From an uncultured Methylococcaceae bacterium (GTDB lineage Bacteria > Pseudomonadota > Gammaproteobacteria > Methylococcales > Methylomonadaceae), in assembly GCA_903873165.1 (NCBI GenBank), contig CAIQNQ010000211.1, positions 1 to 58,328 on the forward strand: 58,328 nucleotides of DNA. Direction: 5' to 3'. This document shows, one piece after another, positions 1-58,328 of this stretch (positions are counted from its first letter, which is position 1; every line of letters begins with the position of its first letter). The position numbers and the translations under genes were made by a program. The notes under the pieces are model-generated. The model was given only the letters and a program-made list of their open reading frames with translations. It was not told where the DNA came from and ran no database searches.

Positions 1-22
1 AATATTTTTATAAGGATTCATT

Positions 23-208
23 ATGAAAAATGCTATCAAAAAATTCCTTGCTGATGAGCAAGGTGCAGAAACAGTTGAGTGGGTCATGATTGCAGCTGTT
101 TTAGCGGGGGTTATCGTAGCTACTTATGGACTATCAGGTGGCTTTAGAACCAATATACTTGATGCTTTTACTAATATAGGCACTAAAATGACAGGGACAT
201 TCTTATAA
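23..208 (+). CDS. flp: Flp-type IVb pilin
   Basis: Encodes a 61-residue Flp/Fap major pilin, the subunit polymerised into the Tad pilus. A short basic leader is followed by the class IVb processing region (DEQGAETVEW, residues 11-20) with the conserved Glu and then one hydrophobic helix (MIAAVLAGVIVATYGLS). Length is typical of the family. An AAGGA ribosome-binding site lies 7 bases before the ATG. It is the first gene of a tad locus, and a hairpin just downstream separates it from cpaA, a common arrangement that lets the pilin be made in excess. Identification is by sequence pattern and context; the prepilin peptidase that would process it is the next gene. Confidence 0.93.
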   Translation: MKNAIKKFLADEQGAETVEWVMIAAVLAGVIVATYGLSGGFRTNILDAFTNIGTKMTGTFL

Positions 209-224
209 TCTAAGTAAATTAAGC

Positions 225-260
225 CTTTTCTTTTATTGTTATGAAAGAAAAGACTTTTTA
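225..260 (+). terminator. Hairpin after flp
   Basis: Perfect 9-bp inverted repeat CTTTTCTTT (225-233) / AAAGAAAAG (244-252) with a 10-base loop, followed by ACTTTTTA. It is AT-rich, so probably a partial terminator between the pilin gene and the assembly genes, which would give more pilin transcript than downstream message. Confidence 0.5.
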
Positions 261-319
261 ATGATTAAGTTATGGTTCAGTTTTATTTAGTGATCTTCTC
301 ACAATAAATTCAAAGTTGA

Positions 320-847
320 ATGATTATGTCGTATATGTATTTGTTTTTAAGTGCTTGTTTATTATTAGTTGCAGCTAATGATATTAAGACGCATAAAATC
401 CCTAATTATTTGGTTTTAGTTATTATTATTGGCAGTTTAATTGGGAATGCTTTTTTTGATGTGGGAATTAGTTTAATGGCTAGTAGTTTAGGATTGATAA
501 TCGGTATGGGGTTGATGTTACCTAGTTATTTTTTAGGAAGCATGGGTGCAGGCGATGTTAAGTTAATTGCTGCAATTGGCACCGTCACCGGCTATCACAA
601 AATTATAGACGTTGTTTTGTATAGTTATTTAGCTATGTTTTTATTGGCATTTATATTTATTATCCTTAAGGGTGATTTAATTAAACTTGTCACAAGATAC
701 AAAATGATGCTATTTGGCGTGTTGGGTGGGGTTGTTTTCTATCAAAAACCGAGTGCTTTAGAGGCTGCTGCGCAAAAAATACCCTTAGCCCCCGCTATTG
801 GCATAGCTGCGCTGTACGTGATATTCCCTGAGAACTGGTATTATTGA
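320..847 (+). CDS. cpaA: Prepilin peptidase CpaA/TadV (A24 family)
   Basis: A membrane aspartic protease that cleaves the leader from Flp and from TadE-type pseudopilins. It is a small A24 peptidase of 175 residues without the N-terminal methylase domain, as expected for CpaA/TadV. The two catalytic aspartates are visible: one in AANDIKTHKIPN (about residue 21) and one in the GxGD motif GAGDVKL (about residues 76-79). Several hydrophobic helices cover the rest. Two close ATG codons (320 and 326) are possible starts; no strong ribosome-binding site separates them. It lies between flp and cpaB, all on the same strand. Confidence 0.88.
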   Translation: MIMSYMYLFLSACLLLVAANDIKTHKIPNYLVLVIIIGSLIGNAFFDVGISLMASSLGLIIGMGLMLPSYFLGSMGAGDVKLIAAIGTVTGYHKIIDVVLYSYLAMFLLAFIFIILKGDLIKLVTRYKMMLFGVLGGVVFYQKPSALEAAAQKIPLAPAIGIAALYVIFPENWYY

Positions 848-869
848 ATAATAGTCAAAGGATTATTAA

Positions 870-1610
870 ATGAACAAGCGTTTTATTTCGATGCTATTAA
901 TAGCATTGTTTATGGCATCAATTGCTGCATGGTTAGCGAATCGCTGGATTAAAGAAAAGACTCAACCACAAAAATCAACACAAGTTGTCGTGGCGGCCTT
1001 GGATATTCCGTTTGGGATAAAGGTAGCTGATTATCAGCTTAAAGTTATTAATTGGAATGGTGAGGGATTGCCTGAAGGCGTTTACGCTACAAAAGAGCAG
1101 ATTATCAATCGCGTCACTAAAAATAACTTTTATGCGGGTGAACTGATAACTGAAAAACGCATGTCAGAGTATTTAGCCGGAAGTATGTTATCCGCGTTAA
1201 TTAAAAAAGATTATCGAGCAATTTCTGTACGAGTAGATGATGTGGTGGGTGTGTCAGGATTTATTTTACCAGGGAATAACGTTGATGTATTAGCCACTAA
1301 AATCGATAGAGCGACTAATCATGCGAACAGTCAAACGCTGCTACAAAATATTACCGTACTGGCTGTTGATCAGGATGTGGCACAAGGCAAAGAACAGCCG
1401 TCAGTGGTGCGTGCAGTAACTTTAGAGTTAATGCCCGATCAGGCCAAGGTTATGGTCAGTGCTTTGCAAGAAGGCACTATTCAATTGTCATTAAGAAACC
1501 CATTGGATACCGACATTATTATGGTTACAGAAAAGGCGGTGGTTTCTTTAGGAGTGCCCAAAAAAAAACTTCATAAGACTAAGCACTTTCTTAAAGTGAT
1601 TCCGTGGTGA
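870..1610 (+). CDS. cpaB: Flp pilus assembly protein CpaB/RcpC
   Basis: Periplasmic component of the Tad secretion system, anchored by one N-terminal helix (about residues 5-23). It carries an SAF/CpaB-type domain starting VVVAALDIPFGIKVADYQL, a domain found in proteins that touch the cell wall or the secretin. Length of 246 residues is normal for the family. AAAGGA precedes the ATG. It is followed by the secretin gene after about 80 bases. The C-terminus is basic (KKKLHKTKHFLKVIPW). Confidence 0.85.
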   Translation: MNKRFISMLLIALFMASIAAWLANRWIKEKTQPQKSTQVVVAALDIPFGIKVADYQLKVINWNGEGLPEGVYATKEQIINRVTKNNFYAGELITEKRMSEYLAGSMLSALIKKDYRAISVRVDDVVGVSGFILPGNNVDVLATKIDRATNHANSQTLLQNITVLAVDQDVAQGKEQPSVVRAVTLELMPDQAKVMVSALQEGTIQLSLRNPLDTDIIMVTEKAVVSLGVPKKKLHKTKHFLKVIPW

Positions 1611-1691
1611 TTGGTAAGTTAAAGGCATCAGTCGTTGGGTTGAGATTAATCACAATTAACGTAAAGCACATTAAGAGTGTAAGAGGTAGTT

Positions 1692-3308
1692 ATGAATAAA
1701 ATGATAAAACTAGTATCGATAAGCTCATTTTTAGTATTCAGTTTAGATTTGTTGGCAGGAATAAGTGGTGATGACGTTAAGACTGAAAAAGTATTGGTTT
1801 CTTTAAATAAATCTAAATTAATTACGTTAGATAAAAAAATACAAATTGCCGAGATTTCACAAGGCAATACTTCAATTGCTACGAGTAATCTACAGCCAAG
1901 TGCTGAATCAGCTGAGGCTACTTTTATTAAACCTAATCAAATATTACTCAATGGCAAGGCATTAGGTACTACCAATCTTTATTTATGGGGTGCTAATGGC
2001 GCAATTATTGAGATATTGGATATTGAGGTAACACACGATTTAAATTCATTAAAAGCAAAGCTGTATGAGTTATTGCCAAATGAACATGATCCACAAGGTA
2101 AGCCTAATATAGCGGTCAGATCTTCTCAAAAAAATATTGTCTTAAGTGGTGAGGTTAGTAGTTTAGATAATATGAAAGCCGCTTTTGATTTGGCGGAGGG
2201 TTATTTAGGTAATTCTGCCGTGTTAAATTCAGGAAATGCGGGTAATACACCTAGTAGTCAAGGAAATAGTGTCAATCTATCAACGACTACCGCACAACCC
2301 AAAGTTGAACCTAGTGGCAGTGCCACGCCCAAGGTTATTAATTTGATGAGTGTAGGTGGGGCACAGCAAGTCATGTTGGATGTAAAAGTGGCAGAGATTG
2401 ATCGTACGGTATTAAAGGGCTTGAATATTAAGTTTAGTGCCTTACAAGCCTCAAATAATTTTTCGTTTGGTGCTGTTAATGGCGGTGGGGTGTTAAATGC
2501 AACAGGCATTGGTAATTTTTTAACTCCGCATAGTTTTGATGCGGGAGCCTTGTTTTTGCAAGCCATTAGTGGTCAATTTATGTTTAATTTAACGATTGAT
2601 GCCGCTAATCAACAACAACTCGCTAAAATTTTGGCGCAACCGACTTTAACGACTTTGTCTGGGCAAACGGCTACTTTTATTTCTGGTGGGGAGTTTCCTA
2701 TTCCAGTTCCACAATCTATAGGTAATGGAGCTGGCTCAATCACGGTGGTTTTTAAAGAATATGGTATCGGCTTAAAGTTTGTGCCTATCGTACTGGATTC
2801 AGGACGGATCAATTTAAATTTACATGTGAGTGTCAGTGAGTTATCCAGTGATGCAGCCGTTATTGCACAGGTGGGCAGTACCACGAGTCAATATTCCATA
2901 CCTTCTTTAACTAAGCGTGAAGCCAGTACCACTTTAGAATTAGCAGATGGTCAAACCATGAGTATCGCGGGTTTAATTAATGAAAAGCTGAAAGAGAATG
3001 TGAATAAATTTCCTGGCTTAGGTGATATCCCCGGTTTAGGGGCTTTATTTAGAACGTCTAAGTTTTTAAAAGATACTACCGAATTGGTTATTTTTGTGAC
3101 GCCCCGTTTAGCTAAGCCAATACTAGCAAGAAACACTATTTTACCGACTGATAGCTTTGTGGAGCCAAATGATATGGATTTTTATGTCTTGGGTCGAACA
3201 GAAGGTAGCCAATCCGCTAAATCATTACGTCAAAAAAATACTAAAGTAATGAACAATCAAGGTGGGCTTGATGGCGAATATGGTCAACAGTTAATTGAGA
3301 GGAATTAG
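1692..3308 (+). CDS. cpaC: Flp pilus secretin CpaC/RcpA
   Basis: Outer-membrane secretin ring of the Tad pilus, 538 residues with an N-terminal signal peptide. The N-terminal half has the pilus-assembly secretin N-domain (LNKSKLITLDKKIQIAEISQ, GTTNLYLWGANG), then a BON-like segment, a Ser/Asn/Thr-rich linker, and the secretin core with VMLDVKVAEIDRTVLKGLNI, ILAQPTLTTLSGQTATFISG, GIGLKFVPIV and the conserved end ELVIFVTPRLAKP. The ATG has RBS AGAGG. The stop codon region overlaps the start of the next gene (3308), suggesting coupled translation. Confidence 0.93.
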   Translation: MNKMIKLVSISSFLVFSLDLLAGISGDDVKTEKVLVSLNKSKLITLDKKIQIAEISQGNTSIATSNLQPSAESAEATFIKPNQILLNGKALGTTNLYLWGANGAIIEILDIEVTHDLNSLKAKLYELLPNEHDPQGKPNIAVRSSQKNIVLSGEVSSLDNMKAAFDLAEGYLGNSAVLNSGNAGNTPSSQGNSVNLSTTTAQPKVEPSGSATPKVINLMSVGGAQQVMLDVKVAEIDRTVLKGLNIKFSALQASNNFSFGAVNGGGVLNATGIGNFLTPHSFDAGALFLQAISGQFMFNLTIDAANQQQLAKILAQPTLTTLSGQTATFISGGEFPIPVPQSIGNGAGSITVVFKEYGIGLKFVPIVLDSGRINLNLHVSVSELSSDAAVIAQVGSTTSQYSIPSLTKREASTTLELADGQTMSIAGLINEKLKENVNKFPGLGDIPGLGALFRTSKFLKDTTELVIFVTPRLAKPILARNTILPTDSFVEPNDMDFYVLGRTEGSQSAKSLRQKNTKVMNNQGGLDGEYGQQLIERN

Positions 3309-3643
3309 TGATGCAGTTATTTCATATTTATACTATCGTTATAATATGTGGTTTGGCGCAAATTACAGCTTGTGCAAAGTGGGACTCTGTTCCTAGAAGG
3401 GTAGATCAGCATTATGGGCAAGCCTATCATGCGATGATTGATAATCAAGCTTTGTGTCCTGAGCAAGGCACGGCAGTTAAGGATACAAAATCATGTCCCA
3501 AACACGCCGCTGTTTCTGCGATTGATGGTCAAAAAGCCCAAGAGATCATAAAATCATATCGGCAAGGTTCAGCTACTGCCATTGAAAATGCTAAAAGAGG
3601 GGTGACGTTTGATACTAAAAATGTAGGTGGATCTGGTAATTAG
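3308..3643 (+). CDS. Small lipoprotein of the tad locus
   Basis: A 111-residue protein with a hydrophobic N-terminus ending in a lipobox (ITAC, Cys about residue 22), so probably an outer-membrane or periplasmic lipoprotein. It sits where CpaD is found in many tad loci, overlaps the secretin stop and runs into tadE. I do not see convincing CpaD sequence. Two further cysteine-proline motifs (LCPEQGTAV and SCPKHAAV) lie mid-protein. Function is inferred from position only. Confidence 0.6.
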   Translation: MMQLFHIYTIVIICGLAQITACAKWDSVPRRVDQHYGQAYHAMIDNQALCPEQGTAVKDTKSCPKHAAVSAIDGQKAQEIIKSYRQGSATAIENAKRGVTFDTKNVGGSGN

Positions 3644-3645
3644 TT

Positions 3646-4107
3646 GTGAAAATTATGATGGGTTTACCTTCGAAACAAAAAGGGGCTGAAATTATTGAAT
3701 TTGCACTCATATTGCCTTTCTTGTTATTTATTCTTTTTGGCATTATGGAGTTTGGGATAGTGCTTTATGATAAAGCGATTATCACTAATGCCAGTCGAGA
3801 AGGCGCAAGATCGGGTGTAGCGTTTAAGTGCCCTTTATTAACGACAGCTCAAATTCAGGCGGTGGTTACAAACTATAGTACAGGCTTAGTGTCATTTGCT
3901 GCGGTTGCGGCAGTTCCTGTTATTACCGTTACGCCAACACCACCGACCACAATAACAAATTGTGGAGCCAATTCTGGTACGGGTTTGACTGTTTCGGTCA
4001 GTTATAGTTACAACTTTTTAATATTTGGTAATTTATTTGCCTTATTCGCTTCTGGTTTTACCAACCCGTTGGTTTTATCGGCTACTACAGTCATGAATTA
4101 TGAATAA
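3646..4107 (+). CDS. tadE: TadE-like minor pseudopilin
   Basis: A 153-residue protein starting at GTG (3646) just after the lipoprotein stop. The N-terminus KQKGAEIIEFALILPFLLF has the Gly-Ala-x-x-Ile-Glu-Phe processing site and hydrophobic helix of TadE-type pseudopilins, matured by CpaA. SREGARSGV after the helix is also typical. It overlaps the next gene by 8 bases (4100-4107), so the two pseudopilins are probably translated together. Confidence 0.85.
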   Translation: MKIMMGLPSKQKGAEIIEFALILPFLLFILFGIMEFGIVLYDKAIITNASREGARSGVAFKCPLLTTAQIQAVVTNYSTGLVSFAAVAAVPVITVTPTPPTTITNCGANSGTGLTVSVSYSYNFLIFGNLFALFASGFTNPLVLSATTVMNYE

Positions 4108-5296
4108 GTCTTTTAAGTTGGTTAAGCAACAAGGGGCAAGCTTGGTGCTAACTGTGATGATGTTGACAGGTATTTTAGGCTTTTTTGCCTTAGCCATTGA
4201 TGTGGGTTATTTGTTTGTGGTGCGTAATCAACTCCAAAATGCGGCAGATAGTGCAGCCTTATCAGGAGCCAACTATTTATACCCTTTAGAGAGTACTTCC
4301 CCAAATTGGAGTTTAGCTAGTTCAAAGGCTACGACAACTGTTCAGCAAAATAAAGTTGATAATATTGCCTTAGCGGTAGGAACTATTAATACGGGATATT
4401 GGAATATAACTGGCTCACCTACTGGATTACATGCGAGTAAATCGGACGCAATTTCGAGTTCAAATTATGATTATCCCGCAGTACAAGTGACAATTACAAA
4501 AACGGCTACCAACGCAGTTGTAAATACCTTTTTTGCGGGTGTGTTAGGTATTAAGTTTTTTAGTCCTAGCGCAACTGCAGTGGCTGTTGGGGGGCTAAGC
4601 CCTGGGTATACAAAAGAAAATATTTTGCCGTTTGTGATACCTGGTTGTGTGGTTGGTGTGGTTGCGAACGACTCTGGGACGCTAAAATATTATAACAACT
4701 CAGGGGCTTTAACATATCCAGACGGGCAGTTTCAAACAGAATCTTCTTATGGAGCATCGAAACCAACTTGTTATACAGGGCAATGGACTTCTTTGTTGAT
4801 CAATGATCCATCAGGTTCTGCCATCATAAAAACAATTAATGCCCTAAGTTCTGGGGGGAATAGTGATGACGTATTTAAAATTGGGGATCAGTTATTTTTG
4901 CAGTCAGGTACAACAGCCGCTCTTTATGACTTGATTGGACAATGTAGCGTTAAAGGAAGCGTCAATAAAATGGACACAGCAGGTAATGCCACCTCTTATA
5001 TCGCTCCAACAAACGCATCCTGTCATTATGTGATTGGGGCGATTACTTGTCCATCTTCAGGATTATGTGATGGGGTATTAACAGATAGTTTTACCCAAGT
5101 GGTCGGCTTTGTGTGTGTGATGGTAGTTAATGCTAATAGTGCGGATAGTTCTAAATATATTACTTATCAAGTCGTGCCACAGAGTGATCCGAACTATAAA
5201 TTAAGGTGTAATATGCACGACTCAGTTGGGATTGGGCCTTCAGGTGGGGCAATTATGCCGCCAAAGCTAGTTAATTATTGGGGTAATGTCTATTAA
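4100..5296 (+). CDS. tadG: TadG-like pilus assembly protein
   Basis: A 398-residue protein with the putative Flp pilus-assembly TadG N-terminal segment: a hydrophobic helix (VLTVMMLTGILGFFALAIDV) followed by RNQLQNAADSAALSGANYL. The remainder is an extracytoplasmic domain with many cysteines (for example CHYVIGAITC and GLCDG), suggesting disulfides. In Tad systems TadG is a membrane-anchored accessory protein needed for pilus biogenesis. It lies between tadE and cpaE. I see no von Willebrand factor A MIDAS motif, which larger TadG proteins often carry. Confidence 0.8.
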   Translation: MNKSFKLVKQQGASLVLTVMMLTGILGFFALAIDVGYLFVVRNQLQNAADSAALSGANYLYPLESTSPNWSLASSKATTTVQQNKVDNIALAVGTINTGYWNITGSPTGLHASKSDAISSSNYDYPAVQVTITKTATNAVVNTFFAGVLGIKFFSPSATAVAVGGLSPGYTKENILPFVIPGCVVGVVANDSGTLKYYNNSGALTYPDGQFQTESSYGASKPTCYTGQWTSLLINDPSGSAIIKTINALSSGGNSDDVFKIGDQLFLQSGTTAALYDLIGQCSVKGSVNKMDTAGNATSYIAPTNASCHYVIGAITCPSSGLCDGVLTDSFTQVVGFVCVMVVNANSADSSKYITYQVVPQSDPNYKLRCNMHDSVGIGPSGGAIMPPKLVNYWGNVY

Positions 5297-5371
5297 TTAA
5301 GTAATGTTGTGACTTTATCAGTTGTTTTTATGGGGTTCCCCAAATTGCTATTAAAAGAATAAATTTTAAAT

Positions 5372-6550
5372 ATGCCAGAAAAAATTAAGTTAGTCATTGT
5401 TGGGGTTGAGCAAGCTGTTTTAGATAAGCAGTTGGCTTTGTTTTCTGATTTAGATGCAAGTCATTGTAAAGTCATTTGTAGTAAAGCTATTGATGAAAAG
5501 TTAGATTTGAGGCTGCTGGATAGCAAGACCATTCTGGTGATTAATTTAACTCAAAATGGTTTAAAAGAATTGATTTTCTTAGAGACTTTAACTACTAAGA
5601 AAGTCGCTATTATTCTTGTGGGCGATCAGTCCGATACAGATTTATTAAGTCAAGCACTACGATTAGGGGTTAAGGATTTTATTGATTCTAAAGCGTATCA
5701 AGATAAGTTTGTCTCTGTTATTGAAGCCACAAAAAAGCACATTATGAGTGGTGAAATAAGCCGTGAAAATAAACGTTTGAATGTTTTTGTCAATGCAAAA
5801 GGCGGCAGTGGCACAAGCTTTATAGCGAGTAATGTGGCGTATTTGTTAGCTAATGAAGCAAAATTAAAAGTGGCGTTGCTTGACTTAAATTTACAGTTTG
5901 GATCAATCGGACTTAATTTTGATAAAAATCCTCAGTATAGTTTTATGGAGTTATTAAGATCATTAAATGAATTAGATGCCTATTCAATAGAAGCATACAT
6001 CACAAAATATGATCAAAATTTAAGATTGGTATTACCTTTGCTTTCTGAAGTGATTTTACCTGGAGAAGTTGACGTTAAACAAATGCTTAAATTGCTTGAA
6101 TTATTAAAAGTAAATTATCATCAAATCGTTATTGATATCCCTCGATTAATTGATCCCGTTTCAAATATGGTTATGCAACAGGCTGATTATATTGTATTGG
6201 TTGTGCAACAAAGTTTAGTACAATTTAGGAATGCAAAAAGATGGGTACAAATAATGCACAAAGACTTAGAAATTCCTTTGGATAAAATAGTGTTAGTGAT
6301 TAATCGTTATGACTCTGAAAATAGTATGCGGATTTCTGATCTTAAAGAAATGGTTAATCATAATGGTATTTATACGATTGTTAGTGATTCTGAGTTTGTT
6401 GACAAATCCACGGATATTGGGATACCTTTATGCTTGTCTTATCCGGGTACAAAGATTTCAAAAGATTTGCGGCTATTGGCGGCAGGTTTGTCTGGAGTTG
6501 ATTTTAAAGAGAAAAACAATAATCTCTTTAATTTATTTGGCTTTTTTTAA
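5372..6550 (+). CDS. cpaE: CpaE/TadZ localisation ATPase with atypical P-loop
   Basis: ParA/MinD-like ATPase that places the Tad machine in the cell. Residues 1-120 form a receiver-like domain. Residues from about 135 form the Walker-type ATPase: NAKGGSGTSFIASNVA, where the signature Lys (143) is kept but the usual P-loop Lys is Thr (KGGSGTS, 143-149). DLNLQFGSIGLN and QIVIDIPR follow as switch and Walker B segments. Atypical P-loops occur in known CpaE/TadZ proteins. In many tad loci cpaF (tadA), tadB and tadC come next; here the next gene is convergent and unrelated, so the cluster ends with this gene. Confidence 0.85.
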   Translation: MPEKIKLVIVGVEQAVLDKQLALFSDLDASHCKVICSKAIDEKLDLRLLDSKTILVINLTQNGLKELIFLETLTTKKVAIILVGDQSDTDLLSQALRLGVKDFIDSKAYQDKFVSVIEATKKHIMSGEISRENKRLNVFVNAKGGSGTSFIASNVAYLLANEAKLKVALLDLNLQFGSIGLNFDKNPQYSFMELLRSLNELDAYSIEAYITKYDQNLRLVLPLLSEVILPGEVDVKQMLKLLELLKVNYHQIVIDIPRLIDPVSNMVMQQADYIVLVVQQSLVQFRNAKRWVQIMHKDLEIPLDKIVLVINRYDSENSMRISDLKEMVNHNGIYTIVSDSEFVDKSTDIGIPLCLSYPGTKISKDLRLLAAGLSGVDFKEKNNNLFNLFGFF

Positions 6551-6601
6551 ACAGAGATTATGGTTTAGCAAGGGGTTAAGGGAGGACTAAATAATTTCGA
6601 A

Positions 6602-7396
6602 TTATCTGTGCAATATTAGTTCTAAAACTAATTTACTGCCAAAGTAAGCTAATAATAAGAGTATAAAACCCACTAATGTCCACTTTATGGCGGTGAGTCC
6701 GCGCCAGCCGTAAAAGTTTCTGCCTAATAATAGTCCAGTAAAAATAATCCAGGCTAACAACGATAAAACGGTTTTATGAACTAGGTGTTGGGCAAATAAA
6801 TCTTCAATAAATAAGAATCCTGTCCCGAGAGAGATAGTCAGAAAAATAATTCCTGTCGTTAGCATCTGAAAAAGTAAAGACTCCATCGTTTGTAATGGTG
6901 GTAATGACTGGATAAATTTTTTCGGTGGGTGGCTTTTTAGTTGTTGATTTTGGAAGGCCAATAGAATGGCCTGTAACGCGGCTATATTTAAAAGGCTAAA
7001 AGCAATGATAGAGGTCAGAATATGTACGCTCATTTCCCAGTTATAGTGCGAGAGCGTTTGGGTGTTTTCAGGGTATTTTAGTTCTAAGGCTAACATGCCA
7101 GCGGCGATGGGAAATATAGCAACCCCTAAGGTTTCAACGGGCTTATTTAAAGAGGCTATTGATAATAATAAGGCCACGATCATCGCAATTAATGAGCCAG
7201 TGCTAAAAAAACCGAAGTTAAAACCAGTATTTTGCTGGAAATTTAAGCCTGTATATATAAGGTGAGTAATAACACCTAGCCAGCCTAAATAAATCGCGGT
7301 CTGTTTTGCGCGATTTTTATTAATATTCTGAATAATTAACAGAGCACTACTGAGATAAGTGCATATTGATAGAATGGCAATTGCAGTTGTGTTCAT
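6602..7396 (-). CDS. ypjD: YpjD/CcsA-like cytochrome c assembly membrane protein
   Basis: An inner-membrane protein of the cytochrome c assembly (CcsA/YpjD) family with about eight hydrophobic helices. The ATG at 7396 (MNTTAIAIL) is preferred to an upstream in-frame TTG-type start, giving 264 residues, the usual YpjD length. Histidines in SHYNWEMSVHILTSI and FAQHLVHKTVLSLLAW match positions conserved in the family, possibly haem ligands. The gene is divergent from ffh, the standard neighbour of ypjD in gammaproteobacteria. Its exact function is not established even in model species. Confidence 0.82.
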   Translation of the reverse strand: MNTTAIAILSICTYLSSALLIIQNINKNRAKQTAIYLGWLGVITHLIYTGLNFQQNTGFNFGFFSTGSLIAMIVALLLSIASLNKPVETLGVAIFPIAAGMLALELKYPENTQTLSHYNWEMSVHILTSIIAFSLLNIAALQAILLAFQNQQLKSHPPKKFIQSLPPLQTMESLLFQMLTTGIIFLTISLGTGFLFIEDLFAQHLVHKTVLSLLAWIIFTGLLLGRNFYGWRGLTAIKWTLVGFILLLLAYFGSKLVLELILHR

Positions 7397-7589
7397 GATG
7401 TGTTTCTTAAGGTATAGCCAGTAAAGTATAACTCGCGTTCTGTAGAGCAAGTCTACAGGGTTTAAAATATTCTGTCATTGCAACGAGTGCAAAGCTATTC
7501 ATTGATATGTTAATATACCCGATTAAATAATTCTAACGCATTTGTACTGGCGGGTAGTTTCCTTAAGTTTATATAACAAAGACAGCGAT

Positions 7590-8945
7590 ATGTTTGATAA
7601 TTTAACCGATAGATTAAGTAGTACGCTTAAAAAACTAAAGGGTCAGGGGCGTCTGACTGAAGAAAATATAAAAGATGCATTGCGTGAAGTGCGCATGGCC
7701 TTACTTGAGGCCGATGTATCTTTATCAGTCGTCACCGATTTTATCGAACGCGTTAAAGAAGGTGCTTTAGGACAAGAAGTTCAGACTAGCTTGACGCCAG
7801 GTCAGGCGATGATTAAGTTGGTGCAGTCTGAGCTTGTTAAGGTGATGGGCGAGGCTAACGAAAGTCTTAACCTAAAAGTCCAGCCTCCTGCGGTCATTTT
7901 AATGGCGGGTTTGCAAGGGGCTGGTAAAACCACCACCGTTGCTAAGCTGGGTCGTTGGTTACAAGAAAATCAAAAGAAAAAAGTAGGGGTAGTGAGTGCT
8001 GACGTTTATCGACCAGCCGCTATTAAACAGCTCCAAATGTTGGCTGATGAATTAAAACTCGACTTTTTTGAGAGTGATTTATCACAACAACCGGTTGATA
8101 TTGCAAAAAATGCAATTGAAGCGGCAAAGAAAAAATTCTTAGATGTTATCATTATCGATACTGCGGGTCGTTTGCATATTGATGATGAAATGATGGGTGA
8201 AATTAAAGCCCTACATGCTGCAATTAATCCCATTGAAACTTTGTTCGTTGTTGACTCAATGACAGGCCAAGATGCAGCCATTACTGCCAAAGCCTTTAAT
8301 GACGCATTGCCATTAACGGGGGTGATTCTAACGAAAGCCGATGGCGACGCAAGAGGTGGTGCTGCGCTTTCTATTCGTCATATTACTGGTAAGCCGATTA
8401 AGTTCATAGGTGTCGGTGAAAAAACCAATGCCTTAGAGCCTTTCTATCCAGATCGTCTAGCTTCACGTATTTTAGGTATGGGAGATGTACTCGGTTTTAT
8501 CGAAGATATTGAACAAAAATTTGATAAGGAAAAGGCTGAGAAATTAGCTAAGAAAATTCAAAAAGGCAAGGCTTTTGATTTAGAAGATTTCCGTGAGCAA
8601 CTCCAGCAAATGCAAAGTATGGGCGGGGTTAGCTCAATGTTGGATAAATTGCCCGGTATTAATAGCGTTCCGCAAGAAATGAAAGATAAAGTTAACGATA
8701 AAATGTTAGCACGTCAAATCGCAGTGATAAGCTCTATGACGATGCAGGAAAGAAAAGATCCAGATTTAATTAAGGGTAATCGTAAAAAGCGGATCGCTGC
8801 CGGTAGTGGTCAAGAAATACAAGATGTTAACCGTATTTTAAAGCAGTTTTTGATGATGCAAAAAATGATGAAGAAGTTTAAATCTGGCAATATGACCAAC
8901 ATGATGCGCGGAATTAAAAGCAATGTGCGCGGTATGAGAAGGTAA
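7590..8945 (+). CDS. ffh: Signal recognition particle protein Ffh
   Basis: GTPase of the bacterial SRP that binds 4.5S RNA and signal sequences and docks with FtsY to target membrane proteins. From the ATG at 7590 it has 451 residues: N domain (1-about 95), G domain with P-loop GLQGAGKT (107-114), DTAGR (G3) and TKADGDARGG (G4 region), and a Met-rich M domain at the C-terminus ending in KQFLMMQKMMKKF and MRGIKSNVRGMRR. The start at 7590 gives the family-standard MFDNLTDRLS. It heads the rpsP-rimM-trmD-rplS block. Confidence 0.97.
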   Translation: MFDNLTDRLSSTLKKLKGQGRLTEENIKDALREVRMALLEADVSLSVVTDFIERVKEGALGQEVQTSLTPGQAMIKLVQSELVKVMGEANESLNLKVQPPAVILMAGLQGAGKTTTVAKLGRWLQENQKKKVGVVSADVYRPAAIKQLQMLADELKLDFFESDLSQQPVDIAKNAIEAAKKKFLDVIIIDTAGRLHIDDEMMGEIKALHAAINPIETLFVVDSMTGQDAAITAKAFNDALPLTGVILTKADGDARGGAALSIRHITGKPIKFIGVGEKTNALEPFYPDRLASRILGMGDVLGFIEDIEQKFDKEKAEKLAKKIQKGKAFDLEDFREQLQQMQSMGGVSSMLDKLPGINSVPQEMKDKVNDKMLARQIAVISSMTMQERKDPDLIKGNRKKRIAAGSGQEIQDVNRILKQFLMMQKMMKKFKSGNMTNMMRGIKSNVRGMRR

Positions 8946-9041
8946 TTTTGTAAGCATTTTCAATTTCTTCTTCACATCTGTTAAAAATCGCGTAAAATGG
9001 TCAGATTAAATTTTTGATTAAATGTTTTTTGAGGAAAATAG

Positions 9042-9293
9042 ATGGTAACCATTCGTCTTACAAGAGGCGGCGCTAAAAATCGCCCTTTTTATCACGTTGT
9101 AGTAACTGATAGCAGAAGTGGTCGTGACGGCCGTTATATTGAACGTATCGGTTTTTTTAATCCTTTAGCTCGTGGTAATGAAGAAAGATTGCGTTTAGAT
9201 AACGAACGTGTTGATTATTGGAAATCTAATGGTGCTCAACCATCAGAACGCGTAGCAAAGTTAATTAAAGACGCAATTAAAGCTGCAGCATAA
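9042..9293 (+). CDS. rpsP: 30S ribosomal protein S16
   Basis: Small ribosomal subunit protein bS16 of 83 residues. [39 protein letters not shown] and the C-terminal [15 protein letters not shown] are family hallmarks. A GAGGAAAATAG ribosome-binding region precedes the ATG. First gene of the conserved rpsP-rimM-trmD-rplS operon; rimM starts three bases after its stop. Confidence 0.98.
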
Positions 9294-9296
9294 GGC

Positions 9297-9803
9297 TTGA
9301 ATAAAACAACTGATATAAGCGTTGGAAAAGTTTCTGGCGTTTTTGGGATTAAAGGGTGGGTAAAAGTATTTTCCTACACTGAGTCCAGAGATAATATTTT
9401 AAAATATTCTCCATGGTTGTTAAAAAAAGGCACTGAAACAAAAGTTTTAAAAGTTATTGATGGTAATTTTCAGGGTAAGCTTTTAACAGCCCAACTTGAA
9501 AGTGTTAATGATAGAGATCAAGCCTCTGCTTTGATGGGATGGGAGATTTTTATTAAAGCAGAGCAGTTACCAAAAGCACGTCAAGGCGAATATTATTGGT
9601 CTGACCTAATTGGTTTAAAAGTTATCACTAATTTAGGGGTCGAGTTTGGCGTAGTTGATAGTTTGTTAGAAACTGGTGCAAATGATGTTGTTATTGTTAG
9701 CGGTGAGCGAGAACGGGTTATTCCATTTTTGCAAGGTGAAACAATATTGAATATAGATTTGGATTTGGGAATAATGACTGTTGATTGGGATCCAGATTTT
9801 TAA
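9297..9803 (+). CDS. rimM: Ribosome maturation factor RimM
   Basis: 16S rRNA processing factor that binds S19 and helps 30S head assembly. Begins with TTG (9297), three bases after the rpsP stop; translation gives [20 protein letters not shown], the usual RimM N-terminus. Residues 1-about 85 form the RimM beta-barrel and from about 95 the PRC-barrel ([13 protein letters not shown]). The end [11 protein letters not shown] matches the family. The stop overlaps the trmD ATG (TAATG), showing translational coupling. Confidence 0.95.
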
Positions 9804-10549
9804 TGACGTTGCTGCGTTTTGATGTAATCACTTTATTTCCAGAGATGATAACAAATTCTGCAAGTTACGGAGTAACGGGTAGAGCAATAGAGCGTGATAT
9901 AGTCAGTTTGTCAGTATGGAATCCTAGAGATTACACTAATGATAGACACAAAACGGTTGATGATAGACCTTATGGTGGTGGCCCTGGAATGGTCATGAAG
10001 TATCAGCCTTTGCATGATGCTGTTTATCAAGCAAAAAAATCTGGGACTCAGGACGCAAAGGTTGTTTATTTAAGTCCGCAAGGTAAACCGATTACCCAAG
10101 CATTATTATTTGAAGTGTGTAGTGTTTCTCAATTGATTTTAGTTGCAGGACGCTATGAGGGAGTGGACGAGCGTTTTGTTAACACGGACTGTGATGATGA
10201 ATGGTCAATTGGCGATTATGTTATTAGTGGCGGCGAATTAGCGGCCCTAATAGTAATAGATGCAATAACGCGTTTGTTGCCAGGTGTACTAGGCCATGAA
10301 GAGTCAGCTCAGCAAGACTCCCATATAGATGGCCTGTTGGATTATCCACATTTTACACGACCAGAAGAACTTGAAGGTCAGCAAGTTCCTGATGTGTTGC
10401 TGAGTGGTAATCATGCTGAAATAGATAGCTGGCGTATGAAGCAGGTGTTGGGTAGAACTTGGCAAAGACGTCCAGATTTATTGGAAAAGAAGAATTTAAG
10501 TGCAGTACAGAGTAATCTGTTGCAACAATTTAAAAATGAAGTTGAATAG
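9803..10549 (+). CDS. trmD: tRNA (guanine-N1)-methyltransferase TrmD
   Basis: Methylates G37 of tRNAs with S-adenosylmethionine, preventing +1 frameshifting. The ATG at 9803 overlaps the rimM stop and gives 248 residues starting [15 protein letters not shown]. The SPOUT-fold motifs [25 protein letters not shown] and [20 protein letters not shown] form the knotted SAM site. An upstream in-frame ATG at 9785 is rejected because it would put the start within rimM and add six non-conserved residues. Confidence 0.96.
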
Positions 10550-10557
10550 GGTGTGTG

Positions 10558-10899
10558 ATGAGCAATATTATTGATGTATTGGAAAAAGAACAATTAAAAG
10601 AAATTCCTGAGTTTAATCCAGGTGATACTGTCGTCGTCCAAGTAAGAGTAAAAGAAGGCGAACGTGAAAGAATACAGGCTTTTGAAGGTATCGTGATTGC
10701 AAAACGTAATCGTGGTTTAAACTCTGCATTTACAGTAAGAAAGATTTCACATGGTACGGGTGTTGAGCGTGTATTTCAAACACACAGTCCTCTAATCAGT
10801 GAAATTGCAGTTAAACGTCGTGGTGATGTACGTCGTGCTAAATTGTATTATTTACGTGATTTAACGGGTAAAGCAGCTCGTATTAAAGAAAAACTTTAA
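10558..10899 (+). CDS. rplS: 50S ribosomal protein L19
   Basis: Large-subunit protein bL19 at the 30S-50S interface, 113 residues from the ATG at 10558 ([14 protein letters not shown]). [29 protein letters not shown] and [18 protein letters not shown] are family signatures. Last gene of the operon; a strong terminator follows. Confidence 0.97.
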
Positions 10900-10920
10900 C
10901 ACGCAATTTATTGGTATGCT

Positions 10921-10950
10921 AAAAAAGGCAGCGCAAGCTGCCTTTTTTTT
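10921..10950 (+). terminator. Rho-independent terminator of the rpsP-rplS operon
   Basis: GGCAGC (10927-10932), GCAA tetraloop, GCTGCC (10937-10942), flanked by A6 and T8 that extend the stem and provide the U-tract. It lies 21 bases after the rplS stop. The A-rich left flank means it could also work in the other direction. Confidence 0.93.
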
Positions 10951-11002
10951 AGTTTAAAAATATTATCTTAAATTGAAATGATTAACTCTTTAGAGTGTAA
11001 AT

Positions 11003-11500
11003 ATGTCTAAACAAGAAAAAACATTAACAATGACCGTATTAATGACGCCCGATATGGCAAACTTTTCAGGTAATGTGCATGGTGGATCATTATTAAAATT
11101 GCTCGATCAAGTGGCTTATGCCTGTGCCGCTAAATATTGTAAAAATTATGTAGTGACTGCTGCATTAGATCAGGTGTTTTTTAAACAGCAAGTTAATGTA
11201 GGTGAGTTAGTTTCATTTTTTGCCAGAGTGAATCATGTCGGAAGGTCATCTATGGAAGTCGGCGTTAAAGTTGTCGCTGAGAACTTACGTACTAATGAAA
11301 AAAGACACACGACTTCTTGTTATTTTACGATGGTAGCTATTGATGATGAAGGTAAATCGTTTGAAGTCCCGCGTTTGATTTTAGAAACTGAAGCCGAGAA
11401 AAAACATTATGTGGCTGCTGAGTTGCGTAGACAAATGCGCCAAGAAAGTTTAGAAAAAAGTCGAGCGCTCTACGTTGAACTATCAGAGGAAGAGTTTTAA
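11003..11500 (+). CDS. Hotdog-fold acyl-CoA thioesterase (YciA/BFIT type)
   Basis: A 165-residue acyl-CoA thioesterase that hydrolyses acyl-CoA to free acid and CoA. The hotdog motif NVHGGSLLKLLDQVAYACA carries the conserved Gly and catalytic Asp, and AALDQVFFKQQVNVGELVSF is the following strand region. GRSSMEVGVKV and CYFTMVAID are also typical. It sits between rplS and parC; its last stop base is directly followed by the GTG start of parC, so the two probably share a transcript. Substrate range cannot be read from sequence. Confidence 0.85.
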   Translation: MSKQEKTLTMTVLMTPDMANFSGNVHGGSLLKLLDQVAYACAAKYCKNYVVTAALDQVFFKQQVNVGELVSFFARVNHVGRSSMEVGVKVVAENLRTNEKRHTTSCYFTMVAIDDEGKSFEVPRLILETEAEKKHYVAAELRRQMRQESLEKSRALYVELSEEEF

Positions 11501-13732
11501 GTGCTGATACAAGGAAATTTTGAACAAATACCCTTAAAAGATTTTGCTGAAAAAGCGTACTTGGATTATTCCATGTACGTTATTTTAGATCGAGCCTTAC
11601 CACATATTGCGGATGGTCTAAAACCCGTCCAGCGTCGAATCATCTATGCCATGTCAGAGTTGGGCCTGACAGCATTAGCAAAATATAAAAAATCTGCGCG
11701 TACTGTGGGTGATGTATTAGGTAAATACCACCCGCATGGTGATTCAGCTTGTTATGAAGCCATGGTACTGATGGCACAAAGCTTTTCTTATCGCTATCCT
11801 TTAGTTGATGGTCAAGGTAATTGGGGGTCACCAGATGATCCTAAATCATTTGCTGCAATGCGTTACACTGAATCTCGTTTAACAGGTTACGCTAATACTT
11901 TACTCAGTGAATTGGGGCAGGGCACAGTTGAATGGGCCGATAATTTTGATGCTACTTTGAAAGAGCCAGAATTATTACCAGCCAGATTACCTAATATTTT
12001 ATTAAATGGCACGATGGGTATTGCGGTCGGCATGGCGACTGATATCCCTCCACATAATCTTAGAGAAATAGCGGCGGCTTGTATTCAATTATTAGATGAG
12101 CCTGATTGTCCAGTTGAGACCTTATTTGCTCATATTAAAGGCCCTGATTATCCCACCGAAGCCGAGATCATTACTTCTGCTGAAGATATCCAAAAAATGT
12201 ATATCACCGGCGGTGGCTCTATAAAAATGCGCGCCATTTATGAGGAAGAAGACGGCGTTATCGTGATTACTTCTCTACCCCATCAAGTGTCTGGGGCTAA
12301 GTTACTAGAGCAAATAGCCGCGCAAATGTTGGCGAAAAAATTACCGATGATTGAGGATTTAAGGGATGAATCCGATCATGAAAATCCCACCCGCTTGCTT
12401 ATCATTCCAAAGTCTAAACGTACCGATGTTGATGCCGTTATGTCACATTTGTTTACGACGACTGATTTAGAGAAAAGTTATCGTGTCAATATGAACATGA
12501 TAGGTTTGGATGGTAAGCCTAAGGTTAAAGGTCTAAGAGAAATATTAGTAGAATGGCTGGCGTATAGAACAGAAACTGTGCGTAGGCGTTTGCAATATCG
12601 ATTAGATAAAGTCTTGGCTAGATTACACATCTTAGATGGTTTGTTAATAGCCTATCTAAATATTGATGAAGTCATCGCGATTATCCGTAATGAAGAATAT
12701 CCCAAACCCGTGTTAATGGCGAGGTTTGGCTTAACAGATATTCAAGCCGAAGCGATTTTAGAATTAAAATTAAGACATCTTGCCAAGTTAGAGGAAATGA
12801 AAATTCGTGGCGAACAAGATGCTTTAGAAAAAGAACGTGCCGCTTTAGAAAAAACTTTAGGGTCAAAATTATTACTCAATCGTTTAATTAGAAAAGAAAT
12901 TAAACGCGATGCCGAACAATATGGTGATGAGCGACGTTCTCCCATCGTATCAAGAGTCGCTGCAGTTGCTTTAGAAACGACCGCCTTAATTAGCAATGAG
13001 CCATTAACGATAATCTTGTCACAAAAAGGTTGGATCAGAGCAGCTAAAGGTCATGATATTGATGTAGAAACCTTAAACTATCGGTCGGGTGATAGTTATT
13101 TAAGTGCAGTAAAAGGTCGTTCAACTCAGTCAGTCTATTTATTAGACACGACAGGTCGAGCTTATAGCACATCAAGTCACGATTTGCCCTCAGCCAGGAC
13201 TCAAGGTGAACCTTTAACAGGTCGATTTAATCCGCCTGCTGGGGCAATGTTTAGTCATTTAATGACCGGTAATCCAGATGATTGGTATATATTAACCAGC
13301 CATTATGGTTATGGTTTTAGAGTGCAGCTTAAAGAATTAGTGAGTAAAAATAAAGCCGGAAAATTACTGATTACCTTACCAGACGGTGCTAAAGTTTTAA
13401 AGCCAGAATGGGTGCAGAGTGAAGCTGATTTCTTAGCCGTAGTGACTTTACAGGGTCGATTATTGATATTTCCAGTGGCAGAGTTACCCGCATTAGCGCG
13501 GGGTAAAGGAAATAAATTGATACAAATACCCAGTGCCGATTTAAGTTCAGGAACCGATGCCGTGGTTGCTGTGTTACCCGTTCCAGAAAATAGTAACTTA
13601 AAGGTAGTTGCTGGCAAACGTTTCTTAAGTTTAAAGGCGGCAGACATCGCCCATTATACTAGCGCGAGAGCTAAAAGAGGCTTGCCATTACCAAGAGGCT
13701 TTCAGCGTGTTGATGGTTTAGAATTGGAATAA
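11501..13732 (+). CDS. parC: DNA topoisomerase IV subunit A
   Basis: Breakage-reunion subunit of topoisomerase IV, which decatenates daughter chromosomes with ParE. 743 residues from a GTG start immediately after the preceding stop. The winged-helix core includes [12 protein letters not shown], with Ser82 and Glu86 at the quinolone-resistance positions in the susceptible form, and the active-site tyrosine in [10 protein letters not shown] (Tyr122). The C-terminal beta-pinwheel is degenerate, as in ParC rather than GyrA. The last 45 codons are duplicated about 2.6 kb downstream, after msrQ. Confidence 0.95.
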
Positions 13733-13855
13733 CTCGTTTTTTTAAAGTTAAAACTAGCATTCAAGCAGGTTTATAAATCAACACAAAGGATCATTTTAAA
13801 ATCAAATAAATATTTTAATATCAAGTTTAAGTGGGCTTGCATCAATTATAGTAAA
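13588..13855 (+). repeat. Direct repeat copy A: parC 3' end and flank
   Basis: Covers the last 45 codons of parC and about 120 bases after it. It matches 16218-16510 (copy B). Coding part: both copies read [10 protein letters not shown] and [15 protein letters not shown] or close variants. Non-coding part: both share TTTAAAGTTAAAACTA, CAACACAAAGG and AAATAAAT blocks in the same order, with small indels. Confidence 0.85.
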
Positions 13856-13865
13856 GATTAGACAT

Positions 13866-14310
13866 CCGAAAAGTTTTTTCTGCCACTTCTCGCAGTAAAT
13901 TACGATTAGTCGCGGCAATCCTCGCACATCCATTTAGATTGTCGTTTGACTATCTACCCGTTCAAATTCGCGTTCTTGCAAGATGCGCAATAGCTTAACC
14001 GCACATAAGCGATCGGTGCTTCTTCAAACAAATCTCGAAAGCGTTCTTCACTTTGATGTAGTTGAGCCACTATTTGAATTCGACTCAATTCCGCAGCCGC
14101 TTTAGCTGCAAAGATTTTTAAGGTGTAGACAAGTTGCGGTTCTTTGGGCATGGGCTTGGAATCAAATACTGCTAAATGACTGAGTACGTTGCCTTCGACA
14201 TCTAATAACGGTATTCCAAAATAACTTTCAACGTCTTGTTCTTCTGGAAACAGTTTCCAGACTTCAGTTGGGTAATGGCACAAATTTCCTTGCAGCACAG
14301 TGATTGCTTT
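13866..14310 (-). pseudogene. Remnant of an FhlA-like sigma-54 activator (GAF, PAS, AAA+ pieces)
   Basis: Reading the minus strand, 14310-14015 encodes the end of a GAF domain (VLQGNLCHYPTEVWKLFPEE, YFGIPLLDVEGNVLSHLAVF) and the start of a PAS domain (DLFEEAPIAYV). After a deletion, about 13980-13870 encodes pieces of the sigma-54 AAA+ domain: VKLLRILQEREFERVDSQTT, then a stop, MDVR, and in another frame ARIAATNRNLLREVAEKTF. The order matches FhlA/NtrC-type enhancer-binding activators. The N-terminus, most of the AAA+ domain and the DNA-binding helix are missing, and it contains stops and frameshifts, so it is non-functional. Confidence 0.8.
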
Positions 14311-14336
14311 TGTTTAATTGTCACTGGTTAAGATTA

Positions 14337-14366
14337 TTGACATACACAAACTAAAATAAATTTAAT
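14337..14366 (+). promoter_or_regulatory. Putative sigma-70 promoter for the 32-codon secreted peptide
   Basis: TTGACA (14337-14342) and TTTAAT (14361-14366) spaced by 18 bases, ending 14 bases before the ATG at 14380. The -35 is a perfect match and the -10 is a fair one. Position and spacing are the only evidence. Confidence 0.45.
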
Positions 14367-14379
14367 TTTTAGGCCTACC

Positions 14380-14478
14380 ATGAAAAATGTAAAAACTGTT
14401 GTTTCCTCTGCTTTGGCTGCTGTTATCGCTGTGGGTGTACTTGGCTTGCAATCTGAAGCTTTTGCCGCTGATTGGTAG
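14380..14478 (+). CDS. 32-residue signal-peptide mini-ORF, probably a truncated small secreted protein
   Basis: Starts MKNVKTVVSSALAAVIAVGV and continues to a signal-peptidase site (AFA-AD), ending after AADW at TAG. This is essentially a signal peptide with no mature part. It resembles the N-terminus of small secreted DUF2282 (BufA1-like) proteins, whose mature part would begin similarly, so a nonsense mutation in such a gene is the likely explanation. Reading past the TAG gives only a few codons (ENYPKGTC) before another stop. It has its own promoter-like sequence and could alternatively be a true micropeptide. Confidence 0.4.
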   Translation: MKNVKTVVSSALAAVIAVGVLGLQSEAFAADW

Positions 14479-14531
14479 GAGAATTATCCGAAAGGAACAT
14501 GTATCTCTATGAGGTTATGATGCCATCGACT

Positions 14532-14560
14532 CCTGTAATCGTGATATATTTAATTACAGG
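14532..14560. promoter_or_regulatory. Inverted repeat upstream of msrP
   Basis: CCTGTAAT (14532-14539) and ATTACAGG (14553-14560) form a perfect 8-bp inverted repeat with a 13-base spacer, about 90 bases before the msrP ATG. It lacks a T-tract, so an operator or mRNA hairpin is as likely as a terminator. Confidence 0.35.
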
Positions 14561-14651
14561 ATATGAAGTGACTTGAAATACCAATTACTATTAAAATCAG
14601 ATAATAATAAATAAATTTAGGATTTGTGCAACTAACTCTAAGGAAAAAATA

Positions 14652-15584
14652 ATGAAACCTTATAAACCACCGTTTATCCCTTCTTCAGAAATAACTCCGC
14701 GCGACTTATTTGAATCCCGCCGGAAATTTATGCAGCTAGCTGGAGGCGCTTCTTTAGCCGCATTATTACCGCATGGCGTTTGGGCTGCCGAAAAGTTGAT
14801 GGATGTTAAAAAGTCTATTTACACGGTACCAGAGGAGTTAACACCGCAGAAGGATGTAACAAGTTATAACAACTTTTACGAATTTGGCACAAGCAAGGAT
14901 CAACCTGCTATGTCTGCGGGTAGTTTAAAAACTAGGCCTTGGACGATTACTGTTGAAGGCGAAGTAAAAAAACCTAAAGTATTTACTATTGAAGAGTTAT
15001 TAAAACTGTCGCCCTTAGAAGAGCGGATTTATCGTTTACGATGTGTCGAGGCATGGTCTATGGTCGTGCCGTGGATTGGATTTTCGCTATCTGAACTTAT
15101 TAAGCAGGTTGAACCAACTGGCAACGCTAAATTTGTCGAATTTGTTACTCTGCACGATCCAGAGCAAATGCCAGGTCAAAAAACAGCGGTATTGGAATGG
15201 CCTTATCGGGAAGGCTTGCGCATGGATGAAGCGATGCACCCTTTAACCTTATTAACATTGGGTCTGTACGGAGAAGTTTTACCTAATCAAAATGGCGCAC
15301 CAGTCCGCGTCGTGATGCCTTGGAAATACGGCTTTAAAAGTGCCAAATCTATAGTAAGCATTCGATTTGTCGAAAAGCAGCCAACAACCAGTTGGATGAA
15401 AGCGGGGCCAAATGAATACGGCTTTTATGCCAACGTTAATCCTGAAGTCGATCATCCTCGCTGGACTCAAGCTAAGGAACGACGAATTGGTGAGTTTTTA
15501 AAACGTAAGACCCTAATGTTTAATGGTTATGCTGATGAAGTGGCTCCACTGTATTCAGGTATGGATCTAACTAAGAGTTTTTAA
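14652..15584 (+). CDS. msrP: Protein-methionine-sulfoxide reductase catalytic subunit MsrP
   Basis: Periplasmic molybdopterin enzyme that reduces methionine sulfoxide in oxidised envelope proteins. 310 residues, with a twin-arginine signal ([20 protein letters not shown], residues 21-40). The molybdenum-ligating cysteine is in [15 protein letters not shown] (Cys131), and [19 protein letters not shown] is the conserved C-terminal segment. AAGGAAAAAATA precedes the ATG. Its membrane partner msrQ begins one base after its stop. The pair is bracketed by the parC-tail repeats. Confidence 0.95.
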
Positions 15585-15585
15585 A

Positions 15586-16209
15586 ATGATGCTACTTAAA
15601 AATCTAAATAACCAAACAATAGCGTGGATTAAAGCCGTTATATTTGTGTTGGCCTTATTCCCTTTGTTTAAGTTGGGTATAGCTGCATACTCTGATAATT
15701 TGGGTGCTAATCCGATTGAAAAGATCACGCATAGGACGGGTTATTGGACTTTAGTGTTTTTGCTGATTACTTTAACGCTAACACCTATAAGGCGCTTATT
15801 AGGTTGGTCATGGGTGATCCGTTTACGTCGTATGCTGGGTTTGTTTGCTTTCTTTTACGGCTGCTTGCATTTTTTAACTTATATGGTTTTGGATCAATTC
15901 TTTGATTGGGAAAACATCATTAAAGATATTGTAAAACGCCCCTATATTACGGTGGGCTTTAGCGCCTTATTACTGATGATCCCACTAGCGATCACATCAA
16001 CTGATAGCATGATTCGTAAGTTGGGAGGAAAGCGTTGGCGATGGCTACACAGTCTGATTTATATCAGTGCTATCGGTGGTGTTGCGCATTTTTGTTGGTT
16101 AGTAAAAAAAGATCTTACTAACCCGATTACTTTTGCAATCTTGCTAACAGTATTATTGTGTATTCGAATTATCTTTTGGTTAAAAAAACTTAGGGCAGAG
16201 AAAAGCTGA
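15586..16209 (+). CDS. msrQ: Haem-binding membrane subunit MsrQ
   Basis: Six-helix b-type cytochrome of the ferric-reductase-like family that passes quinone electrons to MsrP. 207 residues, as expected. Conserved HRTGYWTLVFL and FYGCLHFLTYMVLDQFFDWE hold one histidine each in membrane helices, and RWRWLHSLIYISAIGGVAHF holds two more. It forms a two-gene operon with msrP. Its stop lies about ten bases before the duplicated parC tail. Confidence 0.94.
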   Translation: MMLLKNLNNQTIAWIKAVIFVLALFPLFKLGIAAYSDNLGANPIEKITHRTGYWTLVFLLITLTLTPIRRLLGWSWVIRLRRMLGLFAFFYGCLHFLTYMVLDQFFDWENIIKDIVKRPYITVGFSALLLMIPLAITSTDSMIRKLGGKRWRWLHSLIYISAIGGVAHFCWLVKKDLTNPITFAILLTVLLCIRIIFWLKKLRAEKS

Positions 16210-16217
16210 GGGTAAAT

Positions 16218-16510
16218 GCCAGCAATAAGGTGGTGGCGGGTAAACGTTTCTTAAGTTTAAACACGGCAGATATTGCTCATTATAATAGTGCCAGAGCTAA
16301 AATGGGCTTGCTATTACCGAGAGGCTTTCAGCGTGTTGATGGTTTAGAATTGGAATAACCCGCTTTTTTAAAGTTAAAACTAACATTCTATAAAGTTTAA
16401 AAATAAACACTCCATCAACAATGACTGTTTCTCAGTCAACACAAAGGTTCTTTTGGAAATTAAATAAATAGTTTTAAAATCATTGGCTTAGTAGGTTGGC
16501 ATTGATAGTG
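16218..16510 (+). repeat. Direct repeat copy B: orphan parC 3' end after msrQ
   Basis: 16221-16358 is an open 45-codon stretch nearly identical to the ParC C-terminus ([13 protein letters not shown] ... [15 protein letters not shown], stop), without a start codon or the rest of the gene. The following 150 bases also resemble the sequence after parC. Differences such as Lys to Asn, Arg to Met and several silent changes show that the copies diverged after duplication or came from different strains. Confidence 0.85.
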
Positions 16511-16595
16511 CTTTAATTGAACTGACATGCTGTAAAAGGTAATTTTACAGGTCTGCATTAATTAAATTCACTTCCTAATCCATGAGACCATTTAT

Positions 16596-18188
16596 ATGAA
16601 AACAAAAGTTTCCAAAAAGAAATTAAATTTAACTCGGTGCGCATTAGCGGTTGCGACTTCTTTAGTAGCTTCTCATGCTTACGCTGATGCGGTCACCGAT
16701 TGGAATTTATACACTGCTTTAGCCACTAAAGGTGCAACTTCAACAACTGCAGGTGTTGCTGGTAATGCGCAAAATTCTAACGTTTCGACCCGCATAGCAG
16801 CAATTGAAGCCAGAGCTGTATTTGATGCCGTTAATGCAGTCAGCCAATTCAGTCCAGGTAAAGGCTATTATTATATCGTTGGCGCAACAGGTGGATCAGC
16901 TGCAGCCGCCGCAGCGCAAGCGGCTCATGATGTATTGGTAGGCACTTTGCCAGCCAGTTTAAGTGGGGCTGGAACTGGGACACGTACTTGGCTTGATGCT
17001 CAATTAGCGACTGATTTATCAAATCTAGGTGTCATAAGCACTGATCCAGGTGTTATTGCGGGGCAAAATGCCGCTGCCGCTGCGCTGGCAGCAAGAGTAG
17101 GTGATTATTCTGCTATTAGAACCACTTATATACCATCATCAAATATCTCAAGCACGGGTACGGCAACTGCTACTGGTAATCCAGGTATTGGTTTATGGCG
17201 TCCTAATAATGGCGGTGCAGGTGTTGTTGATGCTAATACAGGCGCACCTGCTGGTTTTGATGCAACTGGTGCTATTGTTCCAGGTGCAGCGATTGACTTT
17301 AATTGGAAAAATGTTACGCCGTTCAGCTTAAGTACTTTAGATAAACAAAAGTTGGTGGCGTTAGTACCGCCTGTATTAAAAGTGGGTAGTGCAGAATATA
17401 CGGCGGAATTAGCCTTTGTTCAAAGTCATGGTCAAGATTTCTCAGCTGCTACTACCAGCCGTACAGGTGATCAATTACTACAAGCTTTGTATTACAAAAG
17501 TGATGCTGAGTTATTTGCTAATCAAGTGGCTAGACAGGCTTCAGCCGATCGTAATTTGAGCTTAGTGCAAAATGCTAAACTGTTTGCAGCACTTGATAGT
17601 GCCTTAGCTGATGCACGTATCGCAGCTTTTCAGGCTAAATATGACCTAGATTATTGGCGTCCAATTACCGCAATTAATGCTGATGCTACGGGTAATGCCG
17701 CCACTATTACTTGGAAACCATTGGCTACGACCCCCGCTCATCCTAGTGCCCCAGCGGGTCATAGCACGACAATCGCGGCAGGTGTGGAAATTTTAAGAGC
17801 ATTTTTTCAATCTGATAATATCGTTCAAGCCGGTAGTCCAGTTACTTTGACTGGGTTTTCTTGGTTAGTTGGGACTAATAACGGAACCGGCAAGCTTACA
17901 ACAACAATTAATGGTAAAGATGCAACGACTCGTGATGTTTCAACTTTTACGCAATTACAGTTAGAAAATGGTCGCAGCCGAATTTATCTAGGCGTACATT
18001 TTCCTAATGATGATTACCAAGGTCAAATATTGGGTGTATCAGTTGCTGATCAAATTATTAATGCGCAATTAGATCCTGCTATTAGTGGTTTAAGCGTTTA
18101 TAAAGGCTCTGCTACAGTGGGTACTGGGGCAAACTTACGTAAACTTTTTGTTAATAATTCATCGGTCTCAGGTTTTACTGGGTTATAA
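16596..18188 (+). CDS. Secreted PAP2/vanadium-dependent haloperoxidase-like protein
   Basis: A 530-residue protein with a signal peptide (cleavage near ASHAYA-DA, residue 30). The C-terminal half has the three oxyanion-binding motifs of the PAP2/vanadium haloperoxidase family: KYDLDYWRPITAI (Lys348, Arg355), HPSAPAGHST (His389) and SRIYLGVHFPNDD (Arg462, His468). The serine of the classical SGH motif is alanine (AGH). The active form could be an acid phosphatase or a haloperoxidase; sequence alone does not decide. The N-terminal third is Ala/Gly/Thr-rich. The next gene encodes a sorting-tailed exported protein on the same strand 50 bases on. Confidence 0.82.
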   Translation: MKTKVSKKKLNLTRCALAVATSLVASHAYADAVTDWNLYTALATKGATSTTAGVAGNAQNSNVSTRIAAIEARAVFDAVNAVSQFSPGKGYYYIVGATGGSAAAAAAQAAHDVLVGTLPASLSGAGTGTRTWLDAQLATDLSNLGVISTDPGVIAGQNAAAAALAARVGDYSAIRTTYIPSSNISSTGTATATGNPGIGLWRPNNGGAGVVDANTGAPAGFDATGAIVPGAAIDFNWKNVTPFSLSTLDKQKLVALVPPVLKVGSAEYTAELAFVQSHGQDFSAATTSRTGDQLLQALYYKSDAELFANQVARQASADRNLSLVQNAKLFAALDSALADARIAAFQAKYDLDYWRPITAINADATGNAATITWKPLATTPAHPSAPAGHSTTIAAGVEILRAFFQSDNIVQAGSPVTLTGFSWLVGTNNGTGKLTTTINGKDATTRDVSTFTQLQLENGRSRIYLGVHFPNDDYQGQILGVSVADQIINAQLDPAISGLSVYKGSATVGTGANLRKLFVNNSSVSGFTGL

Positions 18189-18239
18189 AAATAACTTTAG
18201 TTCATTAATAAGACCATAAATTACTCTTTTGGAGAAAAC

Positions 18240-18857
18240 ATGATGAAAACTTTTTTTTGCGTACAACAGTTTGCCTTTCTATTAATGGCAGTTGTATTGA
18301 CATCAACGGCTAACGCCGATTCTATTGATCTGGGTGCTGGTTTTAATGCCGGTTCTAGCGTGCAAAATTCATACTTTAAAATTGAAGATAATTCGGCTTA
18401 CGATCTTACCAGTATTGTGTTAACCGCTACGGGTACGGGATCTGCGACAGGCTGGAGCGACACTTGGAATGTAGCCGATGTAACTGCAGGAAATTTTTCT
18501 GTGAATTATTTTACGCAAGCGACACAAGCCTTTGCGGTAAATTTTCCTAATCTCTATGCGACAACTCTCGTGAGTGGTGGTGTGGCTAGTGACAATGCGA
18601 ATAGTATTACACCCAGTGATATAGCCTATACATTAAGTGCTGTAGCAAATGGTGAAACTATTCAGTTAGTGTTTAATGGTGGAGGGGATACACTATTCTT
18701 AGGTCTTGATCAGTATGGCAACCCAACAAATGCCTCTGACTTCGGTTATGTTGCAACAGCATCAGTAGCGGCAGTGCCTTTACCTGGAGCCTTCTATTTG
18801 TTTGCCACTGGTGTGGTTAGTTTTGTGGTGAGTCGTAAAAGAAAACAAGCTATTTAG
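18240..18857 (+). CDS. Exported protein with VPLP-type PEP-CTERM sorting tail
   Basis: A 205-residue protein with a signal peptide (ANA-DSI near residue 26) and a C-terminal tripartite sorting signal: VPLPGAFYLFATGVVSFVVS then RKRKQAI. This is a VPLP variant of the PEP-CTERM motif recognised by exosortase. The middle part is a beta-rich Ser/Thr/Asn domain without a family I recognise. It follows the haloperoxidase-like gene and precedes a strong terminator, so the two are probably co-transcribed. The exosortase is not in this window. Confidence 0.75.
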   Translation: MMKTFFCVQQFAFLLMAVVLTSTANADSIDLGAGFNAGSSVQNSYFKIEDNSAYDLTSIVLTATGTGSATGWSDTWNVADVTAGNFSVNYFTQATQAFAVNFPNLYATTLVSGGVASDNANSITPSDIAYTLSAVANGETIQLVFNGGGDTLFLGLDQYGNPTNASDFGYVATASVAAVPLPGAFYLFATGVVSFVVSRKRKQAI

Positions 18858-18904
18858 TTATTAACTGTCTTATCTTTTCAACAGGTTTACATTATATCAA
18901 TACG

Positions 18905-18950
18905 CAATTCTGACAATTATCGCTAAGGCTCAATTGTCAGAATTGTTTGA
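18905..18950 (+). terminator. Terminator after the VPLP-tailed gene
   Basis: Perfect 14-bp inverted repeat CAATTCTGACAATT (18905-18918) / AATTGTCAGAATTG (18932-18945) with a 13-base loop, followed by TTTGATG. A strong stem with a weak T-tract; it lies between convergent genes and could serve both strands. Confidence 0.65.
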
Positions 18951-19056
18951 TGACAAGGCAGATGATTAAAACACTCATTTGTTGAATGAAATTCGCTTTG
19001 ACATTTTGTTTTGTCCGTTGATTAACTTTGAAGCAGCTTTTTACGAAACGTAGAAA

Positions 19057-21321
19057 TCAGAGTGACACGTCCTCTAAGCTTGATAAAAACTTCAAATCCT
19101 GTTTACGTTGTGTAACACGGAGCTCATAGCTAGCTTGATTTTTAGTGCAAACTAATGTATGTGGGCTACCACTGCGTTGAGTACGGCAATCGATATCACT
19201 TGCGTGTCTGCTGATGGATAGTTCTACATGCTTTCGTCTTGCTTCGACCGCTTTAAGACGCCAGGTTGATTGGGTAGGCTCACTTAAAAATGCACTTAAC
19301 GCGGTGCAATCTGGACATTTACAACTTATTTTACTATTTCGTTGCCAATCTTTAGGCGGTTCTAATGCCATTGCCACCCTGACATTGATATGCGTAATGA
19401 CCGCTGTGCGTAATTTCTTTACGACAGGCAGATTACGATGGAATTCAGATTCGGTAAGCAATAATGCAACAGATACTAAAATAGTATCTACATTATAAAC
19501 AGTAGGCCAGGTCAGAAAATAATTGAGGGTGTCGTTTGCTAATTCGGCATTGATAGCACTGAAACTGGTTAAAACATCGGACACTAATTGAGTGCTGCCC
19601 ATTATTTGACTGCGCTGCCAAGGCTGTAGTTCTGGGAAGCGATGTGGATCACCAGGTAAAACTAGTGCTAAAATTTGTGCGGACTTAATAAGATCACTGG
19701 CATTAATAGTGTGTGCAACGCTTAAGCCAGCTAATAACGCGGCACAGGCTTCTTGAGCTTTGGTGGCACTTAATATGAAAGCTTTTTCTACAGAATCAAC
19801 AACACTGGGCCAAGGTATTAGACTTGAAGTTTGTACTAGTGCGGCTTGGTCTTCTATTTGATAAAAACCCGACTTAGAAAGTTTTTGCCAATAGCTCTTG
19901 ATGCAAGCAATGTTACGTAAACGAAATAGACATATTAATAACTCACGGTCACTACGATGACTAGTGAACGTATCTCGAAACAGGTAAGTTATTAACGTGT
20001 GGGCTTCTTGCCATAGGCTTGAATTTGAGATGCGCCCCTCATCTTCCCAGCGTTGACATAAATCTTGTAACACTGGCAAGGTCGCATTGATTCCTGCTTG
20101 ACTAATAATGGCTAGATTTAAGGCTTTGGGCCAAATTACCAAGGCTGCTGCTTGATAACTGCGATCAAAAGAAGCCCCCGCGTTGCCAGTCGCTTCTTGG
20201 AATTGGATGTTATCTGGCTCAATATTATCATAAGCCGATATTGGGCAAAACTCATGTTCGCTAAAGGGTAGAACAGGCAAGGGTGACGGCTTGCCATCTG
20301 GGCGACGCCATTCTGAAATGGTTTCCGTCCGCTCATCAACTTCAACTATTTCATAGTCATCCTCATCATCATACCGATGCCTCCTATAATCACCGGCATA
20401 TTCAGCACTGCCATATTCATCGACAGACACCAAGGCTAAGTGAATGTCACAATCGGCTTGCTGAGCCGCAGCCAATAATACTTCAGCCACTGCTGCGTCA
20501 GCATTTTTTAGCGCATCAAAGCCCAGTTCTGCTGGCGTATAAGCATGTTCTAGTAGATATATTAGTTTTAGGGGGATTTCAGGATCAGGTTCATCTGTAA
20601 GAGAAGTCGCCCAGTTACGGAGCAAGCTTGTTACTAGGGCTTGTTCTTGGTCGTAATCGGGTGGCTTTGGCAAAGGTAATTGTTTGTCAGCACGAAATAG
20701 ATTAAAGATCAGGGTGAGGCGACAACCTTGAGTTATTGGCAAGATTTCATGGACACAATCGGCGTAAAATGCGGCATAACCGACTTCGGCGGCATCGTCG
20801 CGATGTAGGTCTAAAGTAACTGCTTCTTGCTTGTGTTTTATCACCAGTTCGCCACCTTGGTATTCAGAGGGCAACACAATAACTAAGGTGGCAAACATAC
20901 CAGGGATTTTTTCGGTATCGCGGTGCTTAATAAAAAAACTACCCGCATCGTAAACCAATAATTTGTACAGTTCGGCCTGCACGTTACCGCTAACGCCTAA
21001 TCCTGTTGCGCAACGATCGACAATTTTTGCCAAGCTTTGCGTCCAGTGCTTACCTTTTAGCGTAACTTGCTGTCCATCAATTTGCCAAGTGCGCCGCACT
21101 TCTGTATCGATTAATGTTTCTGAGCCACGACCATAGGGGGCTTGTTCTGCGATGGTGATTAATCGCTCTAATTGTATGGGTAACAAAGGTAAGGCAATTC
21201 TACCCACTCCCGCAACTTCTAATTGCGGCAAGAATATATCCTGAGTGCCAGTGGCATAAAAATTTCCAGGCCGTTTTACGGTTTGTAGGCTTTCGAATAG
21301 GGGGTCGTTAATAGTTGTCAT
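19057..21321 (-). CDS. Large 2-oxoglutarate/Fe(II) oxygenase, prolyl 4-hydroxylase type
   Basis: A 754-residue protein. Residues about 85-210 form a P4H-type double-stranded beta-helix: LYKLLVYDAGSFFIKHRDTE supplies the Fe ligands His133 and Asp135, DCVHEILPITQGCRLTLIF supplies the distal His191 and the 2-oxoglutarate Arg201, and GGELVIKHK is a core strand. The remaining 540 residues are uncharacterised, with an acidic stretch near 330 and a cysteine pair (CKCPDCTAL) near 680 that could bind metal. Much longer than typical bacterial P4H (about 200-300 residues). Monocistronic; substrate unknown. Confidence 0.8.
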   Translation of the reverse strand: MTTINDPLFESLQTVKRPGNFYATGTQDIFLPQLEVAGVGRIALPLLPIQLERLITIAEQAPYGRGSETLIDTEVRRTWQIDGQQVTLKGKHWTQSLAKIVDRCATGLGVSGNVQAELYKLLVYDAGSFFIKHRDTEKIPGMFATLVIVLPSEYQGGELVIKHKQEAVTLDLHRDDAAEVGYAAFYADCVHEILPITQGCRLTLIFNLFRADKQLPLPKPPDYDQEQALVTSLLRNWATSLTDEPDPEIPLKLIYLLEHAYTPAELGFDALKNADAAVAEVLLAAAQQADCDIHLALVSVDEYGSAEYAGDYRRHRYDDEDDYEIVEVDERTETISEWRRPDGKPSPLPVLPFSEHEFCPISAYDNIEPDNIQFQEATGNAGASFDRSYQAAALVIWPKALNLAIISQAGINATLPVLQDLCQRWEDEGRISNSSLWQEAHTLITYLFRDTFTSHRSDRELLICLFRLRNIACIKSYWQKLSKSGFYQIEDQAALVQTSSLIPWPSVVDSVEKAFILSATKAQEACAALLAGLSVAHTINASDLIKSAQILALVLPGDPHRFPELQPWQRSQIMGSTQLVSDVLTSFSAINAELANDTLNYFLTWPTVYNVDTILVSVALLLTESEFHRNLPVVKKLRTAVITHINVRVAMALEPPKDWQRNSKISCKCPDCTALSAFLSEPTQSTWRLKAVEARRKHVELSISRHASDIDCRTQRSGSPHTLVCTKNQASYELRVTQRKQDLKFLSSLEDVSL

Positions 21322-21404
21322 ACTTGGTATCTTACATAATAGAGTTTAAACGTATTTTTTTGGATTCTTATCAAAATAAATAACTTTATCAACCGCCCTT
21401 GATT

Positions 21405-21869
21405 TTATATTGGATCAGGCAGCCAGTCGGTGGTAAGTATATCTTCAATTAACCAAGGACATGATTCAGGGAAGTCGCTTAATCCCGTTTCCTTGATAGC
21501 TAATGTGACAGCGTCTGACCAAGTGCTTTCCATCCAATCAAGATTAAAGAGTTTTTGTTTTAAACTAGGTACTTGTTTTAAATGCAAGTTAAGTGCTTTA
21601 CGCTGTTCTTTAATTGTTCTTTGCCAACTTGTGCCATTACGTTCTGGCTGATACTGCCATTTTAATAAATGTGCCATTAAAACCGCCATTCTACTCGCTA
21701 ATTCTCTTTGCTCGCTTTTGCCCACGTCGTCTATTTCATCCGCTATATGCTCTAAGTCAAGCTGGTCAAAGCGACCTGCGCGAATAAGAGAGGCTTGCTC
21801 ATGCGCCCAAGCTACAATATCCTGTCTATAAGTAGTCAAAGATTGATTGTCAATGGTGACGGTGTTCAT
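21405..21869 (-). CDS. DUF29 family protein
   Basis: A 154-residue DUF29-domain protein: MNTVTIDNQSLTTYRQDIVAW, DLEHIADEIDDVGKSEQREL, MAVLMAHLLKWQYQPER and SWQRTIKEQRK are typical. The ATG at 21869 is preferred because GAGG lies 5 bases upstream; an in-frame ATG at 21923 would add an Asn-rich leader. DUF29 proteins are frequent in cyanobacteria and some proteobacteria, often in several copies and often near mobile or toxin-antitoxin genes; function unknown. Confidence 0.82.
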   Translation of the reverse strand: MNTVTIDNQSLTTYRQDIVAWAHEQASLIRAGRFDQLDLEHIADEIDDVGKSEQRELASRMAVLMAHLLKWQYQPERNGTSWQRTIKEQRKALNLHLKQVPSLKQKLFNLDWMESTWSDAVTLAIKETGLSDFPESCPWLIEDILTTDWLPDPI

Positions 21870-21923
21870 GTTGACCTCTCCGTTGATATTATTATTGTTT
21901 TTCTGGCTTTTTAAATTAATCAT

Positions 21924-22261
21924 TAGTTTACCTCACTTTTTTATTTTTGTTTTATTAATCAATGATGCAACTAAACAACTTGATGAAATTATCTTTCTGG
22001 AGATTTTCGAATTTCTACATCATTAACTTATTTTAAGGAATCCCACTAAAAGAATTTTTATGGAACTGTCGGGATGTTATCAGGTATCAGTTATAAATTA
22101 TCCTGCTGAAGATATCATGCCAGATTTAGAAAACGCCTAATATTATTTCAAATATCAGTTGTCTCTTACGGATTAAGTTTACAGCGTTTAGTGTTATCAT
22201 AAAACAAAATAGTAATAGTCTTTACTACTATAAAATTCATTAAGTTAGGAAACTCAATAAA
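21924..22261. other. Intergenic region between divergent DUF29 and ATPase-HNH genes
   Basis: No gene seen. Near its right end, ATAGTA (22209-22214 region) and TACTAT flank a short spacer just before a TATAAA-like box (about 22231), a possible promoter and operator for the downstream system. The GTG start at 22262 is preceded by TAGGAAA about 11 bases away. Confidence 0.4.
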
Positions 22262-25246
22262 GTGAAATCATTTCAGCAAATTCAAGACATTCTTCCTGCT
22301 TTACCTGCAAACATTAAAAGAATTTATCTATTGGGAAGTACTGGAGCGGGTAAAACTTCAATTGTTAGCCATATTATGGGGACATCTGCCCTAGGTTTTC
22401 CGATTACCACTCAAACAAGAACAACGCTTGCGACAACGGAATATGTCATTAAACGTGATTTGCCTTTTAAGACGACTCTTATTCTTAAGCAAAAAGATGA
22501 TGTTATAGAGGCTATTGAAGAGTTAATACAAGGAGCTATACAAAAAGCTATAGAAGATAAACGCTTAACGGATAATTTACCTAAGCGATTTCGTAAAGTA
22601 TTGTCTAGGCCAATAGGTATTGATGATATAACCGAAAGGTTACAGGAGTCATCAGATGAACGGTTCAGATTGCGATATATGGTTCAGAATGACGCACTTA
22701 AAAATCATGCGGGTTATATAGTTGAAAATATTATTCCTTTATTAGCAAATAAAGGGTTAGATGATGAAACTTTTTTTTCTGATAGTGCGGTAGAAACTGA
22801 AATAACTTTTGTAAGAGAGGGTATTTTAAAAGACATTGAACATGTTTTTAATGAGGTTTGCGGTGATCAGTACACGCTTTTTAGCGATAAACTTTATTGT
22901 ATCGAAAATATAACTGATAAAAGTATTTTTATACAAAAAAATAAAGAACTTTTAAAAAATGAATATGGTTCTATCTCTTTATTAGTTGATTATATAAGGA
23001 TAGAGGGTAATTTATTAGCCGATTGGCTGGATAATTCCTTAGAATTAGTGCTAATTGATGGTGAAGGGATAGCGCATTCGCTCCAAGAAAAAAGAGACAC
23101 GCTATCAACAAGACATTATGATTATTTTGATTTTTGCGATCAAATATTGTTAGTCGAAAAAGGTGATGACCCTTTTATTTCAGGTGGGCAAGCCGCTATC
23201 GAAGCCATTTTATTAAATGGCTATAACAACAAGTTTAAATTAATATTTTCAAAAATAGACAAAATTGAACAGGCAGATAAAAACAGTTTTTTAAGAAAAA
23301 GGTTGGAAAACTTAAAAGCTGCCTTAAAGCAAAAAAGAATAACACTCGAACTAGATAACAAGGATTGTTACAAACTAGAAAGCTTAAATTTAAATAGCAC
23401 GACAGAAGCTAGTCAAAGACAAATCAAACGATTATTGAAGGATATAAAGGAATCTGAGGATTTTAAATCAACGCCTTTAGAATATGACTTTTTAACGCTG
23501 TTGTTAAATCTTGATACCACTTTGTTTATTAAGAATTTTCAAGAAGACTTGGATAGTGAGCATTGGGCGGTTGTAAAAGCCTTTTCGAAGAGAATGTATG
23601 ATCATAAAGAAGAATATAAGCATTTAAAGCCCATTGCTTTTATACATACGTTCATTATGAATGAAATAGATGTTTTTTTAAAAAGGGACGATCAAACAAA
23701 AGCTGATATTTATAATGCAAAAAGTTTAATACAACAGCGATTTTCAAAAGAACTGTTGGCCTACATTAGAGCTGACTTTCAGGACAATAAAAATCATTTA
23801 TGGCAACTGGCCTTTGAAAAAAAAGGAATGGGGTCAAGTAAGGAAAGAAAATCGTTTATTGTCGAAAATATTTTAAAAGATTGTTTACCTGAAAAAGAAA
23901 GCGATCAAAAATTTGATCAGTTTAAAAATAACATTAAAGCTTTGTTGTTAGATTCGGGTGCGGTGATCTTAGCTTCTGCAAAAAAGATAGTTATAAAAAA
24001 AGTAGATATAAAAGGTATCTATGGGCATAAGAGTTTCTCATGGGAGTTAGCTGAGGATATTAATGTATTGTTGGGTAAAAATGGGAGTGGAAAGTCGACC
24101 ATTTTAAAACTTATTTATGCGTGCATGACACATGATAAAGTGATTTTTAATTATTTTGAAAATCCTTATGTGACGTTAACGCTTGAAAAGATTTATGAAA
24201 ACGAGAACACAAGGGAGATTACGATTTCTAATAACAGTGCTGCTGCAAATGTTGATGTGCAATTGATTAATACATTTGATGTGCCGGTTTCAAAAAATAT
24301 CGAAGGCACGGAATTAGATACCATACTCAGTAAATTAATAGTCGATTTTGGTGAATACATAAGGGTCTTAAAAAGTCACTTGGATAATGAAACGAGCGTT
24401 GATAGTTTAGCGATAGATGATATTCTTAAAAACATAGCCACTGCTGAAACAGATGATTTAAATCAGCTTAAAAACTTAAAAACAAAAGTAGACATCATTA
24501 AGAAAGAAAAATTTAAGCGGGTAAATTATTTTGAAAAGGCTATTAATGGTTTTTATAAAGAGACTCATAAATTTATTGAGACTGATAAAGACAAACCTTT
24601 AATAGTTAAATTGATTGCTAATGAGACGACTACAAGCGTTGATATTTTTAAATTATCATCGGGTGAAAAACAACTGTTAATTATATTTTTAACTGTCATA
24701 TTACAAGGAGATAAGGCGTTTATATTATTAATGGATGAGCCTGAATCTTCGTTACACGTTGAATGGCAGGCAATGCTGCTAGATAGCTTGAAGGGACTAA
24801 ATGACAATGTTCAAATTATTATTGCAACACATAACCCTTTGTTAGCACTGAATAGAAAATTTAATGAGATTGGGCGTGTAGAGATTGATAGTGATGCTGT
24901 TCAGATAGATTCTGGAGGAACTAAATACTTGGATGTTTCGGCAACCTTGTTAAATTACTTCCATTTAAGTTCTTTAGTAGGCGCAGAAATGAAGGGAAAA
25001 TTACGTGACTTATTTACCTTAAAAACACAAGAAGAACTCTCTGGGCAAGATAAAGATAGACTAGACGCTTTGGAAAAGGAATTAGGGCATACCTTAGCGA
25101 CTAATTTTATTTACGATAGGCATTATTTAGGTTTTTTACGATTTATCAAAGAAAATCATCAAATTGATTTTGATAAACTAACTGAAATATCAACAGAAGA
25201 AATGAATGAATTATTAGATGAGTTTAAGGGGTTATTTGATGATTGA
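22262..25246 (+). CDS. Dual-NTPase defence protein: GTPase-like domain fused to ABC/PtuA-like ATPase
   Basis: A 994-residue protein from a GTG start. Two nucleotide-binding modules are visible. Module 1 (about 15-400): P-loop GSTGAGKT (25-32), DGEG (266-269, in LVLIDGEG) and SKID (330-333, in LIFSKIDKI), the order and spacing of G1, G3 and G4 motifs of a TRAFAC-type GTPase. Module 2 (about 575-994): ABC/RecF-like ATPase with Walker A GKNGSGKS (605-612), signature LSSGEKQ (798-804), Walker B ILLMDEPESS (821-830) and H-loop ATHN (855-858), with a coiled-coil-like insertion near 710-770. The C-terminal module and the overlapping HNH gene resemble PtuA-PtuB of Septu defence. The extra N-terminal module is not part of standard PtuA. 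Role in anti-phage defence is inferred. Confidence 0.8.
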   Translation: MKSFQQIQDILPALPANIKRIYLLGSTGAGKTSIVSHIMGTSALGFPITTQTRTTLATTEYVIKRDLPFKTTLILKQKDDVIEAIEELIQGAIQKAIEDKRLTDNLPKRFRKVLSRPIGIDDITERLQESSDERFRLRYMVQNDALKNHAGYIVENIIPLLANKGLDDETFFSDSAVETEITFVREGILKDIEHVFNEVCGDQYTLFSDKLYCIENITDKSIFIQKNKELLKNEYGSISLLVDYIRIEGNLLADWLDNSLELVLIDGEGIAHSLQEKRDTLSTRHYDYFDFCDQILLVEKGDDPFISGGQAAIEAILLNGYNNKFKLIFSKIDKIEQADKNSFLRKRLENLKAALKQKRITLELDNKDCYKLESLNLNSTTEASQRQIKRLLKDIKESEDFKSTPLEYDFLTLLLNLDTTLFIKNFQEDLDSEHWAVVKAFSKRMYDHKEEYKHLKPIAFIHTFIMNEIDVFLKRDDQTKADIYNAKSLIQQRFSKELLAYIRADFQDNKNHLWQLAFEKKGMGSSKERKSFIVENILKDCLPEKESDQKFDQFKNNIKALLLDSGAVILASAKKIVIKKVDIKGIYGHKSFSWELAEDINVLLGKNGSGKSTILKLIYACMTHDKVIFNYFENPYVTLTLEKIYENENTREITISNNSAAANVDVQLINTFDVPVSKNIEGTELDTILSKLIVDFGEYIRVLKSHLDNETSVDSLAIDDILKNIATAETDDLNQLKNLKTKVDIIKKEKFKRVNYFEKAINGFYKETHKFIETDKDKPLIVKLIANETTTSVDIFKLSSGEKQLLIIFLTVILQGDKAFILLMDEPESSLHVEWQAMLLDSLKGLNDNVQIIIATHNPLLALNRKFNEIGRVEIDSDAVQIDSGGTKYLDVSATLLNYFHLSSLVGAEMKGKLRDLFTLKTQEELSGQDKDRLDALEKELGHTLATNFIYDRHYLGFLRFIKENHQIDFDKLTEISTEEMNELLDEFKGLFDD

Positions 25247-26006
25247 TATGAGTGGAATATTTTCTCATAACGATTATAATGATACGGTTGTTAAATTTAA
25301 CGAGTTTAAAACACCTAATTGCAGTTCTGATTGTAACTGGAGCATATTCCAGGATTTACATAAAAGTGTGTCAAATAATAAATGCCCCATCTGTGAGGTG
25401 GAGTTAGTTGAATCTCCAAATCATCCTTATTCAGCTACTATTGATCACTTTAGGCCTAAAGCCAGTGATATGTATCCAGGCTTAAAGTGTGAGCCCAAAA
25501 ATTATATTTTGATGTGCAGTCTTTGTAATAACCGATATAAAGCCGCAAAGTTTCCACTGCTTGATGAGACTAAACGAGCGACTAAAGCAAAAACAATAAC
25601 AGATACACGCTGTGAGCAACCATTGCTATTTAATCCTGCGGAAGAAAAGCCGTTAGACTTTTTTGAGTTAGTGTTTAGAATAACCGAAGCAGGTAATATT
25701 TTAGAACTTAAAAGAAACCCAAAAATCCCTAAAAATTCTTACCATTATCGACGAAGTGCGGAGATGATAAAACTTTTTGGTTTAGGTTATGTTCATAAAG
25801 ATATTCATCCAGATGAAGACAGCAAGGCCTTAAGGTTAGATGTTTTGAGGCTGCATAACTTAGTTTTTATTGAATTGGCGCAAGCTATCAGGGATAACAA
25901 TATAAAAGCATTAGCGCTTATTTTACAGGATAAAAACAGAAAAGAAATGTTAAAAAAGTATGGCTTTTTTGAATTTTTAAAGAAAAAACAGTTTTCTATT
26001 CAATAA
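25239..26006 (+). CDS. HNH endonuclease partner (PtuB-like)
   Basis: A 255-residue nuclease from the ATG at 25239, preceded by AAGGGG; it overlaps the ATPase stop by 8 bases. The HNH site with two zinc pairs is clear: CPIC (49-52), ATIDHFRPK (Asp69, His70), NYILMCSLCNNRYK (Asn88, Cys93, Cys96, Asn97). The C-terminal 130 residues are alpha-rich (LRLDVLRLHNLVFIELAQAI). Architecture and operon order match PtuB of Septu-type systems, where the ATPase controls the nuclease. The gene ends directly against an IS3 transposase remnant. Confidence 0.85.
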   Translation: MIDMSGIFSHNDYNDTVVKFNEFKTPNCSSDCNWSIFQDLHKSVSNNKCPICEVELVESPNHPYSATIDHFRPKASDMYPGLKCEPKNYILMCSLCNNRYKAAKFPLLDETKRATKAKTITDTRCEQPLLFNPAEEKPLDFFELVFRITEAGNILELKRNPKIPKNSYHYRRSAEMIKLFGLGYVHKDIHPDEDSKALRLDVLRLHNLVFIELAQAIRDNNIKALALILQDKNRKEMLKKYGFFEFLKKKQFSIQ

Positions 26007-26151
26007 CTATCGCCTGCATAGTCTAAACCCAATACGTTACCATCAATCATTAGGCTATAAAACACCTGATGAAGTCTATCGAACGGCTATGGGAGGAAGT
26101 GCAAAAATTATAGATAAATATAAAGTTACAATAATATCTGTTCATCTGTAG
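26005..26151 (+). pseudogene. 3' end of an IS3-family transposase (orfB tail)
   Basis: The frame starting at 26005 reads NYRLHSLNPIRYHQSLGYKT, then PDEVYRTAMGG and a stop at 26151. The His-Gln-Ser-Leu-Gly-Tyr-x-Thr-Pro-x-Glu-Val-Tyr motif is the C-terminal signature of IS3-family integrase-core transposases. Only about 48 codons remain. It overlaps the stop codon of the HNH nuclease gene, so the insertion ended exactly at that gene's 3' end. No terminal inverted repeats were found. Confidence 0.75.
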
Positions 26152-26363
26152 TTTCAAATTCAGGTTGTACACCTGACAATCAAGCGAATAAATTCAAGTG
26201 AAGGTGATAAGTCAGTTCGGTCTTGATAATCTTCTAGATAAATACGATGGACTTGGGGTAAGTTTAAGAATGGTAAAAACTCAATGCTGGTTTTCTTTTC
26301 AATCGTTCGATTGGGATAAATCAACAAGATTAACCGGTTTCGATTAGGCTTTTTTAAGTACAA
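26152..26363 (-). pseudogene. Rpn/DUF2887-DUF4351 family remnant, copy A
   Basis: On the minus strand it encodes EFLPFLNLPQVHRIYLEDYQ then DRTDLSPSLEFIRLIV, the DUF2887-type part of a PD-(D/E)XK (Rpn-like) nuclease. At the GACAA sequence near 26173 it jumps to a short piece matching the segment just before the C-terminal DUF4351 end of copy C (33308-33332). About 270 bases between these points, present in copy C, are missing, and the shared GACAA at both deletion ends suggests a microhomology deletion. Both ends of the gene are absent. Confidence 0.7.
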
Positions 26364-26409
26364 GTAAAGCGTGAGTATTTATTCAATTCGTAATGTTGCC
26401 TCTTATTTG

Positions 26410-27211
26410 TTGCTTTAGCTAAAAGCCTCTATGATTTAAAAGATAGCGGTGATTCTGTTATTACTCTGGAACAATTGGCTGTGCCGTTTTCCAAGCATAT
26501 TACTGAGCATTTGATTGTTTGTGATAAACAAGTTACTTCGGCTAGCAGTAAGTTTTGGAGGGTTGTCGGGGTTTTAATGCTGATCAAATTAATCATGATG
26601 CTTTGATTGATTTAACCGTGCTGTTGGGTTTTAACAATGTCATGGATGCTTTTCATAATGTCCATAATGAAGAAGTTCCTAGGTTTTTTAGCGATGAACG
26701 AAAAAATAAAGGCGGTATTATCTTAACGGATAATTTTTATCGCTTGGGCGAGCAATACCAATATGATAATCTGGCCGCAGAAACTGAAGCACGGTGGCGT
26801 TTAGTTGAAACGGCATGGGAATTAAATGTACCTAAACATTTAATTCAGATTGATTACAAAGAAGAAAGTCGAGAATTTTTCGCTGATAATAAATTACGCC
26901 GTGTTCCTGTAACAGCGGCTAGTCCATCTTTAAATGGTTATCAAAAAGTCTTGGCTTGTATAGATTGTAATAGAGGCGTTAATGGGAAATTTGCTAAATT
27001 ACCTTCGTTGCCATTACTTGAACGTTTACATGCCCGTAATGAGTATTTAATCACCAGTCATCATCCGCTCAGGGAAACGTTAATGGTACAAACGGGGTGT
27101 TCTACCGAGAAACGCCAACAGTTTTTGCAAGATGCTTATAACTGTAGCATAACCCATTACGGCATCCATCAAAAATGGCAACCACCACAACAAGGTATTG
27201 CTATTTTTTAA
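26410..27211 (+). pseudogene. HNH nuclease pseudogene 1 (first half of HNH site deleted)
   Basis: From about 26433 one frame reads DLKDSGDSVITLEQLAVPFS and ITEHLIVCDKQVTSASSKF. A frameshift and an inserted segment of about 90 bases follow. From 26640 a second frame continues MDAFHNVHNEEVPRFFSDER, DNFYRLGEQYQYDNLAAETE, REFFADNKLRRVPVTAASPS and LNGYQK. The reading then jumps to VLACIDCNRGVNGKFAKLPS and ends HQKWQPPQQGIAIF. The segment with the first cysteine pair and DVDHFFPHG, present in pseudogene 2, is missing; the second half (CIDCNRG) is kept. It is therefore inactive as a nuclease. Confidence 0.75.
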
Positions 27212-27353
27212 GGGGAAAATGCTGGCAGGTTGATAAATTTGCCTGATTGACTGTTGAATCTTCCTGATTGTTTGTACAATCATCAAGATTGTAGATTTAA
27301 TCTGAAGCGTGACAGGGATTGCAACCCCGTCGTCCGGCATCGTGATCAGTTGT

Positions 27354-27416
27354 GGGAGCGACGCCTACGTCGCGATTTGAACGTTAGTTGTTAGTCGCGA
27401 CATAGGTGTCGCTCCC
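27354..27416. repeat. REP-like palindrome (22-bp arms)
   Basis: GGGAGCGACGCCTACGTCGC (27354-27373, arm continues to 27375) pairs with the arm 27395-27416 ending GTCGCTCCC; the arms differ at two positions and enclose a 19-base loop. It is GC-rich in an AT-rich window and resembles the short GGGAGCGAC...GTCGC repetitive extragenic palindromes of gammaproteobacteria that RAYT transposases move. It lies between HNH pseudogene 1 and a toxin-antitoxin pair. Confidence 0.7.
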
Positions 27417-27464
27417 TCGAAAAAGAAGGCTTGAGGTAAAAATTAAATAACTGGAGAATAAATA

Positions 27465-27740
27465 ATGCTCACGATTACATCGACTTATGCGGAAACCCAC
27501 TTTAATGAAGTAATTAATCAGGCACAGCAAGAACCCGTAGTCTTGACTGCCCAAGGGCAGACAGTTGCGTATTTGTTGTCACCTGTTGAATTGGAAAAAC
27601 TGCTTGCAGCGCAAAAGCAACGGGACAACGCTGTCGTAAACTATCAACACTATCAAGAACGCGTAGCGAGATTAGCTCATCCTGATACGGATTTATTAAC
27701 TGACGAAGCTATTAATCAACTTGTGCATGAATTACGTTAA
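27465..27740 (+). CDS. Phd/YefM-family antitoxin
   Basis: A 91-residue type II antitoxin. The N-terminus MLTITSTYAETHFNEVINQA with EPVVLTAQGQTVAYLLSPVE is the Phd/YefM DNA-binding fold; the C-terminal part (HPDTDLLTDEAINQLVHELR) would bind the toxin. ACTGGAGAATAAATA supplies a ribosome-binding site. The PIN toxin gene overlaps its end by 14 bases, but that toxin is truncated, so this may be an orphaned but still repressing antitoxin. Confidence 0.82.
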   Translation: MLTITSTYAETHFNEVINQAQQEPVVLTAQGQTVAYLLSPVELEKLLAAQKQRDNAVVNYQHYQERVARLAHPDTDLLTDEAINQLVHELR

Positions 27741-28017
27741 ACGTGTTGTTATCGATACCGGAACATTAATAAGTGCGGCTATCCGAGTCCATTCTGTCCC
27801 TAGTCTGGCCTATCAAAAAGCACTGCGAGATTATGAAATATGTATTTCGGAACAAACTTTTTATGAACTTGCAACTGTTTTAATGAGGGCAAAGTTCGAT
27901 AAATATCTCAATAGAGAAGACCGGGAGCGTTTTGTAGCTGACTATAAAAGTATCGCTGTTGTTTATGACGTCAGTTATACGGTAAATGATTGCCGTGACT
28001 CTAATGACAAACATTGA
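27727..28017 (+). pseudogene. Truncated PIN-domain toxin
   Basis: From the ATG at 27727: MNYVKRVVIDTGTLISAAIR is the first strand of a PIN RNase (VapC-like) with the first acidic residue, EQTFYELATVLMRAKF carries the second, and VNDCRDSNDK the third region. The frame then stops at 28017, before the last helices, giving 96 residues rather than about 135. A piece of another gene (28004-28099) is joined here in a different frame, so a deletion removed the C-terminus. Probably inactive. Confidence 0.7.
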
Positions 28018-28099
28018 TGACATTCGGGAGCACATTAAACAACAGGGTATTAGCGAAAGCATGATACCTGATGCCATCGACCGGGCAAGAAAAAAATAA
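28004..28099 (+). pseudogene. C-terminal scrap of an unknown small gene, possibly an antitoxin
   Basis: Reads MTNIDDIREHIKQQGISESM then IPDAIDRARKK and stops. It overlaps the end of the truncated PIN gene in another frame. The short helical, charged ending resembles C-termini of small antitoxins, but family assignment is weak. It marks the right edge of the deletion that cut the PIN gene. Confidence 0.4.
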
Positions 28100-28122
28100 C
28101 AACCCTATTATTCCTTAAAACT

Positions 28123-28928
28123 ATGTCCAACGAAGTCCAAAATCCCATCATCAATTCGCCGTTTGTTGAGCCAAAGTTACATTGGCAAATGACGCTGCAA
28201 GGTGATTTGGAAGTCGGCGAACTGGAAGATTTGCCGATTGTTAATTGGCTACGCAGCCGCATTAAAGCATGGTGTGTTGGTGAATTAAAAGATAGCGGTG
28301 ATTCCGTTATTAGTCTGGAGTAATTGGTTGTACCGTTTTCCATACATATTGCCGAGCATTTGGTTGTGTGTGATAAACAAATTACCTCTGCAAGCATTAA
28401 GTTTCTGGATGCCTTTCATAATGTCCATAACGCTGAAGCACCGACCCGTTTTTTTATGGATGAAAGAAAAACCAAAGGCGGCATTACTTTAACGGATAAT
28501 TTTTATCTCTTGGGCGAGCAGTATCAGTATGATAATTTGGCCGCAGAAACGGAATCTCGCAGGCGCTTGGTTGAAACGGCTTGGGAGTTAAATTTACCCA
28601 AGCATTTAATTCAAGTGGATTACAAAGAAGAAACCCGAGAATTTTTCGCTGATAATAAATTACGCCGTGTTCCTGTCACCGCTGCCAGTCCGTCTTTAAA
28701 CGGTTACCAAAAAGGCCGGTGTTTTTATTGTTTCAGGGATATTTCTCTTGATAATAATCACTCTGATTTTGCCGATGTGGATCATTTTTTTCCACATGGA
28801 TTGTGCAAACAGGAAATTCTACTGAAAAGCGTCAGAAATTTTTGCAAGATGCTTATAACTGTAGCATAACCTATTACGGCATCCATCAAAAATGGCAACC
28901 CGCGCAACAAGGAATAGCTACTTTCTAA
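28123..28928 (+). pseudogene. Chimeric pseudogene: type III restriction start joined to HNH nuclease pseudogene 2
   Basis: The first codons read MSNEVQNPIINSPFVEPKLHW, the usual beginning of a type III restriction/DEAD helicase protein (NPIINSPFxEP), then LPIVNWLRSRIKAW. At LKDSGDS the reading switches to the HNH family found also at 26410-27211. A nonsense change (TAA at 28321-28323, where pseudogene 1 has CAA) splits it. The second part continues VVPFSIHIAEHLVVCDKQ to LNGYQKGRCFYCFRDI and DVDHFFPHG, then a deletion shifts it to VQTGNSTEKRQKFLQDAYNC and HQKWQPAQQGIATF. Here the first half of the HNH site is kept and the second half lost, the reverse of pseudogene 1. Confidence 0.75.
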
Positions 28929-29505
28929 TAACGAAATTATACCAAGTCAGTTGACGGGCGGGTTCGAGTTCTTGTTCTTCAAGCACTATTTTGCACTGGT
29001 GTTGTACAAAGAATTGTTTAAAGGCATTGATATCAAAGGGTTCATAGAGTTTGCCGTTTTCTCTGTGATCAATGGCATTAGTTTCTCGTATTGAAATGAT
29101 TATGTGTCCATTGGCTTGCAATAAGGATAAGAGCTTAAGGCAGGCCTGTTCAAGATCGGCCTTGTTTAGATGCATTAACACGGCTGAACACAATATGTTC
29201 TGAAAAGTTTGATCGTTTAGGTTGGTTAGATCGGGTAGGGAATCTTTTATAAAGTGTACTTGAGGATAAAGCTGTTGAGCTTGTTTTAACATTCCTTCGG
29301 AGGCATCAACACCCAAAGCTGGATAATCGTGCTGATTAAGCCATTGCGTATCTCGTCCAACCCCACAACCTACATCAAGCGTGTTGCCAGTCTTGGTAAA
29401 GTACTCTGTTATTAAGGTATAGAGCCGACCGGGTGTTAAGCTGGAATGTAACTGTGCAATCCGTTCAGCCTCACGGTCATAAGTTTCGATGGTTTGTTTG
29501 TCCAT
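28918..29505 (-). CDS. Class I SAM-dependent methyltransferase
   Basis: A 195-residue methyltransferase. The SAM-binding motif I is NTLDVGCGVGRDTQWLNQHD, with the motif II acid in LGVDASEGM and NILCSAVLMHL as motif IV. The rest is a standard Rossmann-like domain. Substrate not evident; similar small proteins act on metabolites or tRNA. It is convergent with, and overlaps by 11 bases, the end of HNH pseudogene 2. The gene appears intact. Confidence 0.82.
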   Translation of the reverse strand: MDKQTIETYDREAERIAQLHSSLTPGRLYTLITEYFTKTGNTLDVGCGVGRDTQWLNQHDYPALGVDASEGMLKQAQQLYPQVHFIKDSLPDLTNLNDQTFQNILCSAVLMHLNKADLEQACLKLLSLLQANGHIIISIRETNAIDHRENGKLYEPFDINAFKQFFVQHQCKIVLEEQELEPARQLTWYNFVIRK

Positions 29506-29640
29506 GATGGGGCTTTATAGAGATTAAGTACTGATGTGTTGGTGCGTTGTGAATCAGTATAATACATTTCTTTAACCAAGATAATGGGTTAGTCTGGATT
29601 ATCAGTCACGAGTTTAAACAAACCATCAATTCTAAAAACG
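29506..29640. other. Non-coding stretch with an unidentified gene scrap
   Basis: Mostly without genes. The minus strand of 29590-29645 reads RPVFRIDGLFKLVTDNPD, which looks coding but is too short to assign. It abuts the start of Rpn remnant copy B. Confidence 0.3.
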
Positions 29641-30140
29641 GGGCGGTCATAAAAAAGGCCTTGATAGATTAAGGCCTTTTGTTTGTTAGCTTTGCATGTT
29701 TCACTGAGCAATAAAACCTGTCATTTTAAGTATGATCAGCTAACCATGTTTCTAAGTCTGACATGGCGTTAAAGTCTAGCAAGGCATCAGCTAAGTCTTC
29801 TAGCTTTTCTAAAGGATAGGTCGGGAAGCTTTGTAAATTTGTTTAATCTCCTCGCGGCTTAAGTGCGGTAACTTATAAACCAAAATAGTTTCAATAAGAT
29901 CCAAACCTTCTACATCTACTTTATCAAGTCGCTCTGCTAAATCTTTGGCTCGACTTATTGTCTGTTGTTTATCACTGACAATCAAGCGAATAAATTCAAG
30001 TGAAGGTGATAAGTCAGTTCGGTCTTGATAATCTTCTAAGTAAATACGATGAACCTGGGGTAAGCTTAAGAACGGTAAAAACTCAATGTCAAAAAAGTTA
30101 GCGTAATGGTGTACTATATTGTTTAGTTTGATGATTCTAG
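29641..30140 (-). pseudogene. Rpn/DUF2887-DUF4351 family remnant, copy B
   Basis: Minus-strand homologue of copy C (33115-33760). It has the DUF2887-like segment (HYANFFDIEFLPFL near 30120-30080, then LPQVHRIYLEDYQD), the ETILVYKLPHLSREEI region, and the DUF4351-like end (LEKLEDLADALLDFNAMSDL). A 160-base part between them, present in copy C at about 33303-33463, is deleted. The N-terminal nuclease motifs are missing from the same point as in copy C. It ends with the family's own hairpin. Confidence 0.75.
29653..29680 (-). terminator. Hairpin ending Rpn remnant B
   Basis: AAAAGGCCTT (29653-29662) / AAGGCCTTTT (29671-29680), 10-bp perfect stem with an 8-base loop. Reading the minus strand, the A-rich flank gives a U-tract. 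The same hairpin ends copy C at 33126-33151. Confidence 0.7.
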
Positions 30141-30149
30141 GAGTATTTA

Positions 30150-30383
30150 ATGATGAACCTAACCCCAGTAAAGCAATACGCTGATGTGGTGAATGGTGTT
30201 ATACATGTTCATTTGCCGGAAGGTTTTAATGCTAAGCGTGTTGAATTAACAATTGTGTCTATAGAAGATGATGTCTCGCTACGCACTTCTTTTCAACAAT
30301 TTTTACTTGATAGTCCGGAAATGTCGGATGATGAATTTAATGCTATTGAAGAAAAAAGACGGCATTTTCAACAATGGAAATAA
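30150..30383 (+). CDS. VapB-like antitoxin
   Basis: A 77-residue protein: MNLTPVKQYADVVNGVIHVH with LPEGFNAKRVELTIVSIEDD is a small DNA-binding beta region, and the acidic tail SPEMSDDEFNAIEEKRRHFQ would bind a toxin. TAGGAGTATTTA before the ATG is a good ribosome-binding site. A PIN toxin start overlaps its end at 30374. Since that toxin is truncated, this may be a solitary antitoxin. The family is inferred from context and general shape. Confidence 0.65.
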   Translation: MMNLTPVKQYADVVNGVIHVHLPEGFNAKRVELTIVSIEDDVSLRTSFQQFLLDSPEMSDDEFNAIEEKRRHFQQWK

Positions 30384-30514
30384 TTTGTCTCGATACTAAT
30401 GTATTAATTGCCCATAAACGCGCTAAGAAGCCTGATAAAGATAAAACGTATTTATATCAGTTAACCTTAAAACCTTATCAATTTTCAGTATCAAGCATTA
30501 CCCGATATTTTTAA
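30374..30514 (+). pseudogene. Truncated VapC (PIN) toxin
   Basis: Starts MEIICLDTNVLIAHKRAKKP, the N-terminus of a VapC PIN RNase with the first catalytic Asp, and continues KDKTYLYQLTLKPYQFSVSS before stopping after ITRYF at residue 46. A complete VapC has about 130 residues; the second and third acidic residues are missing. It overlaps the antitoxin end by 10 bases, the usual VapBC arrangement. Confidence 0.78.
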
Positions 30515-30577
30515 ATCAGAAGCTAAGCTCTAAATATAAACGGTATTAAACTAGTCCAATTCTTTAAAGGAATGAAT

Positions 30578-31648
30578 ATGCTTGACAGTATATTAATAAA
30601 AAACTTCAAAGGCATAAAGCAATTGAAGCTTGACAAGCTAAGCAAGTTGACAATTATTGGTGGAAAAAATAATTGTGGAAAATCTTCATTGATGGAAGCA
30701 ATGTCTATGCTTTTTAAAAGAATGGATCCTAACATAGTTATTCAACACTCAATATCAAGAGGGGTTAACGTAATCCCAACAGAGCCAGAGTTCATGTGGG
30801 CTCCGGTTTTTAATGATTTTGATTTAACAAAAAAGATTGAAATTAATTCAAAATTTAAAGGTAAAACAAAAAAACTGGAAATTGAGGTTCAAAAAAATGT
30901 GAAGCGTAATATTCCAGTTGGACCGCTCCCTTTTAACAGCATTCAAAACACATCCGTTTCTATAGCAGATGTGCTCTATTTAAAATTTTCTGATGAAAAG
31001 TCTGTATCAGAAAAGAGTGGTATCTATCTGGAACAGAATGGCGGTTTTAGCTTAAACGTAGAACATACTTCTCCTTATAAACCCATTCCAACAGCCTATT
31101 TTTCCTCACGCCAAATTTCAAATCAAAATGAAGACTCAGAAAGATTAGGGCGTATAGACATTAATAATAATGTTAATGATGTGTTGGATGTTATGCGTAG
31201 CATTGTGCCAGAAATTTCATCCATTACAGCGATACGTGTTTCTAACGCATCCATGATTTATGTGGACTTAGGGAAAGAAAAAAAGTTTCCTGTTTCGTAT
31301 ATGGGTGATGGCATTTCACGATTGTTATCCATTGTCTTGGCTATAGCTACCTGTAGATCTGGAATTGTATTTATTGATGAAATAGAAAATGGACTTCATT
31401 ACAGTGTTATTAAAGATGTCTGGAAAGGGGTTGTTAATGCATCAAATAAATTTGATTGTCAAATTGTTGCAACAACACACAGCCATGAATTTTTAACCTC
31501 AGCTTGTGAGGCAATGAAAGAATTAGATGCTAATGAACCTGATTTTTCTTACATTCGTCTAGTGAAAAAAGATGACGAGGTGTTTGGAAAAGCGTTTGAT
31601 TATACAATGCTTGATTATGCCATTGTGTCTGAAATGGAGATTAGATAA
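30578..31648 (+). CDS. OLD/AriA-like AAA ATPase
   Basis: A 356-residue ABC-type (AAA_15/AAA_21) ATPase. AAAGGAA before ATG 30578 decides the start over ATG 30572. MLDSILIKNFKGIKQLKLDK is the typical RecF/OLD opening. Walker A is GKNNCGKS (29-36), the signature region is MGDGISRLLSI, Walker B IVFIDEIENGLHY (Asp267, Glu268), and the H-loop TTHSHEF. Its stop overlaps the ATG of a TOPRIM-like gene (TAATG), as in split OLD or PARIS (AriA-AriB) defence modules. Defence role is inferred. Confidence 0.82.
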   Translation: MLDSILIKNFKGIKQLKLDKLSKLTIIGGKNNCGKSSLMEAMSMLFKRMDPNIVIQHSISRGVNVIPTEPEFMWAPVFNDFDLTKKIEINSKFKGKTKKLEIEVQKNVKRNIPVGPLPFNSIQNTSVSIADVLYLKFSDEKSVSEKSGIYLEQNGGFSLNVEHTSPYKPIPTAYFSSRQISNQNEDSERLGRIDINNNVNDVLDVMRSIVPEISSITAIRVSNASMIYVDLGKEKKFPVSYMGDGISRLLSIVLAIATCRSGIVFIDEIENGLHYSVIKDVWKGVVNASNKFDCQIVATTHSHEFLTSACEAMKELDANEPDFSYIRLVKKDDEVFGKAFDYTMLDYAIVSEMEIR

Positions 31649-32268
31649 TGAGCACTAAACTTAAAATATCACACAATAAGCTGATTCTCGTTGAAGGGGC
31701 AGACGCTTATTGGTTTCTTATTTGGGCTTTGAAAGCATACTCAATAGAAGATGTCCAAGTGATGGACTTTGGAGGGAATCCTGATTTGTTTATGTTTATT
31801 AAAACGCTAAAGAATTTGGATAATTTTGATTTAGTGACATCAATTATCATAGCTCGTGATGCTGAAACAGATCATACAGCCGCTTTTTCTAGTGTAACAG
31901 CCGCACTTAAAAATAATGGACTTTCGGTTCCTGATATTTTATTTTCGTATAAGGATGGTAATCCTAAGATTGCCGTTATGTTATTTCCTGGATATGATCA
32001 AAATGGGAATATAGAAAATGGCTGCCTTGAGCATTTATGTTTAAAAACTATAAATGATAAAACCATTGAAACAACACAAAAATATCTTATGGATGTTAAT
32101 GAAAGTCATGAAAAGCTGACTCATGAACATAAATCGAAATTGCATGCTTACTTATCAGTCAAAAATAAATTTGTTGGTAGTAAGTTAGGCGAAGCGGCAA
32201 ATTATGGCGCTTGGGATTGGCTGGCACCTTCATTAATACCCTTTAAAGAAACTATAGAAAACTCGTAA
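31648..32268 (+). CDS. TOPRIM-like (DUF3226-type) effector
   Basis: A 206-residue protein translationally coupled to the ATPase. LILVEGADAYWFLIWAL (Glu16) and IIIARDAETDHTAAF (Asp71, Glu73, Asp75) are the conserved Glu and DxExD motifs of TOPRIM-like nucleases; KIAVMLFPGYDQNGNIENGC and the LEHLCLKTI segment fit DUF3226. In PARIS, the partner is a DUF4435 TOPRIM protein; here it is DUF3226-like, so this pair is related in design but not the same family. It could be a nuclease activated by the ATPase. Appears intact. Confidence 0.78.
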   Translation: MSTKLKISHNKLILVEGADAYWFLIWALKAYSIEDVQVMDFGGNPDLFMFIKTLKNLDNFDLVTSIIIARDAETDHTAAFSSVTAALKNNGLSVPDILFSYKDGNPKIAVMLFPGYDQNGNIENGCLEHLCLKTINDKTIETTQKYLMDVNESHEKLTHEHKSKLHAYLSVKNKFVGSKLGEAANYGAWDWLAPSLIPFKETIENS

Positions 32269-32313
32269 TTAGCAGTCTATGGGAGGCTTTACTTTCTTAA
32301 TTCTGCAATACCG

Positions 32314-33008
32314 ATGAAAACTCATGGGAAAATAAAATCTGAACTACACCACTGGTGGCCTGTATGTGTTTCTAAGCATTGGAAAAATAAAGATGGTTGT
32401 GTGCATTGGATATCACCAAATGGAGAAGTTAAAGTGGCGCCTATAAAAAATTTGGCTGTATTGGAAATGGGCATTACATAAAATTAGGTAAAAACATAGG
32501 AGAATCGACACCTTGGGATCAGAATTTCGAACCGCTATATGATATGGCTGACAAAGGCTTTCCATCGGTGATTACTTGGCTTCAATCATTAGATCGAAAA
32601 TATGTATCAGACGCAAAAACATTAACTGAACGATTTATTTCTGAAAATGTAGATGATGATCAAATAGCCCAGCTCGTTGAAAGTGTTGTTTCATTAGCGA
32701 CTAGAAGTCCAATGCATAGAGAATCCTCAGTTAGGATAGCGGAGAATCTCCGAGGACCTTTGCCAGAAACAGAGAGAAATGCTTTAATTACTATGAATAT
32801 GCGTGATAGTCATAAAAATGCTATTTCATCGATTGGCACTAAAGGGAAATTTGTTGTTTTGTATTCGCCATGTAGTGAGTTTATTTATGGTGATGGCTTT
32901 TTTTATAATCTCGATTCAATTAGTCCTAAAATAGTTGCTCCTATAACACCTGAAATAACCGTACTTTACACGCGACCATTCAGATACATCACTAAGCTGG
33001 CGACATAA
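32314..33008 (+). pseudogene. Frameshifted and truncated DUF4238-like gene
   Basis: First segment (32314-32481): MKTHGKIKSELHHWWPVCVS, KHWKNKDGCVHWISPNGEVK and a stop. One reading-frame change near 32460 restores GNGHYIKLGKNIGESTPWDQ, FPSVITWLQSL, SPMHRESSVRIAENL and the DUF4238-like end IYGDGFFYN and IVAPITPEITV. The protein stops at 33008 in TRPFRYITKLAT, short of the family's usual end, where a helicase scrap begins. Function of the family is unknown. Confidence 0.6.
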
Positions 33009-33117
33009 GAGTGTTTAAAGTTGCCGACAAAGTCTAAGGCGACCAGATAGTTTTTGTCGGGCAATAGTCTTAAGCCTCGTCTCAGTTGTTGTAAAAATAC
33101 CGTAAAGGATTGGGAGG
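33009..33117 (-). pseudogene. Scrap of a superfamily II helicase
   Basis: Minus strand reads PSQSFTVFLQQLRRGLRLLP then DKNYLVALDFVGNFK. This is the C-terminal RecA domain of an SF2 (DEAD/DUF3427-like) helicase, with motif VI QQLGRGLR changed to QQLRRGLR. Only about 36 codons remain, sandwiched between the DUF4238-like pseudogene and Rpn remnant C. Confidence 0.6.
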
Positions 33118-33760
33118 GTCATAAAAAAGGCCTTGATAGATTAAGGCCTTTGGTTTGTTAGCTTTGCATGTTTTACTGTGCAATAAAACCTATCATTTTA
33201 AGTATGATCAGCTAACCATGTTTCTAAGTCTGACATGGCGTTAAAGTCTAATAAGGCATCGGCTAAGTCTTCTAGCTTTTCTAAAGGATAGGTCGGGAAG
33301 CTTTGTAAGATGGTTTCAAGTTCAGATTGTACGCCGACAAGCGTCTTAATTGGCGACTTAGTAATTTAATACATTCTTTTTGCTCGCCTATTTGTTCACC
33401 TTCCGCAGATACTTCTTGATAAAAGCGGGTATCTTGTAATTTAACTTCATATACAGATAACATTTGTTTAATCTCCTCGCGGCTTAAGTGCGGTAACTTA
33501 TAAACCAATATTGTTTCAATAAGATCCAAACCTTCTACATCTATTTTATCAAGTCGCTCTGCTAAATCTTTAGCTTGGCTTATTGTCTGTTGTATATCAC
33601 TGACAATCAAGCGAATAAATTCAAGTGCAGGTGATAAGTCAGTGCGGTTTTGAGAATCTTCTCAGTAAATACGATGGACCTAGGGTAAATTTAAGAAAGG
33701 TAAAAACTCAATGTCAAAAAATTTAGCGTATTAGTGTAATATACCGTTTAGTATGATGGA
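33115..33760 (-). pseudogene. Rpn/DUF2887-DUF4351 family remnant, copy C (longest)
   Basis: Minus strand. It encodes FFDIEFLPFLNLP, stop, VHRIY, stop, EDSQNRTDLSPALEFIRLIV, then an open stretch from 33610: SDIQQTISQAKDLAERLDKI, LIETILVYKLPHLSREEIKQ and KECIKLLSRQLRRL. A frameshift near 33335 leads to the DUF4351-type end SELETILQSFPTYPLEKLED and DALLDFNAMSDLETWLADH. Two nonsense codons and the missing N-terminal PD-(D/E)XK core make it inactive. Its 5' edge lies about 40 bases from cydD. Confidence 0.78.
33126..33151 (-). terminator. Hairpin ending Rpn remnant C
   Basis: AAAGGCCTT (33126-33134) / AAGGCCTTT (33143-33151) with an 8-base loop, the same element as at 29653-29680. Confidence 0.65.
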
Positions 33761-33796
33761 AGGTGATGAACGAACAGGTGCGTAATAACGTGGTCT

Positions 33797-35533
33797 TTGC
33801 AGCAAGTGGCGAAAAGTGTGCACTTAACAGAATCCGATAACCAAAGCTATTTTGACAAAAACAAAGCCAGAGAAAAAACGTGTGCTGTTTGGTTAAAGGC
33901 GCAAACTAAAATAGTTAAAAAATGGCTGTATTTAGCCGTCGGTGTTGGTGTGCTGAATGCTTGGCTCGTGATCATTCAATCTGCTGTGCTGGCTTATCTT
34001 CTTCAAGCCATTATTATTGAAAAAATTCCTTTATTAGCCTTAATGCCTTATTTTTTGGGATTAATTGTGCTATTCATTGTCCGGGCTATTTGTGTCTATA
34101 GTTATCCTGTTTTAGGATTTGAAGCGGGTGCACAGGTTAGGTTAAATGTCAGGCAACAATTGTTCGAACAGTTTTTAAAATTAGGCCCTGCTGAAATAAA
34201 ACACCATCAAACGGGCACTTTAGCTTCCGTTACTTTAGAACAAGTCGATGCCTTAGAAAATTATTTTGCCCGGTATTTACCTCAACAAATGCTTGTGGGT
34301 ATTGTGCCTATCAGCATAATTCTTGTGGTAATGCCTATTAACTGGGTAGTGGGGCTGATCTTTTTAAGTACTGGGCCATTAGTGATTATTTTTATGGCTT
34401 TGGTAGGCATGGGTGCTGCTTCAGCGAGTCGTAATCAGTTTTTAGCCATGTCCAGAATGAGCGGCTATTTCTTGGATCGCTTACAAGGTTTAAGTACTTT
34501 AAAGTTATTTGGTTTGGCTCAGGCTGAATTAGTCAACATTAAAAATAGGGCCGATGGTTTTAGAGAAAAAACCATGACTGTATTACGAATTGCCTTTTTG
34601 TCTTCAGCTATTTTAGAATTTTTTAGTGCTATTGCCGTTGCCTTAATTGCTGTTTATGTGGGTTTAGGCTTATTAGGTCAGATTCATTTTGGCCCAGCTG
34701 ACCATATCACTTTGCGAGAAGCGTTATTTGTATTATTACTCGCGCCTGAGTTTTTTATGCCATTAAGGCAATTAGCGATCAATTATCACGATCGAGCGGC
34801 GGCTTTGGGTGCAAGTGATGCCATATTGGCGATCCTTGAGCAAGAGCCTACATTACACATTACACCGAGTGACTTGCTTCAATCTAAAGACTGTCCTCTT
34901 ATCGAGTTTAGTCATGTCAGTAAACAATATGGTCAAAGAGCCGTTTTAACTGATATTAATCTATCAATTGCACAAGGTGAAAAAGTAGCTTTGATAGGCG
35001 AGTCAGGAGCGGGCAAAAGCACGCTAATCAATTTGATATTAGGTTTTGAACAGCCCACAACAGGGAGTGTGTTATTAAAGGGTGAGGTTGTGACGCAAAC
35101 TCACTCTGCACAGCGCATTGCCTGGGTGGGTCAAAATGCGTTTATATTTCATGGCAGTATAAAAGACAATATCGCCTTAGCTGAGCCTAATGCCAGTCTG
35201 CAACGGATTCAAGAAGCAGCGCAGGCGGCTGGAGTAATCGAATTTAGTGAACAATTGGCTGAGGGTTTAGATACGTTGATTGGAGAACGCGGCTATGGTT
35301 TATCAGGAGGGCAAGTGCAAAGAATTGCTTTAGCCAGAGCTTTCCTGAAAAATGCTGAGATCATTATTTTAGATGAGCCAACGGCTAATTTGGATGATGC
35401 TAATAAAGTTAAGTTGTTAGCGGTCATTGCTGTATTGTTTGAGCATCAAACCTTAATTATTGCGACACATGATCCCGTTGTCAGCAGCAAAATGTCTAGG
35501 CAGGTTGTTGTCGCCCAGGGGTGTTTATTATGA
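33797..35533 (+). CDS. cydD: Thiol exporter ABC subunit CydD
   Basis: One half of the CydDC heterodimeric ABC transporter that exports glutathione and cysteine and is needed to assemble cytochrome bd. About 578 residues: six-helix membrane domain (to about 330), then an ATPase with Walker A GESGAGKST, signature LSGGQVQRIALARAF and Walker B IIILDEPTANLDD. The start is uncertain: the frame is open from an in-frame stop at 33767, there is no ATG, and TTG (33797) is the first usable codon, without a clear ribosome-binding site. The Rpn remnant C ends just upstream and may have replaced the native start region. Overlaps cydC. Confidence 0.9.
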   Translation: MQQVAKSVHLTESDNQSYFDKNKAREKTCAVWLKAQTKIVKKWLYLAVGVGVLNAWLVIIQSAVLAYLLQAIIIEKIPLLALMPYFLGLIVLFIVRAICVYSYPVLGFEAGAQVRLNVRQQLFEQFLKLGPAEIKHHQTGTLASVTLEQVDALENYFARYLPQQMLVGIVPISIILVVMPINWVVGLIFLSTGPLVIIFMALVGMGAASASRNQFLAMSRMSGYFLDRLQGLSTLKLFGLAQAELVNIKNRADGFREKTMTVLRIAFLSSAILEFFSAIAVALIAVYVGLGLLGQIHFGPADHITLREALFVLLLAPEFFMPLRQLAINYHDRAAALGASDAILAILEQEPTLHITPSDLLQSKDCPLIEFSHVSKQYGQRAVLTDINLSIAQGEKVALIGESGAGKSTLINLILGFEQPTTGSVLLKGEVVTQTHSAQRIAWVGQNAFIFHGSIKDNIALAEPNASLQRIQEAAQAAGVIEFSEQLAEGLDTLIGERGYGLSGGQVQRIALARAFLKNAEIIILDEPTANLDDANKVKLLAVIAVLFEHQTLIIATHDPVVSSKMSRQVVVAQGCLL

Positions 35534-37245
35534 TGCGAGATTGCTGGTTTTTTCTTAAGCTTTTTAAACCTTACCGTGCTTGGTTGATAGGGGGCATTAT
35601 TCTGTCACTCCTCACAAGTTTGGCGGCAATTACCTTATTAAGCTTGTCTGGCTGGTTTATCACCGCATCTGCCATTGCAGGATTAATGACGATGGATGGT
35701 AATGCGCTGGCCTTTAATTTTATGTTACCAGCGGCTCAAATTAGAGCGTTAGCAATAACCCGTACCTTAGGAAGATATGGGGAGCGCCTAGTCACGCATG
35801 AAGCCACTTTTCGAGTCTTAGCGCAGATTAGGAGTTGGTTTTATCAGCAGTTGATTCCATTAGTGCCAGGGCGTTTAGCTTTGCTGCGGAGTGGTGATTT
35901 ATTGTCGCGAATGACTGCCGATATCGATGCCTTAGACGCGCTGTATTTACGTTTAGTCGCTCCTATAATGGTTGCGGTTGTGGGTGTCTCTGCCGTGACA
36001 ATAGTTTTGGCAACTTACTCACCTATTATTAGTATTAGCAATGGTTTAATACTTTTTGTCGCGGCAGTGCTGGTACCTTGGCTGTTTAATCGTTTGGGCA
36101 AGGAGGGCGCAGAGCGTATTACCGTGTTAATGGCAAATTATAGAATTAGGCAAGTGGATATTTTACAAGGCTTTGCAGATTTGATTGCTCATCAAGCTTA
36201 CGGGCGCTTTAGTGCTGTGCTGCATGACATTTCAGAGCGTATTATTAATACGCAACGTCAAAATAACCGGTTAACAGCTATTTCATCTGCGTTAACTTTT
36301 TTACTCGCTCAAACGAGTTTCTTGGTAGTGCTGGTTTTAGCGGGGCTGTTATACACAGAAAATCAACTGACCGGTGCAGAAGTTGCATTGGTGGTTTTTT
36401 GTGTACTAGCCGCTTTTGAGCTGGTTACGCCATTACCACCAGCATTACAAATGCTGGGCAAGACTCAAAAAGCCGCTCAGCGTATCAGAGAAGTTGCTGA
36501 TTTGAAACCAACTACACAAGACCCACTGCAAGAAGTACTGTTACCCCAGGAGTTTGATTTGCATCTTAATGACGTCTGTTTTAGATATTCAGATCAGCAA
36601 GCTTGGGTTTTAAAACAGATCAATTTACACATACCCCAAGGTACTAAGTTAGCGATTGTAGGCGCCAGTGGTTCTGGTAAAACCACTTTATTACATTTGC
36701 TAATGCGCTATTACGACCCAGAACAAGGGCAGGTGTTGTTAGCAGGAAATTCTTTGGATCACTATGGCTCTGAACCATTAATGACCTGTTTTGGTGTCTT
36801 GTCACAACGGAGTCAACTTTTTGCTACAACTATTGAAGAAAATTTATTAATCGCTAAACCTAATGCGACTGCAACAGAGTTAGATGCTGCGATTAAAGCA
36901 GCGGGGTTAGAAAAGTTTATTAGTTATTTACCTGAGGGTTTAAATACTTGGGTAGGGGAGAGTGGTGTTAAAGTCTCAGGCGGTGAAGCAAGGCGGATTG
37001 CTTTAGCTCGGCTTTATCTTAAAAATGCGCCGATATTAATCTTGGATGAACCGACGGAAGGTTTAGATTCAGAAACAGAACAGGATGTTTTTAAAGCGTT
37101 AAGTTTGTTTGCCAAGCACAAAACCGTCATCATGGTCACGCATCGTACAGCGGGCTTAGGTTTGGTAGATCAGGTTTATAAAATGGAACAAGGGTTTTTG
37201 AGTCACATCAATCCTTTAGTTATATCTAAAATAGCTGCAATTTAA
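35530..37245 (+). CDS. cydC: Thiol exporter ABC subunit CydC
   Basis: Second half of CydDC, 571 residues. ATG 35530 overlaps the cydD stop (ATGA); an upstream GTG at 35521 is less likely. The membrane domain (SGWFITASAIAGL, TRTLGRYGERLVTHEATFRV are CydC-type) is followed by the ATPase with Walker A GASGSGKTT, signature VSGGEARRIALARLY and Walker B ILILDEPTEGLDS. The cydDC operon faces the cydAB operon, with a terminator between. Confidence 0.94.
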   Translation: MMRDCWFFLKLFKPYRAWLIGGIILSLLTSLAAITLLSLSGWFITASAIAGLMTMDGNALAFNFMLPAAQIRALAITRTLGRYGERLVTHEATFRVLAQIRSWFYQQLIPLVPGRLALLRSGDLLSRMTADIDALDALYLRLVAPIMVAVVGVSAVTIVLATYSPIISISNGLILFVAAVLVPWLFNRLGKEGAERITVLMANYRIRQVDILQGFADLIAHQAYGRFSAVLHDISERIINTQRQNNRLTAISSALTFLLAQTSFLVVLVLAGLLYTENQLTGAEVALVVFCVLAAFELVTPLPPALQMLGKTQKAAQRIREVADLKPTTQDPLQEVLLPQEFDLHLNDVCFRYSDQQAWVLKQINLHIPQGTKLAIVGASGSGKTTLLHLLMRYYDPEQGQVLLAGNSLDHYGSEPLMTCFGVLSQRSQLFATTIEENLLIAKPNATATELDAAIKAAGLEKFISYLPEGLNTWVGESGVKVSGGEARRIALARLYLKNAPILILDEPTEGLDSETEQDVFKALSLFAKHKTVIMVTHRTAGLGLVDQVYKMEQGFLSHINPLVISKIAAI

Positions 37246-37308
37246 ATGTGTTCGTAACTGTGGATGGGTTGTAATGATGATAAAAATACAGTTCGATTAA
37301 GCTGATTG

Positions 37309-37340
37309 AAAGGGACGCGACTTAGGCATCCCTTTTTTAT
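37309..37340 (+). terminator. Terminator of cydDC
   Basis: AAAGGGACGC (37309-37318), loop GACTTAG, GCATCCCTTT (37326-37335), one mismatch, then a T-run. It sits between the convergent cydDC and cydX-GGDEF ends and may act on both strands. Confidence 0.8.
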
Positions 37341-37348
37341 AGGTGAGA

Positions 37349-37918
37349 TTATGTCTTGCTATTTTCTTTTGCTACGCTGATTAAGTTATCGACGTCTAAC
37401 ATTGAGGTAGCCAATAGTTTAGTTTTATTAGAAAACTCAGCAACACCAGTAGATAACTCTACAGTAACACCTTGTGGAGCTTGGACTTTTTCGCCAATAA
37501 TGCTTTTAATGCGCAGTGCTATTTCCTCTGCTTTATTTTGTGGTGAACCAGGCATTGCGATTAAAAATTCATCCTCCTCAGTTCTTGCGGCAATATCAAC
37601 ACCACCTCTAATTTCATCTTTAAAACAATTGCTTACTTCTCGTAAAATACCGTCCATTTCATAATGAGCAATATTATTGCGGGTTTTAAAATCGCTTAAA
37701 TTCAATAGCAAAATTGAAAATGGAAAACCATTGCGTTTCGAGTTTTCAACCTTTTCTTTTAAGCGCACCAACATTGTGTCTTTGGTCATTAAATGTGTGA
37801 CCGGATCCAAAGTGATATTATCTTTGTCCCAGGCTTCTTGTGCTTCCAATCTAAGTACATTAATAATGCCTAATGAGCAGGCTAGTAATAAACCAAGTAT
37901 CCAAGTAAAGTACCACAT
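37349..37918 (-). CDS. CydX-GGDEF fusion: cytochrome bd small subunit joined to a degenerate GGDEF domain
   Basis: A 189-residue protein in the position of cydX after cydB. Residues 1-30 (MWYFTWILGLLLACSLGIIN, then VLRLEAQEA) closely match CydX/YbgT, the 37-residue single-helix subunit that stabilises CydAB; E. coli CydX begins MWYFAWILGTLLACSFGVI. Residues about 36-185 are a GGDEF fold: LDPVTHLMTKDTMLVRL, LLNLSDFKTRNNIAHYEMDG and VDIAARTEEDEFLIAMP. The GGDEF motif is EEDEF (114-118) and the first metal Asp is Asn73, so cyclase activity is unlikely. The cytoplasmic domain may bind GTP or c-di-GMP, or be structural. The gene is nine bases after cydB on the same strand. Confidence 0.85.
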   Translation of the reverse strand: MWYFTWILGLLLACSLGIINVLRLEAQEAWDKDNITLDPVTHLMTKDTMLVRLKEKVENSKRNGFPFSILLLNLSDFKTRNNIAHYEMDGILREVSNCFKDEIRGGVDIAARTEEDEFLIAMPGSPQNKAEEIALRIKSIIGEKVQAPQGVTVELSTGVAEFSNKTKLLATSMLDVDNLISVAKENSKT

Positions 37919-37927
37919 AGTCTGCTC

Positions 37928-39067
37928 CTAATAAGCTGTATGATCGTTTTGGTGAATATGTTCTGCAGTCACTTTGCCACGTAGCACTCTAAATGCCCAC
38001 GTGGTGTAAGACAATACGATGGGTAAAAATATTAAAGTGACCCAAAACATAATTTTTAAAGTTCCCAAGCTAGAGCTTGCATCCCAGACTGTTAATGAAC
38101 TATTAAGGTCTGAACTAGAGGGGATTAAAAAAGGAAACATTGATACGCCGGCTGTTAAAATAATACTTGCTAGCATTAATGAGCTGGTAATAAAAGCTAA
38201 GCCAGGGCGATTTAATCGAGACAATAACACCGTTGCAATGCCTGTCAAAAAGGCGAGTGCGGGAATGATCCACAACAGAGGACAATGTCCATAATTAGCT
38301 AACCATAAGCCTGAAGCTTTAGACACTGTTTTTGCTAAAGGATTGGAGTAGGTATTAGCAGCGATTGCACTCGTTATTTCGTAACCATCAATATTTGCAA
38401 TCCAAATACCTGCCAAAGCAAAAACAATCAGTGTAATGAAACCAAATAGAGTCACTGTCGTTTTGCACGCTTGATTAATACTGCCTTCAGTTTTAATTTG
38501 TAAATAGACAGCGCCGTGCATAATTAACATGCCTAAGCTAACTAAACCTGCAGCGATAGCAAAAGGATTTAATAAGGCCCAGAAAGAGCCAGTATAGAAA
38601 ATACGCATATCATTATCAAAATGAAAAGGTACACCTTCTAATAAGTTCCCAAAGGCTACCCCAAAAATTAATGAGGGCACTAAGCCACCAATAAATAGGG
38701 CAATATCCCAGTTCTTCCGCCAAGAGGGTGAAGGAAGTTTACTCCGATAATCAAAACCTATCGGCCTTAGAAATAAGGCGAATAGTGTGAGAAGTAATGC
38801 AAAATAAAAACCAGAAAAAGCCACTGAATAAGCGAGTGGCCAAGCAGCAAATAAAGCTCCGCCAGCGGTTACTAGCCAAACCTGATTGCCTTCCCAGGTT
38901 GCTCCGACACTATTAATAATAATTCGACGTTCGGTGTCATTCTTACCTAGAAAGGGTAATAAGATAGCGACTCCTAAATCAAAACCGCCTGTTATAGCAA
39001 AGCCAATTAATAGAGCACCGAGTAATGCCCACCAGATTAAGCGTAGCGTTTCATAGTCAAAAATCAT
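37928..39067 (-). CDS. cydB: Cytochrome bd quinol oxidase subunit II
   Basis: Membrane subunit of cytochrome bd, 379 residues, the same as E. coli CydB. Starts MIFDYETLRLIWWALLGALL; GFAITGGFDLGVAILLPFLG and GNQVWLVTAGGALFAAWP are family hallmarks. Its ATG overlaps the cydA stop by four bases (ATGA). Followed by the CydX-GGDEF gene. Confidence 0.95.
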   Translation of the reverse strand: MIFDYETLRLIWWALLGALLIGFAITGGFDLGVAILLPFLGKNDTERRIIINSVGATWEGNQVWLVTAGGALFAAWPLAYSVAFSGFYFALLLTLFALFLRPIGFDYRSKLPSPSWRKNWDIALFIGGLVPSLIFGVAFGNLLEGVPFHFDNDMRIFYTGSFWALLNPFAIAAGLVSLGMLIMHGAVYLQIKTEGSINQACKTTVTLFGFITLIVFALAGIWIANIDGYEITSAIAANTYSNPLAKTVSKASGLWLANYGHCPLLWIIPALAFLTGIATVLLSRLNRPGLAFITSSLMLASIILTAGVSMFPFLIPSSSDLNSSLTVWDASSSLGTLKIMFWVTLIFLPIVLSYTTWAFRVLRGKVTAEHIHQNDHTAY

Positions 39068-40626
39068 AATGTAGCTCCTGTAGCAATTTCAAAGTGGTAG
39101 CGGCCTTTGTGTAGGCTGCTAGGGCCTTGTTTAATAAATTTGAGCATTAAGAACATTTCTATCGCTAAAAATAGCGTATATAAACTGATATAACCGGCTA
39201 AACTCAGATAAAGGTCTAGTTCGGTTAATGATGACACGCTTAAAAAAGTGGGTAATATTTCTGCTATTGTCCAAGGTTGTCTGCCAAACTCAGCAACAAA
39301 CCAGCCTGTTTCACAAGCAATCCACGGAATAGGAATCATAAAAAAACTAGCGCGTAATAACCATGTTTGTCGGCATTTTCTAATTGAACTGGCAATCACG
39401 GCAAAGACAAAGATAAACAACATGATAAAGCCACAAGCCACCATGATTCTAAAAGTCCAGAATAAAGGGAGTACTCTCGGTAATGAATATTGTGCGGCTA
39501 ATTCAATTTGTTCATCAGTAGCATCAACTACTTTTTCGGTATAACGCTTTAATAATAAGCCATAACCCAAATCGGCTTTATTCAGGTTAAATTCTGCCAC
39601 AGTTGCTTCATCACGCTGGCCTGATCGTAAGGTCTGTAAGCTTTTATAGGCTTTCATACCATTGCGAACGCGTAGGCGATTTTTTTCTAATATTTCTGAA
39701 AGCCCTGTGATGGGTTCATCGACTGATCGGGTGCCGATTAAGCCCAATACCCAAGGGATTTGCACCGCATAATGAGTTTCCATGGTCTCTTGATCTGGAA
39801 TGCCAATAGCAGTAAATGCAGCTGGAGCGGGTTCAGTATGCCACTCGGCTTCAATAGCGGCTAGTTTAGCTTTTTGGACTTCGCCATCGGTATACCCACT
39901 TTCATCACCTAAGACGATAACGGATAAGATGGCGGCTAAACCAAAACCGGCAGCAATCGTATATGAGCGTTGCGCAAAAGCAGCATCTCGACCCTTTAAC
40001 ATATAGAAAGCACTGATCCCTAAAACAAACGCAGAGGCTGTGGTGTATCCCGCAGCAACTGTGTGTACAAACTTAACTTGTGCTGCAGGATTAAAGAGTA
40101 AGGAGCCAAAGCTAGTGAGTTCCATACGCATGGTTTCATAGTTGAAATCTGCACCCACTGGGTTTTGCATCCAGCCGTTAGCTACCAAAATCCATAAAGC
40201 CGATAAATTGGTGCCTAAAGCGACTAACCAAGTAACTAGTAGGTGTTGGCCTTTACCTAATTTATCCCAGCCAAAGAAAAACAAGCCAACAAAAGTAGAT
40301 TCAAGAAAGAAGGCCATTAAGCCCTCAATGGCTAAGGGCGCACCGAAAATATCACCGACATAATGCGAGAAGTAAGACCAATTCATGCCGAATTGAAACT
40401 CCATCGTTAAGCCTGTGGTAACCCCTAGGGCAAAGTTAATGCCGAATAATTTCCCCCAGAACTGGGTCATATCTTTATAAATCTCTTTACCTGTCATTAC
40501 GTAAGTAGATTCCATAATGGCCAGTAAAAAGGATAAACCTAAGGTAAGGGGGACAAATAAGAAATGATATAAGGACGTCGCAGCAAACTGCCAGCGAGAT
40601 AAATTAACTATAGATTCTGAAATCAT
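39064..40626 (-). CDS. cydA: Cytochrome bd quinol oxidase subunit I
   Basis: Haem-carrying subunit of a quinol:O2 oxidoreductase with high oxygen affinity, 520 residues. LSRWQFAATSLYHFLFVPLT holds the haem b595 His near residue 19; GRQPWTIAEILPTFLSVSSL is the C-terminal signature; a long periplasmic Q-loop segment (residues about 250-370) marks the L-subfamily found in E. coli. First gene of cydA-cydB-cydX(GGDEF). bd oxidases resist sulfide and peroxide, relevant to the sulfur genes nearby. Confidence 0.96.
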   Translation of the reverse strand: MISESIVNLSRWQFAATSLYHFLFVPLTLGLSFLLAIMESTYVMTGKEIYKDMTQFWGKLFGINFALGVTTGLTMEFQFGMNWSYFSHYVGDIFGAPLAIEGLMAFFLESTFVGLFFFGWDKLGKGQHLLVTWLVALGTNLSALWILVANGWMQNPVGADFNYETMRMELTSFGSLLFNPAAQVKFVHTVAAGYTTASAFVLGISAFYMLKGRDAAFAQRSYTIAAGFGLAAILSVIVLGDESGYTDGEVQKAKLAAIEAEWHTEPAPAAFTAIGIPDQETMETHYAVQIPWVLGLIGTRSVDEPITGLSEILEKNRLRVRNGMKAYKSLQTLRSGQRDEATVAEFNLNKADLGYGLLLKRYTEKVVDATDEQIELAAQYSLPRVLPLFWTFRIMVACGFIMLFIFVFAVIASSIRKCRQTWLLRASFFMIPIPWIACETGWFVAEFGRQPWTIAEILPTFLSVSSLTELDLYLSLAGYISLYTLFLAIEMFLMLKFIKQGPSSLHKGRYHFEIATGATL

Positions 40627-40750
40627 GAGTTCCTCTTTTAGAGTTTAAGCCTTAATAAACTGGGCGATTTTAAACAGTATTGAGTTGAGAGAGCCAATAC
40701 CTTGGGGTTGAACGTGCATTTTAATTGTAAAAATAATATTTATTATTGTA

Positions 40751-40790
40751 TCTAATTAAAAGATTTATATATCTAATTAAAAGATTTATG
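40751..40790. promoter_or_regulatory. Tandem 21-bp repeats upstream of cydA
   Basis: TCTAATTAAAAGATTTATA at 40751-40769 and the same except its last base at 40772-40790, period 21 (two helical turns). Located 125-165 bases before the cydA ATG on the opposite strand. AT-rich direct repeats with a TTAATTAA-like core at this spacing recall ArcA-type sites, but this is inference. Confidence 0.4.
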
Positions 40791-40914
40791 ATAAAGTTAT
40801 TCCATTGTAAAGTCTAATGGTATTTAAATTCATATTTGGGGCTTCAGATAAATAGAGTTTTTCATTAGACGGCTTAATTTCATTATTTAGTGGTAACGTA
40901 ATGATTTTTTTAAA

Positions 40915-40961
40915 CTTGGTTTCAAGTATGATGTGAAATGCTCTGCATACTTGAAACCAAG
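40915..40961. promoter_or_regulatory. Perfect 16-bp inverted repeat upstream of the SQR gene
   Basis: CTTGGTTTCAAGTATG (40915-40930) and CATACTTGAAACCAAG (40946-40961) with a 15-base spacer. Each arm also contains the small palindrome CTTG-GTTT-CAAG, so the element could be two operator half-sites for a dimeric regulator or an mRNA hairpin. It is 93 bases before the SQR ATG and has no T-run. Confidence 0.5.
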
Positions 40962-41053
40962 AAAGTATTTAACACTATATCACCTTATAAATATAGTGTT
41001 AATTGAGGATGGTTAACAAGAATAATAACAAGTAGTAATGAGGAGTGTGTAGC

Positions 41054-42334
41054 ATGGCGCGAATAGTTGTTTTAGGTGCAGGCATTGGTGGCGTACCAAT
41101 GGCTTATGAAATGAAAGAAACGGTTGGTAAAAATCATGAAGTTATTGTTATTTCTGATAGCCCTACTTTCCACTTTGTCCCCTCCAACCCTTGGGTTCCA
41201 CCCAAATGGCGTAAACCAGAAGACTTAAAAATTGAGTTAGCACCGGTATTAAAAAAGAAAGGCATTGAATTTATTCAAAAAGCAGCGGTAAAAATAGAAC
41301 CCAACACTAATCAAGTATTGTTGGATGATGGTTCTGCTGTAGTGTATGACTTTTTAATTATTGCGACTGGCCCACGTTTAGCTTTTGATGAAATTCCAGG
41401 CTTAGGGCCTGATGGATTTACGTCGTCAGTTTGTCATGTCGATCATGCCGCTGTGGCTGCCCAAGACTGGGAAAAATTTATGGAAAATCCTGGTCCTATT
41501 GTTATTGGTGCTGTGCAAGGTGCGTCTTGCTATGGCCCCGCTTATGAATATTTAATGATTCTGGAAACTGAATTACGTAATCGTAAAGTGCGTGATAAAG
41601 TCCCAATGACATTTGTTACCGCAGAACCTTATATTGGTCATCTTGGTTTAGGTGGAGTGGGCGACACTAAAGGGTTATTAGAAAGTGCTTTGCGTGATAA
41701 ATCTATTAAATGGATTACCAATGCTAAGGTCGATAAGATTGAAGAAGGCATGATGTTCGTTACAGAAGTGGATGATGAAGGTCTTGATAAGAAAAAGCAC
41801 GAATTACCTTTTAAACATTCAATGATGTTGCCTGCCTTTACAGGTATTGATGCGGTTCGAAATGAGGCGGCAGAAGGCTTAGTCAATCCACGTGGTTTTG
41901 TGTTGATTGATGAACATCAACGTAATCCGACTTTCAAAAATATATACTCGGTTGGGGTTTGTGTGGCATTACCTCCAGTTGAAAAAACACCGTTACCCGT
42001 AGGTACACCGAAAACAGGCTATATGATCGAATCGATGGTGACAGCAACTGCCCATAATATTGCAGAGCAATTAGCTGGTAAAGAACCCACACATCATGCG
42101 TCTTTAAATGCACTATGTTTAGCAGATTTTGGTGATTCTGGTGTAGCGTTTTTGGCGATTCCTCAAATTCCTCCACGTAATGTAACGTGGTCTGCACACG
42201 GTAAATGGGTGCATTTAGCTAAGATTGGTTTTGAGAAATACTTTATGCGTAAAATTAGACGAGGCATCAGTGAGCCATTCTATGAAAGGATGATGCTTAA
42301 ATTAATGGGTGTTGTGCGTATAAAAGGTCATTAA
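41054..42334 (+). CDS. sqr: Sulfide:quinone oxidoreductase
   Basis: Flavoprotein that oxidises sulfide and reduces quinone at the membrane surface. 426 residues from ATG 41054 (AGGAG eight bases upstream). FAD-binding GAGIGG (8-13), LIIATGPRL and the C-terminal amphipathic membrane anchor (ARKI-like [16 protein letters not shown]). Redox cysteines: Cys127 (SSVCHVDH), Cys159 ([11 protein letters not shown]) and Cys303 (GVCVALPP), an arrangement like that of characterised SQRs. A small membrane gene follows at once. Flavocytochrome c sulfide dehydrogenase is the alternative but lacks this anchor. Confidence 0.88.
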
Positions 42335-42335
42335 T

Positions 42336-42536
42336 ATGAATGTCGATAGAATTGTAGTTGCTGTGGCCGGTAGTTTTATCTTAGTGAGTTTGTTATTGGC
42401 GCATTATCATTCAGAAATGTGGTTATGGTTTACAGCATTTGTTGGCGCTAACTTATTTCAATCGGCATTGACTGGTTTTTGCCCGATGGCAATGATACTT
42501 AAAAAATTAGGTATTAAGTCTGGTTGTGCTTTTTGA
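42336..42536 (+). CDS. DUF2892/YgaP-like small membrane protein
   Basis: A 66-residue protein with two hydrophobic helices and the DUF2892 pattern [20 protein letters not shown] and [20 protein letters not shown]. In YgaP the same segment anchors a rhodanese domain. It begins two bases after the SQR stop, so it is co-transcribed and may hold a sulfur-related partner at the membrane (inference). Ends in a cysteine-containing tail, GCAF. Confidence 0.85.
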
Positions 42537-42639
42537 GTATATAAATTAATTGTAAAGAGATTAATGTACCTTGGTCTGTTTTTTGGAGCAGGGTATATGT
42601 TTTCTTTAAATATAAGCACTAAGACTTTACGGAAAGATC

Positions 42640-44034
42640 ATGCTTAAAAAAAATATACTGTGTTGGGCCAGCAGTTTTGTAATAACGGGTTTATTCTCGA
42701 CTTCCGCAATAGCGGTTGATGTTGTAAAACCTACCGATCGTAACAAAGATTCAGTTGAAAAAATAGCGAATCAGTCGTTTACTTTAGATCAAGCTATTGA
42801 TTATGCCATTGCTAATAATCCAGATTTACAGATTGCCATAGATCGAATTAATCAAGCAGATGCTCAATTGGGTGTAGCTTTATCGGCATTTTATCCGCAA
42901 GTTTCCGCAAAAGTGGGTTACGAAACATCTAATAATCCTGCGCAAGTTTTTTCTATGATTGTTGCGCAACGAGACTTTAATTCAAATTCGATAGCTAATA
43001 TTAATGATCCTGGATACAGACAAAATTTCCGTCCCGAAATAATAGGTAAAGTCTCTCTTTTTCGCGGGGGGCAAGACTATCAAAATAGTAAAGCAGCCGA
43101 GTTAGGTATTGATGCCGCTGAATTTGAACGATCCTCTATTCATAATGCCTTAATTCAAGCGGTAACCGCGACTTATTATGCTTATCTAGCAGCTTTAGAA
43201 GCACAAAAAATTGCCCAGAATTCAATAGCGGCTATTGATAGTGAATTAAAGCAAACGCGGATAAAACATGCAGCAGGAACAGTACTTAAATCTGATGTAT
43301 TGTCACTAGAAGTTAAATTAGCGGAAGCACAAGAAGCCTTAATTAGAGCAGCTAATGGCATAGAAACGACTAAAGTAAATCTAGCCAATTTACTGGGTTT
43401 ACCTAACCAGCAAGATTTTAATATCGCGTCATCTTCTATTTTTACCCCTCCTAAGCTCGTTAATTCTTTTAATGAATTACTTGAGCAGGCCATGAGCCAA
43501 AGACCTGAAGTTAAAGCAGCAGCTAATCAGGTTGAAATTGCACAACATAAAATAAAAAGCGCACAGGGAGCTTATTTACCTAAGGCAGATGCTTACGTTA
43601 GTTATGGACAAAATAGTCAAACACCTGGCTTTTCTAGTAGCAAAGAAAATGTTACAGCAGGGATCGCCGTCGAAATGGATTTGTTTTCGGGATTTAATAC
43701 CCAGAAACAAGTCAGAATGGCTGAATTAAAAGCAGCAGAAGCGACTGAAACAGAACGCAAAACTAAATTATCTATTGAGCAAGAAGTTAAAACGGCCTAT
43801 TTAAAACTTCAAGAAGGTTTAGCTCGAGTTCATGTAACAGATGTATCTGTAGAAGCTGCGGATGAAGCCTTAAGGCTGGTTAAAGAAGAAAGGCAGGCAG
43901 AGGTGGTCACTGTTACGCGGTATATTGAAGCGGAAGTCGCTAAGAATACAACTAAATCAAATTCTATTGCAGCGCATTATGATGCCTTAAGTGCTGAAGC
44001 CGCATTAAAGAAAGCCATTGGTGCTTGGAAATAA
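42640..44034 (+). CDS. TolC-family outer-membrane efflux protein
   Basis: A 464-residue outer-membrane channel with a signal peptide (about 1-26). TLDQAIDYAIANNPDLQIAI is the first TolC repeat start, and the two OEP domains are visible (second near VEIAQHKIKSAQGAYLPKAD). It is the first gene of a tripartite RND operon; the adaptor follows 10 bases after its stop. Confidence 0.9.
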   Translation: MLKKNILCWASSFVITGLFSTSAIAVDVVKPTDRNKDSVEKIANQSFTLDQAIDYAIANNPDLQIAIDRINQADAQLGVALSAFYPQVSAKVGYETSNNPAQVFSMIVAQRDFNSNSIANINDPGYRQNFRPEIIGKVSLFRGGQDYQNSKAAELGIDAAEFERSSIHNALIQAVTATYYAYLAALEAQKIAQNSIAAIDSELKQTRIKHAAGTVLKSDVLSLEVKLAEAQEALIRAANGIETTKVNLANLLGLPNQQDFNIASSSIFTPPKLVNSFNELLEQAMSQRPEVKAAANQVEIAQHKIKSAQGAYLPKADAYVSYGQNSQTPGFSSSKENVTAGIAVEMDLFSGFNTQKQVRMAELKAAEATETERKTKLSIEQEVKTAYLKLQEGLARVHVTDVSVEAADEALRLVKEERQAEVVTVTRYIEAEVAKNTTKSNSIAAHYDALSAEAALKKAIGAWK

Positions 44035-44044
44035 AGGAACTCAC

Positions 44045-45130
44045 ATGACACAAAACGAACCTAAAAACATGAATAAATTGCTGTCCATTGCAGGGGCTGT
44101 TTTCGCTTTGATTTTGTTACTTCTTTATATGCAAGGTAGCTTCGTTAGTAAGGTGGCTCCTGGGGTCATAGAAAAAACGGCAGATTTAAAACGATCAACT
44201 GCTCAAACCAGTGTCGTAGAGAAAAAACAAGTCGACGATGTTATGAGTTGGCCGGGTACTGTAAAGTCCAGAACCGTGGCGAATATTGCCCCTAAAATGA
44301 CAGCTCGTATTTTAGAAATTAAGGTTCATGCTAGTGATAAGGTTAAGCAAGGTGATGTGTTGGCACGTTTAGATGAGCGTGATATCGCGGCTCAAGAACA
44401 AGCCAGCTTAGCGGTGTTGGCAGGAGCCATTGCAGAGGGTAATCGTGCTAAGGCCGACGCAGACCGTATCCAAAGTTTATATGCCAAAGAAGCAGCAACG
44501 AAGGAACATCTTGATACTATTATCGCGCAAGATAAAGCCGCGCAAGCTAGAGTAAATCAAGCAAATAGTACGCTTAACGAAGTTAAATCTTTACAGGCAG
44601 ATACTTTATTGCGTGCTCCATTTGATGGGGTTGTACTTAAACGTTTTAAAGAACCCGGTGATATGGGGTTGCCGGGCGTCCCTGTCATTTCTTTACAAGC
44701 ACCCCAAGGATTAAGATTAGAGGCTGATGTGCCTACCAGTTGCGCAAGCCAATTCACTATTGGGATGCACGCTAAAGTGCGAATTGACACCTTAGGAAAA
44801 ACGGTAATAGCTCAAATTGATGAAATTAGTCCTGATGTCGATGCACAGACTAGAACACAATTGATTAAGGTGACTTTACCGACTATGACGGGTTTGCAAG
44901 CCGGTTATTTTGGTTGGTTAGAACAAGGTTGTGCTCAACATGAAGCCTTATTAATTCCTGTTAGCGCAGTTCAACATATTGGCCAATTAGAAGTTGTTAA
45001 AGTGTTGGCAGAAGGGCATCAGGTCATGCGGCATATAAGAACCGCTAAAGTTTTTGGTGACCAGATTGAAGTGATTTCTGGTTTAGTCGCAGGTGAAGTT
45101 GTTATTAGTAATCCACAGCAGGCACAATAA
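44045..45130 (+). CDS. RND efflux periplasmic adaptor (HlyD/AcrA type)
   Basis: A 361-residue membrane-fusion protein. ATG 44045 has AAAGGAA upstream. One N-terminal helix, then lipoyl-like halves (VANIAPKMTARILEIKVHAS, VKQGDVLARLDERD and LRAPFDGVVLKRFKEPGDMG) flanking an alpha-hairpin. The stop overlaps the permease ATG (TAATG). Confidence 0.9.
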   Translation: MTQNEPKNMNKLLSIAGAVFALILLLLYMQGSFVSKVAPGVIEKTADLKRSTAQTSVVEKKQVDDVMSWPGTVKSRTVANIAPKMTARILEIKVHASDKVKQGDVLARLDERDIAAQEQASLAVLAGAIAEGNRAKADADRIQSLYAKEAATKEHLDTIIAQDKAAQARVNQANSTLNEVKSLQADTLLRAPFDGVVLKRFKEPGDMGLPGVPVISLQAPQGLRLEADVPTSCASQFTIGMHAKVRIDTLGKTVIAQIDEISPDVDAQTRTQLIKVTLPTMTGLQAGYFGWLEQGCAQHEALLIPVSAVQHIGQLEVVKVLAEGHQVMRHIRTAKVFGDQIEVISGLVAGEVVISNPQQAQ

Positions 45131-48100
45131 TGACTGATCAACAAAACTCCAAGCCTCATCGTGGCTTGACCACAAAGATTGTTGAAATCTTTACAACCTC
45201 TCAGTTATCTATTTTATTTTTAATCATATCGCTGCTGGCTGGGGCGGCGGCTTTAATGTTAACTTCGCGAGAAGAAGATCCACAGATTGTAGTGCCTGTG
45301 ATGGATGTGTTGATTGAATATCCTGGTGCCTCCAGCGAAGAAGTCGAGAAATTAGTTTCTACTCCCTTGGAAGTTTTACTCAAACAAATTGAAGGCGTGG
45401 AGTATGTTTATTCCATCTCCAAACCCGGTGCAGCCGTTGTAACTGTAAGATACTTGGTTGGTCAGTCTTTTGAGGACAGTTTAGTTAAAACCTGGGATAG
45501 ATTGATGTCTAATCAGCATCTTATTCCTGCGGGTGTCACGCATTGGAAAGTGGCTCCGGTAGAAATAGATAATGTGCCGATCGTTTTGTTGTCATTGTCC
45601 CCACAAAGTTCGCATTATGACGCGATGGCTTTACGTCGTATTGCAGATGAATTAATTGTTTCTTTAAGAACAGTTGCCGATGTTGGTAAAAGTTGGGTCG
45701 TGGGTGGTGAGCAACGCCAAGTATCTATCTATGCTAATCCTGTAAATCTAGCCGCTTATAATTTGACTTTAATGGATATCACGCAGGCACTTGCTAGTGC
45801 TAATGTTAATGTTCAGGCAGGTAGTTTTGAACGTAATAATCATGAAATTGCCTTAGAAGTCGGTCCACATTTTAGTTCGCCAGCAGAGGTTAGTTCATTA
45901 GTCTTAAAGAATATTACGGGACGACCTATTTATTTAAGAGATGTTGCACGTGTTGAGGATGGACCTGCTGACGTAAATCATTATACGCGTATTGGTTTTG
46001 GACCTGCTGTATCTGAAATGCCAACGGTAGGTAAAGCCACTGGCGATCAGCCGCAAGTGGGTCAAGAGCGTCAGATGGTAACGGTAGCGGTCGCTAAACG
46101 TAAAGGCAGTAATGCGGTAGATGTGGCTAAAGCCGTCATCGCAAATGCAGAAAGCCTGCGAGGTACTTTAATTCCAGAAGATGTATTGCTAACCATTACG
46201 CGTGATTATGGTGAAACGGCGAATCATAAAGTCAACGAATTGGTGAAGCATTTAAGTTTTGCAATCGTTATTATTGTGGTGTTATTGGCGTTCTCTTTGG
46301 GATTAAAGGAATCTTTTATTGTTTCGATCGCCGTGCCGATGACTTTGGCACTCACTTTATTATTGGATTATATTTCTGGCTATAGTATTAATCGGGTTAC
46401 CTTATTTGCTTTGATTTTATCCCTAGGTTTATTGGTTGATGATCCTATAGTGGATGTGGAGAATATTCATCGACATTATAAATTGCGTAAAGAATCGCCT
46501 TTACAAGCTTTATTAACAGCGGTTGATGAAGTCAGGCCGCCGACTATTTTGGCGACCTTTACCGTTATCGTTTCATTTTTACCGATGTTTTTTATTACGG
46601 GCATGATGGGGCCATATATGGCACCTATGGCATTTAATGTGCCTATTGCCATGATCGTATCTTTAATTGTTGCCTTTACAGTGACACCTTGGGCAAGCTT
46701 CAAGTTATTGCAAGGTGAGTATCACAAGCACGTTGATGAAGTGCCCGAAGACTTTAAACAGAGTGCCATTTATAAAATGTACCGTTCTGCTTTAGGGCCT
46801 TTGTTAGCCACTACTGGGCGTGCTAAATTATTTTTACTTGTGGTGTTTATTGCTTTCGTAGGTTCAACTTTGTTGGCCGTCACTCGCGCTGTGCCACTTA
46901 AATTGTTGCCGTTCGATAATAAAAACGAATTGCAAATCATGATAGATATGCCACGCGGTGCGAGTTTAGAGAATACTGATCAAGTCGCGCGTGCTTTAGG
47001 TAGTTACTTGGCTACCGTTAATGAGGTGACGGATTATCAAACATACACTGGCTTAGCCGCGCCTATGGATTTTAATGGTATGGTGCGCCATTATTATTTA
47101 CGTAGTGGCGGACATTTGGGAGAAGTGCGTCTTAATTTATTACCCAAAGATCAAAGAGAGCAGCAGTCTCATGAAATAGCTTTACGTATTAGACCTGAGA
47201 TAGAAAAAATTGCTAAACACTATGGCGCGAATCTTAAGATTGTTGAGATTCCACCCGGTCCGCCAGTGCTTTCAGATTTGGTCGCCGAAGTGTATGGGCC
47301 ACCAGAGGCGAGTATAGACAGTTTAATATCGGTTTCTAAACGCATTAGAGCGGATATGGAAAAAACCGAAGGTGTAGTGGATGTGGATGATTTCTCTGAA
47401 GCAGCACATGACAAAGTACGATTTAATCTGAACAGAGAAAAAGCCGCCTTATCGGGTGTAAGTGTTGCGCAGGTGGCAGAAACCTTACAGATAGCACTGG
47501 CAGGAAAACAAGTGGGTAGTGTGCATTTAGATAGTGAACGGCAAGCCTTAGATGTAAATTTGCAATTACCTCGGGAATTACGCTCCTCAGAACTTGATTT
47601 ATTGGCGTTACGGGTAAGAACAGATACGGGCGCATTAATCCCTTTAAGTGAAATTGGTACAGCGTCAACAGTGGTTGAAGATCAGCCTATTTTTCATAAG
47701 AATTTACAGCGTGTTGCTTATGTTGTTGCCAGTATGGCGGGACGTAGTCCAGTTGAAGCCGTATTTGATCTTAATGATGTTTTAGCAGAACGACCATTAC
47801 CTAAGGGTTATAAGGCAGAGTTAGCAGGTGAAGGTGAGTGGAAAATTACCGTTGATGTGTTTCGTGACCTTGGCTTGGCTTTTGCGGCAGCCTTGGTGAT
47901 GATCTACGTTTTATTGGTGGGTCAAACGGGTTCTTTAACGGTGCCTTTGGTGATGATGATTGCCATACCGCTCACTGTTATTGGCATTATGCCGGGCTTT
48001 TGGATATTAAATCAATTGATGACCACGCCGATTGCCGGTTATCCTAATCCTATCTATTTTACGGCTACCGCGATGATAGGCATGATTGCCTTAGCCGGTA

Positions 48101-48387
48101 TTGTGGTTAGAAACTCTATTATATTAATTGATTTTATTGAGCGGTTACGCGCTCAAACGGGCGTAACTTTAACGGATGCCTTAATAGAAGCCGGGGCTAT
48201 TCGCCTAAGACCTATCTTTTTAACGGCAGGTGCAGCTATGTTTGGTGCCTTTGTGATTATCTTAGATCCTATATTTTCTGGCTTGGCGTGGAGCTTTATT
48301 TTTGGGATTTTTGCATCGACTTTATTTTCGTTGCTGGTTATCCCGGTGGTTTATTTCTTAATAAATAGAGATAAGACGGTAGGTTGA
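45130..48387 (+). CDS. RND efflux permease (AcrB family)
   Basis: A 1085-residue inner-membrane proton/drug antiporter with 12 helices. The proton-relay aspartates are Asp437 and Asp438 (LSLGLLVDDPIVDVENIHRH). GASSEEVEKLVSTPLE and the C-terminal GMIALAGIVVRNSIILIDF are AcrB-family motifs. There is no heavy-metal (CzcA) signature, so an organic-compound pump is more likely; substrate unknown. It is coupled to a DUF599 gene at its 3' end. Confidence 0.92.
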   Translation: MTDQQNSKPHRGLTTKIVEIFTTSQLSILFLIISLLAGAAALMLTSREEDPQIVVPVMDVLIEYPGASSEEVEKLVSTPLEVLLKQIEGVEYVYSISKPGAAVVTVRYLVGQSFEDSLVKTWDRLMSNQHLIPAGVTHWKVAPVEIDNVPIVLLSLSPQSSHYDAMALRRIADELIVSLRTVADVGKSWVVGGEQRQVSIYANPVNLAAYNLTLMDITQALASANVNVQAGSFERNNHEIALEVGPHFSSPAEVSSLVLKNITGRPIYLRDVARVEDGPADVNHYTRIGFGPAVSEMPTVGKATGDQPQVGQERQMVTVAVAKRKGSNAVDVAKAVIANAESLRGTLIPEDVLLTITRDYGETANHKVNELVKHLSFAIVIIVVLLAFSLGLKESFIVSIAVPMTLALTLLLDYISGYSINRVTLFALILSLGLLVDDPIVDVENIHRHYKLRKESPLQALLTAVDEVRPPTILATFTVIVSFLPMFFITGMMGPYMAPMAFNVPIAMIVSLIVAFTVTPWASFKLLQGEYHKHVDEVPEDFKQSAIYKMYRSALGPLLATTGRAKLFLLVVFIAFVGSTLLAVTRAVPLKLLPFDNKNELQIMIDMPRGASLENTDQVARALGSYLATVNEVTDYQTYTGLAAPMDFNGMVRHYYLRSGGHLGEVRLNLLPKDQREQQSHEIALRIRPEIEKIAKHYGANLKIVEIPPGPPVLSDLVAEVYGPPEASIDSLISVSKRIRADMEKTEGVVDVDDFSEAAHDKVRFNLNREKAALSGVSVAQVAETLQIALAGKQVGSVHLDSERQALDVNLQLPRELRSSELDLLALRVRTDTGALIPLSEIGTASTVVEDQPIFHKNLQRVAYVVASMAGRSPVEAVFDLNDVLAERPLPKGYKAELAGEGEWKITVDVFRDLGLAFAAALVMIYVLLVGQTGSLTVPLVMMIAIPLTVIGIMPGFWILNQLMTTPIAGYPNPIYFTATAMIGMIALAGIVVRNSIILIDFIERLRAQTGVTLTDALIEAGAIRLRPIFLTAGAAMFGAFVIILDPIFSGLAWSFIFGIFASTLFSLLVIPVVYFLINRDKTVG

Positions 48388-49034
48388 TGACAGTGAATTA
48401 TGATTTGATCGCCTTTATAGTGAGTACGGTTTTAATACTGACCTACTATTTATCTTTAAAGGGGTTAGTGCGTAGTAAACCAGAAAGAAGCGTGCATACA
48501 TTCAATGCTAAAGTTCGAGTTGAATGGGTTAATAAGGTAATGGGTAACGATAATATGAATATATTAGCCGTCCAAACCTTACGTAACTCAGTAATGGCAG
48601 CCAACTTTATGGCATCAACGTCAATCTTATTAATAATGGGTGCTTTAAATCTAAGTGATAAAGTTCAACAATGGGTGTCCTTATGGCCCTTAAGTGCAAC
48701 ACTGCAGGGTTATTCAGCAGACATCTGGCAAATTAAATTAGGCTTGTTACTGCTAGATTTTGCCGTTGCGTTCTATTATTTTTCTATGGCTATTCGACTC
48801 TTTAATCATGTGGGTTATATGATTAACCTGCCTAGAGAAACGACGGTTTGTAATGATTTGTTCAAACAAACGTGTGCTTATTTGAATAAGGCGGGACGTT
48901 ATTATTCTTTAGGTACGCGTGCTTTCTTTTTAAGCTTGCCGATTATCCTGTGGTTCTTTGGACCGCATTTTTTAATAGTAGGGACATTAATATTGATGTG
49001 TGGACTTATTGTATTGGATAAAGTGCCTAGCTAG
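48387..49034 (+). CDS. DUF599 membrane protein
   Basis: A 215-residue integral membrane protein of the DUF599 family: VRVEWVNKVMGNDNMNILAV, QTLRNSVMAANFMASTSILL and a C-terminal pair of helices. ATG 48387 overlaps the permease stop (TGATG). Function unknown; coupling to the efflux operon suggests an accessory role. Confidence 0.85.
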   Translation: MTVNYDLIAFIVSTVLILTYYLSLKGLVRSKPERSVHTFNAKVRVEWVNKVMGNDNMNILAVQTLRNSVMAANFMASTSILLIMGALNLSDKVQQWVSLWPLSATLQGYSADIWQIKLGLLLLDFAVAFYYFSMAIRLFNHVGYMINLPRETTVCNDLFKQTCAYLNKAGRYYSLGTRAFFLSLPIILWFFGPHFLIVGTLILMCGLIVLDKVPS

Positions 49035-49122
49035 ATTGCTAATAATGTTTTTATAGCTATAAACTTAATGTCTAAATTTGGATTTTTATCTATAAAGGTT
49101 GAGATGGTAATTGGGAGAAAAT

Positions 49123-49350
49123 ATGAGTAAAAAAATAGTTCTAATGTTTTATCTAGGTTTTATCAGCGTAACCGCCCCTACAATGGTTGTATCAGCTAGC
49201 TTAAATAATGAGAGTTCTTACAGTGACTCAAAATCTCAGTCTTTGCACAGAGGTACTGAGAATACTGATGAATCTCAAATTAGCTTTTTTGTTGTACCCG
49301 CTGTCGTTGTCGGGTTATCCTTAGCCTTCCTATTTTTCAATAGAAAGTGA
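49123..49350 (+). CDS. Small exported protein with C-terminal membrane anchor
   Basis: A 75-residue protein: signal peptide (MSKKIVLMFYLGFISVTAPT, cleavage near VSA-SL), a short Ser/Asn/Asp/Glu-rich segment, then one helix (FFVVPAVVVGLSLAFLFFNR) ending in Lys. The layout resembles a miniature sorting signal but lacks a PEP or VPLP motif. GGGAGAAAAT precedes ATG 49123. No family recognised. Confidence 0.55.
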   Translation: MSKKIVLMFYLGFISVTAPTMVVSASLNNESSYSDSKSQSLHRGTENTDESQISFFVVPAVVVGLSLAFLFFNRK

Positions 49351-49456
49351 TTGTTATGTTTAAACGATATGAGGTTTTTTTAAAATCTTATCCTATTTAT
49401 ATTTAATCAATCTGATAGCAAAAAAACCTAACTACTTTAAAAGATAATAAAATTTT

Positions 49457-50113
49457 ATGGATACTGATTTTTGGATTGAAAGTTGGAGTCAAAATAGAAT
49501 TGGTTTCCATCAAAAAGACTTTAATAAACATCTTGTCAAGTTTTGGGAACAATTAAATATACCAAATGACGGTATGGTCTTTGTGCCGTTATGTGGCAAG
49601 AGCCTTGATCTTCTATGGTTAAAACAACAAGGTCATCATGTTGTTGGTATAGAAGTCAGTGAGCTTGCAGTAAGCACATTTTTTTCTGAGAATAACTTAG
49701 ATTATACTCAGAGTCAGCAAGATAATTTAGTTCGGTGGGAATCTGAACAGTTAATTATATGGCAGGGTGATTTTTTTAATTTAAATCAACATCAGCTAAA
49801 TAATGTAGCGGGTGTTTTTGACCGCGCATCACTAGTTGCTCTCCCTGTTGCGTTGCGCGAGAAATATGCCCAACATTTGAAAAATATTTTACCTAATAAT
49901 ACCCAGATCTTATTGCTTACCTTTGAGTATGATCAGGCTAAAAAAGTTGGACCACCTTTTTCAGTGAGTGAGGCTGATGTTCAGGCACTTTATGAGGATA
50001 AGTATAAAATTAAATTATTATTTCAAGAAGACGTTATTAATGACTATCCTCAGTTTAAAGATCAAGGCTTAAATAGCCTGGAGGAAAAGATTTTTTTACT
50101 CAAGCCCTATTGA
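49457..50113 (+). CDS. tpm: Thiopurine/thiol S-methyltransferase (TPMT family)
   Basis: A 218-residue SAM-dependent methyltransferase with the Tpm signatures MDTDFWIESWSQNRIGFHQK, VFVPLCGKSLDLLWLKQQGH and VFDRASLVALP. Bacterial members methylate thiopurines, selenium or tellurium compounds and possibly other thiols. Convergent with the carbonic anhydrase gene. Proximity to the sulfur genes makes a thiol substrate plausible, but that is inference. Confidence 0.9.
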   Translation: MDTDFWIESWSQNRIGFHQKDFNKHLVKFWEQLNIPNDGMVFVPLCGKSLDLLWLKQQGHHVVGIEVSELAVSTFFSENNLDYTQSQQDNLVRWESEQLIIWQGDFFNLNQHQLNNVAGVFDRASLVALPVALREKYAQHLKNILPNNTQILLLTFEYDQAKKVGPPFSVSEADVQALYEDKYKIKLLFQEDVINDYPQFKDQGLNSLEEKIFLLKPY

Positions 50114-50156
50114 TGATCGATCAATAGTACGATTAACACTTGGTGTGTTAAAGCAT

Positions 50157-50196
50157 CCTTAATGCTGCTTTAGAGGCTCGTAAAGCAGCATTAAGG
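50157..50196. terminator. Bidirectional terminator between tpm and the carbonic anhydrase
   Basis: Perfect 16-bp stem CCTTAATGCTGCTTTA (50157-50172) / TAAAGCAGCATTAAGG (50181-50196) with an 8-base loop, between convergent genes. T-runs are short on both sides. Confidence 0.75.
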
Positions 50197-50206
50197 TCTT
50201 TCGGAT

Positions 50207-50788
50207 TTAGGCTACTTTACCTGCTGCAGTCGCTTCTGGTACTTCAATTAATCTACCTGTAGTGCATTCATAGATATAACCATAAACTGGGATATCAGAT
50301 GGCACTAATGGGTGGTTTTTGATACGTAGTACATCTTCTAAAACACTGGCAGTTTGTTCTTTTATGGTTAACCAGTTGATGTAACTGCCTTCAGCAGAAC
50401 CATGACCTTCACAGCAATCATGCCAGCCATTTTCATCGATTGAGGCAGTTTTTAAGCTGCTTGCCAACAAATCACTCATGATCTCATTGTTAAACAATTC
50501 CATACCGCAATTCGTGTGGTGAATAACAAACCACTCACGAGTACCTAATAATTTGTAAGAAATAACCAAAGAACGGATAGCATCATCACTGGCACGACCG
50601 CCAGCATTACGAATAACATGCGCATCACCTTCTGATAAGCCAGCATATTTAGCTGGATCTAAACGTGCATCCATACACGTTAAGATGGCAAACTGCCTTG
50701 CAGGTGGCAGGGCTAACTCACCTTTGTCACCAAAGTTGTTTACATAATCTCTGTTTGCAGATAAAACTTCGTTTAATATTTTGCTCAT
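50207..50788 (-). CDS. Beta-class carbonic anhydrase
   Basis: Zinc enzyme interconverting CO2 and bicarbonate. From ATG 50788 ([20 protein letters not shown]) it has 193 residues; an upstream in-frame ATG at 50818 is less likely. Zinc ligands and dyad: CMDARLDP (Cys38, Asp40, Arg42) and HHTNCGM (His91, Cys94). Short beta-CA of the type in which the zinc-bound water pairs with Asp-Arg. Divergent from a LysR regulator gene, a classic arrangement for control. Confidence 0.9.
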
Positions 50789-50962
50789 AAAATTCTCGCT
50801 TTTATAATTATTAGGCAATAAAAAACCGTTTTAACTGGCCAAAGAATTAACCTATTAAAACGGCATATAACTATCTCCGAGCGCAAGTATACATTAATAG
50901 ATATAAGTGGGTAATAGGTCTATAAATTTATAAAATATAAACTTTAAGTTTATAATGCGCAC

Positions 50963-51868
50963 ATGGATAAATTAAATAATATGCGGGTTTTTTGTCGTAT
51001 TGTGGAATTAGGTACTTTTGCTGCAGTAGCGCGCGAAATGAATCTTTCTGCAATGATGATTAGTAAATATATGACTCAATTAGAAGAGTCATTGGGCGTT
51101 GCTTTATTAAATAGAACCACACGTCAAATTAGCTTAACCGAAGCGGGTGAAATTTATTTTCATCGAAGCAAACAGCTCATGGATGATTTTGCAGAATTAG
51201 ATGAGCATACATCCCAATTAGGTCAACATGTTAAAGGTACTTTAAAAATTAGTGCTCCTATAGATTTTGGTGGTCTTTATATGGTGAGTGCTATTGAGGC
51301 TTATCTGCAAAAATATCAAGATGTTAGGGTGTTGATGACGTTACATAATAATCGGGTTGATTTAAGTAAGGGTAGTTTCGATTTATCCTTATTAGTTACT
51401 GTGAGTTTAGATTTAGGTGTGGTGGCTAGAAAACTTGCAGAAACTCGTTTATGTACTTACGCTTCTCCTGAATATATTGAAAAATATGGTATGCCTGAAC
51501 ATATTGATCAATTAACATCCCATCGATGTTTACTTTATATTGATACGCCGCATCATGATTACTGGTTATTTAATCAAGACGCGCAAGAAGTCAAAGTTAA
51601 GCCCAACTGGCATTTTTGTTCAAATAATGGTCGAGCATTGTGTCAGGCTGCGGCATTAGGCATGGGAATTACGCAAGTGCCCGAAATATCCGCGCTTAAT
51701 TATGTCCAACAAGGCAAACTAATAGAAATTTTGCAAGATTTTAGAATCCCTCCTTTAACCATTTACGCTACCTATTTACAGAGACGTTTTTTACCGGCTA
51801 AGCTAACAACATTCGTTGATTTTATGGTGGAATATTTCGCAGAGTTAACACCCAATGAAATGTTTTAG
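50963..51868 (+). CDS. LysR-family transcriptional regulator
   Basis: A 301-residue regulator. Residues 1-60 form the winged helix-turn-helix (MDKLNNMRVFCRIVELGTFA, AVAREMNLSAMMISKYMTQL), followed by an effector domain starting GTLKISAPIDFG. It is divergent from the carbonic anhydrase gene (175 bases between starts) and upstream of mtoX on the same strand, so it may control either or both. Confidence 0.9.
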   Translation: MDKLNNMRVFCRIVELGTFAAVAREMNLSAMMISKYMTQLEESLGVALLNRTTRQISLTEAGEIYFHRSKQLMDDFAELDEHTSQLGQHVKGTLKISAPIDFGGLYMVSAIEAYLQKYQDVRVLMTLHNNRVDLSKGSFDLSLLVTVSLDLGVVARKLAETRLCTYASPEYIEKYGMPEHIDQLTSHRCLLYIDTPHHDYWLFNQDAQEVKVKPNWHFCSNNGRALCQAAALGMGITQVPEISALNYVQQGKLIEILQDFRIPPLTIYATYLQRRFLPAKLTTFVDFMVEYFAELTPNEMF

Positions 51869-51918
51869 TAACAAATAGGTTAAGGTCATTTAATTGAAAA
51901 CAAGCCGTGGTGTTTAAG

Positions 51919-51959
51919 CAAGCAGTATAAAAAACAAAAATTATTATATATACTGCTTG
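51919..51959. promoter_or_regulatory. Hairpin between lysR and mtoX
   Basis: CAAGCAGTATA (51919-51929) / TATACTGCTTG (51949-51959), perfect 11-bp stem with a 19-base A-rich loop. No T-run after it. It could end the lysR transcript or be a regulator site before mtoX, whose ATG (52015) has GAGGGGGG nearby. Confidence 0.45.
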
Positions 51960-52014
51960 GGTATTTATCTCTATTACAACAACAATATAATTACATTTTA
52001 ATTGAGGGGGGATT

Positions 52015-53337
52015 ATGAATTTTAAAATAACTACGTTGAGTGCGGCTTTCTTATTAAGCATGGCTAGTCTTTCTGCTAATGCTGATGAAACCTGTGCTTC
52101 GCCCTATATGGCTAAGATTACTGGTCAAGAAGATTTCGTTTATATTTGGACTTTAGGCGCAGAAGGCGTGGGTGACGAACAAGACAAACTCGTGACTGTT
52201 GATGTGAATCCTAAGTCTGTTCAATACGGTAAAGTGATTGGCAGTTTATCGGTCGGTGGTCGAAATGAAGCGCATCATTCAGATTTTACAGATGATCGTA
52301 AATTTCTATGGGCCGGTGGCTTGGACACCAGCAAGATATTTATCTTTGATGTGGCAACCGATCCAGCTAAGCCAACATTGACTAAAACGATTACCGATTT
52401 TGTGGCTAAAAGTGGCGGTGTAGTTGGGCCACATAGTTTGTATGCCTTGCCAGGACGGATGATTATTACCGCTTTATCTAACAATAAAGATCATGGTGGG
52501 CGTACAGCTCTAGTTGAATATAGCAATGCAGGCGATTATATAGCGACTTATTGGTTACCGACTGACAGTAATTTAGAGGGTGCTATTAAATCTGGAAAAT
52601 ATGCTGATGGTTACAATTACGATGTCAGAGTGTTACCGCGTAAAAACTTGATGCTAACGTCTTCATTTACGGGTTGGTCAAACTATATGATGGATTTCGG
52701 TAAAATGTTAGCCGATCCAGAAGCCATGAAGCGTTTTGGTAACACTGTCGTGCAATGGGATTTAAGCAGTCGTCAACCTAAAAAAGTATTTGACGTACCT
52801 GGAGCGCCATTAGAAATTCGTTGTGCTTGGGATGAAAAGCATAACTATTGCTTTACCAGTACTGCGCTGACTTCAAAAATCTGGTTGATTTATCAAGATG
52901 AGAAGAACGAATGGCAAGCAAAAGATGTCGCTGATATTGGGGAGCCTGCCAAAATTCCATTGCCCGTGGATATTTCAATTTCAAGTGATGATCAAAGCTT
53001 ATGGGTGAATACGTTTATGGATGGCAAAACTCGTCGTTTTGATATCAGTGATCCATTTCATCCAAAACAAGTATTCGAACAAAAAATCGGTGCTCAAGTG
53101 AATATGGTTTCATCCAGTTGGGATGGTAAAAGACTCTATTTTACCTCATCATTATTGGCTAACTGGGATAAAAAAGGTGCTGATAATGAACAGTACTTTA
53201 AATCTTATAGCTGGGATGGTACTAAGTTGATAGAACAATTCTCAATTGATTTTACTAAAGAAAAGTTGGGTAGAGCACATCAAATGCGCTTTGGTGCTTA
53301 CTCATTATATGGCAAAGAAGCTAAAGTTAAACTGTAA
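52015..53337 (+). CDS. mtoX: Methanethiol oxidase (SBP56 family)
   Basis: Selenium-binding-protein-56-like enzyme that oxidises methanethiol to formaldehyde, H2S and H2O2. 440 residues with a signal peptide (ASLSANA-DE near 23), consistent with periplasmic action. CASPYMAKITGQEDFVYIWT, GGRNEAHHSDFTDD, VGPHSLYALPG and the C-terminal GRAHQMRFGAYSLYG are family features, the histidines being copper-site candidates. AGGGGGGATT precedes the ATG. The next gene encodes a SCO plus di-haem protein, the usual partners of mtoX. Confidence 0.9.
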   Translation: MNFKITTLSAAFLLSMASLSANADETCASPYMAKITGQEDFVYIWTLGAEGVGDEQDKLVTVDVNPKSVQYGKVIGSLSVGGRNEAHHSDFTDDRKFLWAGGLDTSKIFIFDVATDPAKPTLTKTITDFVAKSGGVVGPHSLYALPGRMIITALSNNKDHGGRTALVEYSNAGDYIATYWLPTDSNLEGAIKSGKYADGYNYDVRVLPRKNLMLTSSFTGWSNYMMDFGKMLADPEAMKRFGNTVVQWDLSSRQPKKVFDVPGAPLEIRCAWDEKHNYCFTSTALTSKIWLIYQDEKNEWQAKDVADIGEPAKIPLPVDISISSDDQSLWVNTFMDGKTRRFDISDPFHPKQVFEQKIGAQVNMVSSSWDGKRLYFTSSLLANWDKKGADNEQYFKSYSWDGTKLIEQFSIDFTKEKLGRAHQMRFGAYSLYGKEAKVKL

Positions 53338-53375
53338 GTCTGTGTTGATTTAAAAAGCGGTTCCTGCATTTTAAT

Positions 53376-53409
53376 GCCCTCTTCTGTACTGCGGTGCTAT
53401 GAAGAGGGC
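53376..53409 (+). terminator. Hairpin after mtoX
   Basis: GCCCTCTTC (53376-53384) / GAAGAGGGC (53401-53409), perfect 9-bp stem with a 16-base loop, about 40 bases after mtoX. No T-run, so it may lower rather than stop read-through to the next gene. Confidence 0.5.
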
Positions 53410-53469
53410 GTTCAAGAAATAGTAAACCTATTCCCATGTGACACCCTCATTTACAGGGCACAAAGCCTC

Positions 53470-55356
53470 ATGAAAACTTCTTATTTACTTAGTGTTTTCT
53501 TAATCCTGCTAAGCACTGTCGCACATTCTCAAGATTCAAAATCTTTAGCCGTCGGTTACTCCAAGCTCCCATTTGAATTACCCGCTGCAGGTAGTTATCG
53601 CTTACCCGTCATTAGTCCTGCGGCTGACGGCGAGGTGTTGACTAGCGAAAACCAACCTAAGCGACTGCATCAGTTTATGGGTAGTAAGCTCGTATTATTG
53701 AGTTTTATTTATGCGACCTGCAGTGATGTTAATGGCTGTCCTTTAGCCACCCAAGTGTTGCATAAAATTAGTCAACAATTGCAGAAGCAACCGGAGTTAG
53801 CAGACAAATTACGCTTGTTAACCTTAAGTTTTAATCCCTCTCACGATACGCCTGATAAGATGCGCCAGTACAGTGAGGGCTTTAAAACCGGTCTGTTTGA
53901 TTGGCAGTTTCTAACGACCCGTGACGAAACGGCCCTGCAGCCTATACTCAATGCTTATCAGCAAAACGTACAGAAAATAGTCGATGAAAAAGGTCAGTTT
54001 ACCGGTACTTATTCCCATTTACTGCGAGTGTATCTAATTGATACTGATAAAAATGTCCGCAATATTTACAGTGTTGATTTTTTACATGCTGACACGGTCA
54101 TTAATGATATTAAAACCCTATTAATGGGCGCTCAATCATCTGTCGAATCAATGCCGGCCAAAGTCGCGGGCTTATATGAAGCAGGTGATAATAAACAAAA
54201 CTATCAGGATGTTGATTATCAAACCCGTTCGGTCGCCTTAACTCAGCGTCAAGGCAAAGCCATTGAGCTGATTAAATATATTAATAATCCGCCATTAGGG
54301 TTACCTAAAATACCTCAAACCAAAGACAACCCAGTGACCACCGCTAAGATTGCTTTAGGACGTAAATTATTTTACGACCGTCGGCTGTCTTTAAATAACA
54401 CCTTTTCCTGTGCGATGTGCCATATCCCAGAACAGGGCTTTAGTAATAATGAAATGACTACAGCGGTTGGGATAGAAGGGCGGAGTGTGCGTCGGAATAG
54501 TCCGACCCTTTACAATGTGGGTTACGCGCAGCTTTTATTTCATGATGGTCGAGAAAATAGTTTAGAGCAGCAGGTATGGGGGCCATTACTGTCGCATAAC
54601 GAAATGGCTAATCCATCTATCGGGTATGTCGTGGATAAACTAAAAAACAGTCCCGATTATCAGCGTTTATTTGCCCAAGCGTTTCATAAAGGCCCGACCA
54701 TGGAAACCATAGGGCAGGCGATAGCGAGTTATGAGCGTAGCCTAAATTCCGCGGATTCAGCGTTTGATCGATGGTATTTCGGCAAGCAGTCAGAAGCTGT
54801 AAACGAGAATGTTAAGCGTGGTTTTGGTTTATTTTCTGGTAAAGCAGGCTGTAGTGCGTGTCATTCTATCGATAGGGACTTAGCTTTATTCTCGGATCAA
54901 AAACGCCATAATACCGGTATTGGTTATGCGGCTTCTATGCAGAAAGATCCCGAGCAACAAAAGGTGCAAGTAGCTCCTGGGGTTTTTGTTGATGTCTCAA
55001 AACAAAGCTTAGCGGGTTTAAATATCGAAAAGCCCAATGACCTAGGGCATTACGAAATGAGCCAAGATCCGAAAGATCGTTGGTCTTACAAAACACCCAC
55101 ACTCCGTAATATAGCGCTGACTGCGCCTTATATGCATAACGGTTCTTTAGCGACCTTAGCAGACGTGGTGAGATTTTATAATCACGGCGGTATTGCTAAC
55201 GAGAACTTATCACCTTTAATTAGGCCTTTGAATTTATCAGATTCTGAGCAAGCGGATTTAGTGGCATTTTTGATGGCCTTAACGGGGAGTAATGTTAACG
55301 ATTTGGTCTCGGATGGTTTTGCTGCGCCGATAGGTGACTTTTTAGCAGTTCCTTAG
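53470..55356 (+). CDS. Fusion of SCO-type copper chaperone and MauG/CcpA-like di-haem peroxidase
   Basis: A 628-residue exported protein from ATG 53470, which starts a good signal peptide (MKTSYLLSVFLILLSTVAHS). Residues about 40-235 are a SCO1/SenC thioredoxin fold with cysteines 84 and 90 in TCSDVNGCPLA; the usual CxxxC is CX5C here. Residues about 275-620 are a di-haem c peroxidase with CAMCH (314-318) and CSACH (461-465). In other mtoX loci SCO and mauG are separate genes next to mtoX; here they form one protein. Likely role: copper delivery and redox maturation of MtoX, or removal of its H2O2. Confidence 0.88.
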   Translation: MKTSYLLSVFLILLSTVAHSQDSKSLAVGYSKLPFELPAAGSYRLPVISPAADGEVLTSENQPKRLHQFMGSKLVLLSFIYATCSDVNGCPLATQVLHKISQQLQKQPELADKLRLLTLSFNPSHDTPDKMRQYSEGFKTGLFDWQFLTTRDETALQPILNAYQQNVQKIVDEKGQFTGTYSHLLRVYLIDTDKNVRNIYSVDFLHADTVINDIKTLLMGAQSSVESMPAKVAGLYEAGDNKQNYQDVDYQTRSVALTQRQGKAIELIKYINNPPLGLPKIPQTKDNPVTTAKIALGRKLFYDRRLSLNNTFSCAMCHIPEQGFSNNEMTTAVGIEGRSVRRNSPTLYNVGYAQLLFHDGRENSLEQQVWGPLLSHNEMANPSIGYVVDKLKNSPDYQRLFAQAFHKGPTMETIGQAIASYERSLNSADSAFDRWYFGKQSEAVNENVKRGFGLFSGKAGCSACHSIDRDLALFSDQKRHNTGIGYAASMQKDPEQQKVQVAPGVFVDVSKQSLAGLNIEKPNDLGHYEMSQDPKDRWSYKTPTLRNIALTAPYMHNGSLATLADVVRFYNHGGIANENLSPLIRPLNLSDSEQADLVAFLMALTGSNVNDLVSDGFAAPIGDFLAVP

Positions 55357-55394
55357 GAAAACTGATAACAGTTCTTTTGTTAAATCGTTTTGTA

Positions 55395-55410
55395 TTTCCC
55401 GAACGGGAAA
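55395..55410. promoter_or_regulatory. hipBA operator 1
   Basis: TTTCCCGAACGGGAAA, 7-bp inverted arms around AA. It shares the core CCGAACGG with a second palindrome 49 bases downstream, and lies 66 bases before hipB. Confidence 0.65.
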
Positions 55411-55444
55411 CTTTACTTGCATTATTAGTTAATCTATCCAATAA

Positions 55445-55458
55445 TTACCGAACGGTAA
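55445..55458. promoter_or_regulatory. hipBA operator 2
   Basis: TTACCGAACGGTAA, 6-bp inverted arms around AA, ending 17 bases before the hipB ATG. Same core as operator 1, suggesting cooperative autorepression by HipB. Confidence 0.65.
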
Positions 55459-55475
55459 ATTTTAGTGCTATCACT

Positions 55476-55715
55476 ATGATAATAATTCAATCAACACAGC
55501 AACTTGGGCAGGTGTTGCGTTGCGCTCGTAAACAACTTGGGCTAACTCAGCCGCAGTTGGCTTTGGTGGCTGGTGTAGGTGTGAGATTTATTGTTGATTT
55601 AGAAGCAGGAAAACCCACCCTTCGTCTTGAAAATGTCTTGAGAGTCATTGATGCGTTAGGAGGGATTATTAACTTAAATGGATTGCCAGTGGATAAATCT
55701 ACTAATGAAGCATGA
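55476..55715 (+). CDS. hipB: HipB-like antitoxin
   Basis: A 79-residue XRE-type DNA-binding antitoxin from ATG 55476 (MIIIQSTQQLGQVLRCARKQ). The helix-turn-helix LGLTQPQLALVAGVGVRFIV with DLEAGKPTLRLENVLRVIDA matches HipB. An upstream in-frame start is rejected because the two operator palindromes lie within that extension. HipA overlaps its last codons. Confidence 0.88.
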   Translation: MIIIQSTQQLGQVLRCARKQLGLTQPQLALVAGVGVRFIVDLEAGKPTLRLENVLRVIDALGGIINLNGLPVDKSTNEA

Positions 55716-56973
55716 ACTCGCCGTCTGGTTATTTAGTGAGCGTGTTGGAACTTTGGCACTCATTGATGGGCGGCTTAATTTTTGGTATACATCCAACTGG
55801 TTAGCATCATCAAATGCAGTGCCTTTATCCTGCTCATTGCCATTACAAACTGAACATTTCGACGATCACAAAACGCGCCCTTTTTTTGCAGGTCTTTTAC
55901 CAGAAGGCAAATTGCGTCGTTTAATAGCTCAGCAATTTCATGTCTCAGGTCAAAATGATTTTGCGTTACTAGATTTAATGGGTGGAGAATGTGCCGGCGC
56001 AGTTAGCTTTTTAAATTCGAGCCAAGGGTTATCTAACGTCGTTATAAATGATAATGTGCAGTGGCTAAGTGATGAAGAGATTATCGCTATCCTTGATGAA
56101 TTACCCAGTCATCCCTTGCTGGCCGGAAATGATGGTTTACGTTTATCTCTCGCGGGAGCGCAAGATAAATTACCAGTCATTGTGCTAGATGCAAAAATTG
56201 GTTTACCTCTATACGGTACTCCCAGTTCTCATATTCTAAAACCAGCGATACAGGCAGTTGAGGACAGTGTTATTAATGAAGGTTTTTGTTTAGCTCTTGC
56301 CGAAGCGATAAAACTCAAGCCAGCAAGAAGCAAAATACATATGGTTAAAGATCGAAAGTTTCTGCTCGTAGAGCGTTACGATCGTTTATATGATAATAAC
56401 GGCCATCGGCAACGTTTGCACCAAGAGGATTTTTGCCAAGCATTAAGTGTCGTACCGGAAATGAAATATCAAAACGAAGGTGGGCCGACTTTGGCGCGGT
56501 GTTTTGATTTGCTGCGGCGCATAACACGACCCAGTGCCCCACAACTGATGCGTTTATTTGATTATGTAATATTCAATACACTGATTGGCAATCATGATGC
56601 TCATGCTAAGAATTTTTCATTGCTATATTTAGATAAAGTAGCTGTTTTGTCTCCACTTTATGACGCGCTCTCGACTGCGATTTATCCAACATTAACTCCT
56701 AAAATGGCGATGAAAATTGGTAGTAAATACAAGTTTAGTGAGGTCGAAGCAAAGCATTGGGAACAGTTTGCAGAAAGTGCTGGCTTATCAAAAGCACAAA
56801 CTAAAAAGCGTATTGTAGAGATGGCAAAATTACTACCTATCGCCGCATATAAACTCCAGTTAGACCCTAGAGCAGGGTTTACGGGTAACGCTGTTGTTCA
56901 GCGTATCATTGTCTTAATCAATCAACGCTGTAAGTTAACTATTCAGAGACTTACGTCTGTTGATGCGTCGTAA
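55705..56973 (+). CDS. hipA: HipA serine/threonine kinase toxin
   Basis: A 422-residue type II toxin kinase; E. coli HipA phosphorylates GltX. ATG 55705 overlaps hipB by 11 bases. LPEGKLRRLIAQQ, SLAGAQDKLPVI, HILKP (ATP lysine region), FLLVERYDR, RLHQEDFCQALSV, the catalytic loop IGNHDAHAKNF (Asp298) and LSPLYDALSTAIYP are all present, so the kinase looks intact. Confidence 0.92.
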   Translation: MKHELAVWLFSERVGTLALIDGRLNFWYTSNWLASSNAVPLSCSLPLQTEHFDDHKTRPFFAGLLPEGKLRRLIAQQFHVSGQNDFALLDLMGGECAGAVSFLNSSQGLSNVVINDNVQWLSDEEIIAILDELPSHPLLAGNDGLRLSLAGAQDKLPVIVLDAKIGLPLYGTPSSHILKPAIQAVEDSVINEGFCLALAEAIKLKPARSKIHMVKDRKFLLVERYDRLYDNNGHRQRLHQEDFCQALSVVPEMKYQNEGGPTLARCFDLLRRITRPSAPQLMRLFDYVIFNTLIGNHDAHAKNFSLLYLDKVAVLSPLYDALSTAIYPTLTPKMAMKIGSKYKFSEVEAKHWEQFAESAGLSKAQTKKRIVEMAKLLPIAAYKLQLDPRAGFTGNAVVQRIIVLINQRCKLTIQRLTSVDAS

Positions 56974-57042
56974 TTATTCAGCCCCGCCCTCAAGCGCTTA
57001 TGAATAGCCTTATCCGATTGCATCTATGCTATGATAATTTCA
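56971..57042 (+). repeat. Direct repeat R1 flanking ccdAB
   Basis: About 72 bases matching R2 (57770-57842), including the identical end CATCTATGCTATGATAATTT. R2 is the leader of the Rpn-like gene, so R1 is probably a copied leader of a lost paralogue. Confidence 0.8.
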
Positions 57043-57126
57043 AAAGCAAATGACAAGAGTTTTGGACAAGGCATGGAACGAGGAGTTAAACAAATGGCTT
57101 TAAGAATCCAAAAGCGGGCTGGTTCT
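57043..57126 (+). pseudogene. C-terminal scrap of an Rpn-like gene
   Basis: After repeat R1 one frame reads KANDKSFGQGMERGVKQMAL then RIQKRAGSLNAGKK. The GMERGVKQMA motif resembles the C-terminal tail of Rpn/PD-(D/E)XK family proteins. The rest of the gene between the leader and this tail is missing. Confidence 0.4.
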
Positions 57127-57444
57127 CTAAATGCCGGTAAAAAGAAAATCGATCGCGGCAATAATTTCGCCTCGGTAATTAGCTAAAGAGCCTTCACATT
57201 GACTTAATATTCGACTTGAAACACTAGCGATTTGATGAGTTAATAGATAATACTCCTGTCCTTTTAGGGTCATTTTTGGACATAGATTCTTAGGATAAGC
57301 GTTTTCAAGAGAAGAGGTAGACGTTAACGGGATTACGACTCTGGAGTTAAGATCGTTTAGTAAGGTATCTTGAACATCGACTATAAATGGGTAGGTATTA
57401 TGAGTGTCATTATCTAGGTTAGCGTAATAATCAAACTGAGCCAT
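57127..57444 (-). CDS. ccdB: CcdB-family gyrase toxin
   Basis: A 105-residue toxin: MAQFDYYANLDNDTHNTYPF, IVDVQDTLLNDLNSRVVIPL and the end EIIAAIDFLFTGI. The C-terminal FTGI resembles the Vibrio fischeri CcdB type (ITGI) rather than the F-plasmid form (FWGI). CcdB poisons DNA gyrase. Its start overlaps the ccdA stop by one base. Confidence 0.9.
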   Translation of the reverse strand: MAQFDYYANLDNDTHNTYPFIVDVQDTLLNDLNSRVVIPLTSTSSLENAYPKNLCPKMTLKGQEYYLLTHQIASVSSRILSQCEGSLANYRGEIIAAIDFLFTGI

Positions 57445-57689
57445 CAGAATGCTCGGTGTTTATCGGCAAAAAGCCCGTGTGTGTTTGCTAGTTTATTACA
57501 GTTATCTATCGCCTGTTTGTTCTCATTTAGCCATTTATTCCTTCGAGCAGTTTTTAATTCGTTAAGCAAAGCGGCTTCGAATGTAGCAGATAAATTCAAT
57601 TTTAGTGCTTTTGCTTCTTGAAGTAATTCGCTATTAACACTAAGATTAGTTGGTTTTTTAGGGGCGTTTAAATTAAAAGCTTGTCTCAT
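57444..57689 (-). CDS. ccdA: CcdA-family antitoxin
   Basis: An 81-residue antitoxin with an N-terminal ribbon-helix-helix (KKPTNLSVNSELLQEAKALK) and a C-terminal toxin-binding tail (KWLNENKQAIDNCNKLANTH). The ribosome-binding region is made of GAGAAA repeats immediately before the ATG. Upstream, two TATGCGCA boxes are candidate operator half-sites. Confidence 0.9.
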   Translation of the reverse strand: MRQAFNLNAPKKPTNLSVNSELLQEAKALKLNLSATFEAALLNELKTARRNKWLNENKQAIDNCNKLANTHGLFADKHRAF

Positions 57690-57717
57690 TTTCTTTCTCT
57701 TTCTCTTTCTCTTTTTC
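57690..57717 (-). repeat. Hexanucleotide repeat in the ccdA leader
   Basis: On the plus strand three perfect TTTCTC units (57694-57711) with partial units on each side; on the ccdA strand these read GAGAAA and form its Shine-Dalgarno region. Repeat-number changes would alter spacing to the ATG. Confidence 0.7.
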
Positions 57718-57728
57718 CAGAAAACTGC

Positions 57729-57750
57729 TATGCGCAGATGTTATGCGCAT
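57729..57750. promoter_or_regulatory. Candidate ccdAB operator
   Basis: TATGCGCA at 57729-57736 and again at 57742-57749, 13 bases apart, the second within the palindrome ATGCGCAT. Located 40-60 bases before ccdA, where a CcdA-CcdB repressor would bind. Confidence 0.45.
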
Positions 57751-57769
57751 TAACTGAGCAAGTCAATTG

Positions 57770-57842
57770 TAATTATTCAGTCCCTCCCCTCATGCACTTA
57801 TGAATAGCCTTATCTAACTGCATCTATGCTATGATAATTTCA
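57770..57842 (+). repeat. Direct repeat R2, leader of the Rpn-like gene
   Basis: About 73 bases matching R1 with a few substitutions and one length change. Lies between ccdA and the Rpn-like gene and probably holds that gene's promoter. Confidence 0.8.
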
Positions 57843-57893
57843 TACTAACCTCTTATATCAAGTCGTTATTGCTTGAGTTTAAATGAGAAAATC

Positions 57894-58328
57894 ATGTGTA
57901 GAATAAATCCCCGTGTAGACTTTGCCTTTAAAAAGCTGTTTGGTAGTGCAGAAAATAAGGATTTGTTAATCTCACTCATTAACGCCATTATTTCTGAGCA
58001 AGAACAAATTGTTGACGTAGAGTTAATGAACCCTTTTAATCTGGCTGATTATCAAGCGGGTAAAATGTCTATTTTGGACATCAAAGCGAAAAGTGAAAAA
58101 GGTGTGTGGATTAATGTCGAAATGCAGATCAGTGAGGATATCTATTTTGACAAACGGGCCATCTATTATTGGGCAAAACTAGTCACAGAGCAACTGAGTG
58201 AAGGCCGTTTATATAAAGAGCTGAAGAAAACCATCAGCATTAATATTATGGATTTTAATTTTATAGATGATGTCACTGAGTTTCATAGCTGTTATAAAAT
58301 CATGAATACCGCTACGGGTAAAGCAGAT
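57894..58328 (+). CDS. Rpn-family PD-(D/E)XK nuclease, 5' part (cut by window end)
   Basis: The first 145 residues of a recombination-promoting nuclease (TIGR01784-type transposase-like family). PRVDFAFKKLFGSAENKDLL is the family opening; MSILDIKAKSEKGVWINVEM with Gln after it gives the PD-(D/E)XK acids (ILDIKAK and VEMQ); FDKRAIYYWAKLVTEQLSEG follows. ATG 57894 chosen; an earlier ATG stops within a few codons. The frame is open to the window edge. Confidence 0.88.
   Translation, partial: MCRINPRVDFAFKKLFGSAENKDLLISLINAIISEQEQIVDVELMNPFNLADYQAGKMSILDIKAKSEKGVWINVEMQISEDIYFDKRAIYYWAKLVTEQLSEGRLYKELKKTISINIMDFNFIDDVTEFHSCYKIMNTATGKAD

Follow-up and report, generated by a model that had tools for sequence, protein, structure and literature searches.

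Gene organization of the locus

The window, the whole stretch of 58,328 nucleotides analysed from an uncultured Methylococcaceae bacterium, carries two overlapping genes that code for a fusion protein and an HNH nuclease (Table 1). The GTG at 22262 is a credible start of the fusion gene because the start codon aligns with a GTG in the sister-species copy and with an ATG in three other relatives (L016, L017, and L018). A dispersed repeat upstream of the gene shows no special fold. The mechanical open reading frame of the HNH gene begins at 25218; the conserved start is the ATG at 25239, which confirms the overlap of 8 bases with the fusion gene, ATGATTGA, noted in the initial annotation.

Table 1. 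Features of the fusion gene and of the adjacent HNH gene, in window coordinates.
Feature	Coordinates	Strand	Basis
Fusion protein, 994 aa, dynamin-like GTPase (predicted) and PtuA/AriA-type ABC ATPase	22262..25246	+	ORF, profiles, structure comparison
Dynamin-type G domain (predicted), residues 1-400	22262..23461	+	AF2 model; Foldseek; VIA-align (~15-400 aligned)
G1 P-loop GSTGAGKT, residues 25-32	22334..22357	+	Sequence alignment
Insert in G domain, mostly helical, residues 81-240	22502..22981	+	AF2 model; pair comparisons
G3-like DGEG, residues 266-269	23057..23068	+	D266, G267, and G269 invariant in 25 N-terminal sequences
G4-like SKID, residues 330-333	23249..23260	+	D333 at least 90% conserved (n=25 sequences); SK.D in 6 aligned fused proteins
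Helical region, residues 401-572, short counterpart of dynamin neck/trunk	23462..23977	+	AF2 model; BDLP/IniA alignment loose
ABC ATPase domain, residues 573-864	23978..24853	+	Profiles, solved-structure matches, structure alignment
ABC Walker A GKNGSGKS, residues 605-612	24074..24097	+	Alignment
ABC signature LSSGEKQ, residues 798-804	24653..24673	+	Alignment
Walker B ILLMDE, residues 821-826	24722..24739	+	Alignment
C-terminal tail, residues 865-994	24854..25243	+	Model confidence low in part
HNH nuclease, divergent PtuB, 255 aa	25239..26006	+	Profiles; conserved start
HNH catalytic Asp-His, D69 H70	25443..25448	+	Alignment of 4 sequences

The coexistence of G1, G3-like, and G4-like motifs with a complete ABC ATPase (H-loop at H857 in the alignment) in one protein, as first read from the letters of the sequence, is corroborated by the relatives: all motifs are kept in the six aligned fused proteins (that of the window and five others), with minor variants (SKVD/SKTD, GCTGAGKT, and GKNGCGKS), and this conservation rules out a chance origin. 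In the HNH protein, N88 and N97 are, like the catalytic pair, invariant in the four aligned sequences. The protein matches the PADLOC PtuB profile at 7.9e-18, and the HNH set gave no PtuB match by sequence against solved structures. The C-terminal tail of the fusion protein is a candidate docking part for the nuclease.

Predicted dynamin-like fold of the N-terminal half

The initial annotation had recognized an added GTP-binding-like module and proposed to search this part alone, with a known PtuA-type extension as the alternative. Scanned alone, residues 1-546 yield nothing above cut-off in Pfam or NCBIfam and, in PADLOC, one weak match (mad8, 0.012) and no PtuA profile, which argues against a known extension within the profile sets searched. 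At the level of structure, residues 1-572 are predicted to adopt a bacterial dynamin-like GTPase fold (AF2 model, pLDDT 87.5). Specifically, 10 of the 11 PDB chains retrieved by Foldseek at E ≤0.001 are dynamin-superfamily proteins, the remaining one being a G-alpha, and VIA-align superposes the model on dynamins with Z up to 18.5; for SynDLP, the Foldseek E is 4.6e-7 and VIA-align yields Z 17.9 and rmsd 3.9 over 271 residues. Normalized by query length, the TM-scores against dynamins are a low 0.20-0.33, which leaves the G domain and the ranking as the grounds for the kinship. The N-terminal family profile run against solved structures finds matches that are nearly all confined to the P-loop, the best outside it being to EHD4 (E 0.016 and 0.018).

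The G-domain fold and motifs are common to the window protein and to the bacterial dynamin-like proteins (SynDLP, the paired DLPs of 5oxf/5owv, BDLP, and IniA), at a sequence identity of about 8-17%, whereas the window protein differs from them in its short helical part, in showing no visible membrane segment, and in its fusion to an ABC ATPase. Residues 401-572 are helical and align only loosely with BDLP and IniA (rmsd 6-8, VIA-align), and the hydropathy scan revealed no obvious membrane segment, no stretch of 19 residues that reaches into residues 1-572 having a mean above 1.63. Membrane sensing therefore lacks support, and dimerisation may be all that the module does. Dynamin-like proteins are already counted as defence, in the Eleos (LeoA/LeoBC) and "Dynamins" categories (PMC11811056). 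In PADLOC, residues 1-546 have no LeoA/LeoBC match at E 1, and weak Leo matches occur in two of the four unfused relatives scanned, L022 (LeoA 2.5e-5 and LeoBC 4.2e-5, over the P-loop region) and L020 (LeoA 5.2e-4). To our knowledge, Eleos operates without a nuclease.

The ABC half compared with Septu, PARIS, and retrons

The likeness to Septu (PtuA-PtuB) suggested at first stands as far as the pairing is concerned: a PtuB-like HNH gene comes immediately after a PtuA-like ABC ATPase gene (PADLOC PtuA, 6.7e-28) whose Walker A, signature, Walker B, and H-loop are intact. It does not extend to the single best match of the ABC half, which is AriA of PARIS (3e-42 in PADLOC; 3e-19 among solved structures), with a best structural alignment of Z 20.0 and rmsd 4.1 over 284 residues at 20% identity. 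The locus also departs from Septu in that the ATPase bears a dynamin-like N-terminal half of ~572 residues and the HNH protein is too divergent for a sequence match to solved PtuB. PtuA models do not cover the whole protein, since among the best 25 of 83 families their matches begin at residue 495 or later.

PARIS (AriA-AriB) is ruled out: the ABC half is AriA-like, but the partner is an HNH protein and not AriB, described as a Toprim nuclease (PMC12409363). AriA counts 464 aa, which leaves no room for a dynamin half in the PARIS ATPase. The type I-A retrons (Ec78/Eco7 and Ec83), composed of a reverse transcriptase, msDNA, and PtuA-PtuB, share with the locus a PtuAB effector and an added control module, and the ABC half matches their PtuA structures; in the window protein, in contrast, that module is a GTPase joined to the ATPase. 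The 99.97%-complete genome has no RVT_1 match (3 of 14 control genomes matched) and the window has no Rfam match at gathering score. With no reverse transcriptase found in the genome, the system is not a retron.

The kinship with AriA, called a sensory subunit in one entry, lends some weight to reading the system as an ordinary ATPase-nuclease of the Septu/PARIS kind: the ABC part would sense, as in AriA, and the dynamin-like part would be a passive domain for assembly or stability. In line with this explanation, conservation between the window and the sister species is highest in the ABC domain, where 3 of 292 residues have changed. Nevertheless, we consider it unlikely, because G1, G3, and G4 are kept across three phyla, which is more than a passive spacer needs, and the N-terminal module is unfused in 39 of 41 other loci (the remaining two are cut and not classifiable), which indicates a function in its own right.

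Distribution, mobility, and selection

The initial annotation depended on the same fusion recurring beside HNH genes in other genomes, and it does recur. Six genomes carry the full fusion, in a seventh it is spread across two contigs, and in an eighth a contig end truncates it; the eight carriers form one clade (100/100) that spans three bacterial phyla, and the HNH gene comes next in all seven testable loci. Three relatives left out of profile building (L081, L082, and L083) provided an independent test, with matches of 2.6e-50 (a partial gene) to 1.1e-149 for the dynamin-part profile, 4e-156 to 2e-191 for the ABC profile, and 1.5e-84 to 2.9e-111 for the HNH profile. The carrier counts are lower bounds: the contig scan gave at least 597 stretches, and the genome search scored two to three candidates per genome. 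Among 369 genomes of the class, the N-terminal sequence of the window retrieved itself and one weak match; tblastn of this half against 50,697 phage records gave no match. The fused alignment was not found in viral contigs, where the ABC half retrieved three loci, all with a different ABC gene pair.

Unfused relatives of the N-terminal module occupy the 41 loci mentioned above, on plasmids, chromosomes, and prophages; unfused relatives were found on 11 of 72,556 plasmid records and at 13 viral-contig loci. The fused cassette is itself mobile: the sister species carries it at 94-97% DNA identity between different flanks, the GC content of the locus is 32% versus 38.6% in the window, and the overall pattern is one of horizontal spread. 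Mobility and varied neighbours are equally seen with other mobile genes, and, together with the plasmid and viral carriage of the relatives, they would also suit a plasmid or phage maintenance or genome-conflict module, e.g., toxin-antitoxin-like or anti-plasmid, rather than an anti-phage system. Such a role appears very improbable, given that two fused copies sit among restriction genes, one located 41 bases after the type I restriction genes hsdR-hsdM-hsdS, which form an operon, and the other with type IV restriction-helicase-like ORFs on either side, and that the PtuAB pairs treated in PMC13096335 and PMC11555353 are anti-phage. These surroundings support a putative defence role of the pair.

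Every domain is under purifying selection, with a dN/dS of 0.11-0.33 between the window and the sister species. Residues 81-240 are the fastest-changing stretch in all three close pairs compared, at a dN/dS of 0.21-0.43; as this stretch too is under purifying selection, its faster change does not demonstrate an arms race.

A putative dynamin-triggered nuclease

Taken with the conserved fusion and gene order, these features make it probable that the locus is a mobile two-gene defence cassette in which a dynamin-like GTPase triggers a PtuAB-type nuclease. The HNH protein would be the PtuB-like effector nuclease, and the ABC half, by analogy with PtuAB, a PtuA-like ATPase that assembles with the nuclease and restrains it. 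The N-terminal GTPase would act as the trigger, a sensor or switch that, on infection, may bind a phage- or membrane-derived cue and/or undergo GTP-dependent pairing and assembly via its G domains; the change in the dynamin part would rearrange the attached ABC assembly and release the nuclease, which may then cut tRNA or DNA and abort the infection. Two reported precedents are relevant here: one Septu PtuAB depends on its ATPase as well as its HNH residues and cuts tRNA-Tyr when infection occurs (PMC13096335), and the bacterial dynamin DynA forms membrane clusters on infection and delays lysis, with a need for the lysines of its nucleotide sites (PMC8844932).

Since DynA protects through the membrane, the dynamin module could instead be the effector, acting by membrane damage or repair, with the ABC/HNH part as its regulator or as a second, independent arm. 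Consistent with this arrangement, a profile search found the HNH family of the window at none of the 41 unfused loci (at L005, an annotated HNH gene of a different kind lies 3.3 kb downstream). It is nonetheless a very unlikely one, as it fits poorly with the hydropathy scan, with the invariant catalytic residues of the HNH protein, and with the constancy of the gene pair.

In animals, GTPases of the dynamin family serve as immune proteins (Mx), and the presence of the fusion in three phyla suggests that a dynamin switch has been coupled to a defence nuclease in bacteria. One dynamin is reported to delay phage lysis in Bacillus (PMC8844932), and the literature searched contained no link of dynamin to a nuclease effector. 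No dynamin-PtuA fusion is described in the portions available of the sources searched, including PMC11980606, PMC12137116, PMC10440598, PMC10855318, and PMC11811056, and the relevant terms are absent from that of PMC10853773; older tables of ABC ATPases and PtuAB could still contain one. The conserved covalent link would offer a clean two-gene system for asking how a dynamin senses infection, in which sensor, regulator, and effector are separable by point mutations.

More tentatively, the N-terminal module may belong to an undescribed family of short phage- or plasmid-borne dynamin-like GTPases, mostly standalone and captured once by PtuA-PtuB to yield a "dynamin-gated" nuclease, where GTP-driven assembly at an infection cue would take the place held in retrons by the reverse transcriptase and msDNA. 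The members of this unannotated family on plasmids and prophages are candidate single-gene defence or superinfection-exclusion proteins.

The fusion protein and its HNH partner

Every motif read by the initial annotation in the 994-residue protein was recovered. Its C-terminal half, an ABC ATPase (AAA_21 at 3.6e-21 and ABC_tran at 9.2e-11 in Pfam), matches AriA (3e-42) and PtuA (6.7e-28) in PADLOC and, by sequence profile against solved structures, AriA best (3e-19), with retron-type PtuA reaching 1e-9 and Septu PtuA 6.5e-9. The full-length model (pLDDT 82.2, pTM 0.67), in which the tail (865-994) is poorly predicted in parts, places the ABC domain at 573-864, with retron PtuA and AriA as the closest structures (AriA: Z 20.0, 284 residues, rmsd 4.1; Septu PtuA: Z 16.1). 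The HNH protein matches PADLOC PtuB (7.9e-18) and Pfam HNH (1.5e-4). The four aligned HNH proteins share D69, H70, N88, N97 and two CxxC pairs without exception, and this set gave no sequence match to solved PtuB structures. The gene overlap fits six of the seven loci with HNH and is identical in five (in the Marinomonas locus, L018, it was taken from its ORF); the Aureivirga locus, L017, has a 4-base gap instead.

By gene content, the cassette resembles Septu and may be filed as Septu-related; since known PtuA models do not cover the present ATPase over its length, it is counted as a variant, apart from plain Septu. A retron was rejected, the genome having no RVT_1 match, and PARIS was rejected since the partner is an HNH protein.

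Features in the window and at related loci
Feature	Locus	Position	Strand	Remarks
Repeat, ~117 bases	window	22046-22164		ends 98 bases upstream of fusion gene
Fusion ORF, 994 aa	window	22262-25246	+	ORF reading
HNH gene, conserved start	window	25239		8-base overlap with fusion ORF, ATGATTGA
Related ORF, downstream	window	26555-27211		no Pfam match
Phd/PIN toxin-antitoxin pair	window	27465-28017		between the related ORFs
Related ORF, downstream	window	28324-28869		no Pfam match; HNH-like motif
Second ABC-type ATPase gene (AAA_15 7e-29, 358 aa) and DUF3226 gene (1.1e-19, 206 aa)	window	30572-32268		1-base overlap
136-base segment	window	32992-33127		92% identity to L082 8630-8765
Extra N-terminal stretch of unfused relative	L006	4927-5256		
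Large unannotated ORF directly behind unfused gene	L011	7201-8997		no Pfam or PADLOC match
Large unannotated ORF directly behind unfused gene	L021	3435-4907		PADLOC: short weak matches only
Broken unfused copy, window's order	L076	G1175:C9:13923-15364		split over several frames

A predicted dynamin-like N-terminal half

The N-terminal half, held by the initial annotation to be an added GTPase-like module, reached no Pfam or NCBIfam cut-off when residues 1-546 were scanned alone, giving a single weak PADLOC match (mad8, 0.012). In a 25-row alignment of this half, R246, D266, G267, G269 and other residues are invariant, and G25 and T27-T32 are at least 90% conserved. AlphaFold2, fed this alignment, returned a model (pLDDT 87.5, pTM 0.87) for which Foldseek retrieved 11 PDB chains at E <=0.001, ten from the dynamin superfamily (SynDLP at 4.6e-7, a bacterial dynamin pair, BDLP and Fzo1) and one G-alpha; given the low TM-scores (0.20-0.33, by query length) and large rmsd values, these matches concern domains and not the whole arrangement. 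VIA-align of the model gave Fzo1 (Z 18.5, 222 residues, rmsd 3.4), SynDLP (Z 17.9, 271 residues, 3.9) and BDLP (Z 16.5, 363 residues, 6.2). Since small GTPases rank next, at about Z 14.5, the predicted GTPase fold is firm, whereas the putative dynamin assignment is drawn from the best-ranked matches and their lead over the rest. A hydropathy scan of this half revealed no membrane segment.

Distribution and evolution of the fusion

The same fusion beside an HNH gene, sought in other genomes, was found there: the total is at least six full fusions, one split and one cut, all carrier counts being lower bounds, and the HNH gene comes next in all seven loci with downstream DNA (window, L016, L017, L018, L081, L082 and L083). 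A profile scan of GTDB genomes with the N-terminal alignment yielded at least 18 loci; among those listed, three carry the full fusion (L016 of Campylobacterales, L017 and L018; whole-protein identity 39-46%) and 14 are distant (22-28% identity). In L019 the gene is cut by the contig end; the remainder of the fusion, as a 672-aa ORF, and the HNH gene sit on a separate contig of that genome (L081), the two fusion fragments presumably being one gene. In the window's order, at least 15 of 301 profile-searched genomes have matches: the full fusion, or both halves in one frame, is present in the window's own genome, its sister species G1323 and G1411; in G1424, of the same clade, the contig ends before the ABC half, leaving the N-terminal part alone visible; other genomes hold five unfused full-length frames and one broken unfused copy, and five further weak, P-loop-level matches were left uncounted. 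Among the matches listed for the phylum of L016 (397 genomes) and the order of L017 (395 genomes), the only real ones are L016 (G369) and L017 (G370) themselves, next to 15 and five weak rows, respectively; with so few real matches in the searched sets, the system is rare.

In a 34-row tree, which drew program warnings about long branches and unusual sequence composition, a branch with 100/100 support separates the eight fused sequences from all others. Members of Pseudomonadota, Campylobacterota and Bacteroidota are intermixed in this group, a pattern that suggests a single fusion event with horizontal spread. DNA identity between the window and G1323 is 97.1% (22232-22574) and 94.4% (22607-26000), and the immediate cassette flanks have no match. 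By part, dN/dS between these two comes to 0.11 (ABC domain), 0.15 (tail), 0.26 (dynamin part) and 0.33 (HNH gene), and dS varies along the fusion gene from 0 to 0.30, an unevenness that suggests recombination between cassettes. Residues 81-240 are the fastest-changing stretch in all three close pairs: in the first, 26 of 59 differences fall in 145 of 979 positions (P 1.9e-8), and only the other two (P 1.1e-3 and 7.4e-7) are fresh tests, since the stretch was chosen after the first pair was inspected. Its dN/dS is 0.21-0.43, and at most 0.52 for residues 101-200.

Unfused relatives

Relatives of the N-terminal half alone were detected by tblastn on 11 of 72,556 plasmid records; all nine of those examined are annotated as hypothetical proteins (670-781 aa), and eight of the nine, when aligned, place G1, DGEG/DGQG and THFD opposite the window's GSTGAGKT, DGEG and SKID. 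Viral contigs scanned with the N-terminal alignment gave 13 loci. Across the unfused set of 41 loci (nine plasmid, 14 from genome contigs, 13 viral and five from the window's order, several being near-copies), which includes L032 and L033, cut at the 3' side and so not judgeable, and L028, lacking the 5' part, the HNH profile found no match, and the ABC profile nothing apart from a marginal ORF in L087, at a distance of 4.4 kb. A different kind of HNH gene is annotated 3.3 kb downstream in L005.

The neighbour scan covered eight of the 13 viral loci, and phage head/tail genes adjoin five of the 13 (L036, L038, L039, L040 and L043), all on the opposite strand, a layout that looks like that of a prophage moron. 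The neighbour scanned in L044 belongs to a phage family, of unknown function, also seen in L038, an integrase is near in L035 and L046, and on a Caballeronia plasmid the unfused gene adjoins patatin-like and nucleotidyltransferase genes. In 17 aligned unfused relatives (including L006, L007, L011 and L014), some 100 additional residues at the N-terminus form a conserved stretch (FRHP...GLGT), with weak DUF6538 similarity in six of the 17 (best E 0.021); this stretch is reminiscent of integrase arm-binding domains and possibly binds DNA. The large ORFs behind the L011 and L021 genes are possible other partners.

Proposed mechanism

PtuAB pairs described so far combine an ATPase with an HNH protein; one Septu is described as requiring both active sites and as cutting tRNA-Tyr in the variable loop upon infection (PMC13096335), PtuAB of retron Eco7 is described as leading to tRNA-Tyr degradation, and another Septu is reported to target DNA (PMC11555353). 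The bacterial dynamin DynA is reported to respond to infection at the membrane, with its GTP-site lysines required (PMC8844932). From these pairs and the behaviour of DynA, the best explanation, and a reasonably likely one, is that the dynamin half would be triggered by infection and, driven by GTP, switch a PtuAB-type nuclease, with each step from trigger to nuclease release conjectural. As no membrane segment is seen, the cue may be either membrane or protein.

Genomic surroundings

In G1411, 41 bases separate the cassette from the hsdS gene upstream of it, part of a type I operon (hsdR, hsdM, hsdS) that runs in the same direction. In G1323, ORFs resembling type IV restriction helicase parts flank it on both sides, with an 807-aa ORF intervening upstream; the 136-base segment shared with the window falls within such an ORF. 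A small HTH gene is immediately upstream in L016 and a DUF29 gene upstream in the window. The ~117-base repeat recurs at 80-91% identity elsewhere in this genome and in several others from the genus, and a search for a notable fold found none. The two related downstream ORFs share long near-identical stretches by eye and look like a duplicated, broken nuclease gene, and the ABC/DUF3226 pair, which is OLD-like, is another candidate defence pair. Since the genome carries a pMMO/AMO subunit A gene, the host is probably a methanotroph.
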